Source of the DNA: an archaeon
Lineage (GTDB): Archaea; EX4484-52; WAPT01
DNA length: 64,000 nucleotides
Direction of reading: 5' to 3'
NCBI GenBank assembly: GCA_029258795.1
Contig: JAPDKB010000002.1
Location: forward strand, 1 to 64,000
Position 1 is the stretch's first letter, and every line of letters starts with the position of its first letter. The position numbers were made by a program, and so were the translations under genes. This document shows, one piece after another, positions 1 to 64,000 of this stretch. Under the pieces are notes generated by a model, which was not told the origin of the DNA, made no database searches, and saw only the letters and a program-made list of their open reading frames with translations.

Positions 1-3000
1 AGGAGGGATTCTGTATATGTTGCCAGTAGAGGGACGAACTCCACAACCTTCACCTTAAACACCAGCACAGCTGAAAGAGGCAAGTACAATGCTTCCTTCC
101 AAATCGAGTATGTTGATTCCTGCACGGGAAGAAAAATCGTTAAGGTTGTGAATCAGACAATTGGAGTGGGGCTTGCGGATGTGAGTGCAACCTTTATAAT
201 CTCAAAACCTCTGGCTCAGGATCAATACCAACCCGTTTATGTTGTGGTCAACAACACGGGAGGATTCAATCTCCAGAACATTAATGTCACGCTCTACTTC
301 GCGAATTCAACAGGAGAGCTCTATCTGTTCGATCCACCAATCTTTAGCGTGTCATCTCTGCCTATTGGAAGCGCTCATATTGAACGTGTGGGACTCTATA
401 TACCATCGAACGTAACTCCAGGCATTTACAACCTAACAGCTTCTCTATCCTTCATTGATCAGGATAACATGCTAGCTGTCAAGAACATAACCCAAGAAAA
501 GAGAATTTACAGGGGGGTGGATGTCAAGGTTTTGCTGGACGGAAATCAAACTCTCCTGGTCTCACCCGGAAAAAAGGTCAATTTGAGTATAGTTGTGGTG
601 GATGAGGAAGAAAATGCTGTGCCTTCCAACATATCCGCGGTTATCAGGGCTTTTAACGGGTCGAAGATTGAGCTGAAGGGTAGCAACACACACATGCTTA
701 GCGTTAACTACTCTCTGCTGGATCAGGAAGGGGGGTATCTTGTTGAGGTGAATGCAACCACTCCCCCCGATTATGAGAACGAGTCCATAAGGCACGTTTT
801 CATAGCGGATACAAACAAAAGCGTGCTGGTGGTTGGTGATGACGACTCCGATCAGGGGAGTTTCACGTCAGCAAAGGACATTATCACGACCCTTTCCGAA
901 CTCAAAAACAGCATAAATTTGAGCATAGATGAATGGTCAACCAAAACTAATGGCGACGCTTACCCTGCGCTACTAAACGATTATGATATGGTGTTCTGGG
1001 ATACTGGAAACTATTACTTTGGTCTCTTCTCAAACTCAAGCGAGGTTGATGCCATAGAATCCTATGTTAATGCAGGAGGCTCAATAGTAGTGAGCGGACA
1101 GTATGTGGCGTTTGATGTTTTTAGTGGTTATGCTGACAAGGACATATTTGATAAGGTGTTACGCGTTGAAATCCCTTCAACTAATCCGCAGATAGTGTCA
1201 ACACTCGATGAGCCAATAAGTTTCAACAATAGGTATGTGACAACTTACCTTCTTCAGGGTTACGGACGTGTAGCACGAAAGAACAAAGTTCTCTACTCCA
1301 AATCAGTTTTCAGGGATAAGGTGCGTGCAAACATTAGCGCCAATGCTTCAACATTTGCAACATGGCAGAATTATGATGGAGATGCAGCAGTGATTTATGA
1401 CGGCAATTACACCTCAATCTATTTCCCATTCAGCATAAACGCGCTTCCCGATTATAAAGCGCTAATCAGCAACATCTTCCTTTTAAAATCCAGAAGTTAT
1501 CTTGCAGTCATACCTAATACAAGCTCGATTACTTTACTTCCGAACGAGTCATCAGCGCTTCAATTTGAAGTTTATGATAGATCGGCAAGCAGGCTGAACC
1601 TGACACCGGGAAAGAGTATAAACGCGACAGTTTTTAATAACGATGTGCCGGCATACACGCTACCTTTATCAAGAATTGGCACCGGTATTTATGGTCTCAG
1701 CTTTTCTTCCCCGTCAGCAGGAAAGTTTGTAATCAACATCACTGTAAAAACACCAAGGTCCTACAGAAGCTATGGGTACACCACCGTATATGTTGGAAAG
1801 CCTGTCAATTTAACCGTGATAAACGAAAGCTTGATGCAGATTCAGAATTCAACAGTGATGGTTTACGAGAACGGCAAACTGCTTAAAGCCTATGAGATTA
1901 ACAATACTGATGTGACTTTTCCTTATTGGTATGAAAATAGATATGATATTATCATCAATTCTCCCATAAAAGGTGGAGTCAGAATAGAGATGCATGGGGT
2001 TAACCTTTCCAGAACAAATCTTATGAAGCTACAGATCGTGGCCAACTATTCCCACGAGTTGCCCTACCTCATTTCGAATACAACACCGATAATCGCGATA
2101 AATGATAGTGCCTTCAATTTCAGCTATGCCACGCTTTACTTCCCAAAGAACGGAATCTATGCAGATTATCTGATGCATTGCGACGATTGGAACTTCACTG
2201 CAGGAAGGTGTGATTCCAACTGGACTCTTCAGCTTCTTTCAAATCTTGAACACGGGGAAAACGAAACGCATGTGTGGGTTAATGTCACGCACTTCACAGC
2301 TTTCGGTGTGGCGCAGGGTAAGCCACTACCAAACGTCACAACCATCAGAATTTACGATGTGACCGATGCAGCAGATTACCGCACCGATACAGGCAGACTT
2401 GTGGGAGAGGGTCTCAACACAACTTTCAACCTGTCGGTCCAGAACTATAGAATCTACCGGGTTGAGTTCGTAGTCAGGAATGACGGAACTAGACAGTGGA
2501 GCCTTGATAGTAGTGATGTGGTTTACCACACTTACCTCAACCCTTCTTGGCGGGTGCTCGACCCCTCCACATATATTTGGTATAATATAAGTGGTACTAT
2601 CTATGCGGGGGGAAGCTATAATAACGGCAATGTCACGTGGGACACATCTCTGGGTGGTAAGATAACCAACGGAGAGAGCATGGTCTTTGCGTATGTCGTC
2701 AACATCTCTGCAAAAAGTGATGAGGTAACAAACCTTTACTTCTATGTTGAGGATGTTAGCGAGGGAACAGGAAGCTATGACTGGCACACATTCAACATAA
2801 CCAAGGTGGGATATCTCCATGTAAATCTTGTGGCTCCCGCTGAAGGGGCAACGAGCTACTTAACGCAGAACAATACATTCCTGTTTAACGCATCCATAAG
2901 GTGTGTGGATGGAGTGTGTGGGGATGTGTTTGCATATCCGCGCTACAACGCAAGCGGAACTTCAGCAAACTCCATCATTCTGGAAGGAAGCGGTACACCA

Positions 3001-3582
3001 TTTTACACGAACACATCCAGCCGGTATTACTGCGGATTTATGGAAAACGGGAGCGTGTGCTATGCAAGCTGGTATGTAAACGGCACAGGAGCTCTCGATA
3101 CGTTATGGGCGCTTGATGTCATGGCGAACTCAACTTACAATTATCTTGCCCTACAGAACGATAGCGCAGACACTTATATCTACATAACTGCAGAGAGAGT
3201 CATAATCACCCTGAAATTCGATACCGTTGATTTTGGAACTCTATATCCTGGAGAGTATGGGGAGGCACTGAACAATTCAGATAATTATTACGTTGTAAGG
3301 GTTGAGGATTTTTCGAGACCTGCGAACATATACATCAAAGGAATAGACCTTACCAGCAACACAACCACATACATAGTTCCGGTAAATAGCACATATTGGA
3401 ATGATGTGTACGATAACTCAACCGCAAAGATGATGAGTAAAACCTACTCACTTATAAAGCAGCATGTTCTTCCAGGTACAGAGTTTCCGCTGTACTTCTG
3501 GATCAGCATTCCTTACGGGATAGAAGCTGGTAAATACACCGGAATAATTTACATTATGGGAAATGAAAGTGTGACGGGGTGA
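1..3582 (+). CDS. Large secreted Ig-like surface protein, 5' end outside window
   Basis: The reading frame is open from base 1, so the N-terminus and any signal peptide lie outside the window; the first internal ATG is at 148. At least 1190 residues are visible, rich in Asn-X-Ser/Thr sequons, which suggests an N-glycosylated extracellular protein. Residues encoded at about 820-1120 look like a class I glutamine-amidotransferase-like fold without a catalytic role I can show (VVGDDDSDQG, then NAGGSIVVSG). From 2340 to 2780 lies a module of about 130 residues (start IRIYDVTDAADYRTDTG) that recurs in the giant protein downstream. The C-terminal module, from about 2815, contains a VCGDV motif and also recurs there. 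No C-terminal membrane helix is visible. It heads a same-strand run of surface genes. Substrate and partners are unknown. Confidence 0.8.
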   Translation, partial: RRDSVYVASRGTNSTTFTLNTSTAERGKYNASFQIEYVDSCTGRKIVKVVNQTIGVGLADVSATFIISKPLAQDQYQPVYVVVNNTGGFNLQNINVTLYFANSTGELYLFDPPIFSVSSLPIGSAHIERVGLYIPSNVTPGIYNLTASLSFIDQDNMLAVKNITQEKRIYRGVDVKVLLDGNQTLLVSPGKKVNLSIVVVDEEENAVPSNISAVIRAFNGSKIELKGSNTHMLSVNYSLLDQEGGYLVEVNATTPPDYENESIRHVFIADTNKSVLVVGDDDSDQGSFTSAKDIITTLSELKNSINLSIDEWSTKTNGDAYPALLNDYDMVFWDTGNYYFGLFSNSSEVDAIESYVNAGGSIVVSGQYVAFDVFSGYADKDIFDKVLRVEIPSTNPQIVSTLDEPISFNNRYVTTYLLQGYGRVARKNKVLYSKSVFRDKVRANISANASTFATWQNYDGDAAVIYDGNYTSIYFPFSINALPDYKALISNIFLLKSRSYLAVIPNTSSITLLPNESSALQFEVYDRSASRLNLTPGKSINATVFNNDVPAYTLPLSRIGTGIYGLSFSSPSAGKFVINITVKTPRSYRSYGYTTVYVGKPVNLTVINESLMQIQNSTVMVYENGKLLKAYEINNTDVTFPYWYENRYDIIINSPIKGGVRIEMHGVNLSRTNLMKLQIVANYSHELPYLISNTTPIIAINDSAFNFSYATLYFPKNGIYADYLMHCDDWNFTAGRCDSNWTLQLLSNLEHGENETHVWVNVTHFTAFGVAQGKPLPNVTTIRIYDVTDAADYRTDTGRLVGEGLNTTFNLSVQNYRIYRVEFVVRNDGTRQWSLDSSDVVYHTYLNPSWRVLDPSTYIWYNISGTIYAGGSYNNGNVTWDTSLGGKITNGESMVFAYVVNISAKSDEVTNLYFYVEDVSEGTGSYDWHTFNITKVGYLHVNLVAPAEGATSYLTQNNTFLFNASIRCVDGVCGDVFAYPRYNASGTSANSIILEGSGTPFYTNTSSRYYCGFMENGSVCYASWYVNGTGALDTLWALDVMANSTYNYLALQNDSADTYIYITAERVIITLKFDTVDFGTLYPGEYGEALNNSDNYYVVRVEDFSRPANIYIKGIDLTSNTTTYIVPVNSTYWNDVYDNSTAKMMSKTYSLIKQHVLPGTEFPLYFWISIPYGIEAGKYTGIIYIMGNESVTG

Positions 3583-3637
3583 TGGTCTTATGGATAGAAG
3601 GGTGGTTGGTTTTTTTAACACGGCTGCAGGAGGAAAA

Positions 3638-6600
3638 ATGAAGGGAAGCAGGAGACCACAGAGGCTGTCTCTCCTCCTGCAGCCATTTTTATTCTTTCTT
3701 CTCTTGCTCTTACTAATGTCGAAAGTTGGCACAGCACAGAGTCAAAGCATTGTCGTTGTCGTTTCGGAAGATGGAAGAACATGTTCTGATGCTCCTGTCC
3801 TTTACGCGAAGCCCACCGACTACCTGTGCATAAAGGTTAACTTCACAGCGCTGAATCTAACCTGCGATCCAAGAGAAAACTCGCTGGATGTTCATCTTAA
3901 AAGCGAGGTGACGGGGGGTGAGAAGAACATCAATGCATCATGTGACGAGACATCAGGTGTTGCTATCACACCCCCTTTCGAGATGAGCTCAAACCTCTCC
4001 GTCAATGAGACGGATGTTGTTAATATCTCTGTGGGCACAGCCCTTGTTTACTCCATAGAAGTTTATGTTGACGGCTCCACGCCATTTATCACCATCTTAA
4101 ATCCTGTTGATGGTGCCTTGTATCACAACTCAACACTGAATTATTCCATGAGTGTTGCGGACAATTATGGAATTAAAAACTGCACACTGATTTTGGATGA
4201 CGGAGAAAGTTATTATATCAGGGTGGAAAATGAATCGATAAATGCGTCTTTTGCCTGGATTAACGGTACAGTAGAAAACCTGCCCGATGGCGAGTTTGGG
4301 TTGAGCATAAGATGTATGGATTATGCGGGAAATGAGGGAGAAGAGGAAATAGAATTTTTTGTGGATGCCAACCCGCCAGAAATATCCTTCAGTCCGTATG
4401 AGAACGGTACAGGTGTTAGAGTGGAGGAGCTTGAAGACGTCATCATCACAGTGTTTGATAAAGCGCTCAACACAGTGGTGGATAACACAACATGCGAATA
4501 TTCCGTCAACGGAAACAAAAATGAAGTGGTAATAGATTCGATGGTGGATGACGAGTACAACATAACGATCCCTGCTGAAGAACTAAACCGCAGCAACAGG
4601 GTAGAAATAGGGGTGTGGTGTACGGACTGGTACTTCAACACTTCTGCCCTTTTCTATATGCTGGTGGATTTCAAACCTCCAGAGATCCTCACAAACCTCA
4701 CCAACAATTCCGTACATTATGAGGAAGAAGGTAATCTATCCTTAACCTTAGGCGGCGCGGATGATGCCTCAGAAAATCTGAATTGCAGTGCTGTTGCGTG
4801 GTTCATGAATCCCGAGGTTGTGGTGCTTGCCAATGAAACATTCATGGTTGAGAACAACACCAGTGTGACTTTTGAGTTAGATATATCTCAAGTATCGGCC
4901 GATACACTTCACATGAACTTGAGTTGTGCTGATTTAGCGGGAAGAACATCAACTGAACATTTTGTAGTCTTTATTGATAGGAACGAGCCGGAAATAACAC
5001 TTTATCCCGATGAAATGATGGACTGGTTTGATTACTTTGTGGTTAGAGGGCAGAAGAATCCGTACCTCCTATTTAATGTTAGCGATGATGCAACATTAAC
5101 CATTACATGCGCTTATCAGTTTGTGAACGAAACTGAAGAGCATGTCATAGAGGTGCAGAATGGTTCAACACTTAACATAAGCTTGGAAATGCTGCAGGAT
5201 GGAAATCATACGCTCGAGTTATGCTGTAACGATTCGGTACATTCTCTCTGTTATGGTGAAGATGAAGGCCGAAATCTGGTTGTGTTGCTCGATACCGTGC
5301 CTCCAGAGCCACCGCAACTTCCGGATGAGATTGTGCTGTTACATGATGAGTATTCTGATGTCTTTTATTATCTGAACGGCACCTCAACAGAAAACATATC
5401 TTGGAGTTATTCGAACATGAGTGATGTTGATCGCTTTATTGTTGAGGTCAGCGCAACGGAGACATTCAATACCACCCACACTTTTGTTGTGGAGGAGTCA
5501 GCTTTGAATTTTGGAGAGAATGCGGTGGGTGAAGAACTGAGCTTCTATGATCTCATCGTGTCTTACCCTTACCTTTATATCAGAGTCAAAGCTGCTGATA
5601 TTGCGAACAACACCTCTCCAGAAGAGGAGACCACACTCAGAGTACTCAGGATTGAGAAGTACCCAAACTCCACGCTGGTGTGCGAGAACGAAAGTGAAAT
5701 GGGTGGTATATGCTGCCTCCATACCACCAGCGGAAATTATTACTCTGGGTTTGATTACAATTTTGTGTGGAGCAAAACATCCGACATAGTTGCCAATGAA
5801 CCAGTAGCGAGATACGCTGTCGTGGAATTCAAGGGATATAGTGATGAAATACAACCATCCTGCTTAAACAATGGGGATGAAGGACTGAGCAGCTTGCTGG
5901 ATGAAGATCAAGAATTTTACCATCTCGTGGACGGAGAAAACATGACGTTAGGATTTGAGAAGATGATTTACAAGCCATATCTTTGTTTAGTTGGCTACAC
6001 AACCAACAATAGTGCGCTATACTTATATGGGAAAGCAGAACAATCCGAGGTAATCCCGCCTAATGGTAGCTACGATCTTTACTGCATCCAGCTTGAAGGA
6101 AATAGCAAAAACGTAACGCTTGAGTGCAGCGGCGGTATTGCGAGCTGTTACATAGATAAAGCTTTTCTTTATGGCAGCACCGCGTTCTACGGCAATGTGA
6201 GCCAGATTATTTTCGAGTGGTTCAACATCACTGCTAATCTCTCAATCAACTTAATCAACTTCAGCATTTATGACTGGATGGAAGGGAATGTAAGTGAGGT
6301 GGTTGTTGAAAATGACAGCTTCAGCACAATCCCATTAGTTACAAGCTTCAATCTTTCAAGCAGGAGGCAGAATCCTGACAGAGTCAGTGAGGTTGATGGA
6401 AAAGCATATTCCATAATTAATTTCACTCTCACAAACCTCTTCAACCAGCGCTTTGATGATGTAGTGGTGCGCTACCAGAACTGCACTCAAGCCTTCGGAG
6501 AAAATGCGGAATGCTCCGATGTTATCATCAGCTCAATTCAGCCGAAAGCTGTGGTGGAAGGAGTTATGGAAGTGACCATGCATGATGTCATAACGGCAGA

Positions 6601-7786
6601 TTATCTCGAGAGCTCAATAACCCCTCTTGATAATGTGATCAGGGTCAACGAACCGTTCGAAGCTGAAATCAGGGTTGCCATAAAGAACAGCGATTCCATA
6701 CCATACGATAATGTTGTGTTTCGCCCCTCCTTTAATGGATGGGAAGGTGAGGAGATAGAGATAAACATGAGCTCTCAAGAAGTTAAGTATCTGAGCGTTC
6801 CTGTATCGAAGATTTTGATAGAGGAAACTTCCATGGAGCTGAGGGATGAAAGGTTAAAAAGAAGGGAGTATCTTCGTAGGATCACAATCAACATTTTCTC
6901 AAAAGAGGACGTTGAACACTATTTACCTGAGAGCGTGATATATGCTGCTGATCTCGCCGCTCTTCCCGGATTCAACATGGAGACGTGCAGAGTGGTGTTA
7001 GATGATCAAACACCTCTTGATTCGGAGGTTAGGGACGATTCTCTCGTAATTTACCTGCCAACAGATCTTGAACATGGCGATCATAAAATTGAGATAGTGT
7101 ATCGCATCAGAAAAGAGGAGCGCGGTGAGATTTCGGGGGGAGGCGGTACCGTAATCTCCCAACCAGATAACCAAACGCAGGAAAATGTGAACGGGACAGA
7201 AAGTGGAGGAGGAAAAGTGGGAGAAGAAAACTCGTCCGGAGAGAATGAAGGAAAAGTCAATGAAACTGCGATGACCACCATACTCAAAGAATACAGAATC
7301 AATTACACCAAAAGAAGGGGGGAGATAACATTCAACCTCGAACTTCCGGTTTTCAACGAAACCCTAGTCAGCGTTAAAATTTATCCATCGAAGGTACCTG
7401 CCGGCTGGAAGGTTACAATAGAGAAAAGTTACATCCCATTCATAAAACCCGGAGAAAAGGTAGCAATCCCAGTAAAAATTGCGATATCGGCAAAGAAAAA
7501 AGCAAAGAAAGGGGTTTACTGGTTCAATGTGGTTGCTGAAGGGCTGGATGAAAAGGGAAAAGAGGTTAGGGTTGTGAACAAGATAATAGTTGATGCTACA
7601 AAGAAAAAGGGAGGATGGATGTCATCCCTCACAGGAAGGCTTGTGGGTGTGGCGGGAAGTTTAAGAACCGTCGTGGTGGCTTTGGCCGTTGTGCTTGCGG
7701 GAGTGCTGATTTTGCGCATGCTTGGTAGAAAAAGGTTAAAGATTAAGCGCATCATTAAACCTGTGAGGTGGAGACGTAAATTATAA
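3638..7786 (+). CDS. Large surface protein with C-terminal membrane anchor
   Basis: About 1382 residues. I chose the ATG at 3638 because AGGAGG lies just upstream (3628-3633); the frame also has an in-frame start at 3590. A hydrophobic signal segment follows (LLLQPFLFFLLLLLLM, ending near AQS). The body is a series of Ig/cadherin-like beta repeats opened by phrases such as ANPPEISF, NEPEITLYP and VPPEPPQLP, with many N-glycosylation sequons and paired cysteines. A Gly/Glu/Asn-rich low-complexity linker at about 7130-7260 precedes a final beta domain. A transmembrane helix (VVVALAVVLAGVLIL) and a very basic tail (KRLKIKRIIKPVRWRRKL) then anchor it, tail inside. It probably displays the neighbouring secreted proteins or is an S-layer-associated adhesin; that role is inferred from architecture only. 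Confidence 0.85.
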   Translation: MKGSRRPQRLSLLLQPFLFFLLLLLLMSKVGTAQSQSIVVVVSEDGRTCSDAPVLYAKPTDYLCIKVNFTALNLTCDPRENSLDVHLKSEVTGGEKNINASCDETSGVAITPPFEMSSNLSVNETDVVNISVGTALVYSIEVYVDGSTPFITILNPVDGALYHNSTLNYSMSVADNYGIKNCTLILDDGESYYIRVENESINASFAWINGTVENLPDGEFGLSIRCMDYAGNEGEEEIEFFVDANPPEISFSPYENGTGVRVEELEDVIITVFDKALNTVVDNTTCEYSVNGNKNEVVIDSMVDDEYNITIPAEELNRSNRVEIGVWCTDWYFNTSALFYMLVDFKPPEILTNLTNNSVHYEEEGNLSLTLGGADDASENLNCSAVAWFMNPEVVVLANETFMVENNTSVTFELDISQVSADTLHMNLSCADLAGRTSTEHFVVFIDRNEPEITLYPDEMMDWFDYFVVRGQKNPYLLFNVSDDATLTITCAYQFVNETEEHVIEVQNGSTLNISLEMLQDGNHTLELCCNDSVHSLCYGEDEGRNLVVLLDTVPPEPPQLPDEIVLLHDEYSDVFYYLNGTSTENISWSYSNMSDVDRFIVEVSATETFNTTHTFVVEESALNFGENAVGEELSFYDLIVSYPYLYIRVKAADIANNTSPEEETTLRVLRIEKYPNSTLVCENESEMGGICCLHTTSGNYYSGFDYNFVWSKTSDIVANEPVARYAVVEFKGYSDEIQPSCLNNGDEGLSSLLDEDQEFYHLVDGENMTLGFEKMIYKPYLCLVGYTTNNSALYLYGKAEQSEVIPPNGSYDLYCIQLEGNSKNVTLECSGGIASCYIDKAFLYGSTAFYGNVSQIIFEWFNITANLSINLINFSIYDWMEGNVSEVVVENDSFSTIPLVTSFNLSSRRQNPDRVSEVDGKAYSIINFTLTNLFNQRFDDVVVRYQNCTQAFGENAECSDVIISSIQPKAVVEGVMEVTMHDVITADYLESSITPLDNVIRVNEPFEAEIRVAIKNSDSIPYDNVVFRPSFNGWEGEEIEINMSSQEVKYLSVPVSKILIEETSMELRDERLKRREYLRRITINIFSKEDVEHYLPESVIYAADLAALPGFNMETCRVVLDDQTPLDSEVRDDSLVIYLPTDLEHGDHKIEIVYRIRKEERGEISGGGGTVISQPDNQTQENVNGTESGGGKVGEENSSGENEGKVNETAMTTILKEYRINYTKRRGEITFNLELPVFNETLVSVKIYPSKVPAGWKVTIEKSYIPFIKPGEKVAIPVKIAISAKKKAKKGVYWFNVVAEGLDEKGKEVRVVNKIIVDATKKKGGWMSSLTGRLVGVAGSLRTVVVALAVVLAGVLILRMLGRKRLKIKRIIKPVRWRRKL

Positions 7787-7797
7787 AGAGGGTGTCT

Positions 7798-8202
7798 ATG
7801 AGGGTGCTCGTGCCGAGAGTCGGGAAGAGAGGGAGAAGGAGAAAAACAATTGTTCTTGGAACAGTACTGGTTTTGTTAATCGTAATTATCATGACCTTAA
7901 TCACACGCGCCGGAATATTTACAAAACGCGCTGGTGTGGAGAACTCACGATCAGTTGTGATGGTCGTGGGTGAGGAAACTATCATAAAATCGAATGATCT
8001 CAATTTGGGATCAATAATTAACTGCACATCCAACACACTCAAATCGGTAAAGTGTGATGGAAACGAGATCCACATACTTGCTGCGGCGGTGGGAAAGCAT
8101 ACGATTGTGGTGGAAGGAAAGGCAGGATTGTGGGATAAGAAAGTTAAACTGGATGTGTGCATCGGGAAGAATAGGACAGATGCAATAACTCGGTGTGGCT
8201 GA
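7798..8202 (+). CDS. Small membrane-anchored secreted protein, unrecognised
   Basis: About 134 residues. ATG at 7798 is preceded by GAGGGTG; a GTG at 7792 would add two residues. A basic N-terminus (GKRGRRRK) is followed by one transmembrane helix (TIVLGTVLVLLIVIIMTLIT). A small beta-rich ectodomain follows with four cysteines (NCTSN, VKCDG, DVCIG and the final RCG), which could form two disulfides. The stop overlaps the start of the giant gene as TGATG, so the two are translationally coupled. It is a type II anchored or signal-peptide protein outside the cell; I do not recognise the family. Position between two large surface proteins suggests a stoichiometric partner. Confidence 0.7.
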   Translation: MRVLVPRVGKRGRRRKTIVLGTVLVLLIVIIMTLITRAGIFTKRAGVENSRSVVMVVGEETIIKSNDLNLGSIINCTSNTLKSVKCDGNEIHILAAAVGKHTIVVEGKAGLWDKKVKLDVCIGKNRTDAITRCG

Positions 8203-11200
8203 TGAATGAAAACAAGTTGAGGTATGGTAGATTTGCAGGTATTATGTTACCAGTTATGATAGCGGTACTGCTGCTTCCTCAGGTTTCATACGCTAAAATC
8301 GTCCTGAGCTTTGAGAAAGTAACGCTAACATCATGTGAGGAGAGCAACACAGCTTTTGCTGTTGTGTTTGATAAGAATGGTGATCTCATACCGAACGCGA
8401 GTGTTCATCTTATCTATGTATGCGAGGGGAGAAGCTCACTTTCAGTTTATGAAATGAAAGAACTTTTCAAGGGAGTTTACACTGCAGAATTTCCAGCAAG
8501 AGCGGGAATTCCGTGTGATTTTGTGGTTGTTGCATCCTATAACGGAACGGCAGAAGTTGAAGAGACAGGTAGTGTGGTATTTCCCAAGAATGGTGTGTTG
8601 GTAAGAAGGAGGTTCAGCAGGGCTATAGACCCGACCACGACCCCTTTTGTAATGGTTATAGAGGTTGATGCAAGTGATGAGAACAATGTCACAATTATCG
8701 AAATAGTGCCCTCTCCGCTTGTTGTGGAAGATGCTCCAGATGCCGAAATCATCAGAACCTCAAATACCACCATTCTCATTTACCGTAATCTTCACGGAAA
8801 GGAAAAACTGGCTTATATTGCAAGATTGCCGGAAGAAAAAGGTGTTGTGTACTCTCTAGGCAGGATGGTGATTGAAGACGGAAAGGGCGATATAGTTGTG
8901 GAAGGATATCCCGCGCAGATCGTTGCAGATCCGGTAAGAAGAAGCGACGCCTTCTTCTTCTATACCGATGGCACAAATTATGTCAGATATTCCATTTACG
9001 ATGGTTCATCCCTAACCTCTCCGTACAGCACTCTAGATGCTCAGGGCACTCCGCTCTGGATCGAGGTTGCCGCTCATCCCTCAAAGCCTGAAATGGTCAT
9101 GGCCAGTGTGGCTGATACGGGCGTTGCTTATGCTCAGGTGTGGAATGGTTCATCATGGGGTAATGGAGTTGTGCTTACCACTGCCGCGGTAACCGCTTAC
9201 AGGAGCATAGATGTTGCGTATGAGCAGAAGAGAGGCAGAGCCATGGTTGTTTATGCTGACGGCTCATCCATACCGAAATACAGGATATGGGATGGAAGCA
9301 GCTGGAGTGATGAAGGCTTTGCTATGGACGTTGGCGCTACCGTAAATATAATCGAGCTGGGGTCAAACCCAACGAGCGACGAGATAATAATGGTTACAGC
9401 AGATTCTGCAAGGGATGAAAACGCTCAGGTATGGGATGGTTCTGCATGGACCAATCTTGTTGAATTAAGGAATGATGCTTACGCTAATAGACAGTCCTTT
9501 GATGTTGCGTGTCAGAGCATAAGCGGCACATGTTTTGTTTTCTATGCCGACAATGATGACAGAAATGCTTACTACGCCGTGTGGAATGGCGTGTCATGGT
9601 CTTATCCGAACACGGCATGTTTCTTTGGTGATTTTGTTAGAACGATGGAGGCGGCTTCAGATCCGAATTCCAACAGAATTGTACTGATGGGGGTTGATAG
9701 AGATAGCGATGTGCACTTTTGTTACTACGATGGCTCAACGTGGTACGACCTCGGAGAGACAGCCACGACATCAGAGCAGGTTTATCACGCCATAGACGTG
9801 GAGTTCGAAGCAAAATCGGGGGATGCTGTGTTCGTATACAATGATAACACTGCCACGCCCAAGTACAGGATTCTTCCCTACGACTCCACATCTTTAACAG
9901 CGCAGCAATCCTTCCCATCGTCTCTTGATGCTGAGCCGTACTGGATAAAGATGGTCTCAAAGAAAGGAAGCGATGAGATAGCTTTGATAACCCTGAGTGC
10001 GGGAAACGATGTCAACGCTTTCGTGTGGGATGGCAGTGCATGGCAGAGCTTGGGCACACTAACAACAGCGTCCAGCGGCTCATACAGAGGTATAGATGTT
10101 GCATACCCACTTGAGTATTTTGCTCCAAGTTACGATGCCTGGGGGATAACTGACGGCACAAGAACTTACGTTAGCGGCGATAAGGTCTACCGCACGCAAG
10201 AGCTTATAGCTTATGCGCACTGGGAAAACGTGAGCTTGGCTTATCTCAATCATAACGGCACGGGGGTATTTACCAACTATACGATCCCCACACCATATAC
10301 GGCAAACTGGACCAACACAACCATAGATTTCAGCAATGGATCGCAGTATCCAGTGACAGGTAAAATAACTTTCTCAATCTACGCTAAGGATGTTGATAAT
10401 GTGTGGAACAAAACCCAACCATCCATAACTCTCGAACTCTGGGGGTTTGCTGAAGTAAGTGACATGTGGCTTAGTGATAGCTCAATAAACAACGGGAGTT
10501 ACGTGGTAGCTTACTGCAAGATAAGAGATAATGAGACGCTGGCAGGCATAGCAGAGTATAACGTTTCCTTTTACCTTAACTCGTCATTTCTTGGATGGAA
10601 TGTGACAAATAGCAATGGTGTAGCTCAGCTGGGCTGGGTAGACAACACATCTAATCCGCAGAACCCGACAGTGTATAATGTATCATGTAACATAACCGAC
10701 ATGCCATCGCTGTACTACAATGCAAGCGATAAAAATCGAGCGTCCACCAAACTTGAAGTTTACAGCTCAGATTATGATGTCACACCACCGACAATAAACT
10801 GGATAGATGTGGCGCCGCAGCCGGCAGGTTTCGGGGTAGAGATCACAATCACCGCAAACATAACCGATGACAAGGCGGTGGATCACGTTATTGCAAAGAT
10901 AACACCTCCAGGAGAAGAAACCGCGAGTTTAAATATGGTTAACATTTCCCAAGATTTGTGGAGCGTTAATTACACTGGCTGGAAGACAGGAGATTATACT
11001 CTCGTCATCTACGCGTATGACTCGAACGGGAATGTCGGTACCGCAACAACAGCATTCTCAGTTAGGGGCAACACGAGCATGACAGTATCCACATCCAAGA
11101 AAAAATATGCCCCATTCGAGGATGTTCATCTCGGGAAGATGACATCATACATAACAAGTGATCTTGAAACCTCAACAAAAGAAGTAACTACCTATTACGG

Positions 11201-14200
11201 CGGGGATGTAATACACATCAAGATAGGAAGCGGGACAGCTCCAGCAACAGGGACAATGGTCAATTTTAATACGCCCTTCTCCACAACAGAATATGCAACG
11301 ATAGTAACAGCAGCGGACGAGGATGATACTCAAATAGCGATGTATGGAGCAAAATCAATGTCCAAATTTAACGTGAAATGTGAAGACGATAGGGGTGGGA
11401 ATGAGGATTGTAACTTCAACTGGATAGCAATACCTTATGGAGAATACAAGAGGGGAGATCTGATAATTAAGGCTGGTAGCGGATACGCTTCTCCAACGGC
11501 AACTATAACGTTTAACTCCCCCATGCCCACAAACAATTATGCAGTGTTACTAACAGCAGAGGATGAAGATGACACACAGATAATGATGTACGGATCCAAG
11601 AGCACAACAGGATTTTCTGTGAAGTGTGAGGATGATGGAGGCAGAAACGAAAACTGCAACTTCAACTGGATAGTCATACCCTACGGCACTTACCAGCTTG
11701 GGGATCTTGTAATCCAGGTAGGAACTAATGTTACTTCGGGAGGGGATGCGACTGTTGCTCTTAACTCCCCCATGCCCACAAACAATTATGCAGTGTTACT
11801 AACAGCAGAGGATGAAGATGACACACAGATAATGATGTACGGATCCACATTTATCTCAAGTTTTAACGTTAGGATGGAAGATGACAGAGGTGGAGGTGAA
11901 ACTGGTAGTTTTGATTGGATGGCTATTACTTATGGAGAATATGACTTTACAGAGTCCAAAATGATAGATACAGAATCGCAACCTTACATCTATAATGATG
12001 TCTTCACCGCTGATCTGGATTCACTCTACAGCATTGAGATTGTGGTGGAAACTTCTTACTACGATCCATCAGCATCCGTGCTTAACAACAACGCCGAACC
12101 GGATCTGGAAGTGCTGGTGTTTAATGGAAGCGGTTTTGAGAGTGCAGGCATCCTTAACCTGCCTTCTTTTTACACATCATCAACTCCGGACAGCAGAATC
12201 CATAACTTCACAATAGTTATTGATGACGCTGACGTACTTTCAGCATGGCTTTCGGATCCCTCCAACAGAGACATAGAAATAAGGGGTGTTTATCTTGACT
12301 CCTACAATGAAACAACCATTGACAAGATAAATTACACCGGAGTGTGGGTCAGATTGGTTGAGAAACCCGGATCCGAGCTGAGAAATGTTGGTGATGTGGA
12401 TGTTGCAGGATATCTTAAACTTTCCGTGGAAAAGAGAACGTCCACAAACACGTGGAATGAGATTGCCGTGGTGATGAACGATCTTGCAAACTCATCAAAA
12501 AGGGCTGTGCCAGCAGGAACATCACTAAACCTCTCCCGGCTTTGGGAGAGTGCGGGGGGCTGGAATCCCAATGGATCGGTTGGCACATACAGGGTAAGAG
12601 TCGAATTCCTTGATGAGGACGGAAATCCGATCGTGGATGAAAGAGGTAATATTCTTCAGGCATTTTGGGAGTTTGAGGTGGCACTGTTTGACAGCATTAA
12701 CGCCACACCAAATGTGATCGGATACGGAGAGCAAACAACCCTCTCTGCTGTTGTCACGGACGAAAGCATAGTATCCAATATGTCCGTGGTAGTTGTTGAT
12801 CCTGAGGGAAACAATTATGAAATGAAAGCAGTGAGGGTTTCCCAGAACACATACGCAGCAAACTTCTCAACCACATGGAAGCTTGGAAGCTACACCTATT
12901 ATTTCATCGCAAACCTAAGGGACGGAAGCTCTGCAACAAGCTCCTCATCAGTTTTCAATGTTAGCGCAAACACGATTCTAAACGTTTACGTTGAGAATGA
13001 CACCTATGGCCCCTATGAGGATGTGAATTTGAATCCACCAAAAACCGACTGGTGGAACAAGGTGTGGCACTATCGAGTTATGGTGAATGTGTCAGTTCAG
13101 AATCAGCACACCAACTTCCCCATAGAGCTGGATGTTAACTTCACCCAGCTTTTCCAGCAAGCTGGATGCAGCTCCTGTACTTTAGATGTGAATTCGATAA
13201 GGGTGGTTGAACACGGAAATGATGGAGATCCGCTTTATGAGGTGCCCTCAAAAACGTACTTCCCTGATGACTTTGATGCTGCCAGAAACGCAATTGCAAC
13301 CGTCATATGGGTGATGAACGGAACGACACCTGGGGGAACGACAAGAATATATTACATTTATTTCGATTCAACCTCCAATGGGCAGAAACCGGAACCATCT
13401 TACAATTTTTCGGTTAGATATTCTCCAACAACTAAAGGAGTTGAAATAGACGGGAAATACGTTGTTGTTTTTGATAGTGCTGGCGAGATAAAGGAGGTGT
13501 ATCTGCTCAACGGTTACACAGACCTAAGCTCCGGAGACTCCGGAGGGGGTAGGGAATACTGGTACTGGAGCTACGAATACTGGACGGGCTCAACATACTA
13601 CACTATGTCACCCAGATGGTGGAATCCTTTGATAACTTACGGACCAGTCGTGTGGATAAACGCCTCAGTTGAGAACGGCCAACGCTACACAGATGCGATA
13701 ATAAAGATTTACAAGCGCACGGATCACAGCTGGGTTTTGTGGCTGCATAACTGGCACAATAGATTTGATGAAGATGGTGGAGATGCGCTGATAGAGCACT
13801 TCGTTAACATTCAGAACAGTCCTGCGGGCAATGTTGATGTGAGAGAGTGCAATATGGCTGGAGGCACGCCTTCATGCAGTTACATAACAGTCTCACAAAA
13901 CGGAGGCGTCAATGTTGAGGGTTACGACTGGGTTGACGCAAGATTTTACAACGATGCAAACGAGCCGGAATTCTACATCACATACATCATGAAGAACGGA
14001 AGCTTTGTGGGATTTGATGATGTTCCGTGGGACTGGACGATAGAGAGAGTGGATCAGGCCCGTAATTTCGATAGAGTTGCCATCTCCGACAACCCCAATC
14101 GGGCAGTCCCAGCCGGGACAGAGTTCACGAGAGATCTTTTCATACTCATAACGGACAGTTCCGGCGGTTTTGCAGAGACAACCGAATTTTACAACGAAAT

Positions 14201-17200
14201 AGCGGACTGGCCTTCAATCAGCCTAAGCGGCGCTGAATTTCTCGATGAGTCTTCCTTCAACAATGTTGGAGAAACCGGCATTTACTTCTATCTTGAGGCA
14301 AGGGTGCAGAGGTGGGATGGTAGCAGCTGGGTGAGCTTCCAGCTTCCAGTTATAGATGATAGGGCAACATCAACATTGAGGTACCTCACTCCGGGAGAAA
14401 TGCTAAATATCTCCACCCTCTGGAACCCGATAGCATGGAACACAAGCGAGTATCAGGCTGGAACTTACAGAGTTTATTTCAGAGCTGTGGACCCATGGGG
14501 CAACACTCTCAAGAACGGTGATGGCACACTAATTGAAGGTTATGACACCTTCGAAATAATTCCGCCAAAACTTGAGCTCACAAGTCTCGAGCATGAAAAC
14601 CGGTATGAGCACAACATAAACGAGTATGAGATCACAGACACAATTTCATGGATAAACGTGACTGTGAACAATTATAATGCCACAGCCATAGATGCTAAGA
14701 TATCTCTCAACATTCTTGATTATGCTAAGAACACAGTTGACTGGGGCCCGAATGAAACTAAGCTCTGTGGAAGCATACCTGCAGGGGGGAGCTGTGAGGT
14801 CAAATATGATAATGGCTCAGCGGGATATCCTATTCCTGTGGATGCAACTCCCGGTACCTACACATTCCACTGGAATGTGACGATTGAGGCAAAGAACTAT
14901 CAGGCAACTACCAATACATCCCAGACTTTCGTGCTCCACCACATACCTTCCGGATTCAGCTCATCGATATATCCTTACAAAGTGCTGAATGGATCGTGGA
15001 CTACCTACAATTTTACGATGTACAACTTCTTCAGCAAGAATTTAACAGATGTAAATGTAACCATAAACTGCCCAGAAGGTGTTGGTATAACCTGCACCTG
15101 TTACGGAACATCTCAGCCTTACTGTTATCTCCCAGCACTTGATGCAAAAACAAATCACACTTTTTCTTTCAACATTTCAACATCTCCCGCAACACCAGTA
15201 GGAGAATATGTTGTTAATGTTACCGTTACTTACACCAACCCCGGGAATGAGGCGCACACTTGGTACGAGGTTGAGAGTCGGAGCTTTTTTGTCAAGCAGC
15301 CTTATCTGGATGTAAGGATAGTAACATACCCTATAAAGGTTACCAGGGGCTCAAGCTTTGTGCCGCTTGAGGGCTTTGTTAACAATACTGATCCGGACGG
15401 TAACAATGCTACGAACCTCTGGCTTAACTGGAGTTTGCCCGCCGGTTGGATAAATGCAACAGGCGAGCTAGGCAAATTCATAGCGGTGCTGCCTCCCGCG
15501 ACTCTCGCATGGAACAACATAACCGTCAATATTTCTCTCTCAGCATCTCTGGGAGAGCAGAAGGTCGTGCTGAAAGGTGAGAATCCTCAATGGTATGATT
15601 TGGATAAAAAGATTGTGGTGGTTTATGCGAACACGACCATACAACCCTACACTAATCAAACGGACCCTGCTCAGGGAGAAACAGTGTTGCTCAGGGCTAC
15701 GCTGCGCTACGATAACTCAACTCCGATCAGCTATGAGAACATAAGTTTTGTGGATGAAACGGCCGGCATTTTCATAGGATGGGATATAACTGATGCCAGT
15801 GGCGTGGCAGAGGTCACATACACTCTGCCATTAACAGCATCTACAGGCAATCACACAATCAATATGAGCTTTGATGGAAATGATGACAAATACATAAACC
15901 CAACACACTCGTTGCTCAACATCACCGTTCATGGCAAGCCCAATATAACGGCGATAGCGGCGTATCCGGACCCCCAGGGTTACGGTAAAAATGTGACCAT
16001 AAAGGCAAACGTGACATCAGTTGAGCCCGTGGATACCGTCATTGTTTACATTACCTACCCGAACGGAAGCACGACATCAATCACCATGCTCGAAACAGCA
16101 CCCGGAAGATACTCGGCAAACTTCTCTGATACATGGCAGCCAGGTAACTATTCGTATTATGTGGGGGTCAACACAACCGCATCAAAAACTGACAGATCTC
16201 AAACCGATTATTTTACCATTGAGGCGAATACCACAGCTTACATCCTCACGGATAAGGATTCCTATGAGCAAAATGAGAATGTAAGTTTTGTGGATCAGCC
16301 AGCAGACTGGTGGAACAGATCATGGCCTTATAGGGTTGAGGTAAATGTAACGGAAAAGGCAGGAGTCGATACCATAGGTTACCCGCTCGAGATTTCCTTC
16401 AATCCAAACGGGCATGTAAAAAGTGATTGCGAAGACATAAGAATTATAGATGCATCTTCTGGTTCGCTTATCAGATACAGGATGCTGAGCTGCACGTCAA
16501 CCAACGTTACTCTCTATCTCGAGCTCAACATCTCGGCAAACCAAAAAAAGACATACCACATCTATTACGGCAACCCGCTCGCAAGCGGAATGAGTGATGA
16601 CACGTTGTCTAAAATTGTGCCCGTTGGGTGGGAGACCCCCCACCCCTATCCAGCCAATATTGATTCGTGGAACTGTGATGGTACAGGGTGTTATGCTGGA
16701 GTGCCTGTTTATTCCGCACCTTTCACGGCAGTAGGCAACACTAAAGGCAGAGTTTACATGAGAGTGGTGGTTGAAGGTGATCTGGATGATCCATTTGAGA
16801 TATGGAATGGGGAGCAAACCACCAGATTTTTCCAGTTCGATCCAGGAGGTTTGGCGAATAACCCCTCATACTGGAATGGTGGAGATTACGGGTGGAGTGA
16901 TTGGTACAACACAGATGATTTCACTTTCCATTTTGCTTCAGACAGAAATTCAAACTACTGGGGTGTCGATGTGGTAAAAGCGGAGTTCGAGCTTGTCACC
17001 TTACCGACAATATCCGTTGGGAGGGAGGAAACAATCCCTAACCAGATTCTCAATACGGGCAACACAAGCTTTGAAGGTTATCTCACAATGAAAGTGCAGC
17101 GCAAACTCACCAATGGCTGGCAGGATGTGGATGTTGTTGTGAACGACCTTCATGTTGAGCTAGAACCACTAGATTATGTCGATCTCGACTCAATTTGGAA

Positions 17201-20200
17201 TGGGGTTAAGTGGAACACAGATAATCTCGCTTCAGGCACATACAGAGTTGTTGCGATGCTTACTGATCCCGCAGGAAACCTTCTTGTGAATGGAGACGGA
17301 ACGTATATGATGTACTATGATGAGTTTGAAATATTACCACCACCGAGTATAATACAGCTTGTAAGAATAAAGGTTTACGATGTAACCAATTCAACCTCAC
17401 CCAGAACGGATACATCCAACCTTGAAAAAGAGGGTTTGAATACAACATTCCTGCTTTTCACAAACAGGACTTACAGGGTGGAGGTGATTATTCTCAACAA
17501 CGAAACGAGCCAGAACGACTGGTGGGTGAACACTTCAAGCGAGATAATGTTTGAAGGAATCAACCCTTCATGGAGTGTGGATGATATTAATGATGTATGG
17601 TATGAGATAGGTGGGATAGAATATGTGGGCGGCACATACGATCTCGGGCAGGTGTGGTGGGATCACTCGCTCGGTGGTGTTCTCCCGGTAGGTAGTACGA
17701 TGAAGCTATCATACATCGTAAACACAACATCAGATAGTTCTGAGATTCTGCCCGTGAGATTCTTCCTGAATGGCACATATTTCGTTCTGGAGGATAACTC
17801 AACATTCAAGGTTGTGAAAAGCGAGAACGAGCCACCAAAGCTTTACAACTCAATCTATGGTTTAACGCCCTCTGATGTTATTAGAGATGTTGATGACTTA
17901 TCTCTTTATGCGAGATGGAACGAGGAGATAAGCCAGGCGAACTTCAGCGTTGAATACGCAAGCGGAAAATGGATCAACTCAACTCAGAACTACGACATCT
18001 ATTACTTACCACCTCCGCCTCCAGAAAACTGGACCAACTACACCACCCAGACTAATCTCTCGTGGAGCTTGGGAGAGCACAGGGCAAAGATAGCGGCAGC
18101 AGATCTGAATGGCAATTGGAACGACACCCTACCTTATTTGACTTTCACCGTGTGGGGCAGAGCTTATCTCAAGAAAATTTATGCAGACCCTGATCCTGTG
18201 GTCTACGGACAGAACACCACCATTTATTGCCGTGTTGTGGCAGACAACGGAAGCGGCATATTCAACTATTCTGTGCAGTTCTATTATTATGACAGCGGCT
18301 GGAGGTTTATAGGAGAGAACAGAACAAACGAAAGCGGTTACGCTTCCATGGTCTATCATCCCGAGTTACTAGGACACATACCAGTAAAATGCATAATAGG
18401 GGATTATGAGGAAAAGTACTGGATTGCTACCGTGCAAGAGATAAACACATCGGTCTGGGTGGTTGAAATACAACCGCCATGGTATGACATCTCATCGGTT
18501 GGATCCAACACGACGGTTGTGCATAAGGGTGACGCTGTGGAGCTTTATACCCTATGGTATGATGATTATCAGCTTGATAGTGCTTGGGTATCCACCAATG
18601 AGAGCGGAAGTTTTGTGAATAATTCACTGGCATCATCTATTAAGCTGAACGGCACAGTGGACTGGAGCAACTTCACAATACAGATTCCAACCACAATGGC
18701 TCCTGGCTACCTTGGATGGAAGATTTATGCTAATGACACCTCAGCAAATGTCAATGGAAGCATGCCAGCAAACGTCATTGAGGTATGGGGCTGGGCCGAG
18801 ATAAGGGACAGCATTAGTGAGGATGAAGCCTATCTCCATCCATCATCCATACTTCCTGGAGGCACAACAACTATGTACTGCAGGGTTAGGGATGTGAATG
18901 GGAGTGGTATAGCTAACTACAACGTTTCCTTCTATGAGAACGATGTTTTCTTGGGGTGGAACTTGACCAACGCTACGGGATGGGCCACATTCACGTTTTC
19001 TGAAAGTAATGAAGGCACTTACACAATCAAGTGTAACATAAGTGATGACCCCGTTCTTATGTACAACGCTACCTCAAACAATTACGGCACAGATATTCTG
19101 GTTGTGGGTTACGACACAACACCCCCTTACTTATTTAACAATGTGTACGGAATCAACACAACAAAAGTTTACAAGGGCCAGAGCCTCCTCATTTATGCAA
19201 GGTGGAATGAAACCGTAGGAGAAGCAAGAGTTATCATGAACACAACAAAACAAGAGCTCTCAAGTTATCCGATAAGCTTACCATCTCCCAACTCTCAAAA
19301 CTGGACAAATTACACCATAACTACCAACTCATCTTGGATTACAGGCACACACCATGCAAAAATAGAGGCAAGTGATCAAGTTGGCAACTGGAACGACACC
19401 CTTCCTTTCCAGACGTTTGAAGTTTGGGGTTATGCCAAAGTTTTCTGGCAGGAACCCATCGGTATAGCGTATAGAAGTGATAGTATACCTCTGAAATGTA
19501 AGGTGGTGGATAAGAGTAACAATAACGGTATAGCAAACTATCCGGTAAAGTTCTATGATACGGACTGGGTCTACATCGGCATGAACTACACGGATGCAAA
19601 TGGTATTGCTACCATGAATTGGAACGCTTTATCCTATCCTCCAGGAGACATGACGCTGCACTGTATTATAGCAACCAATTCCACCCTCTTCTACGAAGTG
19701 AAGTCCGGGGATGATGTGGCGGATGGAGCGATAACCCTCTACGGAAATCTGAGCGTGGTGATAGACAGTCCCACTAACAACGCGAACCTGACGAAAGGAC
19801 AGATGGTGTGGCTGAATTCCACAATTTATGAGGACAATGGTAGCGTAACTTCAGCAACAGTTAACTGGTACCTCAACGGAACGAACATAGCAAGCGGAGA
19901 GGATGTACAGTGGCAGGTTCCTTACGATGCGACTCCGGGCAGATACGTGCTGAAGGCCAACGCAACAAAGCAGCACTACGTGCCCGACGAATCAAGTATC
20001 AACGTCAGCATCTTCGGTTACGCTAAAGTCAGCTTCGTGAGTCCAGCATCAAATTCTTCCTATCCACAGGCATCAACTGTCCAGCTCGTTTGTTCGGTGA
20101 GTGATACGTACACAGGAGAAGGAATAGCAAACTACACCGTTCACTTTTATGTTAAGAATGAAACGGATGTATGGTATCTGGGTAACTCAACAACAAATTC

Positions 20201-21203
20201 AACAGGATTTGCAACTCTTAACTGGTATGTAAACCCAACGACATGGAACAATGGCACCTATAATGTGAGCTGTAACATAACCGACGAGCCAGCGCTTTAT
20301 TATTATGCTTCAAGCCTGAAAGAAGATACAATAATCATTAACATAACAAAAGCGGAAATTACAGCATGGTTGGAAGTCATAATGACCTCTCCTCCAGAGG
20401 GCTCCGCAGTAACAATCGCTCCAAACAGGACGTTTGTGTTGAACGCAACTGTAATCTGTCATCAGGACAACTGCGGAGAGGTCAGCATAAACGCGAGGTA
20501 CAACTCCACAGGCAACACTCCCGATACCACCATAACCAACCAGACCGGGGCTCAACCCTTCTACATTATTGGCAACGCAACGCAAAAATGCACACTTAAC
20601 ATCAATGAGAACTGTACTGTCACGTTTATCGTTAACGTCACGGCTTTGGCTGGAGAAATCTATGCTATAGATGTGAATGCATCATCCATAAACGCGTTCA
20701 TGAATGAGAGTGGCGATGCGACAATAGAGGTGCGTTACTTCCTCTTGCTAAATGTGACTCCCGAGTCCATAGCTCTGTGGTATCCGCCTCCCGCCGATTC
20801 ATCCCAACCCTACACAACCACCATAGCCACAAACGAGCTCGATCCACAAACGCGCGGTGCAAAGGGTAAGGATGTGATAAGCGTGAAGCTGGATGATTAC
20901 AGCGCGGATGCCAATGGAGGGCTGTGGGTGAAGGCAACGAATCTTGTGCCACCTTCCCCAAATAATTATGTGATAGCTGCATCAAACCTCACCCTCTGCC
21001 TCGGCTCTACTTACGACACTCCTATTGATGCGGAAGCATGTTTATCTTCCTCATCCAACCGACTGAACACCGACTATGTGCAGAGATTATCCGAGCTAAG
21101 GGCAGGAGAACTTGTCAACTTTACCCTCTTTATAGACATACCTGCAGTTCAGGCGGACAACTATGTTGGCACTCTAATCTTCCTTGTGAACGCAACATAT
21201 TAA
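8202..21203 (+). CDS. Giant modular surface protein (about 4330 aa)
   Basis: The ATG at 8202 overlaps the preceding stop (TGATG); a GTG at 8193 is the alternative. A signal peptide (GIMLPVMIAVLLLPQVSYA) starts the chain. From about 8930 to 10110 there are repeated units of about 60 residues with a DGSSW/NGSSW motif and alternating VWDG and VVYADG strands, like a beta-propeller. At 11190-11950 three repeats carry the pattern NNYAVLLTAEDEDDTQ...W(I/M)AI, resembling H-type lectin repeats. DUF2341-like modules begin near 13045 (DWWNKVWHYRV) and 16305 (DWWNRSWPYRV). The rest is mostly Ig-like, NEW3/CARDB-like beta domains with very many Asn-X-Ser/Thr sequons. The last 280 residues match the C-terminal module of the first gene. 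No membrane anchor is visible. Likely an extracellular adhesin or envelope fibre; function inferred. Confidence 0.9.
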   Translation: MNENKLRYGRFAGIMLPVMIAVLLLPQVSYAKIVLSFEKVTLTSCEESNTAFAVVFDKNGDLIPNASVHLIYVCEGRSSLSVYEMKELFKGVYTAEFPARAGIPCDFVVVASYNGTAEVEETGSVVFPKNGVLVRRRFSRAIDPTTTPFVMVIEVDASDENNVTIIEIVPSPLVVEDAPDAEIIRTSNTTILIYRNLHGKEKLAYIARLPEEKGVVYSLGRMVIEDGKGDIVVEGYPAQIVADPVRRSDAFFFYTDGTNYVRYSIYDGSSLTSPYSTLDAQGTPLWIEVAAHPSKPEMVMASVADTGVAYAQVWNGSSWGNGVVLTTAAVTAYRSIDVAYEQKRGRAMVVYADGSSIPKYRIWDGSSWSDEGFAMDVGATVNIIELGSNPTSDEIIMVTADSARDENAQVWDGSAWTNLVELRNDAYANRQSFDVACQSISGTCFVFYADNDDRNAYYAVWNGVSWSYPNTACFFGDFVRTMEAASDPNSNRIVLMGVDRDSDVHFCYYDGSTWYDLGETATTSEQVYHAIDVEFEAKSGDAVFVYNDNTATPKYRILPYDSTSLTAQQSFPSSLDAEPYWIKMVSKKGSDEIALITLSAGNDVNAFVWDGSAWQSLGTLTTASSGSYRGIDVAYPLEYFAPSYDAWGITDGTRTYVSGDKVYRTQELIAYAHWENVSLAYLNHNGTGVFTNYTIPTPYTANWTNTTIDFSNGSQYPVTGKITFSIYAKDVDNVWNKTQPSITLELWGFAEVSDMWLSDSSINNGSYVVAYCKIRDNETLAGIAEYNVSFYLNSSFLGWNVTNSNGVAQLGWVDNTSNPQNPTVYNVSCNITDMPSLYYNASDKNRASTKLEVYSSDYDVTPPTINWIDVAPQPAGFGVEITITANITDDKAVDHVIAKITPPGEETASLNMVNISQDLWSVNYTGWKTGDYTLVIYAYDSNGNVGTATTAFSVRGNTSMTVSTSKKKYAPFEDVHLGKMTSYITSDLETSTKEVTTYYGGDVIHIKIGSGTAPATGTMVNFNTPFSTTEYATIVTAADEDDTQIAMYGAKSMSKFNVKCEDDRGGNEDCNFNWIAIPYGEYKRGDLIIKAGSGYASPTATITFNSPMPTNNYAVLLTAEDEDDTQIMMYGSKSTTGFSVKCEDDGGRNENCNFNWIVIPYGTYQLGDLVIQVGTNVTSGGDATVALNSPMPTNNYAVLLTAEDEDDTQIMMYGSTFISSFNVRMEDDRGGGETGSFDWMAITYGEYDFTESKMIDTESQPYIYNDVFTADLDSLYSIEIVVETSYYDPSASVLNNNAEPDLEVLVFNGSGFESAGILNLPSFYTSSTPDSRIHNFTIVIDDADVLSAWLSDPSNRDIEIRGVYLDSYNETTIDKINYTGVWVRLVEKPGSELRNVGDVDVAGYLKLSVEKRTSTNTWNEIAVVMNDLANSSKRAVPAGTSLNLSRLWESAGGWNPNGSVGTYRVRVEFLDEDGNPIVDERGNILQAFWEFEVALFDSINATPNVIGYGEQTTLSAVVTDESIVSNMSVVVVDPEGNNYEMKAVRVSQNTYAANFSTTWKLGSYTYYFIANLRDGSSATSSSSVFNVSANTILNVYVENDTYGPYEDVNLNPPKTDWWNKVWHYRVMVNVSVQNQHTNFPIELDVNFTQLFQQAGCSSCTLDVNSIRVVEHGNDGDPLYEVPSKTYFPDDFDAARNAIATVIWVMNGTTPGGTTRIYYIYFDSTSNGQKPEPSYNFSVRYSPTTKGVEIDGKYVVVFDSAGEIKEVYLLNGYTDLSSGDSGGGREYWYWSYEYWTGSTYYTMSPRWWNPLITYGPVVWINASVENGQRYTDAIIKIYKRTDHSWVLWLHNWHNRFDEDGGDALIEHFVNIQNSPAGNVDVRECNMAGGTPSCSYITVSQNGGVNVEGYDWVDARFYNDANEPEFYITYIMKNGSFVGFDDVPWDWTIERVDQARNFDRVAISDNPNRAVPAGTEFTRDLFILITDSSGGFAETTEFYNEIADWPSISLSGAEFLDESSFNNVGETGIYFYLEARVQRWDGSSWVSFQLPVIDDRATSTLRYLTPGEMLNISTLWNPIAWNTSEYQAGTYRVYFRAVDPWGNTLKNGDGTLIEGYDTFEIIPPKLELTSLEHENRYEHNINEYEITDTISWINVTVNNYNATAIDAKISLNILDYAKNTVDWGPNETKLCGSIPAGGSCEVKYDNGSAGYPIPVDATPGTYTFHWNVTIEAKNYQATTNTSQTFVLHHIPSGFSSSIYPYKVLNGSWTTYNFTMYNFFSKNLTDVNVTINCPEGVGITCTCYGTSQPYCYLPALDAKTNHTFSFNISTSPATPVGEYVVNVTVTYTNPGNEAHTWYEVESRSFFVKQPYLDVRIVTYPIKVTRGSSFVPLEGFVNNTDPDGNNATNLWLNWSLPAGWINATGELGKFIAVLPPATLAWNNITVNISLSASLGEQKVVLKGENPQWYDLDKKIVVVYANTTIQPYTNQTDPAQGETVLLRATLRYDNSTPISYENISFVDETAGIFIGWDITDASGVAEVTYTLPLTASTGNHTINMSFDGNDDKYINPTHSLLNITVHGKPNITAIAAYPDPQGYGKNVTIKANVTSVEPVDTVIVYITYPNGSTTSITMLETAPGRYSANFSDTWQPGNYSYYVGVNTTASKTDRSQTDYFTIEANTTAYILTDKDSYEQNENVSFVDQPADWWNRSWPYRVEVNVTEKAGVDTIGYPLEISFNPNGHVKSDCEDIRIIDASSGSLIRYRMLSCTSTNVTLYLELNISANQKKTYHIYYGNPLASGMSDDTLSKIVPVGWETPHPYPANIDSWNCDGTGCYAGVPVYSAPFTAVGNTKGRVYMRVVVEGDLDDPFEIWNGEQTTRFFQFDPGGLANNPSYWNGGDYGWSDWYNTDDFTFHFASDRNSNYWGVDVVKAEFELVTLPTISVGREETIPNQILNTGNTSFEGYLTMKVQRKLTNGWQDVDVVVNDLHVELEPLDYVDLDSIWNGVKWNTDNLASGTYRVVAMLTDPAGNLLVNGDGTYMMYYDEFEILPPPSIIQLVRIKVYDVTNSTSPRTDTSNLEKEGLNTTFLLFTNRTYRVEVIILNNETSQNDWWVNTSSEIMFEGINPSWSVDDINDVWYEIGGIEYVGGTYDLGQVWWDHSLGGVLPVGSTMKLSYIVNTTSDSSEILPVRFFLNGTYFVLEDNSTFKVVKSENEPPKLYNSIYGLTPSDVIRDVDDLSLYARWNEEISQANFSVEYASGKWINSTQNYDIYYLPPPPPENWTNYTTQTNLSWSLGEHRAKIAAADLNGNWNDTLPYLTFTVWGRAYLKKIYADPDPVVYGQNTTIYCRVVADNGSGIFNYSVQFYYYDSGWRFIGENRTNESGYASMVYHPELLGHIPVKCIIGDYEEKYWIATVQEINTSVWVVEIQPPWYDISSVGSNTTVVHKGDAVELYTLWYDDYQLDSAWVSTNESGSFVNNSLASSIKLNGTVDWSNFTIQIPTTMAPGYLGWKIYANDTSANVNGSMPANVIEVWGWAEIRDSISEDEAYLHPSSILPGGTTTMYCRVRDVNGSGIANYNVSFYENDVFLGWNLTNATGWATFTFSESNEGTYTIKCNISDDPVLMYNATSNNYGTDILVVGYDTTPPYLFNNVYGINTTKVYKGQSLLIYARWNETVGEARVIMNTTKQELSSYPISLPSPNSQNWTNYTITTNSSWITGTHHAKIEASDQVGNWNDTLPFQTFEVWGYAKVFWQEPIGIAYRSDSIPLKCKVVDKSNNNGIANYPVKFYDTDWVYIGMNYTDANGIATMNWNALSYPPGDMTLHCIIATNSTLFYEVKSGDDVADGAITLYGNLSVVIDSPTNNANLTKGQMVWLNSTIYEDNGSVTSATVNWYLNGTNIASGEDVQWQVPYDATPGRYVLKANATKQHYVPDESSINVSIFGYAKVSFVSPASNSSYPQASTVQLVCSVSDTYTGEGIANYTVHFYVKNETDVWYLGNSTTNSTGFATLNWYVNPTTWNNGTYNVSCNITDEPALYYYASSLKEDTIIINITKAEITAWLEVIMTSPPEGSAVTIAPNRTFVLNATVICHQDNCGEVSINARYNSTGNTPDTTITNQTGAQPFYIIGNATQKCTLNINENCTVTFIVNVTALAGEIYAIDVNASSINAFMNESGDATIEVRYFLLLNVTPESIALWYPPPADSSQPYTTTIATNELDPQTRGAKGKDVISVKLDDYSADANGGLWVKATNLVPPSPNNYVIAASNLTLCLGSTYDTPIDAEACLSSSSNRLNTDYVQRLSELRAGELVNFTLFIDIPAVQADNYVGTLIFLVNATY
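11512..11847 (+). repeat. Perfect 87-bp direct repeat inside the giant gene
   Basis: Bases 11512-11598 and 11761-11847 are identical over 87 bp, spaced by 249 bp (83 codons), so the repeat keeps frame. They encode the conserved part of two lectin-like repeats (NSPMPTNNYAVLL...QIMMYGS). The flanking parts of the same repeats have diverged, and a third, older repeat upstream (about 11262-11450) is clearly divergent. Confidence 0.95.
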
Positions 21204-21228
21204 ACTGTTGGCGTACAGGTGAAGGTTG

Positions 21229-22176
21229 ATGAGATTAAAATTGCGGAGAACTGATAGAAAACGAGTTGTTTTCATAATGATTACTGCGATCATTCTATTG
21301 ATTCTTAACTCTGCAGCATCACATGCCATAAGTTTGGGTGATGTGCCTCCCTCAACTACGCAGATATTTCTCTCCCCCGGAGAAACAGCAAAAATAAAGC
21401 TGGGATTCTTTAACCCGGGAGAGGAAGACATATCAGTGAGTTTGAGCTATGATGGACAGATAGAATCCACAGGCGGCATCCCTGATTTGAGAGTGTATCT
21501 TCAATCTAAAAGCGGGAGTGAGTTGAGCTCTTTCGTGCTTCCCGGAGGTACAGCAACTACCACTCCATCTTCCGGCAAGGACTGGGTTCTCATGCCTGAT
21601 GGCAAAACGTATGTTGAGTTGAAGCCCGTTTACGTTGTTTTTGATGTGCCATCCAAGTCCATATTTGCCAGAAATAGGTATAAGATTGTGGTTTACGCAA
21701 GAGCGATGAGCATGGAGAGCGCTTCAAGCGAGAATGTGGGCACGATCTACCAGAAAATAGGGCAGGAGAGACAATACACCTTTGATGTAGTAATCAGGAC
21801 ATCAGCAATTTCCTCGGTTGGAGAGGAGAGTAATGAAGCTTACACTGCTGGCGATACAGATTTAACCACCACTGACACCTCCCTTCAGCAGAATTATGAA
21901 ACGGGAGGAGAAGAGCTTACAACCACAACTGAAGAGAATGGTGGGGAAGGCGAGTTAACGAGTAAGGGTGGAGGAAATGAGGAGGAAATAAGTGAGGAAG
22001 GGAGTGGGGAAACACAAGAGGTATTTGAAAATCCAACAATAGGGGGTGAGAAAACGGAAAATAGGGAGAGAGGTGTCACAGGTTTGCTTACTGCAAGCAA
22101 ATCCAAAATCAACGCACATACAATAATAATAGTTCTTCTTGGGATAGCAGGAATCGCGTTTGTCTGGAAAAGATGA
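21229..22176 (+). CDS. Membrane-anchored surface protein, last gene of the surface run
   Basis: About 315 residues. The ATG at 21229 sits after a GGTGA; a TTG at 21226 is the other option. An N-terminal signal helix (VVFIMITAIILLILNSAASHA) is followed by a beta-sandwich region of about 170 residues starting SLGDVPPSTTQIFLSPGE. Then comes a Thr/Glu/Gly-rich low-complexity stalk (about 21830-22060). A C-terminal helix (TIIIVLLGIAGIAFVW) ends in KR, a typical archaeal membrane anchor. It follows the giant gene by 25 bases and is probably co-transcribed. The SPGE...F.NPGEEDISV pattern is like archaeal NEW3-type ectodomains. Probably an anchored partner of the giant protein; not more specific. Confidence 0.75.
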   Translation: MRLKLRRTDRKRVVFIMITAIILLILNSAASHAISLGDVPPSTTQIFLSPGETAKIKLGFFNPGEEDISVSLSYDGQIESTGGIPDLRVYLQSKSGSELSSFVLPGGTATTTPSSGKDWVLMPDGKTYVELKPVYVVFDVPSKSIFARNRYKIVVYARAMSMESASSENVGTIYQKIGQERQYTFDVVIRTSAISSVGEESNEAYTAGDTDLTTTDTSLQQNYETGGEELTTTTEENGGEGELTSKGGGNEEEISEEGSGETQEVFENPTIGGEKTENRERGVTGLLTASKSKINAHTIIIVLLGIAGIAFVWKR

Positions 22177-22181
22177 AAGAA

Positions 22182-22697
22182 TCAGTCCACATATCTCACA
22201 ACTTCGTCAAGCGGTTTTCTTGTTGAGGTTGGCTTTTCTGCAGGGTAACCAACGGTTATTATGGCTACAGGTCTCTCGATGGGGGGAACCCTGACTATAG
22301 ATGCAACTTCCTCTTCGTTAAAAGCTCCAATCCAGCATGTTCCAAGCCCTAGATCATAAGCTCTGAGAAGCATGTTCTGAATGGCTGCTGCAGTGTCCTG
22401 AATTGCGTAGAGCTCTACACCCCTCCTGCCGTAGAACTTATCTATCTCATCTCTATCGAAGGTCACAACAATGGAGACCGGGGCTTCAATTATCTGCTTC
22501 TGCATGTACGAAGCTTTCATCAGCTTTTCTCTTAAATCCCTGTTTCTTACCACGTAGAAGCGCCATGTCTGTGTGTTGCCTGCAGAAGGAGCCCATATCG
22601 CAGCTTCAAGAATTTCTCGGATTTTTTCATCTTCCACCTCTTTCTGTTCGTACTTCCTTATACTCCTCCTTCCCATTATTGCGTCTTTGACCTCCAT
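22182..22697 (-). CDS. Nitroreductase-family FMN protein
   Basis: 171 residues, full length for short archaeal nitroreductases. The N-terminal RRSIRKY phosphate-binding motif, APSAGNTQTWRFYVV, and the C-terminal GLGTCWIGAFNEEEV region are the family hallmarks for FMN binding and dimerisation. Members catalyse NAD(P)H-dependent two-electron reductions; the substrate cannot be read from the sequence. A TATA-like stretch (TATATATAGG on the minus strand, about 22722-22730) lies about 25 bases upstream of the ATG, consistent with a short-leader or leaderless transcript. It ends 6 bases from the surface-gene run, which is convergent. Confidence 0.9.
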   Translation of the reverse strand: MEVKDAIMGRRSIRKYEQKEVEDEKIREILEAAIWAPSAGNTQTWRFYVVRNRDLREKLMKASYMQKQIIEAPVSIVVTFDRDEIDKFYGRRGVELYAIQDTAAAIQNMLLRAYDLGLGTCWIGAFNEEEVASIVRVPPIERPVAIITVGYPAEKPTSTRKPLDEVVRYVD

Positions 22698-22730
22698 AAA
22701 GTGAGGTTACACATCCAACCTATATATAAT

Positions 22731-23660
22731 TTACTCTTCCTCCGGATACCTATCACACCTCAGCAGCTTTTTCATCGGGAACATCTTGGTGCTTAAATAC
22801 TTGAAGCCCATATCCGGAAATATGACTGCCACTCTTGCATTTTTATTTCTTGCAATTTCCCTTGCAACGTGAAGTGCTGCCCCACTCGACATACCCACCA
22901 GCAAACCGTTTGTTCTTGCAAGCCATCTTGCTGATTCGTAAGCATCCTCTTCATTCACATAAACAACATCGTCAATCACACTTTCGTCCAGAATCCGTGG
23001 CTTGAAACACCTCTTCAGGTTTCTCAAGCCCTGGATGTTACTGTCATCATCCGGCTCGACACCCACCACCTTTATTTCAGGATTCTTTTCCTTCAAAAAT
23101 TTTCCAACGCCCGTTATCGTTCCTCCAGTTCCTACACCAGCCACAAAGTGAGTTATCTTTCCATCCATCTGATGCCAGATTTCTGGAGCGGTGGTTTCAT
23201 AATGGGCCTTAATGTTAGCTTCATTGCTGTACTGGTCCAGCCATACGAACTTCTCCGGCATTTTTTCCACAAGATTTTTTATGTATTCAAACGCTCCGTC
23301 AGTCCCTTTCTCAGCAGGAGTCAACACAACCTCACAGCCAAGTGCCATCAATATTTTTCTCCTCTCCACAGACACGGATTCGGGCATTGCCACCAGAACT
23401 CTGTAGCCCTTAACAGCCGCAACCACCCCAATCCCTATCCCCATGTTTCCGGAAGTTGCCTCCACTATTATTTTATCCTTGGTTAACAACCCTTTTTTCT
23501 CCGCCTCCTCCACCATATAAAGCGCGGCTCTATCCTTAACCGAACCGCCGGGATTCATACCCTCCAGCTTGGCCCAAATTTCACCATAACTTTCATCCAT
23601 CTTTATTTTGACCATCGGCGTCTCTCCTATCAGCTCCAGAGTTGATGCTGCCACTTTCAT
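22731..23660 (-). CDS. Cysteine synthase-like PLP enzyme
   Basis: About 309 residues. I place the start at the ATG at 23660 because GGAGGTGA lies nine bases before it; a longer frame opens at 23681 but its extra codons contain that ribosome-binding site. The PLP lysine is in NPGGSVKDRAA, the substrate loop is TSGNMGIG, and the phosphate loop is GVGTGGTITGVG, all diagnostic of O-acetylserine sulfhydrylase and cystathionine beta-synthase-like fold-type II enzymes. The likely reaction joins sulfide to activated serine to form cysteine. The loop reads TSGNM where classic CysK has TSGNT, so an O-phosphoserine or other acceptor is possible. No CBS domain is present. Confidence 0.9.
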   Translation of the reverse strand: MKVAASTLELIGETPMVKIKMDESYGEIWAKLEGMNPGGSVKDRAALYMVEEAEKKGLLTKDKIIVEATSGNMGIGIGVVAAVKGYRVLVAMPESVSVERRKILMALGCEVVLTPAEKGTDGAFEYIKNLVEKMPEKFVWLDQYSNEANIKAHYETTAPEIWHQMDGKITHFVAGVGTGGTITGVGKFLKEKNPEIKVVGVEPDDDSNIQGLRNLKRCFKPRILDESVIDDVVYVNEEDAYESARWLARTNGLLVGMSSGAALHVAREIARNKNARVAVIFPDMGFKYLSTKMFPMKKLLRCDRYPEEE

Positions 23661-23798
23661 GTTAACATTCACCTCCTCCATCGTTTTGCAGAAAAGAGCG
23701 GAAACTTATAATTACATCTTTAGAAGAATTCAGGACAAACAGCGCCACCCTTCATCATGGCTTTAATAACATCGTTATATCTTTATAAAAGTTTTCAT

Positions 23799-24452
23799 TC
23801 AGCGCTTTTCAGCAATGAGAAGGTAGGACTTTCTGTTGAGGATATCCCGTCTCACTTCCAGAACTTTAACTATTCTGAAATCGCGGAAAAGATCGAGAAG
23901 CTTGTTCTTTGTGAAGCGGTGGAGGTGGAGATGTCTTGAGGAGACCCATTTTTTGGTGGAGAGAAATAGGAGAAGTGAATCAAAGAGGAAGATGGAAGAG
24001 CCCCTGAACAGCTCTTTTGGGACAAGGATGTAAACTCTACCTCCTTTCTTCAAAATTCTTTTCATTTCCACCACGCAGTTTTCCGGTTGAGGTAAGTGTT
24101 CCAGCAGGTGGGAGCACACGACGCAATCAAACGCTTCTGACTTGAATGGTAGCGTTTGCCCATCACCTTTTATAAAAAGAAAATCGTGCCCGTTGTATGT
24201 ATTCCCTATATCTATGCCAACCAGTTCATTTGCTTTGTTTTTTTCCTGAACCAGTTTTATCACTCTACTATTACCACACCCTATGTCGAGAAGTATTTCA
24301 CACCTTTTTATGATTCTTGTCAAGAAATCGATGTCCAGAGCCATCAGCTTTTTATCTCTCAACATGTCTTTTATGCGGAACATTCCGTTTTCGTACGGGA
24401 TTCCCATAGTTTTCCAAATGTCCGTTGAAAACTTTAAAAACCATGACCTCAA
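23799..24452 (-). CDS. Class I SAM-dependent methyltransferase
   Basis: SAM-binding motif I is LLDIGCGNSRV, with an acidic residue after the next strand (GIDIG). Motif GDGQTLPFKSEAFDCVVCSHLLEHL and the post-motif KRILKKGGRVYILVP are typical of the Methyltransf_11 family. A longer frame reaches 24533 but would run through the tRNA-Trp gene and its promoter, so I prefer the TTG at 24452 (LRSWFLKF); the next ATG is at 24407. The C-terminal part (residues LLLFLSTKKW, then LHRFTKNKLLDLF) is a common lid region. The acceptor, small molecule or lipid, cannot be told. Confidence 0.85.
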   Translation of the reverse strand: MRSWFLKFSTDIWKTMGIPYENGMFRIKDMLRDKKLMALDIDFLTRIIKRCEILLDIGCGNSRVIKLVQEKNKANELVGIDIGNTYNGHDFLFIKGDGQTLPFKSEAFDCVVCSHLLEHLPQPENCVVEMKRILKKGGRVYILVPKELFRGSSIFLFDSLLLFLSTKKWVSSRHLHLHRFTKNKLLDLFRDFRIVKVLEVRRDILNRKSYLLIAEKR

Positions 24453-24473
24453 ATAATTATTGTTCTCTACGGT

Positions 24474-24647
24474 GGGGGCGTGGTGTAGTGGCATCACGGT
24501 GGGCTCCAGACGCAAGCTGGAGCGCTGACGCAAGGATGATCTGCGGTGGGTGTGTCAAGCTGGGAGACACCCACTGACCGGGGTTCGATGGCCGCTTTCA
24601 ACTCGTGCACGCAGATTTTGCGGCCGGAAATCCCTGCGCCCCCACCA
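24474..24647 (+). tRNA. tRNA-Trp (CCA) with two introns
   Basis: Acceptor GGGGGCG (24474-24480) pairs with CGCCCCC (24637-24643); discriminator A and CCA are encoded (24645-24647). The anticodon loop is CTCCAGA (24504-24510) with stem GTGGG/CCCAC. Intron 1 is about 24511-24569 (about 59 nt), at the canonical place after position 37/38. Intron 2, about 41 nt (24589-24629), splits the T-loop between positions 58 and 59: stem CGGGG, TTCGA, intron, AT, CCCTG. Intron 2 closes by GGCCGC/GCGGCC, as expected for a bulge-helix-bulge. A TATA-like ACTTTAAAAACC is about 35 bases upstream. Exact splice points have one to two bases of ambiguity. Confidence 0.93.
24511..24569 (+). ncRNA. Box C/D-like guide RNA inside the tRNA-Trp intron (candidate)
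   Basis: The intron contains CTGGAG followed by CG and a CTGA D-type box (24524-24527). CTGGAG pairs with anticodon-loop bases 32-37 (CTCCAG); the fifth base upstream of the box is a G opposite C34. The N+5 rule of box C/D RNPs therefore predicts 2'-O-methylation of C34. A weak C'-like ATGATCT (24537-24543) follows, and a second CTGA sits in exon 2. The Haloferax volcanii tRNA-Trp intron is known to guide C34 and U39 methylation this way. A canonical C box is not clear here. Confidence 0.5.
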
Positions 24648-24683
24648 CATTTTTATTTTTACAAGCAGAGGGAGGTGCCGAAG

Positions 24684-24836
24684 GTGCTTGATGAGATTCT
24701 TGCAAATCTGGAGAAGAACAGGAGGAATCTAACGATAAAAGAGAAAGCTCTGCTTGACATGCTTGAAAGCGTGAGGCAGAGAGATGAAGAAGCTAAAAAA
24801 GCAGGGAGGGACAGTTTTAAGAGGCCGCTGGAGTGA
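24684..24836 (+). CDS. Small hypothetical protein (50 aa)
   Basis: A GTG at 24684 is preceded by GGGAGGTG with six bases of spacing, directly after tRNA-Trp. The predicted peptide starts VLDEILANLEKN and ends FKRPLE; it is highly charged and helical, like a small coiled coil. A longer frame to 24546 would run back into the tRNA and is not credible. No family recognised. The ribosome-binding site is the main support, so this could still be a chance frame. Confidence 0.45.
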   Translation: MLDEILANLEKNRRNLTIKEKALLDMLESVRQRDEEAKKAGRDSFKRPLE

Positions 24837-24901
24837 GGGGTTTGGGTGTGAATAAAACAACAGAGTTTCTTCGAAAATTTTAAATATTATTATCATAAAA
24901 A

Positions 24902-24919
24902 TTATTATCATGATAATAA
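24902..24919. promoter_or_regulatory. Perfect 18-bp palindrome over an ATPase start codon
   Basis: TTATTATCA is followed directly by its complement TGATAATAA, a perfect dyad whose centre is the ATG of the next gene (24910). A second half-site (ATTATTATCAT) lies at about 24887-24897, after a TATA-like TTTTAAATATT (about 24878-24888). The position fits an operator or a translation-occluding site controlling the ATPase gene. The AT-richness of the site lowers certainty. Confidence 0.45.
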
Positions 24920-26319
24920 AATTCTACAACAGGAAAAAAGAGCTCGAACTCCTGAAAAAAGTGAGGAGACCTTTTTTAGCGGTAATCTACGGAAGGAGAA
25001 GAATTGGCAAAACAAGACTCGTCCTTGAATTTGTGAAAGACGATAATTATGTGTATTTCTTTGTCAATCCCAGAAAATCCGAAGTCATGCTTATTGAAGA
25101 ATTTTCAAATCTTTTGAAAGAGAAGATGAACATACCCGATTATGTTTCTCCAACTTTCTGGGAAGAGTTCTTTGATCTGCTGTTTGAGTATGATGGCGTC
25201 GTGATTTTTGATGAATTTCAGTGGTTTCTGGAAGTCGGACGGGAAGTGCCGTACATTTTACAGAAGTTCTGGGATGTGAGAGACAAAAAGCCCACGATCA
25301 TAATTACGGGCTCAATCGTTGGCATGCTGAAAAAGCTCTTCGTGGAGGAGGGAGCACCACTTTTCAAAAGAGCAGAAGTGATTATGAACTTGAAACCTCT
25401 GGATATCGGAACGATTTTCACGATGCTTGGGGATATGGGAATCAGAGATATCGAGGAAAAGTTCAAGATTTACATGATCTTCGGCGGTGTACCTTATTAT
25501 TATGCTCTAATCAATAAATATGGTGCGAGGGATGTTGAGAACATAATAAAGGAACTGATAGTTGAAGAGAACGCACCGCTGAGAAGAGAGGTTGAGGATG
25601 TAATTGTGGAATCCTTCAAGAGGGAATACAAAACCTATCTTGCCATCCTTTATGCGATAGCTGAAGGAAAGACGAAGTTCGAGGAGATAGCATCCGTTGC
25701 GGGCGTAAAGGTCACGTCTCTCCCTGCATACCTCAATGACCTCATGAATATGCTCGATCTCATAGAAAGACAACCAGTCGGATTCAAAAAAAGACATATT
25801 TATCTGATTAAGGACAGGTTCCACAATTTCTGGCTGAGATACATCTACAAGTACTCGAGTATTTCGAGCAGCGAGCGGCTTTTTGAGTTGATAATGGAGA
25901 CGATAAACTACTTTTACGGGTGGAGTTTTGAGGTGACCTGCAGGGAGATCACACCTCTGCTGTTTCCACAGATGGAAAATATAATGCGATATCACGGCTA
26001 CCTCAGAAGGAAAGGTAAGCGTGAGGTGTTCGAGATAGACATCGTTGCCCTCAACGAACAAACTAAAGAAATCCTCTTCGCAGAATGCAAATGGCAGGAT
26101 GGTGTTGACGCGGGCAAAGTTGTTGAGGAGCTTGCTGAGAAAGCAAGGCATGTTGAATGGCACAACGATGAGAGAAAGGAAAGCTTTGCTGTGTTTGCGA
26201 AGAGCTTCAGCAAGAGAATTGATGAGTTTGAGGAGAAGAAAGTTTATTGTTTTGACCTGGAGGATATGGAGAGGGTGATCAAAGCGAATTCTGCTCGATA
26301 CGGGCTTCAAAAGGTGTGA
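24910..26319 (+). CDS. AAA+ ATPase with DUF234/PD-(D/E)XK-like C-terminus
   Basis: 469 residues, the usual size of the archaeal DEXX-box ATPase family (PF01637 with DUF234). Walker A is GRRRIGKT (about residues 29-36); the Walker B-like VVIFDEFQW follows near residue 100. A winged-helix region (TKFEEIASVAGVKVTSLPAYLNDL) is at about 255-285. The C-terminus has FEIDIVALN...EILFAECKW, matching the D...ExK core of PD-(D/E)XK nuclease-like folds. Such proteins are thought to be defence- or mobile-element-linked ATPases but have no settled function. It is followed by a paralogue 29 bases after its stop and has a palindrome on its start codon. Confidence 0.88.
   Translation: MIIKFYNRKKELELLKKVRRPFLAVIYGRRRIGKTRLVLEFVKDDNYVYFFVNPRKSEVMLIEEFSNLLKEKMNIPDYVSPTFWEEFFDLLFEYDGVVIFDEFQWFLEVGREVPYILQKFWDVRDKKPTIIITGSIVGMLKKLFVEEGAPLFKRAEVIMNLKPLDIGTIFTMLGDMGIRDIEEKFKIYMIFGGVPYYYALINKYGARDVENIIKELIVEENAPLRREVEDVIVESFKREYKTYLAILYAIAEGKTKFEEIASVAGVKVTSLPAYLNDLMNMLDLIERQPVGFKKRHIYLIKDRFHNFWLRYIYKYSSISSSERLFELIMETINYFYGWSFEVTCREITPLLFPQMENIMRYHGYLRRKGKREVFEIDIVALNEQTKEILFAECKWQDGVDAGKVVEELAEKARHVEWHNDERKESFAVFAKSFSKRIDEFEEKKVYCFDLEDMERVIKANSARYGLQKV
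26050..26280 (+). repeat. Near-identical 3' segment shared with 27538-27770
   Basis: The DNA for the C-terminal nuclease-like domain of the first DUF234 ATPase is nearly the same as bases 27538-27770 of the second, including about 40 identical bases around the EILFAECKWQD codons. The upstream halves of the two genes share only protein-level similarity. A third decayed copy lies at about 29130-29265. Confidence 0.85.
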
Positions 26320-26348
26320 TGCAATGATTTTTAAATTTTCGGATTTAC

Positions 26349-27788
26349 ATGATAATCATGCAAAAGATAAAGTTTGTGGACAGGGAGCAGGAGCTTGAGT
26401 GGCTTGAGAACATCTATCGAAGGAAGGGCTTCAAACTTGTCGTTATCTTCGGGAGGAGAAGGGTCGGTAAGACTGAGCTCTTGAAGGAATTCCAGAAAGA
26501 CAAGAAACACATCTATTACCTATGCGATAAAGGAGGAACCGTAAAAAACGCGAGAGAATTCGCCAGAATAGCAAGCGTATTTTTTAACGATGTCCCACCA
26601 TCGGTTGAGAGGGGATTCGAGGATGTGTTCGAATACATAAAACGCCGAATCCAACCGGATGAGAAGATTGTAATCACAATTGACGAGTTTCCGTATCTGG
26701 TCGAGAAAGACCCCGCCATTCCCTCGATTTTTCAAAAAGTGGTGGACGAGATACTTAATGACACAGAGGTTATGCTCATCCTGTGCGGATCTTCGATGGG
26801 TATGATGTACGAGCACACTATAAGCTCCAAGTCTCCGCTGTACGGAAGAAAGAGCGGAATGTGGGAGGTGAGGCCGTTCTCATTTTTAGACGTCTGCAAA
26901 TTTTTCGAGAGACTCCCTTTTCATAAAGTTGTCGAGATATATTCGGTTTTCGGCAACATACCTGCATATCTCAAGGAGGTTGACTCCTCACTGACCTTGG
27001 AGGATAACATAAAACAAAAGATAATGCAAAAAGGCTCCCCGCTCTACAGAGAGCCCGAAATTCTGCTTCTGGAGGAGTTCAGAGACCCATCGCCATACCA
27101 GAACATACTTGAAGCCATGACCCGTGAGGCATCACTGAGCAAGATCGCATCGAGGGCTGGAATAGAGGCCAAGGACATGCCCAAGTATCTCAGCAAGCTG
27201 ATGCAGCTCTCGCTGATAAGAAAAGAGCTGCCGGTCACCCAAAGAAAGGGCAAGAAAACCCTGTATTTCGTAGAGGACAATCTATTTTACTTCTGGTTCA
27301 GGTTCTGCAGCAGGAATCTCTCATACCTTGAGGAGGGGAAGGAGGAGTTCGTATTCAAGGAATATGTGAGCGGGGAACTGCACAGGGTCGTAGGCATGGT
27401 GTTTGAGAGAGTCTGCAGGGAACTTATCCCTGTAGTATTTCCCAAGGCATGGGACAGGATTGGAAGATGGTGGGGATTCAGGAGAAACGAAAGTGGAGGA
27501 AGAGTGATCGAAGAGATCGACGTCGTAGCATTAAACGATCAAACTAAAGAAATCCTCTTCGCAGAATGCAAATGGCAGGATAATGTTGATGCGAGGAAGG
27601 TTGTTGAGGAGCTTGCTGAGAAAGCTCAGCATGTTGAATGGAACAACAATGAAAGAAAGGAGAGCTTTGCTGTATTTGCGAAGAGCTTCAGCAAAAGGAT
27701 TGATGAGTTTGAGGGGAAGGAAGTTTATTGTTTTGACATGGAGGATATGGAGAGGATTGTGATGGACGCTTCTCATCAGGAGAGCTGA
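26349..27788 (+). CDS. Second AAA+ ATPase with DUF234/PD-(D/E)XK-like C-terminus
   Basis: 479 residues. Walker A is GRRRVGKT and the Walker B-like stretch is VITIDEFPYL. A winged-helix region (SLSKIASRAGIEAKDMPKYLSKL) and the nuclease-like core IDVVALN...EILFAECKW follow. The N-terminal half differs strongly from the upstream paralogue, but the last 75 codons are almost the same, with runs of identical DNA (for example 27541-27580 against 26061-26100). That suggests recent gene conversion or domain transfer. The 3' end overlaps the convergent ATPase gene by 13 bases. Confidence 0.88.
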   Translation: MIIMQKIKFVDREQELEWLENIYRRKGFKLVVIFGRRRVGKTELLKEFQKDKKHIYYLCDKGGTVKNAREFARIASVFFNDVPPSVERGFEDVFEYIKRRIQPDEKIVITIDEFPYLVEKDPAIPSIFQKVVDEILNDTEVMLILCGSSMGMMYEHTISSKSPLYGRKSGMWEVRPFSFLDVCKFFERLPFHKVVEIYSVFGNIPAYLKEVDSSLTLEDNIKQKIMQKGSPLYREPEILLLEEFRDPSPYQNILEAMTREASLSKIASRAGIEAKDMPKYLSKLMQLSLIRKELPVTQRKGKKTLYFVEDNLFYFWFRFCSRNLSYLEEGKEEFVFKEYVSGELHRVVGMVFERVCRELIPVVFPKAWDRIGRWWGFRRNESGGRVIEEIDVVALNDQTKEILFAECKWQDNVDARKVVEELAEKAQHVEWNNNERKESFAVFAKSFSKRIDEFEGKEVYCFDMEDMERIVMDASHQES

Positions 27789-29047
27789 TTGGCGAACAAC
27801 ACTTTCATTATCGGCACAAGTTTTATCATGCGGTCATCGAATTTCATCTCCTTTTCTGGTCCGCTGTAAATCACGTATCCGAGCTTGGTGGAGAACTTTC
27901 TCATGAAATAGAGAAGGGGTTTCAAATCCCCTTTCTTGAGTGTATCCTTTGCTTTCACCTCAATTGGGATGATATCGTCACCATCCACCTTGAGAAAATC
28001 CACCTCCTTGGAGCCATGCCTCCAGTACTTATCGAGAGCAAGAGATGCCATTACGAGGTTTTCAAAGATGCTACCTGCTTTTATAGAGGGATTGTATGGA
28101 TACGCGAGAGAGGGGTGGTAAGGATAGATTTTTCTCATCTTTCTTGATTCCGCACGAACTGACGGTCTGAAGTTTGTTACCGATTTCACTACCTTTCCGA
28201 ACTCCAAGTAGGAGATGTGTCTGCTGAGGGTCTGCTTGTGCACCCCCAAATCCTTTGCCAGTTCCGTCAAGTTCAGGATCGTCCCAACATCCCGCATGAA
28301 TATGTTCAGGAGTGTCATCAAAAGTTTGAGGTTGATCCCTTCAAAACTCTGAGGGATGTCGGACTTCACGATTTTCTCCACCACCAGTTCCCTTATGTAC
28401 TCGTTTATCCTCCTTTTGTCGCTCCATTTCACTATCTCCGGAAACGGTCGCCTCACGTAATCATCAAATATGGCTTTCAGTCTGGAGTGATAAAGCTCGT
28501 AGCTCTCCACGGGTCTGTTGTAGTAAAGCTCCGCAAATTCCTGAAGCGTGAGCGGCTTCACCTCAACGGAGAAGAATCGGCCTGCGAGATCTTTGAGTGC
28601 ATCCCTCCACAGCCCGATGTTGGCTGAGCCGGAGACGCATAGCTTGACGTTCGGCAGAGAGTCGTAGAGAAGCTTTATTTTTGAACTCCACCCCTCAAGT
28701 TTGTGTATTTCATCCAGAAAGATGTAAACTCTCTCGCGTTTCCAGTTAACTTTGGTCATGACCTCATATTCTTCCAGAATTCTGAGGGGATCCTCAATTC
28801 TTTCATCAAAGGAAAAGTAGAGTATGTTTTTATGGTTCACATCCCTTTTCAGAAGCTCTTCTATAAGCTGGTACATCAGTGTGGTTTTGCCCACCCTCCT
28901 CAAACCTGAGATGAGAATTATCTGGCGGTAATTGAAAAACAGATTCTCAAGTTCGTGAAACACCTTTCTTCTGTATGGCTTGGCCTTCTCGTTTGATATT
29001 GACCCATCCACCCACCACTCATTCAGCATCTCCAAAATCTCTCGCAT
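27776..29047 (-). CDS. AAA+ ATPase of the AAA_14/DUF4143 family
   Basis: 423 residues, typical length. Walker A is SGLRRVGKTTL (about residues 49-59), Walker B is YIFLDEIHKLEGW, and sensor 1 is VSGSANIG. The middle region has ELAKDLGVHKQTLSRHISYLE, a helix-turn-helix. The C-terminal DUF4143 part ends with DFLKVDGDDIIPIEVKAKD, a nuclease-like core. Families like this are common next to mobile elements and toxin-like loci; cellular role is unknown. Its start is two bases from a paired dyad operator with a TATA-like box between the dyads, which suggests tight, possibly self-, repression. Confidence 0.88.
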   Translation of the reverse strand: MREILEMLNEWWVDGSISNEKAKPYRRKVFHELENLFFNYRQIILISGLRRVGKTTLMYQLIEELLKRDVNHKNILYFSFDERIEDPLRILEEYEVMTKVNWKRERVYIFLDEIHKLEGWSSKIKLLYDSLPNVKLCVSGSANIGLWRDALKDLAGRFFSVEVKPLTLQEFAELYYNRPVESYELYHSRLKAIFDDYVRRPFPEIVKWSDKRRINEYIRELVVEKIVKSDIPQSFEGINLKLLMTLLNIFMRDVGTILNLTELAKDLGVHKQTLSRHISYLEFGKVVKSVTNFRPSVRAESRKMRKIYPYHPSLAYPYNPSIKAGSIFENLVMASLALDKYWRHGSKEVDFLKVDGDDIIPIEVKAKDTLKKGDLKPLLYFMRKFSTKLGYVIYSGPEKEMKFDDRMIKLVPIMKVLFANQLS

Positions 29048-29048
29048 A

Positions 29049-29101
29049 TTAGTTCTCTATCAGAACTAAAATTTAAATTTTTGGTTCTGAACGGGAACTA
29101 A
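29049..29101. promoter_or_regulatory. Paired dyad operator around a TATA-like box
   Basis: Two copies of the same inverted repeat: TTAGTTC-N7-GAACTAA at 29049-29069 and TTGGTTC-N7-GAACTAA at 29081-29101, centres 32 bp apart (about three helical turns). Between them is AAATTTAAATTTTT (about 29068-29081), at the distance expected for the TATA box of the minus-strand ATPase starting at 29047. One more half-site GAACTAA is at 29307-29313. Confidence 0.7.
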
Positions 29102-29129
29102 TGTTTTAACTAAAGGGGTTATGAGGATC

Positions 29130-29265
29130 AGCTTGAAAAGAAAAGCTGAAAGTGTGAGATAGAAGAATGAATATTTTTCCGTTTTTGCAAAAAGTTCCAG
29201 CAAAAGAATTGATGAGTCTGAAAAGATAAGAATTTATTGTTCTAGTCTGAGAGATACGGAGGAAA
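29130..29265 (+). pseudogene. Decayed third copy of the DUF234 C-terminus
   Basis: The frame from 29169 reads EYFSVFAKSSSKRIDESEKI then IYCSSLRDTEE. The intact paralogues have ESFAVFAKSFSKRIDEFE then VYCFDLEDMER at their C-termini. Upstream similarity continues to about 29130 but is interrupted by stops and shifts. The 345-base gap 29048-29393 otherwise holds the paired operator and the promoter of the next gene. Confidence 0.75.
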
Positions 29266-29393
29266 TCTCTTCTGTGACCATATGTTAAGAAGTTTTTACA
29301 TTTATAGAACTAAAATTGTTGTTTTTTCTGAAGATTTAGGTTTTTGAATACTGTCAGAAAAAATTTATTTTTGAATTAACATAAAAACAACCA

Positions 29394-30062
29394 ATGGGTG
29401 TAAGTTTCCTAGCAAAATTGATTTTATCAGGTGCTCTTAAATTAGACGAAGGTCGCATAAATCTAAAAAATCAGCTAGATTTCTTACTAACTCCGGCACT
29501 TTTTGCTACTCAGATAACAAAATACTTCATATCTCAAGGAAAAGAAGATATACTATATCTTATATCCTGGATAAACGGGTATATTTCTAATTACAAAATA
29601 AAAATGCTGTTTAATTTGGATACTCCCGAAAAAATGTACCGGATTGGGATGGATTTTGGGGAATCTATGGGGATTGGACTTTATAAGACTCATGACTACC
29701 ATCCAGGTAGGTATACACACTTCGTGATACGAACAAATCCTATAGCAGAATTATATGGAAAGTCAGATCGGCCCATTGATTATATAATAGCTGGCGGAAT
29801 GGCTGGAGGCGGATGCTTAGTACACAATGACATATGTCAGAATGTAGAGATAAGATGTAAATCATGCTCTTCTGATGTATGTGAGTTCTTAACTGGGACT
29901 CCTCGAGAACTTAAATCAAGAAATTTATGGAAAGAAGTCCAGGTGCGATACAATTTAAAAGAAATTCTACCCATCCAAAAATATCTTTATGAAGAATACA
30001 ATCCTCAAGAAGAACAAAGAATACTTCAATATGTTTTTGAAGAACTTTCAAAATTAGAATGA
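29394..30062 (+). CDS. V4R-like protein, divergent
   Basis: 222 residues. The C-terminal half has the V4R (4-vinyl reductase) signature order: a GESMGIGL helix, TNPIAELYGKSDRPIDYIIAG, MAGGG, then a cysteine cluster C-x6-C-x2-C-x4-C (about 29837-29880) and FLTGT. V4R domains bind small hydrophobic ligands or sit in sensor and light-harvesting assembly proteins. The cysteine-rich tail could bind zinc. The N-terminal 90 residues are not recognised. TATA-like AAATTTATTTTT (29361-29372) lies about 25-30 bases upstream of the ATG, so the mRNA is probably leaderless. Base composition is more AT-rich than the translation genes, hinting at transfer. Confidence 0.6.
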   Translation: MGVSFLAKLILSGALKLDEGRINLKNQLDFLLTPALFATQITKYFISQGKEDILYLISWINGYISNYKIKMLFNLDTPEKMYRIGMDFGESMGIGLYKTHDYHPGRYTHFVIRTNPIAELYGKSDRPIDYIIAGGMAGGGCLVHNDICQNVEIRCKSCSSDVCEFLTGTPRELKSRNLWKEVQVRYNLKEILPIQKYLYEEYNPQEEQRILQYVFEELSKLE

Positions 30063-30887
30063 ATCAGCTATTTTATCTTTTTCCTCTTTTAACTTATTGT
30101 AGAGTCTTTGGCGATATGGTTCTTCATCTAGCCGATTTATATCCCTTTTAGCCTCTTTATATACTTCACTAGCGAGTTTGGGGATTAGTTCCGGTTCTCT
30201 TTGCTCTAGTATAATAATAGGAGTATGAGTTTCATGCTGTTTGTCATGAATGACATCATTTATGTCTTTAACAAATAAATTAAATTTTCTGAAGCCTTGA
30301 AAAGCTCTTTTGATTTTATCTTTATCTCTAATATTGGGGTTTTTGATTAACGGTATTTCTACAAAACCTATTATGTCATAACTTCTTGTTCTGTAGTTTT
30401 TCAATCCAATATCTAGCATATTGTCTTTATCTTCCTCTTGAAGTAGTAGTTGAATCGTATATTTCTCTCCACTCTGAACAAGTTGTAACACGGTTATATG
30501 CTCATTAAATATATTCTGGATATTTTCAGGAGCGATACCAAAAGCTCGTACTATTTTACCAAGTTCAAAAATATGCGCTGCACTTTCATACTTATTCATT
30601 TTTTCATCAGTTATTTCATCTCCAATAGCGGTAGCATAATCCAAAGCTATAGAATACGGAAGTAATTCGACCGGATACTTTTCCTTAAACACATCGTATA
30701 CATGTCTAGTTCTCAAGTCTTTTCTTCCTGTCTTGAATTTGTTATGAAGGAGTTGAGAAGACATACAGCTTATACTGTCTATTACCTCCGGGAGCTCAGG
30801 AATTCCAATTATTTTGCTCTCCTCTTTAATGTATTTTTTATCGATATTTACAAACTCCTCATATATATTTTCTATATCCTCTAGCAT
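30054..30887 (-). CDS. Unrecognised helical protein, weakly isoprenoid-synthase-like
   Basis: 277 residues, almost all helix. It overlaps the V4R-like gene tail to tail by 9 bases. Two regions recall the class I isoprenoid synthase fold: SIALDYATAIGDEITDE, where the first Asp-rich motif would be, and FNLFVKDINDVIHDKQHETHTP, placed like the second motif (DDxxD...K...P). The aspartates do not form intact DDxxD motifs, so catalysis is doubtful. The residue order between them (RTRSYDI, then FQGFRKF) also fits that fold loosely. If the relation is false, it is simply an orphan. AT-rich codon use matches its V4R-like neighbour. Confidence 0.55.
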   Translation of the reverse strand: MLEDIENIYEEFVNIDKKYIKEESKIIGIPELPEVIDSISCMSSQLLHNKFKTGRKDLRTRHVYDVFKEKYPVELLPYSIALDYATAIGDEITDEKMNKYESAAHIFELGKIVRAFGIAPENIQNIFNEHITVLQLVQSGEKYTIQLLLQEEDKDNMLDIGLKNYRTRSYDIIGFVEIPLIKNPNIRDKDKIKRAFQGFRKFNLFVKDINDVIHDKQHETHTPIIILEQREPELIPKLASEVYKEAKRDINRLDEEPYRQRLYNKLKEEKDKIADSF

Positions 30888-30964
30888 TATTAACTACCCA
30901 TAAGTAATAAAACACGAAATTATTTAAGTTTTTCGTTTCTGACCACCTTCCTTACCCAATCCAA

Positions 30965-31729
30965 TTATTTAATTAGCATAGTTGGATCAGTATTGACTTC
31001 TATCTCCTTTGCTTTTATGTCAAACGGAAATAACCCTTTTTCATGATCCGTAAACCTCATTTTTCTTATTTCCAACATTCTATTTTCCTCTGACCCGATG
31101 CTTAGGTAGTGTAACACAATCACTCCATCACACAAAAACTCGCTTATACCATCGCTGCTGAGCTGGTTTGAATCTTCCTGAATCTCGCTGAGGAGGAAAG
31201 CTGTTAGGTTCTTCTCATTTCTCAGCATGTTTATCAAATGGGTTATTATGGCTCTCCTCAACCAGCCCTCATGCCCCATGAACTTTACCTTTTTCTGCGT
31301 TACCCTGACATCAAGTCTTTCAGCTTCAATGAGCAGAGCAGGATGATTTTCAAGAGCTGTCAGAGAGTCGATCACCACCCTATTGTAGTTGCCGCTCTTG
31401 ATCTCCGATATCATCTTGTTGTAGAGCTCATACCCCTCTCTCACAAAATCAAAGCTCAGAATCTTGAGCAGCCCCTTCTTGATGTATCCCTCAACATCCC
31501 ATCCAAACGCCTTGGCTTGCTTAACTATATCCTCATACGGTTGCTCGAAGGAAACGTAAAGCCCCTTCTCCCCCATCTTACAGCCGTTTACCAGAATCTG
31601 CATGGAAAGTATGCTTTTCCCGCTACCAGGAGAACCGCTGATGAGTATTACAGCACCTTTCGGAATTCCTCCGTGCAGGAGTTCATCAAGGCCTTTAATA
31701 CCCGTTTTTGTTCTTTCCATATCCATCAT
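30965..31729 (-). CDS. KaiC-like RecA-superfamily ATPase
   Basis: 254 residues, one RecA/KaiC domain. It opens with RTKTGIKGLDELLHGGIPKG, the standard KaiC/RadA-paralogue entry, followed by Walker A GSPGSGKS and a Walker B strand in RVVIDSLTALE. Single-domain archaeal KaiC-like proteins are thought to be regulatory ATPases, often near signalling or motility genes; the target here is unknown. The upstream region carries TTGTCGAAA immediately before a TATA-like CTTAAATAT, a motif shared with the hsp20 and V4R promoters in this window. Confidence 0.85.
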   Translation of the reverse strand: MMDMERTKTGIKGLDELLHGGIPKGAVILISGSPGSGKSILSMQILVNGCKMGEKGLYVSFEQPYEDIVKQAKAFGWDVEGYIKKGLLKILSFDFVREGYELYNKMISEIKSGNYNRVVIDSLTALENHPALLIEAERLDVRVTQKKVKFMGHEGWLRRAIITHLINMLRNEKNLTAFLLSEIQEDSNQLSSDGISEFLCDGVIVLHYLSIGSEENRMLEIRKMRFTDHEKGLFPFDIKAKEIEVNTDPTMLIK

Positions 31730-31756
31730 ATTTTGATTTTATGTTATGCAGGGATA

Positions 31757-31796
31757 TTTAAGTGTTTCGAATTAAATTTTCGACAATTGTTGACTT
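31757..31796 (-). promoter_or_regulatory. Promoter of the KaiC-like gene with TTGTCGAA motif
   Basis: On the minus strand AATTGTCGAAAATT (about 31788-31775) is followed by TTCGAAA and a TATA-like CTTAAATAT (about 31764-31756), about 30 bases before the ATG at 31729. TCGACAATTGTTGA (31780-31793, plus strand) is also a near-perfect dyad. The same half-site occurs at 42948-42968 and about 44212-44219. Confidence 0.5.
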
Positions 31797-32000
31797 TTAA
31801 AATAAATGGAAATTATTTTATTCTGCCAAGCTGAGTTTCGAAATAAAGGAGGCGGCAACGGTTCTTTTTACACAATGCGTGAATGTGTGTTGGGAGAAGA
31901 TAAAGAAATGCTGGCTGAACTTTGGCTCAAGCCAAACCCAGAGAATGTTTTAAATAATTTTCCCGCTATCACAAATTAACATCAAAATCTGTGTGTTCCT

Positions 32001-32123
32001 GCGCCGGTGGTCTAGGGGTATGACTGCGGCCTTCCAAGCCGCCAGCCCGGGTTCGAATGCTGCGGAAGCAGAGCTTGAAAGCTTGTGGTTGCTCCGCGGC
32101 TGAAAATCCCGGCCGGCGCACCA
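32001..32123 (+). tRNA. tRNA-Gly (TCC) with a T-loop intron
   Basis: Acceptor GCGCCGG pairs with CCGGCGC; A and CCA are encoded at 32120-32123. The anticodon arm is GCGGC-CTTCCAA-GCCGC with anticodon TCC and no intron. The T-stem CCGGG (32047-32051) and CCCGG (32108-32112) are separated by the loop TTCGA/AT, interrupted by an intron of about 49 nt (about 32057-32105). The intron begins TGCTGCGGA and ends TCCGCGGCTGAA, giving the helix expected for a bulge-helix-bulge. Confidence 0.95.
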
Positions 32124-32229
32124 ACCAACCATAAATCCCTGATTCTTTCGGTGTTGAAAGGGAAGATTAATATATATCTTCTTCACAAAAATTTCATCAG
32201 GTGTCTTAAAATATTTAGATATTGGGTTG

Positions 32230-34215
32230 ATGGTCATGAGCTTGAGAGCCGTGCTCAAAAAAATGGGACAGTATCAGGGAAATTTGGGAAGCAAAAGCAT
32301 GGCAAATACATCACAATCTCAGATTAGAACTAACACTGTTTCATCAGGAAAAAACGTTGTTAACGTGCAAAAAATCCCGAAGGTTAATCACCTCATTCTC
32401 AGAATGGCACAGAAGCTGAAGGAATACGAAAAACTCCGGGAGGAAAGGAAGAGGAAGAGTGAGATTCTACCCATCTTTGCCGCTCAGGTGGAAGGTGCTG
32501 GAGGCGCTTCACTTTCAGCAACACCGCCTGCTTCTTATGGCGGTGCTCCTCCCACACGATCTGGAGTGAGTGGGAGTGAAGCTGGAGCCGGCGTTTCAGC
32601 GGGTGTAGAGGTGGAAGGAGCGGGGGGAGAAGTCTCGCTTACTAGTGTGTCGGGAAGTGCTCTGGGTTTAATGAAAGAGATGTTTTTCCTTACCAAAGAA
32701 GTGACTGAGGAATCAAAAAGGGATATAAATATAAAGTATCCACTTGTTCCCCTTCATCCAAAACCAAATGAGCCCGTTTACGCTTGGGCACACATACACT
32801 GGGACCCACGCTATCGCTCTCTCATCTACGAGGTTCATGAACCGGAGATAACTCAAGGAGAAAAAGTCCAGCTGGAAGAAATAAAAAAGATTTTGGAAGA
32901 CAAAATCGATGTTTCTCTTGACCTCATAGGGAAAGGTGCGGCAATAAACTACCTCAAAAGGATGCTGAATAAGATAATAACTGCATACGGTTTCAACCTA
33001 ACGCCAAGGCAGAGGGAGGTTTTTGAATACTACGTTCTCAGGGATTTTATAGGGCTGGGTAAGATTCAACCCCTCCTGAACGACCCGAACATAGAGGACA
33101 TAAGCTGCGATGGAGTTAACATCCCTGTTTATGTGTATCACCGTGATCCAAAAATAGGTTCATTGCGAACCAACGTGATTTTTGAGAGTACAGAAGAGCT
33201 GGATGAGTTCGTGATCAAGCTTGCACAATGGTGCGGGAGAAGCATCTCGGTAGCTGAACCATTACTGGATGGAAGCCTGCCTGATGGTTCTAGAGTTCAG
33301 GCAGTTCTAAGTACTGATATAGCAAGGAGAGGCTCCAACTTCACCATAAGAAAGTTCACCAAAGACCCTCTAACTCCGGTACACCTGCTGGAATATGGAA
33401 CGTTGAATGCAAGAGCCCTCGCTTATTTATGGTATGTGGTTGAGCATAATGGCTCCATTTTGGTGGCAGGACCGACAGCTTCCGGTAAAACCACTTTACT
33501 GAACTCAATCTCCCTCTTTATAAGACCTGAGGCCAAAATAGTCAGCATAGAGGATACGCCGGAGCTTAGATTGCCGCACGAACACTGGATTCCCGAAGTT
33601 GCGAGGTCAGCTGTAAGCGCAGAAACAGGAAAAATAGGAGAGGTTACCATGTTCGATCTCGTGAAGGCATCTTTAAGACAGAGACCCGATTACATAATAG
33701 TGGGTGAAGTGAGAGGTGAAGAAGCATATATCCTATTTCAGGAAATGGCCACTGGTCATGCAGGTTTGGCAACGATTCATGCGGACTCGCTTGAAAAGCT
33801 AATAGATAGGCTTACAACCCCACCAATAAACCTTTCACCCTCTTTACTGGAGATACTCGATCTGATCATCTTTGTCAAGAGGTTGAAATACAAAGGAGAA
33901 TATGTAAGAAAAGTCACAAACATATACGAGGTTAAGGGATACGACACTGTAAAAAAGAAGCTCATATGCAACGAGGTTTTCAAGTGGGATCCCAAAAAAG
34001 ACGAGATAGTGGTCGTAAATAAATCCTATTTACTCGAGAAAATAAAGGAAATGACCGGGATCACTGATGAAGAGCTTGCGGTTGAGCTTGAGAACAGAGA
34101 AAAGTTGCTGTTGTGGGCTAAAGAAAAGGGAATAAAGGATTATAGAGATCTGGGAAAACTTCTTTCACAGTATTACGCGGATTCGGTAAGAGTCATGGAA
34201 AGTATTGAAGAATAA
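32230..34215 (+). CDS. Type IV pilus/secretion assembly ATPase (GspE/PilB-like)
   Basis: About 661 residues; starts at ATG 32230, TTG 32227 or ATG 32236 are all possible. The first 150 residues include a Gly/Ala/Ser-rich linker (about 32480-32660). The catalytic half has Walker A GPTASGKTTLL, an Asp box in VSIEDTPELRLP, Walker B-region YIIVGEVRGEEA, and the His box TGHAGLATIHAD, all standard for the archaeal secretion ATPase family. It powers pilin assembly from the inner face of the membrane. Next come two GspF-type membrane proteins and three prepilin-like genes, so this is a complete small type IV pilus-like locus. Confidence 0.92.
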   Translation: MVMSLRAVLKKMGQYQGNLGSKSMANTSQSQIRTNTVSSGKNVVNVQKIPKVNHLILRMAQKLKEYEKLREERKRKSEILPIFAAQVEGAGGASLSATPPASYGGAPPTRSGVSGSEAGAGVSAGVEVEGAGGEVSLTSVSGSALGLMKEMFFLTKEVTEESKRDINIKYPLVPLHPKPNEPVYAWAHIHWDPRYRSLIYEVHEPEITQGEKVQLEEIKKILEDKIDVSLDLIGKGAAINYLKRMLNKIITAYGFNLTPRQREVFEYYVLRDFIGLGKIQPLLNDPNIEDISCDGVNIPVYVYHRDPKIGSLRTNVIFESTEELDEFVIKLAQWCGRSISVAEPLLDGSLPDGSRVQAVLSTDIARRGSNFTIRKFTKDPLTPVHLLEYGTLNARALAYLWYVVEHNGSILVAGPTASGKTTLLNSISLFIRPEAKIVSIEDTPELRLPHEHWIPEVARSAVSAETGKIGEVTMFDLVKASLRQRPDYIIVGEVRGEEAYILFQEMATGHAGLATIHADSLEKLIDRLTTPPINLSPSLLEILDLIIFVKRLKYKGEYVRKVTNIYEVKGYDTVKKKLICNEVFKWDPKKDEIVVVNKSYLLEKIKEMTGITDEELAVELENREKLLLWAKEKGIKDYRDLGKLLSQYYADSVRVMESIEE

Positions 34216-34246
34216 AACTAACAACTTTCCTCACGGTGATAATTAA

Positions 34247-35152
34247 ATGGAAATGGATGATAGGAAAAAGGGTTCGTTTCTAACTTTATGGACAGGAATG
34301 TGCTACCAATGGTTTGGCTCTTTTGTAAATCAGTATTTGGTAGAAACTTTCAGAGACATGCACGTTGATCTTAGAAGGGCCATGATTCCGTTAACTTTGG
34401 TGGAGTATCTGTCTTTGGCGTTGGGCACATCAGGAGTTGTGTTCTTTTTCATGTCTATCTTCCTTACCATGTTATTCACCCTGCTTTTCAGAAGCGTGCT
34501 ATTTGGCGTATTTGCAGGAGTGCTTGGAGGTTTCGTTTTTGCTATCGGAACATTCATTCTGTTTTACCTTTACCCATCTGTTGTGGTGGGAGAAAGAAAG
34601 AAAAAGATAGATGATACCCTTCCATTTGCCACCCTTTACATGGCAACTATGGCTGGGACAGGGGCTCCAATAGTTAGCATTTTCAGAATGTTATCTAAAT
34701 TTAAGGAATATGGAGAGGTGGCAAAGGAAGCCAAAAGGGTTGTGGAAACTGTGGAAATAACAGGAGCTCCAATAACCCGTGTGCTGGAGGATGTGGCTGA
34801 AAGAACACCGTCTGAAGCTTTTAGAGAATTACTGTGGGGGATAAGAAGCACCATAACTGTAGGAGGTGATTTAAGAACCTATCTTTACGAGAAGGCAAGA
34901 GGTTTTATACAGGAATATCGAAGAAGGTTAGCTGCCTATACAAACCAACTAGTAACCTTCCTCGAAATTTACATCAATGCTGTGATAATAGGCGTGGTGT
35001 TCTTTGTTGTACTTACGAGCATAATAGGAATTTTCGGAATTGACGCGAAAACAATATTGTTTATTCATTACGCACTGATATTCGTAGCGTTACCTTTAGC
35101 ATCTGTTGGGTTCATTGTGCTAATAAGAGGTATACAACCACACTCTGAATAA
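34247..35152 (+). CDS. GspF/TadC-type pilus assembly membrane protein 1
   Basis: 301 residues. Two hydrophobic helices near the N-terminus (about residues 60-105) and two at the C-terminus (about 235-295) flank a helical cytoplasmic domain of the T2SF type (LPFATLYMATMAGTGAPIVSIFRML and TPSEAFRELLWGIRSTITVGGD). Such proteins form the membrane platform driven by the assembly ATPase. It starts 31 bases after the ATPase stop and is followed by a second protein of the same type. Together they replace the single two-domain FlaJ type. Confidence 0.9.
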   Translation: MEMDDRKKGSFLTLWTGMCYQWFGSFVNQYLVETFRDMHVDLRRAMIPLTLVEYLSLALGTSGVVFFFMSIFLTMLFTLLFRSVLFGVFAGVLGGFVFAIGTFILFYLYPSVVVGERKKKIDDTLPFATLYMATMAGTGAPIVSIFRMLSKFKEYGEVAKEAKRVVETVEITGAPITRVLEDVAERTPSEAFRELLWGIRSTITVGGDLRTYLYEKARGFIQEYRRRLAAYTNQLVTFLEIYINAVIIGVVFFVVLTSIIGIFGIDAKTILFIHYALIFVALPLASVGFIVLIRGIQPHSE

Positions 35153-35171
35153 AAAATTGGCGGTGCGTGTC

Positions 35172-36155
35172 ATGTTCGAGAGTTTGCTTGGGGGAGGAAG
35201 CAAACAGAAAAAAAGGAAAACACTTGATGAAAAGAAAACGTTCTATGATTACCGTTATTTACTCATAATCATGTTCTTCATTCTTCTCTTCATAGGTATG
35301 TTGGCGAGCAGTATCAATCCAAAACTAATGTCGATGTTTGTTCTGCTTGGCATGTTTACATGCATCCTACCCTATTTTGCCCTAGAGTATTTTGAATTTG
35401 CCAAATACAAAAAAATGGAGGAATATTTTCCATTTTTTCTGAGGGACTTTGCTGAAGCCATAAGAAGCGGGATGACCTTTCCCAGTGCTTTAAGAATGAC
35501 AGCAAAGATAGATTATGGCGCTCTTTCAGTCGAGATAAGGAGGGCTGCAGCCCAGCTTTCTTGGGGCATACCTTTTGTTAAAGTGCTCCGAAGGTTTGGA
35601 GAAAGGCTCAAAGGAAGCAAGGTATTAAAACAGAGCATAGCAATTATAATAGAAACGTTCAATTCCGGAGGAGATGTTGCCACAACGATGGACTCATTGG
35701 CTGACAGCATGAGTACTATTCGTGAAATGGAACTGGAAAGGAAAGCAGCACTCCAGCAGCAGGTGATGATTATATATATTGTTTTTATCATCTTTCTGGG
35801 TTTACTTGTGGGTATAGACAAATTCCTGATAACCAGATTCATGAGCACCTTCCAGACCATAGAACAGGCATCTGAAGCTACGCAATCGATGGGTTTCGGA
35901 GGATTTCAGTTTAGAGCTGAGGATTACTGCGACTACGCCATTGCTTCTCCAGTATGCGGCTTTGGCAGGATGTTCGGGTTTTCAGGAGATGACCTATATT
36001 ACAAATCCATCTTTTTATTGATGGCGCTGATTCAAAGTGTGTGCCAGGGTATATTGATCGGAGTTATGCTTGAGAATAGCGCTAAAGCAGGATTTAAGCA
36101 CGTGGCTATAATGATGGCCCTGTCACTTGTGGCGCTTCCTATTTTCCTAGGGTGA
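35172..36155 (+). CDS. GspF/TadC-type pilus assembly membrane protein 2
   Basis: About 327 residues from the ATG at 35172, which has GGTG six bases upstream; TTG 35157 or GTG 35163 would lengthen it slightly. N-terminal helices (YLLIIMFFILLFIGMLA, then MFVLLGMFTCILPYFAL) precede the T2SF domain (FPFFLRDFAEAIRSGMTFPSALRM, then IIIETFNSGGDVATTMDSLA). The C-terminus has further helices (VMIIYIVFIIFLGLLVGI and the tail). Second half of the platform next to its paralogue; the genes are four to twenty bases apart and co-transcribed. Confidence 0.9.
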   Translation: MFESLLGGGSKQKKRKTLDEKKTFYDYRYLLIIMFFILLFIGMLASSINPKLMSMFVLLGMFTCILPYFALEYFEFAKYKKMEEYFPFFLRDFAEAIRSGMTFPSALRMTAKIDYGALSVEIRRAAAQLSWGIPFVKVLRRFGERLKGSKVLKQSIAIIIETFNSGGDVATTMDSLADSMSTIREMELERKAALQQQVMIIYIVFIIFLGLLVGIDKFLITRFMSTFQTIEQASEATQSMGFGGFQFRAEDYCDYAIASPVCGFGRMFGFSGDDLYYKSIFLLMALIQSVCQGILIGVMLENSAKAGFKHVAIMMALSLVALPIFLG

Positions 36156-36161
36156 TGAAAG

Positions 36162-36866
36162 TTGAAAATGAAAAAAGCTCAGACGAATCTTGATTTTGCA
36201 ACCAGTATAAGTGTCTTTATAGTAGTGCTGGGTTTCTATTTTTATTATGTTTCAGGTCAGATAGCGGCAAGCACTGTGAAGCTAGATGAATTGAAGGGCG
36301 AATCAGAATGCGCACTAGCAGCAACGGCTTTGATGAACAAGTTGGTGCTGAACAATATGAGTTTGAATGAAAATTATTTCAATTCTGCTATTAAGGGGTG
36401 TATCGTATCCCCTCCACCTAATTCTCCAGACTGGGACGCTTACCAAGCCTTTCTTCAAAGCATAAATCTCACGAAAAGAAGCGCGTACTTAAGGATGGAT
36501 TTACTCCTCACAACTTCATACCTCATGAAAGTAACGGAAGAGTACACAGAAGGCACTCTCTATTTTAATCACAAAACCTATCCTGTGGTGTGTAATGTAA
36601 CTGCAAATTCAATTATGATAAATAATACGGGGCCGTATAAGGTTGGGGCGAATGTAACACTTGACAGTGTGAAGTTTACTGTTCATTGGATTGATCCCTC
36701 TTGCCAATACGCTGTGCTGAAGAATGTGAGGCCCTTCCACCAGTGTGGTGCTCTTCCTTCAATAGCATTAAGTGGTAGAGGTATTGGGGGAGGAAGGCAA
36801 GTGAAATATGTGTTCTTTGCTGTTAAGGATGGACAGCTTCTCAGGGTGACGTTTTTATGCATGTAA
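36162..36866 (+). CDS. Prepilin-like secreted protein 1
   Basis: 234 residues from TTG 36162 (GGTGA spaced seven bases) or 232 from ATG 36168. The N-terminus KKAQTNLDFATSISVFIVVLGFY looks like an archaeal class III (EppA-type) prepilin signal: basic, then A-Q-T, an acidic residue close behind, then a hydrophobic helix. The ectodomain has several cysteines (ECALA, GCIVS, VCNVT, SCQYA, HQCGA) and glycosylation sequons. Probably a minor or major pilin-like subunit of the locus. It overlaps the next gene by ten bases. Confidence 0.75.
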   Translation: MKMKKAQTNLDFATSISVFIVVLGFYFYYVSGQIAASTVKLDELKGESECALAATALMNKLVLNNMSLNENYFNSAIKGCIVSPPPNSPDWDAYQAFLQSINLTKRSAYLRMDLLLTTSYLMKVTEEYTEGTLYFNHKTYPVVCNVTANSIMINNTGPYKVGANVTLDSVKFTVHWIDPSCQYAVLKNVRPFHQCGALPSIALSGRGIGGGRQVKYVFFAVKDGQLLRVTFLCM

Positions 36867-38545
36867 AAAAGAAAGGATTCCTAAAAACTCTTGAGGCAGT
36901 TATAGCAGGATTACTTCTCCTTTCCTACATGGTGTGGTTCTCCGCAAAGCCAGTGGAGGTGAGAGGGCTGGAAGCGAAGAACTACAAGCTTTATGCAACC
37001 CTTCTCATGGCTTCATTGAATTCAAACGTCTCGGATGTGCTTTTGAAAGCAGATGAAGATAGCGCATCAGAACTTTTAAGGGAGCTCAGTGGAACGGAGG
37101 CGAGGATGAGGTTTCACCTCAAAGAAATTCCTAGGAAGGAGATATGGGTAGGATATCTTCTTGAACCAAAAAACAAGCACAATGTGACTTTAGATCTATC
37201 CGTCGATGAAACAAATTGTAGTAGCACCTCCAAATGCACCGTTTTTGGAGCGAAAAGCACCTGTGCAGAATTTAGGTTGGGCTCTCACACGTTGTATTTC
37301 GTTAACAGAACTTATGTGGCTCCATTAAATTCTAGCGACCAGTGTGATCCCAACTTGCTTATACCCGTACAAGGGTACTTTGATTACAACGGAAAAGAAT
37401 ATTACGTCTTTGCTCGGGTTATCCAGAATTCACAATCTAACTATACATTGGTTTTTCTTAATCACACAACTTATCAAATAAACTTCTACAATCCACATCC
37501 TTCATTGTTCCACAGATTTTATTTGAATGGAAAGGAAATTTACCTTTATTTCACCCCCGTGACTTACGACATGCTAACTCTAGATTTAGATGCGATCATT
37601 ATTGTCAATAGAACACTAGCTCAGATAAGCGATGATGAACTGGAAGCAATTTCAAGATTTGCGGAAAGTGGTGGTGGAATCCTGTTGGTCAATGATGTGG
37701 ATAAACAGTATGACATTCTAAATCTCATTGGACTAAAATGGAACGGTTCAGCATCCGGACCAGATGGAAGTGATAGTGTGTTTTTAGATATTCTCAAAAA
37801 AAACTATGTTAAAGGTTACGAATTCGTTGAGTTTTTCGAACACGCTTATTATCCTGTAACAATGGACTATTTGAATCTTTCACGACCTGGTGTGAATGTA
37901 AGTTGTATTTCTTATTCTGGAATTGTTTTTGAGGGAAATCTCACTGTGAGGGATAAGGTATATCCGTTTATCGTGGTGAACGATACAACATCTCCGTTTT
38001 ACGATACTGTTTATGTTAGTAAGGACGGTGACTGGGATTTCTGTGATGGTGACAACAGCACTCCCATAAAAGAAAAAGATGTGTTTGAGCTGGAGGATAG
38101 CAGCAGTGGTGTGGTAAACAACATCACACTGGAAAAAATACCGGGGACTCTACATACTGGGGCAGTGTACTTTACATTTAACAGGAATCACAGATTTAGA
38201 GATATGTCTCTGGCTGTTGGCACAAATAAGAACATGCTCATCCCCGTCAAAAACGACACAACCAGAATAATCATTCATTCAGAAATGGAACGGGTTGGGG
38301 GTACATTTCCAGCTCCTGTACTCATATTACAGGAGATAAATAATACCTACCGAGCTGGATGGATGACCTCGAGCTTAAAAGGAGATGATGAATGGAAGAT
38401 ACTAAGAGATGCGGTGCTCTGGGTTGCAAGAAAGGTATCCTATGCAGCGTTACGCGAGCAAGGTTACACATATTCAGTATCCTTCCCCATTGCATGGGTC
38501 AACGAAACAAAACTGATGGGTATAGCCGAGTTGAGAATATGGTGA
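36857..38545 (+). CDS. Large prepilin-like protein with ectodomain
   Basis: 562 residues. The start KKKGFLKTLEAVIAGLLLLSYMVWF resembles a class III or TadE-like prepilin signal with a glutamate close to the cleavage point. The ectodomain has six or more cysteines, including DETNCSSTSKCTVF and STCAEF, and many sequons. A part at about 37580-37740 (LDAIIIVNRTL, then AISRFAESGGGILLVND) resembles the glutamine-amidotransferase-like module seen in the first gene of the window, where NAGGSIVVSG occupies the same place. It may be an adhesin tip subunit. It overlaps both neighbours by a few bases. Confidence 0.75.
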   Translation: MHVKKKGFLKTLEAVIAGLLLLSYMVWFSAKPVEVRGLEAKNYKLYATLLMASLNSNVSDVLLKADEDSASELLRELSGTEARMRFHLKEIPRKEIWVGYLLEPKNKHNVTLDLSVDETNCSSTSKCTVFGAKSTCAEFRLGSHTLYFVNRTYVAPLNSSDQCDPNLLIPVQGYFDYNGKEYYVFARVIQNSQSNYTLVFLNHTTYQINFYNPHPSLFHRFYLNGKEIYLYFTPVTYDMLTLDLDAIIIVNRTLAQISDDELEAISRFAESGGGILLVNDVDKQYDILNLIGLKWNGSASGPDGSDSVFLDILKKNYVKGYEFVEFFEHAYYPVTMDYLNLSRPGVNVSCISYSGIVFEGNLTVRDKVYPFIVVNDTTSPFYDTVYVSKDGDWDFCDGDNSTPIKEKDVFELEDSSSGVVNNITLEKIPGTLHTGAVYFTFNRNHRFRDMSLAVGTNKNMLIPVKNDTTRIIIHSEMERVGGTFPAPVLILQEINNTYRAGWMTSSLKGDDEWKILRDAVLWVARKVSYAALREQGYTYSVSFPIAWVNETKLMGIAELRIW

Positions 38546-38925
38546 TTGTTGTGAAGAGAAAAATTAGCTTCCTTTCAAGAAGAAAAGGGCAGTTTTATAT
38601 ACTGGGGGTTGTAGTACTTCTAATCTCTTTCGGACATTTGCTTGCATCTCTTGGAGGAAATGTCATTTTTGATTTCAGTACTGTGCTTGGCGCTACCCAT
38701 TACATGTTAAACTTCAAGATAACCAAAGATATAGAATTGCTTAACCAGACGTGTGGTCAAGATGAGCTTGACATCTATGTGCCATGGTACATGACGCTGG
38801 TTGAGAGGGAATACGGAAAGCGAGGTGTAATAATAAGGTGGTACTACGATCCAAATAATCGCCTGTTAAAATACAAAATCTATGCTGAAAATTATTACCT
38901 TGAAAAAGAGCTAGTACTCAAATAG
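38539..38925 (+). CDS. Prepilin-like secreted protein 2
   Basis: About 128 residues. The start at 38539 (ATG) overlaps the previous stop, giving coupled translation; GTG 38542 or 38551 are alternatives. A longer upstream frame is a shadow of the previous gene. The N-terminus SRRKGQFYILGVVVLLISFG has the KGQ motif of class III prepilin signals before a hydrophobic helix. The short ectodomain has one cysteine (NQTCGQ). Last gene of the pilus-like operon; its end overlaps the convergent rfcL by eight bases. Confidence 0.7.
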   Translation: MVIVVKRKISFLSRRKGQFYILGVVVLLISFGHLLASLGGNVIFDFSTVLGATHYMLNFKITKDIELLNQTCGQDELDIYVPWYMTLVEREYGKRGVIIRWYYDPNNRLLKYKIYAENYYLEKELVLK

Positions 38926-40093
38926 CAGCTTCCTCCCCAAAAGCTTTTCTGAACGCGTCACTATCTTTCTCTTTCATCAACCTGAGAAGGGGCAAATACG
39001 AGCGTGCAACCTTCTTTGAACAGTGGAGCTGCTTGCTGAGTTTTTCAAGTAAGGCAGACATCCTTTCCCTTTCTTCTTTCGTCTGGGTCCATTTTTTCAG
39101 TTTTGAGGGATACCTGTACTTCACGAACTTCCTGTACTTTTCATCCTTTGCTGTTGCAACTCCGATGGAAAGGAGCTGCAGCACGTAAATTATGAAGCGC
39201 CAGTATTGCTGTCTTCTTATCCTCCCCCTGAACACGTCAGCTCTCGAGATGAAGTAGTAAGCTCTTTTTAGGTCGGGAGATTTCTCATACTCCAAAGGCA
39301 CATTTTCTCTTATCCACAGCATGAACTCATCTGGATCTTTATCCAGATTTGACACCGCCCAGTTTGCAACTTCAGCACGTTCCGTCTTGAATATTATTCG
39401 GAGCGCTTCGAAAATGTTCCTTTCGGTGTCTCTGTAGCCGGCTATTTTGACATCCTCAGCAGTTATCCTCTTCTTTCCCTGAGCTATTATTTGCAAATCG
39501 TTTATTGCCGCTTTCAAATCGCCGTTAGCATTGTTGGCTATCGTGTTTATCGCTTCTTCCTCGAAAGTTATGCCCTCCTTTATGAGGATTTCTTTCAGCC
39601 TTCTCGCTATGCTTCTCGTGTCTATCTTCTTGAATTCTATCATTTCACAGTAATCGCGTAACGGTCTTAAGGCGGGGACATAAGCGTCGTTGGCAATGAG
39701 GATTACTGGAAACTTGCTCTTCTTTATGATGTTGATTATCTCAGCCACAGCTCCTTTATCCTCGCTTCCAGCTATGCCATCTACCTCATCAAACACCATT
39801 AACTTCCCCCTGTGGAACAGTGATGCCTGCTGAAGCGCATCTTCGAACTTGTCCCTCAGAACATCTGCTGACCTCACATCAGAGGCGTTGGTTTCTATGA
39901 GAAGGTAGTTGAACTTTTTTGCGAGCAGACCCATGAGCGTGGTTTTTCCCACCCCCGGCGGGCCATAAATGAGAAGGGCTTTCTTTTTCTCATTCTTCCA
40001 GTTCTCAATCCACCTGACTATTCTGGCTACAGCTTCTCTATTTCCTATGAACTCTTCAAGAGTTTTGGGAGCATGTTTATGGATCCACAGCAT
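38918..40093 (-). CDS. rfcL: Replication factor C large subunit
   Basis: 391 residues. It loads the sliding clamp PCNA onto primed DNA together with the small subunit, which is not in the window. N-terminal WIHKHAPKTLEEFIGN is the usual RFC entry. Walker A is GPPGVGKTT (about 44-52), Walker B is LMVFDEVDG, and sensor 1 is VILIANDAY. Archaeal RfcL proteins are often near 480 residues with an acidic or basic tail and a PIP box at the end. Here the chain stops at GEEAAI with no PIP-box-like QxxLxxFF, so it is short. The gene stands alone between the pilus locus and cdc48. Confidence 0.93.
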   Translation of the reverse strand: MLWIHKHAPKTLEEFIGNREAVARIVRWIENWKNEKKKALLIYGPPGVGKTTLMGLLAKKFNYLLIETNASDVRSADVLRDKFEDALQQASLFHRGKLMVFDEVDGIAGSEDKGAVAEIINIIKKSKFPVILIANDAYVPALRPLRDYCEMIEFKKIDTRSIARRLKEILIKEGITFEEEAINTIANNANGDLKAAINDLQIIAQGKKRITAEDVKIAGYRDTERNIFEALRIIFKTERAEVANWAVSNLDKDPDEFMLWIRENVPLEYEKSPDLKRAYYFISRADVFRGRIRRQQYWRFIIYVLQLLSIGVATAKDEKYRKFVKYRYPSKLKKWTQTKEERERMSALLEKLSKQLHCSKKVARSYLPLLRLMKEKDSDAFRKAFGEEAAI

Positions 40094-40173
40094 AAAAATA
40101 AAATGTGGAAAGAAAAAGATTTAAAGGGAAGATGAGCAGCGCTGCTCTGCCCACCCTATCTTACATACTCACT

Positions 40174-42357
<2,184 letters not shown>

Positions 42358-42430
42358 TCACCTCCAGTGAATTCTGTGATGAACTTGTGAGCATGAAACG
42401 AAGTGGGAAAAATGAAAGGAGCTTGTGACA

Positions 42431-42904
42431 TCACTCAACTTTAACCTTCTTCGCCTTGCCGCTCTCCTTGACCTTGGGTATTCTGATTTCAAGCACACCG
42501 TTCTTGTAGGTCGCTTTGGCTTCCTCTGGCTTCACTTCGGTTGGAAGCGGTATCATCCTGTAGAATCCTTTGTAACTTCTCTCAACCCTGTACACACCTT
42601 CCTTCTCCTCCTTTGCCTCGATCTTCACCTCAGCTTTCACTTCCACGCTGTTCTCTGTAACGTTGACTTCAATGTCTTCCTTCCTCACACCCGGAAGCTC
42701 TACCGTCACCACAACTTCTTTGTCAGTCTCAAACACATCAGCTAGTGGCTCCCTGAAGCCACGCAGCTCTTCCATCGCTGGACCTTCCCATCTGAACCTG
42801 AAGCGCGCCGGTCCAACTCCAAAATCCCACTCCTCTTCAAAAAGCCTTTCCATCCTGTCTATCATCCTGCGCATCTCCTCAAAAGGATCGCGCCTCCACA
42901 CCAT
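42431..42904 (-). CDS. Small heat shock protein (Hsp20/alpha-crystallin)
   Basis: About 157 residues. I chose the ATG at 42904 (MVWRRDPFEEMRRM) because GGGGGGTG lies six bases upstream; ATG 42910 or GTG 42913 are also possible. The alpha-crystallin domain runs from ADVFETDKEVVVTVELPGV to the AtypK strand YKNGVLEIRIPK. The IPK ending corresponds to the I-X-I-like C-terminal anchor. It is an ATP-independent holdase. A perfect 21-bp dyad lies just upstream (42948-42968), between a TATA-like AAATATTAATATT and the start, so a repressor probably controls it. Confidence 0.93.
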   Translation of the reverse strand: MVWRRDPFEEMRRMIDRMERLFEEEWDFGVGPARFRFRWEGPAMEELRGFREPLADVFETDKEVVVTVELPGVRKEDIEVNVTENSVEVKAEVKIEAKEEKEGVYRVERSYKGFYRMIPLPTEVKPEEAKATYKNGVLEIRIPKVKESGKAKKVKVE

Positions 42905-42947
42905 CGGCATCACCCCCCACTTTTTATTTTTCGATAAGTTGTATGTT

Positions 42948-42968
42948 TTGTCGAAATGATTTCGACAA
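42948..42968. promoter_or_regulatory. Perfect 21-bp dyad operator between hsp20 and the HTH gene
   Basis: Arms TTGTCGAAAT (42948-42957) and ATTTCGACAA (42959-42968) are perfect complements around one central G. For hsp20 (minus strand) it lies just downstream of the TATA-like AAATATTAATATT, as a repressor site would. For the HTH gene it sits about 20 bases upstream of the TATA-like AAATATATAAACT (about 42987-42999). Confidence 0.75.
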
Positions 42969-43022
42969 TATTAATATTTTATCAAAAAATATATAAACTT
43001 TTCGAATACAGTAATTTTAATT

Positions 43023-43427
43023 ATGGTGCGCAGGGAGATCATCATAAAAGAAAGGCGCATGCCGGAAAGGGAGGAAGTGGAGGATTTGATGGAATGGGTG
43101 TGTGAGTGTCTGGGTCTGGTTAAGGGTAGAGATACCGATAAAACCTCTGCCAAACTCCTCATGTGCTTTTTGCGTCACAGCATGAAAAACGAATCAGCCA
43201 CACCCGAAATTATGGCTTCTGAGCTCAACCTTTCCAGAAGCACAGTTATCCACCACCTCCAAAAGTATGTGAAGTCGGGGCTTATCATTCGAACTTCCAA
43301 GGGTTATGAGCTTAGAGAGAGAACGCTGGAAGAGACCTTAGCGGAAATAGAGAAAGATGTGGAAAGAGAGTTCGAAAGAATAAGAAAAATAGCAAGAAAA
43401 ATAGACGAAGCTCTGAAAGGATTATGA
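43023..43427 (+). CDS. Winged-helix regulator, probably of heat shock
   Basis: 134 residues. The middle (SAKLLMCFLRHSMKNESATPEIMASELNLSRSTVIHHLQKYVKSGLIIRT) is a winged helix-turn-helix of the ArsR-like type. A charged helical tail, coiled-coil-like, follows (EKDVEREFERIRKIARKIDEAL). It is divergent from hsp20 with a perfect dyad operator between them. In Archaeoglobus fulgidus the regulator HSR1 is linked to hsp20 and cdc48. I therefore infer this is the local heat-shock repressor, acting on the TTGTCGAAAT dyad and its own promoter. The known HSR1 motif is CTAAC-N5-GTTAG, different from this one. Confidence 0.8.
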   Translation: MVRREIIIKERRMPEREEVEDLMEWVCECLGLVKGRDTDKTSAKLLMCFLRHSMKNESATPEIMASELNLSRSTVIHHLQKYVKSGLIIRTSKGYELRERTLEETLAEIEKDVEREFERIRKIARKIDEALKGL

Positions 43428-43435
43428 CGATGCAT

Positions 43436-44110
43436 TTACTCCTCTTCTGCTTTCTTTCCCACGAAGAGGCAACAGTCATCACCCATTGCTTCGCACTTCA
43501 CCTCATGCACCTCGATTTTCTTTCCTGTTAATGCCGTGAAAACTCCCGCTATAACACCGCAAAGGAAGTGGCAGTAGGGTTCTGTGGTTTTCTTTCCGCT
43601 TTGTTTGATGATGGCGCTCTCAAAACAGTTTCTCATCTCCACAACAACCTCTCCAGTGCTGGCATCCGAATACAGAATTCGTGATTCTCCGAACCATCCG
43701 GCATGCATACCATAACCAAGCACTTTGGAACACTGCTCCTCCACGCTGGTTCCTTTTACCTTACTAAGTTTTGAGACATCAAAACCAGATTTCATCATAA
43801 CTCCAAGCTTTGATCCTATCCCTGCCTTTGCCATCCTGTTGAACATGTTTCCAATGTCCTCCCCAGCCCTAAACCCAAAGTCGTGCAGAACTCTCTTCTG
43901 CATCGCTGGACCGAGGGTCTTTCCCAGTGCTTCCTTAACATCGTTGAAAACCACATAGTTTATGAGAAGCACCCTCCTTCCGTGAAAAGCCATAACTCCA
44001 TCATCACTCGGCATGATCGGTGTGAGCTTGGGCGTCAACCCATAAAATGCATCCCTAACTTCTTCCAGATACTTTATCTTTTCCTCGTTGAACTGTTTAA
44101 TTTCCTCCAT
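43436..44110 (-). CDS. V4R-domain protein
   Basis: About 224 residues from the ATG at 44110, which has GAGGTGA five bases upstream; the frame extends to 44224 but that part overlaps the promoter. The N-terminal half has a helical linker and a GRRVLLINYVVFNDVKEALGK segment. The C-terminal V4R domain is clear: AGEDIGNMF, NCFESAIIK, EPYCHFLCGVIAGVFTALTGKKI, and ending EVKCEAMGDDCCLFV. V4R domains bind ligands and often partner sensors or membrane proteins. It lies tail to tail with the HTH gene. Its promoter holds the TTGTCGAA half-site next to a TATA box. Role unknown. Confidence 0.85.
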   Translation of the reverse strand: MEEIKQFNEEKIKYLEEVRDAFYGLTPKLTPIMPSDDGVMAFHGRRVLLINYVVFNDVKEALGKTLGPAMQKRVLHDFGFRAGEDIGNMFNRMAKAGIGSKLGVMMKSGFDVSKLSKVKGTSVEEQCSKVLGYGMHAGWFGESRILYSDASTGEVVVEMRNCFESAIIKQSGKKTTEPYCHFLCGVIAGVFTALTGKKIEVHEVKCEAMGDDCCLFVGKKAEEE

Positions 44111-44187
44111 ACTTTTCACCTCTAACATTTCGATTGGATTGGAGCGAGTCGATATTTTCCAAATTCTAGATAGTTCACTGTTTGAAT

Positions 44188-44221
44188 TCCGTATATATAG
44201 ATATCCTAACAAATTGTCGAA
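44188..44221 (-). promoter_or_regulatory. Promoter of the V4R gene with TTGTCGAA half-site
   Basis: On the plus strand AAATTGTCGAACA (44208-44220) is followed, toward the gene on the minus strand, by the TATA-like CTATATATAC (about 44190-44199). The half-site matches one arm of the hsp20 dyad and of the KaiC-like promoter. Confidence 0.45.
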
Positions 44222-44388
44222 CATTTAGTCAATTAACGTAGTGTTAAATCAAAAAATTGGAGGTTGTGCTCCCTTCCTTTGAGGTGGCAGAACTCCAGTA
44301 AAACATTTAAAAATATTACCCAACACAAACAATACATCTTATCCTGATGCGATTAATTTTTGGTCAAAAATTTTACGGGTGTGTTTGA

Positions 44389-44823
44389 ATGGCTACCGTG
44401 TATGATGTGGACCCCAACATGCTGATTGAGAGAGCGGCACAGAAGTTAAAAGAAGTCAAAGAGATAAAGCCGCCGGTCTGGGCAGCTTACGTTAAGACAG
44501 GCATGCATAAGGAAAGGATTCCTGACCAGCCGGACTGGTGGTATTATAGAGCTGCAGCCGTTTTACGCCAGATATACTTGAGGCCGCGCGGCGTTTCCAG
44601 GTTGAGGAGGAAATATGGTGGAAAAAAGAACAGAGGTCATGCTCCAGAGAAGTTTTATCCCGGGAGCGGTAGCATAATCAGGAAATGCTTGCAGCAGCTG
44701 GAAGCGGCTGGCTTCGTTAAGAAAGGTCCCAAAGGAAGGGAGATAACCCCCACAGGCAGAAGCTTTTTGGATAAGATTGCAACGGAAATAGCAAAGGAAA
44801 TGGAAAAGGTAGTGAAAGCGTGA
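44389..44823 (+). CDS. Ribosomal protein S19e
   Basis: 144 residues, full length for archaeal eS19. The opening [20 protein letters not shown], the middle [17 protein letters not shown], and [21 protein letters not shown] are family hallmarks. A small-subunit protein of archaeal and eukaryotic ribosomes. TATA-like ACATTTAAAAATATT (about 44298-44312) is upstream and starts the translation operon eS19-PDCD5-L39e-L31e-aIF6. Confidence 0.96.
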
Positions 44824-44886
44824 TGGGACAGCTCCACACTCTCAATGGCGACCCTTGATTTATTATTGCGCCCGGGTGCATGCTCG

Positions 44887-45222
44887 ATGGATGATTTGGA
44901 GATGCTGAAAAGAAAAAAGCTCGAAGCTTACATGCAAGCCATGCAATCCAGCCAGCAGCAGGAGATTGAGGCGGCGCAACAGCAGGCCGCCCTCGAGATG
45001 CAGATAAAGGCTCTCATGCAAAAGTTGCTTGAACCCAATGCAAGAGAAAGGTTGTCAAACGTTAAGGTTGCGAAACCCGATCTTGCAAGACAGGTTGAGC
45101 TGCTTATACTTCAACTTTATCAGGCCGGAAGGATTCAAAAACCCCTTACCGAGCAACAGCTCGTGAATTTGTTGAAAGCACTATCCTCAGGCAAGAGAGA
45201 ATGGAAGATAAAGCGCGTGTAA
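44887..45222 (+). CDS. PDCD5-family DNA-binding protein
   Basis: About 111 residues. ATG 44887 (MDDLEMLKRKKLEAYM) has GGGTG eight bases upstream and gives the usual family length; the frame extends to 44845. A Gln/Ala-rich helix (QQQEIEAAQQQAALEMQIK) leads into the three-helix core LLEPNARERLSNVKVAKPDLARQVE, with the ending LLKALSSGKREWKIKRV. Archaeal homologues bind DNA and are commonly encoded with S19e and L39e as here. Cell role remains unsettled. Confidence 0.9.
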   Translation: MDDLEMLKRKKLEAYMQAMQSSQQQEIEAAQQQAALEMQIKALMQKLLEPNARERLSNVKVAKPDLARQVELLILQLYQAGRIQKPLTEQQLVNLLKALSSGKREWKIKRV

Positions 45223-45244
45223 ATAATGATTTAGGGTGCGGATG

Positions 45245-45424
45245 ATGGGCAGGTACAAAACCTCATGGGAGAAAACAAAGGTAATTAAGGAAAAGAGGAG
45301 CGCTAAAGCTGCACCTCGTTGGGTGGATCTGCGTGTCTTTGGTTTAGGAAGAGCAAGATTCAGGGCAGTTAAACGTTTCAGATCAAGACACTGGAGGAGA
45401 GGTGGGAGCAAGTTGAAGCTGTGA
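45245..45424 (+). CDS. Ribosomal protein L39e
   Basis: 59 residues, basic. ATG 45245 follows GGGTG; an ATG at 45242 is one codon upstream. The ending RSRHWRRGGSKLKL is the L39e signature, lining the exit tunnel. It is a few residues longer than usual. Confidence 0.9.
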   Translation: MGRYKTSWEKTKVIKEKRSAKAAPRWVDLRVFGLGRARFRAVKRFRSRHWRRGGSKLKL

Positions 45425-45435
45425 TGGTGGTGTGA

Positions 45436-45987
45436 ATGGCCGAAGCAAAGGTTGAGATTCAGAAGGAGATGGTTTATACTGTTCCTCTCAAGTATGCATG
45501 GCTTGGCCCTCACAACGACAGGACAAGGAAGGCTGTAGATGTTCTCAAAAGGTTTGTAATGAGGCATATGAAAGTTAAGGAGGTTAAGATAGCTGCCGAG
45601 TTAAACGAGAAGATATGGGAGAGGGGGATAAAGAACCCTCCCAGAAGGATAAAGGTCAGGGTAGCAAAAGTGAGTGATGAGGTTGCATGGGTTACGCTGC
45701 CCGAGCACAAGTTTCCGTTTGAATTGGAAGCGATGAAAAAGAAAGAGGAGGAAGTGGTGGAAAAGAAGGAGAGTGAAGAAAAGGGAAAAGCTGGGAAGGT
45801 GGAGGAAGAGAAGGTGAAGAAGGAGGAAAAGGATACCACATCATCCAAAGCTGAAAAAACCGAGGAGAAAGCCAAGAAAACAAAAAAGGAGGAACCAGAA
45901 TCCAAACAGGAATCCAAAAAGGAAGAGAAGAGCACAAAATCATCCAAAAAGGGCGGGAAAGCAACTTCTCCCAAAAAAGAAAAATAA
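45436..45987 (+). CDS. Ribosomal protein L31e with a long Lys/Glu tail
   Basis: 183 residues, about twice the family length. Residues 1-95 are a standard L31e domain (VYTVPLKYAWLGPHNDRTRKAVDVLKRF, then NPPRRIKVRVAKVSDEVAWVTLP). The last 85 are almost entirely Lys, Glu, Ser and Thr, with repeated KKEE and SSK units. L31e sits at the tunnel exit, so the tail could reach out to nascent-chain factors; this is inference. It lies between L39e and aIF6 as in many archaea. Confidence 0.93.
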   Translation: MAEAKVEIQKEMVYTVPLKYAWLGPHNDRTRKAVDVLKRFVMRHMKVKEVKIAAELNEKIWERGIKNPPRRIKVRVAKVSDEVAWVTLPEHKFPFELEAMKKKEEEVVEKKESEEKGKAGKVEEEKVKKEEKDTTSSKAEKTEEKAKKTKKEEPESKQESKKEEKSTKSSKKGGKATSPKKEK

Positions 45988-46017
45988 AGAGACCGATTGA
46001 GCCGGTGATGCTTTTAG

Positions 46018-46686
46018 ATGGCGCACGTGATGAAAACCACATACAATGGTGATGTCAACATAGGATTGTTTGCTCTTGCCACCGACGAATTCTGGATGGC
46101 TCCCGCTGACTTTCCCGAGCTTGAAGTTCTGAAAGTTCCACGTATTTCCTGTACAGCTTCCGACACACCGCTGATCGGGCTTTTTGTTGTGGCGAACTCG
46201 AATGGAATAGTTCTGCCAAAAATAACGGAGAAGAGAGAAGTTGATGCGCTCAAAAAGAGGATTAAAGAAGTGGGAAAAGATATCAACATTTCCGTTCTCC
46301 GCACTAAATATACTGTGCTGGGCAACCTCATAGTGTGCAACGATAAGGGTGCTTTAATCTCAGAAAATCTCAGAGCTTCAGCCAAAAAGATTGAAGACAC
46401 TTTAGGGGTTGAGGTTGTTACAGGCAGCATTGCTGGAAGCAAACTCCCTGGAAGTTATGCTGTTGCCACGAATAAAGGGTTTTTGCTTTCCAATCTGGGG
46501 AGTGAGGATGATTACGCACTTTTAGAAAGCGTGCTGAAGGTCGAGGGTGATCTCGGAAGCGTCAATTTTGGCAGCAATTTTGTGAGGAGCGGACTCATTG
46601 CTAACTCCAATGGCTATGTGGTGGGAGAACCAACAACTGGTGTGGAACTCACAAGAATAGATGAAGCGCTGGGTTTTTTGGAATAA
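46018..46686 (+). CDS. Translation initiation factor aIF6
   Basis: 222 residues, the normal length. It binds the large subunit and prevents early subunit joining. The pentein-fold repeats are visible (NGDVNIGLFALATDEF, NSNGIVLPKITEKRE, NDKGALISENLRAS, NKGFLLSNLGSEDD, NSNGYVVGEPTTGVE). It closes the L39e-L31e-aIF6 string that is conserved in archaea. Initiator tRNA-Met follows after 69 bases. Confidence 0.96.
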   Translation: MAHVMKTTYNGDVNIGLFALATDEFWMAPADFPELEVLKVPRISCTASDTPLIGLFVVANSNGIVLPKITEKREVDALKKRIKEVGKDINISVLRTKYTVLGNLIVCNDKGALISENLRASAKKIEDTLGVEVVTGSIAGSKLPGSYAVATNKGFLLSNLGSEDDYALLESVLKVEGDLGSVNFGSNFVRSGLIANSNGYVVGEPTTGVELTRIDEALGFLE

Positions 46687-46755
46687 TCTTGACCATCAGC
46701 AAAGCAAAATCTTTTTAAGAGCTACGCACAATTAGATTATTACTCCCTTCTGTGC

Positions 46756-46833
46756 AGCGGGGTAGAGCAGCCTGGAGTGCTCGCCGGGCTCATAACCCGG
46801 AGGTCGCAGGTTCAAATCCTGCCCCCGCTACCA
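46756..46833 (+). tRNA. Initiator tRNA-Met (CAT), no intron
   Basis: Acceptor AGCGGGG pairs with CCCCGCT; CCA is encoded at 46831-46833. The anticodon arm CCGGG-CTCATAA-CCCGG has the three consecutive G:C pairs of initiator tRNAs, and the acceptor starts with A as in archaeal initiators. The T-loop (TTCAAAT) is uninterrupted, unlike the other tRNAs of the window. Confidence 0.95.
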
Positions 46834-46900
46834 GTTCTTAAATTTTTCTATATCACAAAATCGAAAAGCTTATATATACCTTTATACCACAATCGCCGAT

Positions 46901-47563
46901 ATGCTTAAGGATGTGATAATGCTCGGTTCTGTAGCTTTGCTCCTCTACATGGGGTGGCAGGTTGAAAAGAGAAAGCGGGCAACACACAAATCCATACTCA
47001 CGAAGCTATCCATGTTCTACTTTGCTCTGGGCATTTCTATTCTAATGTATTACATCAGGGATTTTTATGTTGCCAACGAAGCACTAGATCTCTTATTTTA
47101 CCGCATAGGGGCTATGTTTCAAGGATTGTCTTTTCTGCTTATTTTTCTGTTCTCGATCGACATATTTTATTCTGAAAGCAGGTTTAAAATGCCAGCATAC
47201 ATTCTCGCATTTCTAATCTTTGTTATGTTCTCTATTGGTATGTGGACTTTTCATCTGGAGCGTGAGATGCAAGTGTTTTATCTGGATAAAAAGTACGAAG
47301 TCACAAGAGTGTTCTTCCCCATTGAAATCGAAAAAATCATCATAACCTTGATAGGTATTTTTGCATCCACACTCCCGACACTGTCATTCGTTATTTATGG
47401 ATTGCGCGACAAAAATTCGAGGAAGAAAGCATTTCTCTATGCTACAGGTATGGTAGTCATGTTTGCAGGATCGATGCTATGCTATCTTATATCTCCGTTA
47501 CTAGCCAGATCCTTGTATCTGGTTGGCGCGATAATCTGTTATTATGCTTTCAAGATGAGGTGA
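46901..47563 (+). CDS. Six-helix membrane protein paired with a V4R protein
   Basis: 220 residues with about six transmembrane helices (for example LGSVALLLYMGW, MFYFALGISILMYYI, LSFLLIFLFSIDIFY, YILAFLIFVMFSIGMW, LIGIFASTLPTLSFVIYGL, ATGMVVMFAGSMLCYLIS). TATA-like GCTTATATATACC (46868-46880) is about 25 bases before the ATG. The V4R gene starts 8 bases after its stop, so the two are one unit. A frameshifted paralogue with its own V4R partner lies at 53804-54935. No catalytic motif is visible. A membrane sensor or ligand channel that hands a ligand or signal to the soluble V4R protein is my inference. Confidence 0.75.
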   Translation: MLKDVIMLGSVALLLYMGWQVEKRKRATHKSILTKLSMFYFALGISILMYYIRDFYVANEALDLLFYRIGAMFQGLSFLLIFLFSIDIFYSESRFKMPAYILAFLIFVMFSIGMWTFHLEREMQVFYLDKKYEVTRVFFPIEIEKIIITLIGIFASTLPTLSFVIYGLRDKNSRKKAFLYATGMVVMFAGSMLCYLISPLLARSLYLVGAIICYYAFKMR

Positions 47564-47570
47564 GTGGAGG

Positions 47571-48029
47571 ATGCGATTGAAGAAAAATGAAAAATATGTG
47601 GTGTTCGGAGCAGAAGAATGGAGGGTTACTGTGGGTAAGCTTTATGAGGTCGCGGGAAAGGTGTGCGGTAGGGCTCTTTATGATGGAGGGTTGGTTAAAG
47701 GGAGGAAACTCGCGAAAGCCAGTAAGTTGAAGTCGATGGCGGAGATTGAGAGCGTTCTCAAGAATGAGAATCTTGCAGAGCAGGTACAAGTTGAGAGAGA
47801 TATAATTCTTGTTAAGGGCTCTTTCGAAGGAGAAGCCCTAAAACCATCCCTGAAGCCGAGATGCTTCTATCTGGCTGGAGTGCTTGCCGCGCTTTATTCT
47901 GCCTGCAGCGGTAAGGATGTTAAGGTGGAGGAGACGGACTGCATAGCGATGGGTAAAAAGGAGTGCAGGTTTGTGGTGAGGGAGTTGAAATGGTATGAGA
48001 AAATGAAGGAAGTGATGGAAGTGATTTGA
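47571..48029 (+). CDS. V4R-domain protein of the membrane/V4R pair
   Basis: 152 residues, a single V4R domain: LYEVAGKVCGRALYDGG, FEGEALKPSLKPRCFYLAG, VLAALYSACSGKDVKVEETDCIA, GKKECRFVV. ATG 47571 is assumed; the GGAGG touches it, so the TTG at 47577 may be used instead. It is coupled to the six-helix membrane protein. It closely matches the V4R protein at 54462-54935 over its full length. V4R proteins are known as ligand-binding modules in bacteriochlorophyll biosynthesis and bacterial regulators; ligand here unknown. Confidence 0.88.
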   Translation: MRLKKNEKYVVFGAEEWRVTVGKLYEVAGKVCGRALYDGGLVKGRKLAKASKLKSMAEIESVLKNENLAEQVQVERDIILVKGSFEGEALKPSLKPRCFYLAGVLAALYSACSGKDVKVEETDCIAMGKKECRFVVRELKWYEKMKEVMEVI

Positions 48030-48133
48030 GGTGGAAAAGGGTTGAAGAATGTGACGGAAACCTATAAAAAGCTTCTTTTCCAACCAATCATATCTTCATC
48101 TTTTGACCTTCCTTTCTGAGTGGAGGAGATAAC

Positions 48134-50029
48134 ATGACTAAAGATTACGATGCCTCAGCCATCAAGGTTCTGGAGGGGCTTGAGGCGGTGAGAAGAAGGC
48201 CCGCAATGTATATAGGTAGTGTGGGGAAGCGCGGTCTCCACCATCTTGTTAATGAAGTTGTTGACAACAGTGTGGATGAAGCCCTAGCCGGCTACTGTAC
48301 GAGAATAGTGGTAACGCTTCACAAGGATGGATCGGTTAGCGTTGAGGATAATGGACGGGGCATTCCGGTTGACAAGCATCCAAAGTATGGAATTTCTGCG
48401 CTTGAGGTTGTCATGACGAAATTGCACGCAGGAGGTAAGTTCGACAAGAAGGTTTACAAGGTTTCTGGAGGGTTGCACGGAGTTGGAGTTAGTGTGGTGA
48501 ACGCTCTTTCTGAATGGATGGAGGTTCGTGTTAAAAGAGACGGGAAAATCTGGATGCAGAAATACGAGAGAGGTAAGCCAGTAACACAGCTCGAAGTTGC
48601 GGGGGAAACCGATGAAACCGGAACTTATGTCAGGTTTAAGCCCGACCCTGAGATATTCGAGGATACGAGATTTGACCCGTCCATAATAGAGGCGCGCCTC
48701 AAGGAGCTCGCTTATCTCAATCCCGGACTTGAAATAATTTTCAGGGATGAGATTAACGGTAAGGAGAAGCGCTTCTGCTTTGAGAACGGAATAGTTGACC
48801 TTGTGAAAGAGCTTACAAAGGGCAAAAACGCTTTGCACGATGATGTCATCTATCTAAAAGGGGAGGATAATGATGTGATAGTGGAGATTGCGCTGCAATA
48901 TACACAAATGGAAGGTTCAAGCGAGTTCTCGTTTGTCAACAACATCAACACGATTGAAGGCGGCACTCATGTCACAGGATTCAGAATGGCTCTCACAAAA
49001 GCTATTAAGGAAGCTATGGAAAAGCAGGGGCTTTTGAAGGAGAAGGGCGTAAACATCGAGAGTGAGGATATAAGGGATGGGTTAACAGCGGTTATTTCCG
49101 TTAAGGTGCCAAACCCGCAGTTCGAAGGTCAGACGAAAACCAAGCTGGGTAATAGCGAGGTAAGAAACGTAGTTTACAGCATAGTTTACTCCGGGCTCAA
49201 GGATTACTTTGAGAAGCACCCCGAGTTGATAAAGAACATAGGAAACAGGATTATACTTGCTGCAAAAGCCAGAATAGCGGCGAAGAAAGCAAAGGAGCTC
49301 GTGAAAAGAAAGAGCGCGCTTGAAACCACCACGCTTCCAGGCAAGCTTGCTGATTGCATAGAGAGAGATCCTGAAAAATGCGAGCTGTTCATAGTGGAGG
49401 GTGAAAGTGCAGGAGGTAGCGCAAAGCTCGCAAGGACAAGACAGACACAAGCCGTACTTCCGCTGAGGGGTAAGATAATAAATGTGGAAAAAGCTGGACT
49501 GGTCAAGGTGCTGAGAAATGAGGAAATAAAGGCATTGATTTCGGCCATAGGCACTGGCATAGGGGAGGAATTCGACATCAAAAAGCTGAGATACGGAAAG
49601 ATAATAATCATGACGGATGCTGATGTTGATGGAGCTCACATAAGAACACTGCTCCTAACCTTCTTCTACCGCTACATGCCCAAGCTTATAGAGGAGGAGA
49701 AGATATGCATAGCGATGCCACCTCTCTACCGAATCAAGGCGGGGAAGGATATTTATTATGTTTACAGCGAGGAGGAGAAGGAAGAGCTTCTCAAAAAGCT
49801 TGAAGGGAAGAAAGTTGAGGTGCAGCGTTACAAAGGTCTGGGTGAGATGAATCCGGAGCAGCTCTGGGAAACAACCATGAATCCCGAAACTCGAGTCATA
49901 AAAAAAGTGTTCATGGAGGATGCGATAGAGGCCGATAGAATATTCTCGATACTCATGGGTCCCGATACTGAACCCCGAAAGGAGTTCATAATGACTCATG
50001 CAAAGGAAGCTGTGAACATAGATGTTTAA
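48134..50029 (+). CDS. gyrB: DNA gyrase subunit B
   Basis: 631 residues, the short archaeal/bacterial type. The GHKL ATPase has EVVDNSVDEALAG, EDNGRGIPV and KVSGGLHGVGVSVVNAL. The TOPRIM domain has FIVEGESAGGSAK, PLRGKIINVEKA and MTDADVDGAHIRTLLL. GGAGG seven bases before the ATG and TATA-like CCTATAAAAAGC (about 48061-48072) mark its promoter. With GyrA it introduces negative supercoils using ATP. gyrA follows after 21 bases. Confidence 0.97.
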   Translation: MTKDYDASAIKVLEGLEAVRRRPAMYIGSVGKRGLHHLVNEVVDNSVDEALAGYCTRIVVTLHKDGSVSVEDNGRGIPVDKHPKYGISALEVVMTKLHAGGKFDKKVYKVSGGLHGVGVSVVNALSEWMEVRVKRDGKIWMQKYERGKPVTQLEVAGETDETGTYVRFKPDPEIFEDTRFDPSIIEARLKELAYLNPGLEIIFRDEINGKEKRFCFENGIVDLVKELTKGKNALHDDVIYLKGEDNDVIVEIALQYTQMEGSSEFSFVNNINTIEGGTHVTGFRMALTKAIKEAMEKQGLLKEKGVNIESEDIRDGLTAVISVKVPNPQFEGQTKTKLGNSEVRNVVYSIVYSGLKDYFEKHPELIKNIGNRIILAAKARIAAKKAKELVKRKSALETTTLPGKLADCIERDPEKCELFIVEGESAGGSAKLARTRQTQAVLPLRGKIINVEKAGLVKVLRNEEIKALISAIGTGIGEEFDIKKLRYGKIIIMTDADVDGAHIRTLLLTFFYRYMPKLIEEEKICIAMPPLYRIKAGKDIYYVYSEEEKEELLKKLEGKKVEVQRYKGLGEMNPEQLWETTMNPETRVIKKVFMEDAIEADRIFSILMGPDTEPRKEFIMTHAKEAVNIDV

Positions 50030-50050
50030 AGCCAGGAAAGGTGATGATAT

Positions 50051-52477
50051 TTGACACCGCAGAAAGCAAAGCTCATTGAAGCCCCTCTCGAGCAGGAGAT
50101 GAAGCAGGCATATCTGGATTACGCGATGAGCGTTATAGTGGGAAGAGCACTTCCTGATGTGAGGGATGGTTTGAAGCCAGTTCACAGGAGAATACTCTAT
50201 GCCATGTACGAAATGGGGCTTTTCCACAACAAGCCCTACAAGAAGTCAGCCAGAGTGGTTGGAGAAGTGCTCGGTAAGTACCATCCGCATGGTGACGCTT
50301 CCGTTTATGATGCACTCGTCAGAATGGCGCAGGATTTTGTTATGAATTATGTTCTCGTGGATGGCCACGGTAATTTTGGCAGTGTGGATGGCGATCCACC
50401 AGCTGCCATGCGTTACACCGAAGTGAGGCTTTCGAAGATAGCTGAGGAGATGTTGAAGGACATAGACAAGGACACTGTGGATTTCGTGCCCAACTTCGAT
50501 GGCACGCTGAAAGAGCCAGTAGTTTTACCTGCTGCATTTCCCAATCTCCTTGTGAATGGCTCTTCTGGTATAGCTGTAGGAATGGCAACCAACATACTAC
50601 CTCACAATTTGAACGAGGTGGTGGATGCGCTCATCTTCCTTATAGATAACAGGAAACGAGAGGTGAAGGATGAGGAGCTGCTTTCTATAGTTCAGGGACC
50701 TGACTTTCCGACAGGAGGTATAATTCTGGGTAGAGAGGGTATAAGGAGGGGTTATCTTACAGGTAGAGGAAGGGTGATTGTTAGAGGGAAAGCGGAGATT
50801 GAAGAGGGCAAGGGGAAAAGCAGAATAGTTATAACTGAAATTCCATATCAGGTCAACAAAGCGAGAATGATAGAGCACATAGCAGAGCTTGTGAAGGATG
50901 GAGTTATAAGCGGTATAAGAGACATAAGGGATGAATCGGATAGAGAGGGATTGCGCGTCGTTATAGAGCTGAGAAAGGATGCAGACCCCAACATAGTTCT
51001 CAATCAGCTCTACAAGCACACTCAACTTGAAACCAGCTATTCCATGCTGAATCTGGCTCTGGTTGACAACCAGCCGAAAATCCTCACACTCCGCCAGATG
51101 CTGGATGAGTTCATAAAGCACCGCTTCACCGTCATCAGGAGGAAAGCTTCTTACGAGCTGAAGCTTGCCAGAGACAGGGAGCACATAGTGGAGGGCTTGC
51201 TCATAGCTCTGGCCAACATAGATGAGGTTATAGACCTCATCAAGAAATCAAAGGACAGGAAGGAAGCCATGAGCTCACTCATCTCAAGATTCCAGCTGAG
51301 CGAGAAGCAGGCAGATGCCATCCTAACCATGCAGCTGCAGAAGCTGACCTCCATGGAAGTGGAGAAGCTGAAGGAAGAAAAGAAGGAGCTGGAGGAGAGA
51401 ATAAAGAAGCTGCAGAAGATTGTGAATGAAGATGATGAAGTTTACAGGATAATGAGAGAGGAGTTTGAGGAGATAAAGAAGAAGTATGGAAGGGAGAGGA
51501 GAACGAGAATAGAGGAAAGGTATGAAAGCATCGATATTGAGGACCTCGTGCAGGAGGAGGAGGTCATAGTTCTCTGCACAAAGGAAGGTTTCATAAAAAG
51601 GATGCCCGCAAAGCTTTACAGAACGCAGAGGAGGGGTGGCGCTGGCATAATAGGATTGCGTGCTGGCGATCACGATTACACAAAACATCTGATAGCTTGT
51701 TCAACCCACGATATTCTGCTCATCTTTTCAAACAAAGGTGTGCTCCGCACAATCAAAGCTTACGAGATTCCGGAGGCGAGCAGATACAGCAAGGGAAGGC
51801 ACATCTCACAGCTTTTGAAAATGGGTGAGGATGAGAAGGCGGCTGCAATCATTCCTTACAGAAAATCAAACAATTACAAGTACCTCTTCATGTACACCAA
51901 AATGGGCATCGTTAAAAAATGCGAGCTTGAGCTTTTTGCCAACGCAAAGAGGAGCGGAGTTATAGCAATAAAGCTGAAAGAGGGAGATAAGTTGATGGGT
52001 GCAATGCTCACTACAGGAAACAATACGATAATGCTCGCAACAAGGAAGGGCATGGCAATACTTTTCAATGAGCAGGACGTCAGACCCATGGGAAGGAGCG
52101 CGGTCGGAGTGGTTGGAGTCCGGCTTGGCAAGGGTGATGAGGTCGTTGCAGGAGCTGTGGTTGATGACGCGGATTACATCCTCACGGTTACATCGAAGGG
52201 TTATGTGAAGAAGAGCAGGAAGGAAGAGTACAGGGTGATCAAGCGCGGTGGAAAGGGTGTGACTAACATAAAGCTGAGCGAGAAGAATGGTGAGGTGGTG
52301 ACGGCTTTTGGAGTTAGAGATGAGGACGAGATTGTTGCGATAACCAAGAGCGGCATGACCATAAAGGTGAGTGTGAAGCAAATTCCATGTCACGGAAGAG
52401 CAACCATGGGTGTCAGGTTGATCAAACTTAAAGATGGGGATGTCGTGGCGGACGCTGCAAAAATAATTAATATTTAG
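50051..52477 (+). CDS. gyrA: DNA gyrase subunit A
   Basis: 808 residues from TTG 50051, which has AGGTGAT five bases upstream; a nearby GTG/ATG is in another frame. The catalytic tyrosine is Y122 in AAMRYTEVR, at the same number as in E. coli. The long coiled-coil region ends in a C-terminal beta-pinwheel. The GyrA box QRRGGAG (near residue 527) is present, which marks true gyrase rather than topoisomerase IV. The GyrB-GyrA operon is of bacterial type in an archaeal genome, known in several euryarchaeal groups. Confidence 0.97.
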
Positions 52478-52502
52478 CGCCATAATACTTTCCCTGTTGC
52501 AA

Positions 52503-52624
52503 GGGCCGGTGGTCTAGCGGCTATCTGCGAAAACCGGAGGGCTCAGCTCTCTCCGGTCTTCCAGACCGAAGATGACGTCGCCCTCACGCGGCGAAGGTCG
52601 GCGGTTCGAATCCGCCCCGGCCCA
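52503..52624 (+). tRNA. tRNA-Val (CAC) with a D-loop intron
   Basis: Acceptor GGGCCGG pairs with CCGGCCC and the discriminator A is at 52624; CCA is not encoded. The anticodon arm is TCGCC-CTCACGC-GGCGA (anticodon CAC) with no intron there. The D-arm needs GTC (52512-52514) to pair with GAC (52574-52576), but about 49 bases (about 52525-52573) interrupt the D-loop after GCGGCTAT. Removing them gives a standard 73-base tRNA. The insert contains two helices (ACCGGAG/CTCCGGT and CGGTC/GACCG) as a bulge-helix-bulge needs. Confidence 0.92.
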
Positions 52625-53028
52625 TAGAAATTATCCGAATCGCATGTTTACCTAATCGCCAACATAATGCGTTACGAATATCACAAGGAGTGCTATCATC
52701 ACGTGTTCTGCTATCATGTTGACCGGGGTTCATTTTTCATTCTGGCCATTCTGTAACTCAGAAATGAAAGGAGAGACAACTCCCAGAAAACGCTGACCAA
52801 AACAGCCTTCTCCAATTCCAGAAGCAACATGGGCACCAGAAAGCTGAGAGCGAAGATGCTTATTAGGGAGAAGGCTTGCTCTACCGTGGTTCATCACTCC
52901 ATTAGCTTGTTTGATGAACAGGTGGAACAAGCCTCCCTATAAATGTTTTGTTATCGGGACAGTATCAAAATTCCGGACATGTCAACTTAAGAACCAATTT
53001 CTCCACTCTGGCATAAAAATCAAAATAA
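52625..53028. other. Gap without an intact gene; possible membrane-gene remnant
   Basis: On the minus strand the frame 52887-52714 has no start codon and reads EQAFSLISIFALSFLVPMLL and further hydrophobic residues, then stops. A 21-residue hydrophobic stretch (IAEHVMIALLVIFVTHYVGD) begins at 52717, overlapping that stop as ATGA. This looks like a decayed piece of a membrane transporter gene, but I cannot name it. Nothing else seen. Confidence 0.25.
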
Positions 53029-53096
53029 GGGGGCTCAGCATATCTTGATTTTGCAAAACACACCTTAAAGGAGGTGATATACCATGCTGAGCCCCC
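53029..53096 (+). repeat. Long inverted repeat over the transposase start
   Basis: GGGGGCTCAGCAT (53029-53041) and its exact complement ATGCTGAGCCCCC (53084-53096) flank 42 bases. The second arm contains the ATG (53084) of the decayed transposase, and the loop contains its AAAGGAGGTG ribosome-binding site (53067-53076). In read-through RNA the hairpin would hide the start codon. Confidence 0.8.
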
Positions 53097-53714
53097 ATAT
53101 AGATGAAATGTTCTCAAGGATATTTAAAAGAAACAAAAAGCTGAAAGAAAAACAAGATAAAGCCAGTATTGCTTTATTTCTCGGGATTATCATACAGAAA
53201 AGCAGGAGATGAAACAGATATGAGCCATGAGAACGTGAGAAAGTTATTCAGAAAAACGAAAGAATTTCTCAGGGAAATAAAGCCAGTAAAAAGAAAAACG
53301 ATAGCAATGGATGAGACGGTGATAAAAACAAACGGGAGGAGATGTTACATTTACGCAGCTTACGCATGAGGGCTTATGCAGCAAGAAGTTATTTGGCAGC
53401 TCTGGATTTTGTAAAACGGGTTTTTGGAGTTGGGTAAGAAAATAATCTCCTGTTTGCTGTTGATAAGGCTCCGCGGCATTAGACGGGTTTTTGAAAGACC
53501 CGGGTTGAGATATGTGCATGAGACTTCTGGAATGAGGAATAAAGTGTGGAGGGGGATCTTTTGGTTATTTGAAGCAGGGAAGTGTTTTGTTTTATTCACG
53601 ACAATTAATGTGAATTTGGGGTCTGTGTTTGGAAGAATGGATAAAAGGGTTGAGGGATGGAGAAGCTTTGAGGCATCTGAATTTGTTTTTGAAGTTGTTT
53701 ATGGTTTATTATGA
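53084..53714 (+). pseudogene. Frameshifted DDE transposase, IS6/IS240-like
   Basis: An IS transposase broken into at least three frames. The first (53084) gives LSPHIDEMFSRIFKRN and ends at an early stop near 53210. The second (to 53369) gives LSYRKAGDETDMSHENVRKL and the first catalytic Asp in AMDETVIKTNGRRCYIY. The third (to 53714) gives LRYVHETSGMRNKV and the C-terminal tail. The order is that of IS6-type transposases. It is not functional. Confidence 0.75.
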
Positions 53715-53803
53715 TTGGTTTGTCAGGAGGTGAGGCTTATCCGGATGCACTCCTTGCACATACCACAAACATTTATATATAACTTTTGCCAAAATATAAA
53801 GCC

Positions 53804-54457
53804 ATGATTAAAGATGCAATAATGTTGGTTTCTATAATGTGGGGTGGAAGGTCGAAACAATAAGAAAAGAAAGTGGAAAGAATCTTCTTTTGAAATTGAC
53901 TTTATTTTATGTTGCGCTGGGTATTGCTATATTTTTTTACTATGTTCGGGACTTTTATGTATATAATCAGGCATTGGATTTTTTGTTCGGTAAAATAGGT
54001 GGAACATTCCATACAATTTCATTCCTTTCCATTTTCCTCTTCTCCGTAGATATATTTTATTCAGAGAAGTGGAAGAGATAGATATGCTTACTTTCTGGGA
54101 ATTTTGCTGATGACTGTTTTCGTGATTTTCCTGTGGAACGTAACGTTTGCCAGTGAAATTCAGGTGGTTAAGCTTGATAAGGAGTACGTCGTAACTCACG
54201 TTTATTTTCCAGATAAATCCGAAATGATGCTTTACGTTGTTTTAGTGAGTGTAATATCATTTTTACCTATTCTCTCATTTTTAGCTTACGGAATAAAGGT
54301 TCCGGCGAAAAGAAGAAAGGCTCTAACCTATTGTTTGGGAATAGCCGTTACCGCCTCAGGAACCATGCTTTGCCTCCTTATATCCCCAATACTTGCACGA
54401 GTTATGTATCTGCTGGGTGCAGTCATCTGCTATTATGCTTTCAAAATGAAGAGTTGA
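53804..54457 (+). pseudogene. Frameshifted second copy of the six-helix membrane protein
   Basis: The DNA aligns with 46901-47563 from start to end: IKDAIMLVS against LKDVIMLGS, FYVALGIAIFFYYVRDFYV against FYFALGISILMYYIRDFYV, and RVMYLLGAVICYYAFKM against RSLYLVGAIICYYAFKM. A small deletion with a frame change near 53835 and a one-base shift near 54078 break it. The TATA-like ATTTATATATAAC (about 53771-53783) is at the same place as in the intact copy. Its V4R partner downstream is intact. Confidence 0.85.
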
Positions 54458-54461
54458 GGTA

Positions 54462-54935
54462 ATGAACATGACTGTGCTGCGAAAAAAAGAAAGAAGCATA
54501 TGTATATCCCAGAGAGAATGGGCGGTGATGACTAAAAGGTTGTATGAAGTTGCAGGAAAGGTTTTTGGTAGAGCGCTCTATGAAGGTGGACAGGTAAAAG
54601 GAAAGGAATTGGTAAAAAAATATGGCGTAAAGAAAGACGATTTGAAACAATTGCAAGAAGTAATAAAAAAAGAGGGCCTTGCAAGAAATGTGGAGATACA
54701 TGATAGAGAAATATTGGTTGAAGGTTCTTTTGAAGGAGAAGCTCTAAAACCATACACAAGGCCTGTGTGTTTTTATCTCGCAGGGATCATTGCAACCATT
54801 TATTCAAAGATAGAAAAGGAAGATGTAAAAGTTGAAGAAACGGACTGCATCTCCACAGGTAAAAAAGTGTGCAGGTTTGTCGTCAGGCCGCTTGAGTGGT
54901 ATGAAAAGATGAATGAAGTTATGGAAATAATTTGA
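54462..54935 (+). CDS. V4R-domain protein of the second membrane/V4R pair
   Basis: 157 residues; ATG 54462 or ATG 54468 (better spaced from GAGGT). The V4R domain matches 47571-48029 along its length: LYEVAGKVFGRALYEGG, FEGEALKPYTRPVCFYLAG, KKVCRFVVRPLEWYEKMNEVMEII. The frame is intact although its membrane partner gene is broken, so it may be kept by selection or the partner was lost recently. Confidence 0.85.
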   Translation: MNMTVLRKKERSICISQREWAVMTKRLYEVAGKVFGRALYEGGQVKGKELVKKYGVKKDDLKQLQEVIKKEGLARNVEIHDREILVEGSFEGEALKPYTRPVCFYLAGIIATIYSKIEKEDVKVEETDCISTGKKVCRFVVRPLEWYEKMNEVMEII

Positions 54936-55130
54936 AAAAAGTAAGCATGTTTTGGCTTCGTTTCCTTATATAAAGGGACAAGCAATTGCGACTTACTTAT
55001 TCATATTATATCGTTTGGATAGAGGATGCTTGGAACTTTTGAAGTGAGAGGCTTTGGGACACCTATGTAAGCCACCTCCAAACATTTTTATTGGTTATAA
55101 GCTATATATCTCTATCGAACAAACACCTAT
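54936..55130. other. Intergenic stretch before the structured RNA candidate
   Basis: No gene seen. It contains a TATA-like CCTTATATAAAGGG (about 54963-54976) and, at its end, TTATAAGCTATATATCTC (about 55095-55112), about 25 bases before the first hairpin described in the next entry. Confidence 0.4.
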
Positions 55131-55258
55131 TCGCGGTCTAAGCCGCAGTATAGCATCTTCGTTCATGGGGATAGGGAAAGCTTAATCAAAATGTCGCAGT
55201 CTTAAGCTGCATGTCCCAAGTCAAGCTTTTCCCTATCCCCTAAACATTTCCTTTCTTT
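55131..55258 (+). ncRNA. Structured RNA candidate with tandem hairpins
   Basis: Hairpin 1: GCGG-TCTAAG-CCGC (55133-55146). Hairpin 2: GCAG-TCTTAAG-CTGC (about 55196-55210). The loops are nearly identical, and the third stem pair changes from G:C to A:T in both arms, which is compensatory. Hairpin 2 sits inside a 17-bp stem: GGGGATAGGGAAAGCTT (55167-55183) with AAGCTTTTCCCTATCCCC (55223-55240), one bulged T. A TATA-like box lies about 25 bases upstream and T-rich sequence (TTTCCTTTCTTTT) follows. The strand is uncertain because the stems are symmetrical. It overlaps the end of an IS110-like transposase remnant on the minus strand. Confidence 0.5.
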
Positions 55259-55373
55259 TAAGCATGAAGTAAATTGCAATGCATAACTTTCTTGCTGCAG
55301 CAACTATTGTTTTGTGTGCTTCATAAATACCCACGGTGAGAGTCTGGGTCTTCTGGTGGCTATGCCCGACCGG
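55233..55373 (-). pseudogene. C-terminal remnant of an IS110-like transposase
   Basis: The minus strand reads VGIYEAHKTIVAAARKL and then CIAIYFMLKRKEMFRG before a stop at 55233. The pattern AxARKL...MLKR is the usual C-terminus of the IS110 family (Transposase_20). The rest of the gene is missing; the sequence changes near 55373 to a GC-rich block. The stop codon is within the long stem of the structured RNA candidate. Confidence 0.6.
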
Positions 55374-55383
55374 GTTTTTTGAT

Positions 55384-56264
55384 ATGAGAGTGTGCATTGT
55401 TGGTCCTGCGAATCCTGGCGAGACAGAGATAGCTCTCACCGAGGCCGCCAAAAAGCGCTATTCCAAGGTATTGTACGCGCCCTTTTCCCGTCTCAGGATA
55501 GAAATGGTTGCCGGAGAGCCGAGAGCCTTCTACAAGGAATAGACCTTTCAGAGTTTGACATTGTCATACCCCGCGTCAGGAGGAGCGACGCGGATTTCGC
55601 ATACGTCCTCTTAGGGGTTCTCGAGGACCTGGGAGTCTATTCTCCAATCTCGAGGGACAGCATTCTCTACGGGTTCAACGAGTATCTCATACCTTTCATT
55701 CTCGGGAGGGCTGGGGTCGAGACCCTCACAACCCTCCTGGGCTCTACCCGGGCCGCCCTCGAGAAATCGATCTCGAGGCTGAGGTTCCCCGTGGTGGTAA
55801 AACTCCCCCACAACAAGGACGGGGCAATGATAGTGGACAGCGAGAAGATCGCCAGGTGCGTGCTCGACACTCTCGAGAGCCTCGGAGAGCCGATAATAGT
55901 CCAGGAGATGCTCGAGGGATCTGAGAGCTTCAGCATCCTCTATATCGGGGAGAGAACATATTGCATAGAAAAGCACAACGGGACCGCGAGAAAGAGAAAG
56001 CTTGGCATAGAAGAAAAGCGGACCGCGAGGCGCATGACATCCCTCCTGGGAGCGAGCGTGTGTCAGCTGAACGGAATGATCTCTGGAGATAGGCTCGTGG
56101 TCATAGACCTCAACATCAACCCCTGGGTGCACAGACTCCAGGAGCACTTCAAGACCAACCTGTTCGAAAAGATCCTGGACCACCTGGAGAGCGGGTACTC
56201 TTCCTCTCGACGGGGCACTATCCTAGACAAGTTCCTGAAATGGTTCGAGGAGATGAGGTGGTAG
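55384..56264 (+). pseudogene. Frameshifted RimK-like ATP-grasp ligase gene, GC-rich
   Basis: The start ATG 55384 gives MRVCIVGPANPGETEIAL and ends at TAG 55540-55542. The other frame takes over near 55535 and continues IDLSEFDIVIPRVRRSD to a stop at 56264. The ATP-grasp parts are FPVVVKLPHNKDGAMIVDS, EPIIVQEMLEGSE and the metal-site strand LVVIDLNINPW, like RimK-type ligases of about 290 residues. One frame change separates a full protein from this one, so a sequencing error or a fresh pseudogene are both possible. Its GC content is much higher than that of its neighbours, so it is probably transferred. Confidence 0.75.
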
Positions 56265-56265
56265 A

Positions 56266-56430
56266 GTGTACAACGTTCTCATTACGGCATCGCCAAGAGT
56301 CTTGTGGACTACCCGCCAGCTTATTGAGGAGGGCAGGAAGAAGTTCAACCTCCACGTTGTCTCTCTATATGTTATCAATATTGAGGTTTCTCCCGGGATC
56401 GTCTCGTGCAGGCACAAGCGCTATTTATAA
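56266..56430 (+). CDS. Short GC-rich frame after the ATP-grasp gene, probably truncated
   Basis: 54 residues from GTG 56266 with GAGGTGG five bases upstream, one base after the ATP-grasp stop. It reads YNVLITASPRVLWTTRQLIEE and ends at TAA 56428-56430, where the GC-rich block also ends. Composition and spacing suggest the 5' end of the next gene of the transferred operon, cut off by AT-rich DNA. No family recognised. Confidence 0.4.
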   Translation: MYNVLITASPRVLWTTRQLIEEGRKKFNLHVVSLYVINIEVSPGIVSCRHKRYL

Positions 56431-56434
56431 ACGT

Positions 56435-57718
56435 TTAGTTTTTGCGGGAGAATAAGTCCTTATAATGACCCCAGTCCAGAATCTCCTTTAAGAAATCATT
56501 TATTTTAGACTCCAACATTATGAGCCTTCCATCAGGGTCATAAACCCTTTCCAGAATATTTATGCGCTCGTCCAAAGTATTCCCATTTAAGCCTTGATAA
56601 AGAGGAGAGGAAAGAACTTCATACAGTTTTTTAAGAATTTGTTCTTCACAAGCAAGAGCTTTACATTCCCGGATTTCCGATTTATATTTTTTAATTTCTT
56701 CAACCCTATTCTTCATTATTGAAATGCTTTCGCTTATTTTCTTCAGTTTTTCTTCACAATCCTCTACTCCCTTTATACTGTATTTCTTAAGCCAGATTTT
56801 TAATATCTGTGGCGGGAAAGTTTTCGGATTCTCTAGTATAATCCCCGAAAGATTTTCATCTCTTACTACCGAATTAATTTCATTGAAGATATCATCTCTG
56901 TTTATAACGTAATCCCATTTTATTTCTATACCTTCCCGTGTTTTTTTTCCAAATTTATTCAACATATTAACAAAACTTCTCGGCAGATTGTTTGAATGTT
57001 TCTCCCACATATACTCTATTTTTCTGTCAGCTTTCACTCTATAGACTGAAAATAGACACGAAGAAAGTGGAGGTTCTACGCAGATTGGAAGACCTGAGAT
57101 GTCTTCCAGACCTGAGATCTCTTCCAGATTTTCAGATTCTATATAACGATTATACTCATAGATTGGGTTTTTTGTTGATATTATAATTCTCTTGCCTTCA
57201 TCCCGTTGCTCAAGGGCTATTAATGCAAGTTCATTCATGACAGCTTTTCCTATGTCTCTTGTAGCTTCTCTTGCGACAAGATCTCCTACGTAGTCCCAGT
57301 TATCGATGCATACAACCTCTGCCTCATTTATAAGCTTTTTTGGGTCAGTTAGATCGGCTTTTAGGGTCCATTCCCATTTTTCTCTATTTTCCTCTGAAAG
57401 ATATATTCTAGGGTCAAATGCCTTTATATCTCCTGTGAAGATATCGAAATATACTCCTGCAGGAAATATATCTTCTTCCGCTAAAATATTAAACGCAGCT
57501 AGAATTCTGGTGGTTTTTCCTATACCTCTTGTTCCACGAAGTTCTATATTATCTGACTTGATCCTATCTGCTAATATTTTCGAGTCCAAATAATATACTT
57601 TACATTTTAGTATGTCATTCAATAGATTATAGTCCATTTCTTCCGCTCTGAGCGGAATATTCGGAGAGTAATCTTCTGATGTCACTTGATTTGGACTTTT
57701 AATATCAGTTTCCTTCAT
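56435..57718 (-). CDS. P-loop ATPase of unknown role
   Basis: About 427 residues from ATG 57718; the frame extends to 57775, but that part lies in the inverted-repeat end of the adjacent insertion sequence. Walker A is GTRGIGKTTR and Walker B is VVCIDNWDYVGD; sensor-like IIISTKNP follows. The C-terminal third is helical with a coiled-coil feel (EEKLKKISESISIMKNRVEE). It resembles AAA+/STAND-like NTPases, but I do not recognise a family. AT-rich promoter AAATTATTTAAAATT lies about 30 bases upstream of the ATG. Among IS elements it is probably accessory. Confidence 0.65.
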   Translation of the reverse strand: MKETDIKSPNQVTSEDYSPNIPLRAEEMDYNLLNDILKCKVYYLDSKILADRIKSDNIELRGTRGIGKTTRILAAFNILAEEDIFPAGVYFDIFTGDIKAFDPRIYLSEENREKWEWTLKADLTDPKKLINEAEVVCIDNWDYVGDLVAREATRDIGKAVMNELALIALEQRDEGKRIIISTKNPIYEYNRYIESENLEEISGLEDISGLPICVEPPLSSCLFSVYRVKADRKIEYMWEKHSNNLPRSFVNMLNKFGKKTREGIEIKWDYVINRDDIFNEINSVVRDENLSGIILENPKTFPPQILKIWLKKYSIKGVEDCEEKLKKISESISIMKNRVEEIKKYKSEIRECKALACEEQILKKLYEVLSSPLYQGLNGNTLDERINILERVYDPDGRLIMLESKINDFLKEILDWGHYKDLFSRKN

Positions 57719-57755
57719 AGATAGAAATTTTTGACATAAAATTTTAAATAATTTT

Positions 57756-58671
57756 GGCTCCACGCCATAAAACATATAAAAAACATTTAATTCGGCAAGG
57801 ATTCATAACAAAAACAAGAGCTTTCTCTATTCCATCATCCAATTAATTTCCCATAAATTCAAAAACGAAGAAAATTTTTTCATGTTCTTAAAACCGCGAA
57901 ACTTTCTGTATCTGTTCCTGAGCCATGAGATCAAACCTTCTGCCCTGTTATTGCTAAGAAAATAAATCATACCTTTATGAAAAACAATCTTTTTTTCAAA
58001 ATGAGCTATAACACGCTTAATCTTTCTAATTCTTAACCCCTTTCTCAGGGTTTTACTATCATATCCATACCATCCATCCGTTACTATTATCTCAGGTTTG
58101 TATCCCGCATTCTCTATAGCTTTTCTAAGCAATCTAACAACTTCTTTGCTTTCCCTTCTATCACTAACATGCATTGCCATAATTCTTGATCTTTCATCGC
58201 AGCAAACATAAAGATAGTTCATTCTTCCCTTAGCTTTAACATACATCTCATCCAAATGCCATACCTCTGCAATTTTTTCAAATTCCTTATTCTTTGCCTT
58301 AAGCTCTTTGAGAAACTTTTTATCCTTTCCAAATTTATGTATCCAGTTAAGAACAGTTCTTGCAGGAACTCTTATTCCTTTAAATTTTTCCATAATCTTC
58401 TCAACATCATAGGTTGAAACAACAAATCTTGAGTAAAGCCACAGGCAAAGCATAACAATCTCTTTATCATATCTTATCCTCGCAAATTCGTCCATACCTT
58501 TTTCTGAGAAAACGTAGAAACATTTTTTGCATCTGTATCTCTGGTATTTCTTATCTTTATGTTTGTAAAAACCCAGCTTCCATATATCTCTTGATGAGCA
58601 TCTGGGACATGAAATCTTCATGAATTTTTTATTATGAATGAGGTTATTTATATGTTTTTTGGCGTAGAACC
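57756..58671. mobile_element. IS6-like insertion sequence with inverted terminal repeats
   Basis: A 31-base sequence at 57756-57786 (GGCTCCACGCCATAAAACAT...) recurs inverted at 58641-58671 (minus strand GGTTCTACGCCAAAAAACAT...), with about 26 of 31 positions the same. They flank the IS6-like transposase, giving an element of 916 bp. The right repeat also forms the last codons of the IS1595-type gene next door, and the left one lies over the extended start of the ATPase frame. I could not show a target duplication. Confidence 0.6.
57827..58621 (-). CDS. Transposase, IS6/IS240-like with zinc ribbon
   Basis: 264 residues. The N-terminal zinc ribbon has CPRCSS and CKKCFY. A winged region (RVPARTVLNWIHKFGKD) follows. 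The DDE triad is in HLDEMYVKAKGRMNYLYV (D), IIVTDGWYGYD (D) and NNRAEGLISWLRNRYRKFRG (E). The frame is intact, so it may be active. It is flanked by an inverted repeat. Confidence 0.88.
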   Translation of the reverse strand: MKISCPRCSSRDIWKLGFYKHKDKKYQRYRCKKCFYVFSEKGMDEFARIRYDKEIVMLCLWLYSRFVVSTYDVEKIMEKFKGIRVPARTVLNWIHKFGKDKKFLKELKAKNKEFEKIAEVWHLDEMYVKAKGRMNYLYVCCDERSRIMAMHVSDRRESKEVVRLLRKAIENAGYKPEIIVTDGWYGYDSKTLRKGLRIRKIKRVIAHFEKKIVFHKGMIYFLSNNRAEGLISWLRNRYRKFRGFKNMKKFSSFLNLWEINWMME

Positions 58672-59547
58672 CATTAATTTCTCTATTACTGCCAGAGTTT
58701 TCCCTATTAAATTTGTTTTTAAATTAAGCAAAAATTCGAAAAAGCTTACCCATAAGCTAAGATATTTCTTGCTTATCCCCCTAAACACCCTATACCATGA
58801 TTTTAAAAAAGAAAATCTATTCTCTGCATTGTTAATATGAACATTGCCTTCCGCAAACCTTTTCTTGTTATGCGGGATTATTCCATGTTTATAACCTTTT
58901 CTCTCTATTTCCTTTGTATAAATAGGAAAGTCATCAGTATTTACTATAGAGCCTTTCTCAACATAAGTTTCGAGTAGCTCTAAAACAAGCTCTTCACTTA
59001 AGCCTTCCAGAGCTACGAAGAATATGCTCTTACCTTTTCTTTCAGTTAAAACTATGACTGGAGTTTTGCCTTCTTTTAGCCCACCTCTACCTTTAATTCC
59101 AGTTCCACCCCTCTTCATAGGCTTTCTAGAAAGCCTTCTATTACCCTTTTCACCAGCTGTTAGATAGGTTTCATCCATCTCAACATTAACTTTTAGCTTG
59201 GAAGCTATTTGCCTTGCAAGCAAATCTTGCTTGATTTTCTTAGCTGCTTTCCAAACATGCTCATATTTTCTACCAAGATCGATTGCTATTGAATAAATGC
59301 TTCTTCCAGCCGAATGCTCTTTTATTATATAAGACCATTCCCAAATCGGTAGCTTTGATTTATCGAATATCGTTTTGGTTCTATTGTTGAAAGTTCTTTT
59401 GCATTTTTTGCAAAGATAGCGTTGAAAGCCTTTCTTATCCTCACCCCTCTTAACAACCTCCTTTGACCCGCAGAAAACGCACCTTACTCCTTCTTTCCAT
59501 CTAAGCTTTTGGATTATTTCTATGCACTTCTCATCACCTGGGGGCAA
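58648..59547 (-). CDS. Transposase, IS1595 (ISXO2-like) family
   Basis: 299 residues from TTG 59547; an upstream CTG could add a few. The zinc ribbon has CVFCGS and CKKCKR. The ISXO2 core has VEMDETYLTAGEKG (D), SIVNTDDFPIY (D) and HINNAENRFSFLKSWYRVFRGISKKYL with the family H/N...E region. The last residues (GSTPKNI) are encoded by the inverted repeat of the adjacent IS6-like element, so its original 3' end may have been replaced. Confidence 0.88.
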   Translation of the reverse strand: MPPGDEKCIEIIQKLRWKEGVRCVFCGSKEVVKRGEDKKGFQRYLCKKCKRTFNNRTKTIFDKSKLPIWEWSYIIKEHSAGRSIYSIAIDLGRKYEHVWKAAKKIKQDLLARQIASKLKVNVEMDETYLTAGEKGNRRLSRKPMKRGGTGIKGRGGLKEGKTPVIVLTERKGKSIFFVALEGLSEELVLELLETYVEKGSIVNTDDFPIYTKEIERKGYKHGIIPHNKKRFAEGNVHINNAENRFSFLKSWYRVFRGISKKYLSLWVSFFEFLLNLKTNLIGKTLAVIEKLMGSTPKNI

Positions 59548-59647
59548 AATCTCTTGCAGTCAGCATACATTGTTATTTTATAGTTTTCTATTTTCGTTAT
59601 GAGATGTGAGCGAAAGCTTTTTGTAGTTGATTTTTTGAACTTTGTTT

Positions 59648-60457
59648 ATGATGCCCGGTAAAAAAGCTGTGATTCTAATAGGAGGAATGATAATGGTTGT
59701 GGCAGTTCTGAGCTTATGCGTGCAGAAACCGGAAGAAGGGGCACCCACGATTCAGCCAGGAAAGGAATTAAAGCTTTCTGATTTCCCTGAAGTGTTTAGC
59801 GAGAGTACTTTGATTGTTGTTGGAGACAACGCTTCTGAGGTTGAAGTTCAAGCAGCTAATGAAATTGCTGAATATTTGGAGGATGAGACCGGGAATAAAC
59901 CTTTGATAAAGAAGTATTCTGAGGTTAGTGAGGAAGATAAGAGAAATTACAACTTGATTATTGTTGGCGCTTCTAATTCTAACCCTATGCTAAGGAAAGT
60001 CTCTGAGGAATGTACAAGAAAGAACTTCAAAAAATTAGAATTTAAGGGAGTTAATAGTTATTGGCAGGGCACAGGTAAAGGATACATACTTATTTTAGAA
60101 AACTTATGGTCGACAAGTAAATGTATGTTGATTGTTGATGGATATGACAGCAGCGGGCTAGAATCTGCAGTTAGCACCCTTTTAAATACAGATATAATTA
60201 TGTCCATAAACAATAGCGGTATTTTAGTAAAATTAGAGAGTAGTACTCGAATACAAACTCTTCCAGTGTCTAAACTTTCAAAAATAGTGGCTAAAGATAT
60301 TGCAGCAGAGTATTTGATAAAACGATGTCAAACTATTCCTGAGGATAGTTTTAAGCTGAAAGTGTCGGATTTTGGAGATTACTGGCTAATTGAAGGAGGC
60401 TGTATCAAACTTCTAGTAGATAAAAATAATGGTTTTGTAGAGGAGGTGAAATCTTGA
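59648..60457 (+). CDS. S-layer-domain lipoprotein-like surface protein
   Basis: About 269 residues from ATG 59648. The signal helix VILIGGMIMVVAVLSLC ends in a lipobox-like LSLC followed by a Gln/Glu/Pro-rich linker, so it may be a lipoprotein. The ectodomain has TLIVVGDNASEVEVQAANEIAEYLE and YNLIIVGASNSNPML, like the S-layer domains of methanogens and Thermococcales (I.VGGP.xN). A convergent, broken paralogue lies at 60578-61506. Base composition is AT-rich. Confidence 0.75.
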   Translation: MMPGKKAVILIGGMIMVVAVLSLCVQKPEEGAPTIQPGKELKLSDFPEVFSESTLIVVGDNASEVEVQAANEIAEYLEDETGNKPLIKKYSEVSEEDKRNYNLIIVGASNSNPMLRKVSEECTRKNFKKLEFKGVNSYWQGTGKGYILILENLWSTSKCMLIVDGYDSSGLESAVSTLLNTDIIMSINNSGILVKLESSTRIQTLPVSKLSKIVAKDIAAEYLIKRCQTIPEDSFKLKVSDFGDYWLIEGGCIKLLVDKNNGFVEEVKS

Positions 60458-60577
60458 AGGCCAATTAATGACCTTCTTTGTATTATTCGTTCTCTTGTGT
60501 CCTACTGCATACGACATTCTATCATCGAGATACTCTCTAAAATTCTATAGTAGTAACCAACTTTTGAAAGTTCACAT

Positions 60578-61506
60578 TCATGTATTATCACCTCCTACTA
60601 ACATGGAACCGTCGCTACATCCTTCAGCCTGGCATGGAACTTTTACATTTTTTAAACCCCAGTCGTGGATCACTACTAAATTTAGACTCTTATTTAGATT
60701 AATCACAGCACAACTATGGTTGACAATATAGTTCAGAGTTGGATAACCTACGAAATAAGTTTCGTTTGATGATAAAAAGCTCTTGTTAACAATTATTCTC
60801 CCGTAATATTTATCTTCGCCAACCTGGTGTAAAGGTGCTGTAACTATTTCTTTAATCGACTCGAACGTTCTTGTACTTTTATTATATCCGATCAATTGAT
60901 ATAAAGTCACTACTTTAGGTGGCTCTCCACTTAACTCATATTTTGGATCTGATGGTTCATCTGTTAGAACTAAAACATCTATTCTGATCTTGTCCTTAAT
61001 GCTTGGAGCAATTACTACACTGGTTTCATTTTTAATCAGTGCAATCGGGTTTAGTTCAAGTCCCGCACTATACACCCCCACTCATCCCACCCTTCAACCA
61101 GTAACATCGCCTTATTTTTATTCCAAGGATTCCTCAAAATTTCCAAAACACCCTTACCCTCTCCCGGAAATGTATCATTAACTTCCAAAACATCAACCAT
61201 AGAATAAACTTCTATCAGCATGAGATTGGAATTCGGCGTGCCAACAACAACTAAATTGTGGTTTCTTTTATCTTTCTCCGTGATTTCAGAATATTTTTTT
61301 ATTAAGGGTTTATCCCCTGTTTCATTTTCCAAATAAGAGGTAATCTCGTTTGCGGCTTGCAATTCAATCTCAGAAGCATTATCACCAACGATAATTAAGG
61401 TATTATTCCCGAAATTTTGCCAGAGGAAAATGCCTATTATCAAAAGGATTAAAATTACGGTTCCTGCAATAATTAAGATCTTTCTGTTCATCATAATGTT
61501 TATCAT
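60578..61506 (-). pseudogene. S-layer-like protein with one frameshift
   Basis: Frame 1, from 61506, has a membrane helix (ILIIAGTVILILLIIGIFLW) and TLIIVGDNASEIELQAANEI, matching the intact paralogue, then ends in EGWDEWGCIVRDLN. Frame 2 continues the fold, GVYSAGLELNPIALIKNET to a stop at 60578. The shift falls in a run of five G near 61078. Joined, they would give about 300 residues. A fresh pseudogene, a sequencing error or programmed slippage are open. Confidence 0.75.
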
Positions 61507-61542
61507 TAAGTCTCATTATGCTTTTTTAATTATAAAATTTAC

Positions 61543-62705
61543 GGCTCCAAGCGGCTTCGAGACAAAATTCATAGCTTGAGTTTTCGAGCTATGAAGATCA
61601 GAACTCCATACCACAAAAATTAGTTAGCTAAAACATTTCCGTATAAAAAACCATATTATACAGCATGGGGGATAAAAAGAAAAGAAAAATAACAACCGAG
61701 GAAATAAGAGACATTACAAACAAACTTGATAAAATAATCAAATATTACAAAGAGAAATACGGGGAAGATAAGAGCAGGAGAGACTGGCGTACATATGAGC
61801 AGAGAAGAACATTAAGGATGAAGCAGGCAGGGAGAGAGCTAAAAAATCTTATAGAAAGGGCTGCAGAGAATATAGAAATAGCTAAGGATAACAACAGGGG
61901 AAGAAAGCCGAAGCTTACAGCCAAGGACAAAGCCCTGATCATTCTTATAAAGGAAATATTCGATCTGAGCAACAGAGAACTTGCTGATATGATATTCATC
62001 TTTTCCTTAATGGCAGGAGTTGATGTAAGTTATAAAACCATTGAGAGAGCTTACGATGATGAGCTTGTTAAGTTAAGCCTGCACAACTTATTCGTTCTCA
62101 TGGTTAAGGAAAAGATTATAGATGATGTTGAGCTTGCTGGAGATGGAACTGGATACAGCTTGAGCATTAAGAAGCAATATGCTGATATTGAGGATGAGGG
62201 AAAGCAAAGAAAGGATTTCGTTTATTACTTTGCTCTGCTCGATTTAAGAACAAATCTTTATGTTGGATATGGCTACAGTAAAAGGTCGGAGAGGGATGCT
62301 TTTGATAAGGCCATGAAAATTATGAGTAAGCTCGGCATTAATGTTAAGAGTGTGAGGCTTGATAGATATTATTCAAGCAACGCTGTGGTTAAAGAATATT
62401 TTGATGATAAGGATGTTAAGCTTTATTTAATTCCCAAGAAGAATGCTTCTGTTAAAGGCTGTAAGAAATGGAAGGAAGTTATGCATGGCTTTGCTGATGA
62501 TGTTTACGGGTTTTTGCGTGAGTATTTTAAAAGGAATAAAGTTGAAAGCATGTTTTCCTTTGATAAGCGTAAGTTTTCTTCTCGATTAAGGGTCAGGAAG
62601 GATGAGAGAATTGCTACGAGCTTGCTTGCAAGGACTGTCTTGCATAATTTGTTTTGGTTTTATGGTTAGCTATTGGGTTAATTTTGTCCCAAAGCCACCA
62701 CAACC
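61543..62705. mobile_element. Insertion sequence with imperfect terminal inverted repeats
   Basis: Left end GGCTCCAAGCGGCTTCGAGACAAAAT-like sequence (61543-61568) matches, inverted, the right end 62681-62705 (ATTTTGTCCCAAAGCCACC...): the inner part GACAAAAT with GGCTT is shared. The transposase gene 61665-62669 lies inside. The size, about 1.16 kb, is normal for such elements. Confidence 0.6.
61665..62669 (+). CDS. DDE transposase, unclassified archaeal IS family
   Basis: 334 residues, intact. The N-terminal 120 residues are charged helices and an HTH-like region (SNRELADMIFIFSLMAGVDVSYKTIERAYDD). The DDE triad is in ELAGDGTGYSLS (D), VKSVRLDRYYSSNAVV (D) and KRNKVESMFSFDKRKFSSRLR (E), typical of IS4/ISNCY-like archaeal transposases. 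It lies between the inverted ends at 61543 and 62705. Confidence 0.85.
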   Translation: MGDKKKRKITTEEIRDITNKLDKIIKYYKEKYGEDKSRRDWRTYEQRRTLRMKQAGRELKNLIERAAENIEIAKDNNRGRKPKLTAKDKALIILIKEIFDLSNRELADMIFIFSLMAGVDVSYKTIERAYDDELVKLSLHNLFVLMVKEKIIDDVELAGDGTGYSLSIKKQYADIEDEGKQRKDFVYYFALLDLRTNLYVGYGYSKRSERDAFDKAMKIMSKLGINVKSVRLDRYYSSNAVVKEYFDDKDVKLYLIPKKNASVKGCKKWKEVMHGFADDVYGFLREYFKRNKVESMFSFDKRKFSSRLRVRKDERIATSLLARTVLHNLFWFYG

Positions 62706-62753
62706 ACAAACTTTATATACGACGATCGCAATATTTCTATCTGGGTGATTTGG

Positions 62754-63773
62754 ATGGCGGAGAATTCTCCTAATTACCGATATGATCCTCTCATAGGCGA
62801 GCTTTACTTGAATAAAATCTCGTGTGAGTTAACAACCAGAAAGTTTCACAATGACTTGAGGAGGGAGTTCGAGGCCATTCTGGGCGCGGTAGCTAAATCC
62901 ATGTTCTACACGGTGGGTAAGGTAACGGGCATGATTGTTGCAAAGTACTTTGATGATATTGATGTGCTTTCGTGGATGGGTTGGGGTGTGCCTCTGGTTA
63001 AAAAAGATGGAAGCGTGGAAGTTAAAAATTCTTACATGACCATGTATCGGAGCGAGATAGGCAAGAAGTCATGCGATATCGTTGCAGGATTTCTGGCAGG
63101 GTGGTTCAGTAGGAAGGAAAAGGATAATGTCGATTTTATAGAATCGAGGTGCGCCTCAACCACTAAGTTCAAGACCTGCAGGTTTGAAAGGGTTGAAAAG
63201 AATGTGGCTGTCGAAGTACCTAAAATCAGGATGAAGAAGCCCAGAGAACACCTGAAAAATGTGAATATAAACCTGAAACCATCCAGTGGTGAGATAATTT
63301 ATAGGGGAGATTCGTCTCTCATCATTCCACGTGGCTTTACCGCGATCTTTCAGAGGGAATTTGAAAGGGTGATCGGGGCTGTTGCTTCCAGAAAAATGTA
63401 CGAAGTTGTGAAGAAAATAAGTTATGAGGCAGTTGTGAAGGAGCAGGGGTTCAGGTTTATTGGACTTGCTATTCTTCCCAAATTCATCCGTGCAAAGCTG
63501 CTTCTTCATGAAGAGCTTGTGCAGCTACCCGAAAGAGGTTTTGGGAATGTCAGGGTTTTAAGACTGGATTTGAAGGAAGGGATTCTGCTGGAAATTGATA
63601 ATTCTTACAACGCATTCACCTACGGTAAGGTTGGCAAGCCCGTGTGTCACACGCTTGCAGGAGTTCTTGCGGGAGGTGCCAAGGCGGTGATTGGCGGAGA
63701 TTGGGAATGCGTGGAGAATAAATGCGTTGCTGCAGGAGATGGTGTCTGCGAGTTCGAGTTGAAGCCGGCGTGA
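62754..63773 (+). CDS. Protein with two V4R-like domains
   Basis: About 339 residues from ATG 62754 (GGTGA five bases upstream); a GTG at 62745 is the alternative. The two halves are related: REFEAILGAVAKSMFYTVGK and REFERVIGAVASRKMYEVVKK open each, and each ends in a cysteine-bearing V4R tail (CDIVAGFLAGWF...CRFER and CHTLAGVLAGGA...CEFEL). The first half has lost some glycine spacing. TATA-like CTTTATATACG (about 62710-62720) is upstream. V4R modules bind ligands; the tandem may form an intramolecular dimer. Confidence 0.85.
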   Translation: MAENSPNYRYDPLIGELYLNKISCELTTRKFHNDLRREFEAILGAVAKSMFYTVGKVTGMIVAKYFDDIDVLSWMGWGVPLVKKDGSVEVKNSYMTMYRSEIGKKSCDIVAGFLAGWFSRKEKDNVDFIESRCASTTKFKTCRFERVEKNVAVEVPKIRMKKPREHLKNVNINLKPSSGEIIYRGDSSLIIPRGFTAIFQREFERVIGAVASRKMYEVVKKISYEAVVKEQGFRFIGLAILPKFIRAKLLLHEELVQLPERGFGNVRVLRLDLKEGILLEIDNSYNAFTYGKVGKPVCHTLAGVLAGGAKAVIGGDWECVENKCVAAGDGVCEFELKPA

Positions 63774-63832
63774 AAGTACTGCAAAATTTAAAAGTTAACG
63801 CTGTAAAATATTTTTCGTTCTCCTGCCCGGGT

Positions 63833-64000
63833 GCGGGGGTTGCCGAGCCTGGCCAAAGGCGCTGCCTTGAGGGGGCAGCCGCCGCGGTGTATGAGAGGTG
63901 GCGCCGCAGTGGCCCATTCCCTTAGTGGGTTCGAGGGTTCAAAAGCTTGGTCAAGCCGTCCTCCCTCGGCAGCTTAAATGGCTGGAAGTCCCTCCCCCCG
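63833..64000 (+). tRNA. tRNA-Leu (GAG) with two introns, 3' end outside window
   Basis: Acceptor GCGGGGG (63833-63839) meets the window end CCCCCG, so the last bases are missing. The anticodon arm CTGCC-TTGAGGG-GGCAG gives anticodon GAG without an intron in the loop. After it, about 39 bases (about 63879-63917) interrupt the variable region before TCCC-TTAGT-GGG. The T-stem GAGGG/CCCTC is split by about 46-48 further bases (about 63942-63989) in the T-loop after TTCAA. Splice points are approximate. Confidence 0.85.

Follow-up and report, generated by a model that had tools for sequence, protein, structure and literature searches.

A gene for a membrane protein followed by a gene for a V4R protein occurs twice in the genome of an uncultured archaeon; the two pairs flank the DNA gyrase genes and have diverged from each other. 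Does such a pair form a functional unit, and what could this unit do? We analysed both copies in the window, i.e. the whole stretch of 64,000 nucleotides which carries them.

Layout and history of the two copies

The first-pass annotation described a two-gene cassette present twice, with a common order and TATA position. Both statements hold: the open reading frames lie where it placed them (Table 1), Pfam confirms the V4R domain, and the copies match each other with E 2e-29 for the membrane proteins (50% protein identity, the pieces of copy 2 being joined with X) and E 1e-51 for the V4R proteins (57% identity), a similarity which, judged on the alignments, is far beyond chance. The same TATA-box-like element precedes the ATG at the same distance in both cassettes, and the gap between the membrane gene and the V4R gene is 7 nt in cassette 1 and 4 nt in cassette 2. 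The duplication took both genes at once, and their divergence since then is similar. A third copy of the membrane gene was not found in this genome, even at E 10.

Table 1. Features of the two cassettes and of their immediate surroundings in the window
Feature	Position	Strand	Remarks
tRNA-Met, 5' of cassette 1	46756..46833	+	
TATA-box-like element of cassette 1, TTATATATA	46870..46878	+	Read directly; 31 nt 5' of ATG
Membrane protein of cassette 1 (orphan, polytopic, 220 aa)	46901..47563	+	Probably 7 TM; N-out/C-in by charge
V4R protein of cassette 1 (152 aa)	47571..48029	+	Pfam PF02830 5e-14; MopR alignment; zinc-site residues C98/E121/C124/C132 kept
TATA element of gyrB, AACCTATAAAAAGCTTCTT	48062..48069	+	Identical in both congeners
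TATA-box-like element of cassette 2, TTATATATA	53773..53782	+	31 nt 5' of ATG
Membrane gene, copy 2 (broken)	53804..54457	+	Short deletion near 53836, frameshift near 54078
V4R protein of cassette 2 (157 aa, intact)	54462..54935	+	Pfam 3e-16; 57% identical to copy 1; zinc-site residues as copy 1

It was also correctly noticed at the outset that the membrane gene of copy 2 is frameshifted while its V4R reading frame is open; a short deletion, after codon 11, has to be added to the frameshift. Two open pieces are left of this gene (53839-54081 and 54104-54457), in two successive frames. The divergence between copies 1 and 2 at codon positions 1/2/3 is 0.33/0.21/0.69 and 0.42/0.30/0.62 for the two pieces, hence biased towards the third position. 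This means that constraint at the protein level acted on copy 2 during most of its history and, as both pieces display this constraint, that its lesions are either recent or errors. Since an intact V4R gene stands beside a broken membrane gene in copy 2, V4R may function without the membrane protein. Alternatively, copy 2 could be alive in a split form, its pieces being two small membrane subunits which accompany V4R, like the 3TM+3TM+V4R arrangement of relatives described below: both pieces are open, have plausible starts (GTG and TTG) and end just 5' of the intact V4R gene, and split 3TM pairs with V4R are known within the order. However, TM1 is gone through the deletion, the starts are weak and without ribosome-site evidence, and a frameshift is the simpler reading, which makes a living split gene highly improbable in our eyes.

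In both congeners gyrB directly follows tRNA-Met, the cassette is missing there, and the TATA element of gyrB is identical; hence the units on both sides of cassette 1 are intact. Each of the two congeners has one V4R and neither gene of the pair. As gyrB keeps its own conserved promoter, the cassette is unlikely to be part of a gyr operon. Insertion targeted to the tRNA was rejected as well: cassette 1 follows tRNA-Met, yet a repeat search with a minimum length of 20 detected no direct repeat of the 3' end of the tRNA. The neighbours of the cassettes are tRNA-Met, gyrB, an IS fragment and a RimK-like ATP-grasp gene; no KaiC-like ATPase gene is adjacent and no effector gene is fixed beside the pair.

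The absence of the pair at the same locus of both congeners would also be compatible with an ORFan cassette that was gained recently and has no settled role in the cell, i.e. mobile or horizontally acquired DNA of which one copy is already decaying. The DNA of cassette 2 is AT-rich (GC 33-39%, versus 47% for gyrBA), adjoins a weak IS240-type DDE transposase fragment and carries the broken membrane gene. Nevertheless, coding constraint is seen over a divergence of about 45% at the protein level, cassette 1 has a host-like GC3 and its own promoter, no integrase was matched, and phage and anti-phage defence genes gave no significant PHROGs or PADLOC match. A cassette devoid of a settled role is, with these points on both sides, a rather unlikely explanation.

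Elsewhere in the window (52507-52625), a tRNA-Val(CAC) gene missed by ARAGORN has an insertion of about 50 nt in its D-arm when compared to the intact gene of a congener. This insertion is probably a non-canonical tRNA intron.

The two proteins

The membrane protein had been announced as a six-helix protein. Hydropathy indeed gives six segments, but both AlphaFold models, of low confidence (mean pLDDT 65 and 60), have seven helices, so that the protein, going by these models, probably has seven TM segments rather than six; the charges of its loops favour N-out, C-in. It has no match in Pfam, NCBIfam, PHROGs or PADLOC, and the comparison with Pfam, including the 7TM receptor families (7TMR-DISM, HisKA_7TM and others), gave nothing at E up to 1 except HELP at 0.15. 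Fold searches returned only helical-bundle noise, and they are uninformative because the model itself is poor. No homologue was found in 61 archaeal genomes searched by protein and 297 searched by profile (an overlapping set), in two GTDB-wide scans, in viral contigs, in two further archaeal phyla, or in plasmids and phages. Two weak matches of the profile search in the 297 genomes (L046 and L047) fall on a lipoprotein-like ORF, which is unrelated, and on a region of translation-machinery genes. At the search sensitivity used, the membrane protein is an orphan.

V4R proteins are prokaryotic relatives of TRAPP/Bet3, and to our knowledge few partners are known for those of archaea. The two window copies score 52.5 and 59.7 bits against the Pfam model (cut-off 31), and their best solved relatives are MopR, PoxR and MJ1460. 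The four zinc-site residues of copy 1 (Table 1) align to P-A-C-W and ETHC...HC of MopR, and the positions of the ligand cysteines and of the glutamate are aligned in both copies. The cysteine pattern is C-26-C-8-C, with the glutamate of ETxC, a spacing equal to that of C151, C177 and C185, the zinc ligands of DmpR (PMC7264223). On this alignment, both copies keep the zinc-binding residues of MopR/DmpR, three cysteines and a glutamate. The V4R protein of copy 1 has no histidine, and its only two tryptophans (W17 and W141) are outside the equivalent site; it therefore has no DmpR-type phenol pocket. A tree of 104 V4R rows groups the window copies with full support; their common branch is long and has no close sister, and the closest relative of each copy is the other. 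No V4R was found in viral contigs.

V4R is recognised as a domain that binds ligands in signalling (PMC2253512, PMC7264223, PMC3729527). Its homologue Bet3 accommodates a fatty acyl chain, and hydrophobic molecules are the presumed ligands of V4R domains (PMC2253512, PMC10933270). These relationships speak for another reading, where the membrane protein would be a transporter, a flippase or a lipid-modifying protein with a hydrophobic product, and V4R a soluble protein that carries or regulates this product, acyl-binding in the manner of TRAPP/Bet3 rather than relaying a signal. One sampled V4R gene (L157) follows a gene for what we take to be an ICMT-like methyltransferase, which would fit. 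However, the membrane protein has only 220 aa and short loops, no conserved catalytic motif is visible across its two copies, and it matches no transporter family; a role in transport or lipid modification thus looks unlikely.

V4R genes and their neighbours in other archaea

The source genome (1.17 Mb), archaeal by its ribosomal and aIF6 genes, holds 15-16 V4R domains, the most among the 394 archaeal genomes searched, the next one having 10. A 342-aa protein with two V4R domains is encoded in the window (62745-63773), 3' of a 334-aa transposase-like ORF without Pfam match. At another locus (L012:3077-4916) TusA and two genes for sulphur transport (YeeE/YedE-like) come after a V4R gene, and at a third (L015:1-1603) a V4R gene is followed by a KaiC-Ras/Arf-like GTPase fusion; the V4R of L015 has a nearly identical counterpart on contig C1 (L013). 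In the congeners, the only V4R precedes the gene of a FIST-domain sensor (L083:2922-4961).

We surveyed the neighbourhoods of 98 V4R ORFs. Outside the source order, nearly all of them are without a membrane gene directly upstream, and the two exceptions (L153 and L157) have unrelated neighbours. Within the order, a different module is conserved at eight loci (L071-L077, L079) from three families: two overlapping 3-TM genes, then V4R and usually a KaiC-like ATPase. It adjoins type IV pilus genes, with T2SSF and what is presumably a pilus-type ATPase, and a second KaiC. The 3TM proteins of this module are homologous to each other and have no Pfam match over threshold. The profile of the second 3TM protein found the same set in G209, outside the order (L173: 4TM+2TM by hydropathy, V4R, KaiC, double V4R, pilus ATPase). 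It also led to a 232-aa polytopic protein of G145, encoded between KaiC-like genes (L172:2028-2726); the last three helices of this protein match the 3TM family, which thus exists fused as well as split. The window membrane protein ranks 119 of 136 against the profile of the 3TM superfamily, with an hhalign probability below 1%, and to regard it as a fusion of 3TM-A and 3TM-B is therefore unsupported. In the tree, the V4R of the order's 3TM module is not sister to the window V4R.

The view that the fixed pairing reflects a functional unit keeps part of its force: the operon is tight and was duplicated as a unit, but the pairing is known from a single genome, where the two copies are paralogous. 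The membrane family was absent from all other genomes, viruses and plasmids searched, and V4R in general is mostly apart from membrane neighbours. With a membrane protein found only in the source genome and congeners without the cassette, the pairing can be judged only by its duplication as a unit.

A candidate membrane sensor and its known counterparts

The reading proposed in the first-pass annotation, a sensor in the membrane with V4R as its soluble partner, is still the best one, with the reservation that the pairing comes from one genome. We tentatively propose that the pair is a lineage-specific, two-component membrane signalling pair, made of a membrane sensor and a cytoplasmic V4R relay. 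The mechanism that we infer comprises sensing, docking, relay and output: the orphan 7-TM protein would sense a signal within the membrane or across it, the dimeric, zinc-stabilised V4R made from the same transcript would dock to the C-terminus and cytoplasmic loops of this protein, and V4R would pass its state to partners downstream in the archaeal V4R/KaiC signalling network, which would be the output. V4R may instead bind a hydrophobic ligand handed over by the 7-TM protein.

This sensor and relay are proposed on the basis of the gene structure (a tight operon, with a promoter at matching positions in both copies), the joint duplication with similar divergence and coding constraint in copy 2 until its lesions, and the zinc-site residues at MopR spacing in a recognised ligand-binding signalling domain. 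Gene structure, joint duplication and zinc-site residues are observed features of the pair, as are its absence from the congeners and the separate promoter of gyrB. The highest V4R count among the 394 archaeal genomes and the 3TM+3TM+V4R(+KaiC) module next to genes of type IV pili, seen in the order and in one outside genome, point the same way. Against it stand a membrane protein without detectable homologue elsewhere or significant similarity to the 3TM family, the poor monomer models, the intact V4R beside a broken membrane gene in copy 2, and the lack of a fixed effector gene. A broader idea, possible but doubtful, is that V4R is a general cytoplasmic adaptor whose coupling to small polytopic membrane sensors arose in archaea several times independently (7TM+V4R; 3TM+3TM+V4R+KaiC). 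If true, this membrane-to-cytoplasm signalling architecture is undescribed in the literature searched. The pair and the module give concrete, testable partners for archaeal V4R, and they suggest how membrane signals reach archaeal KaiC/V4R networks.

Several known systems can be compared with the pair. With the stand-alone archaeal V4R (MJ1460, PDB 2osd/2oso) and the sensory domains of MopR, PoxR and DmpR, the window V4R shares the domain match, the fold family, C-26-C-8-C and the glutamate before the second cysteine; it differs from all of them in that its gene adjoins that of a polytopic membrane protein and, unlike MopR, PoxR and DmpR, it is unfused to AAA+ or HTH. MsvR is a redox-sensing V4R regulator of methanogens. 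It is the best NCBIfam match of the window V4R (1e-11), with the three V4R cysteines in common, but the match reaches about 45 bits versus an equivalog cut-off of 220 bits, and the window V4R is without an N-terminal HTH or any other DNA-binding domain. In KaiC-centred archaeal signalling (Makarova, Galperin and Koonin 2017, as cited in PMC5847659), the likeness is that V4R genes stand beside KaiC-like ATPases at several loci, including L015 of the source genome, whereas the window pair has no adjacent KaiC. Finally, the 3TM+3TM+V4R+KaiC module has in common with the pair one or more small membrane proteins followed at once by V4R; the membrane parts are without sequence similarity, V4R belongs to another clade and KaiC is present. 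The likeness is one of design rather than of demonstrated descent. As the module is found in three families and in one genome outside the order, V4R beside small membrane proteins is a design that recurs.
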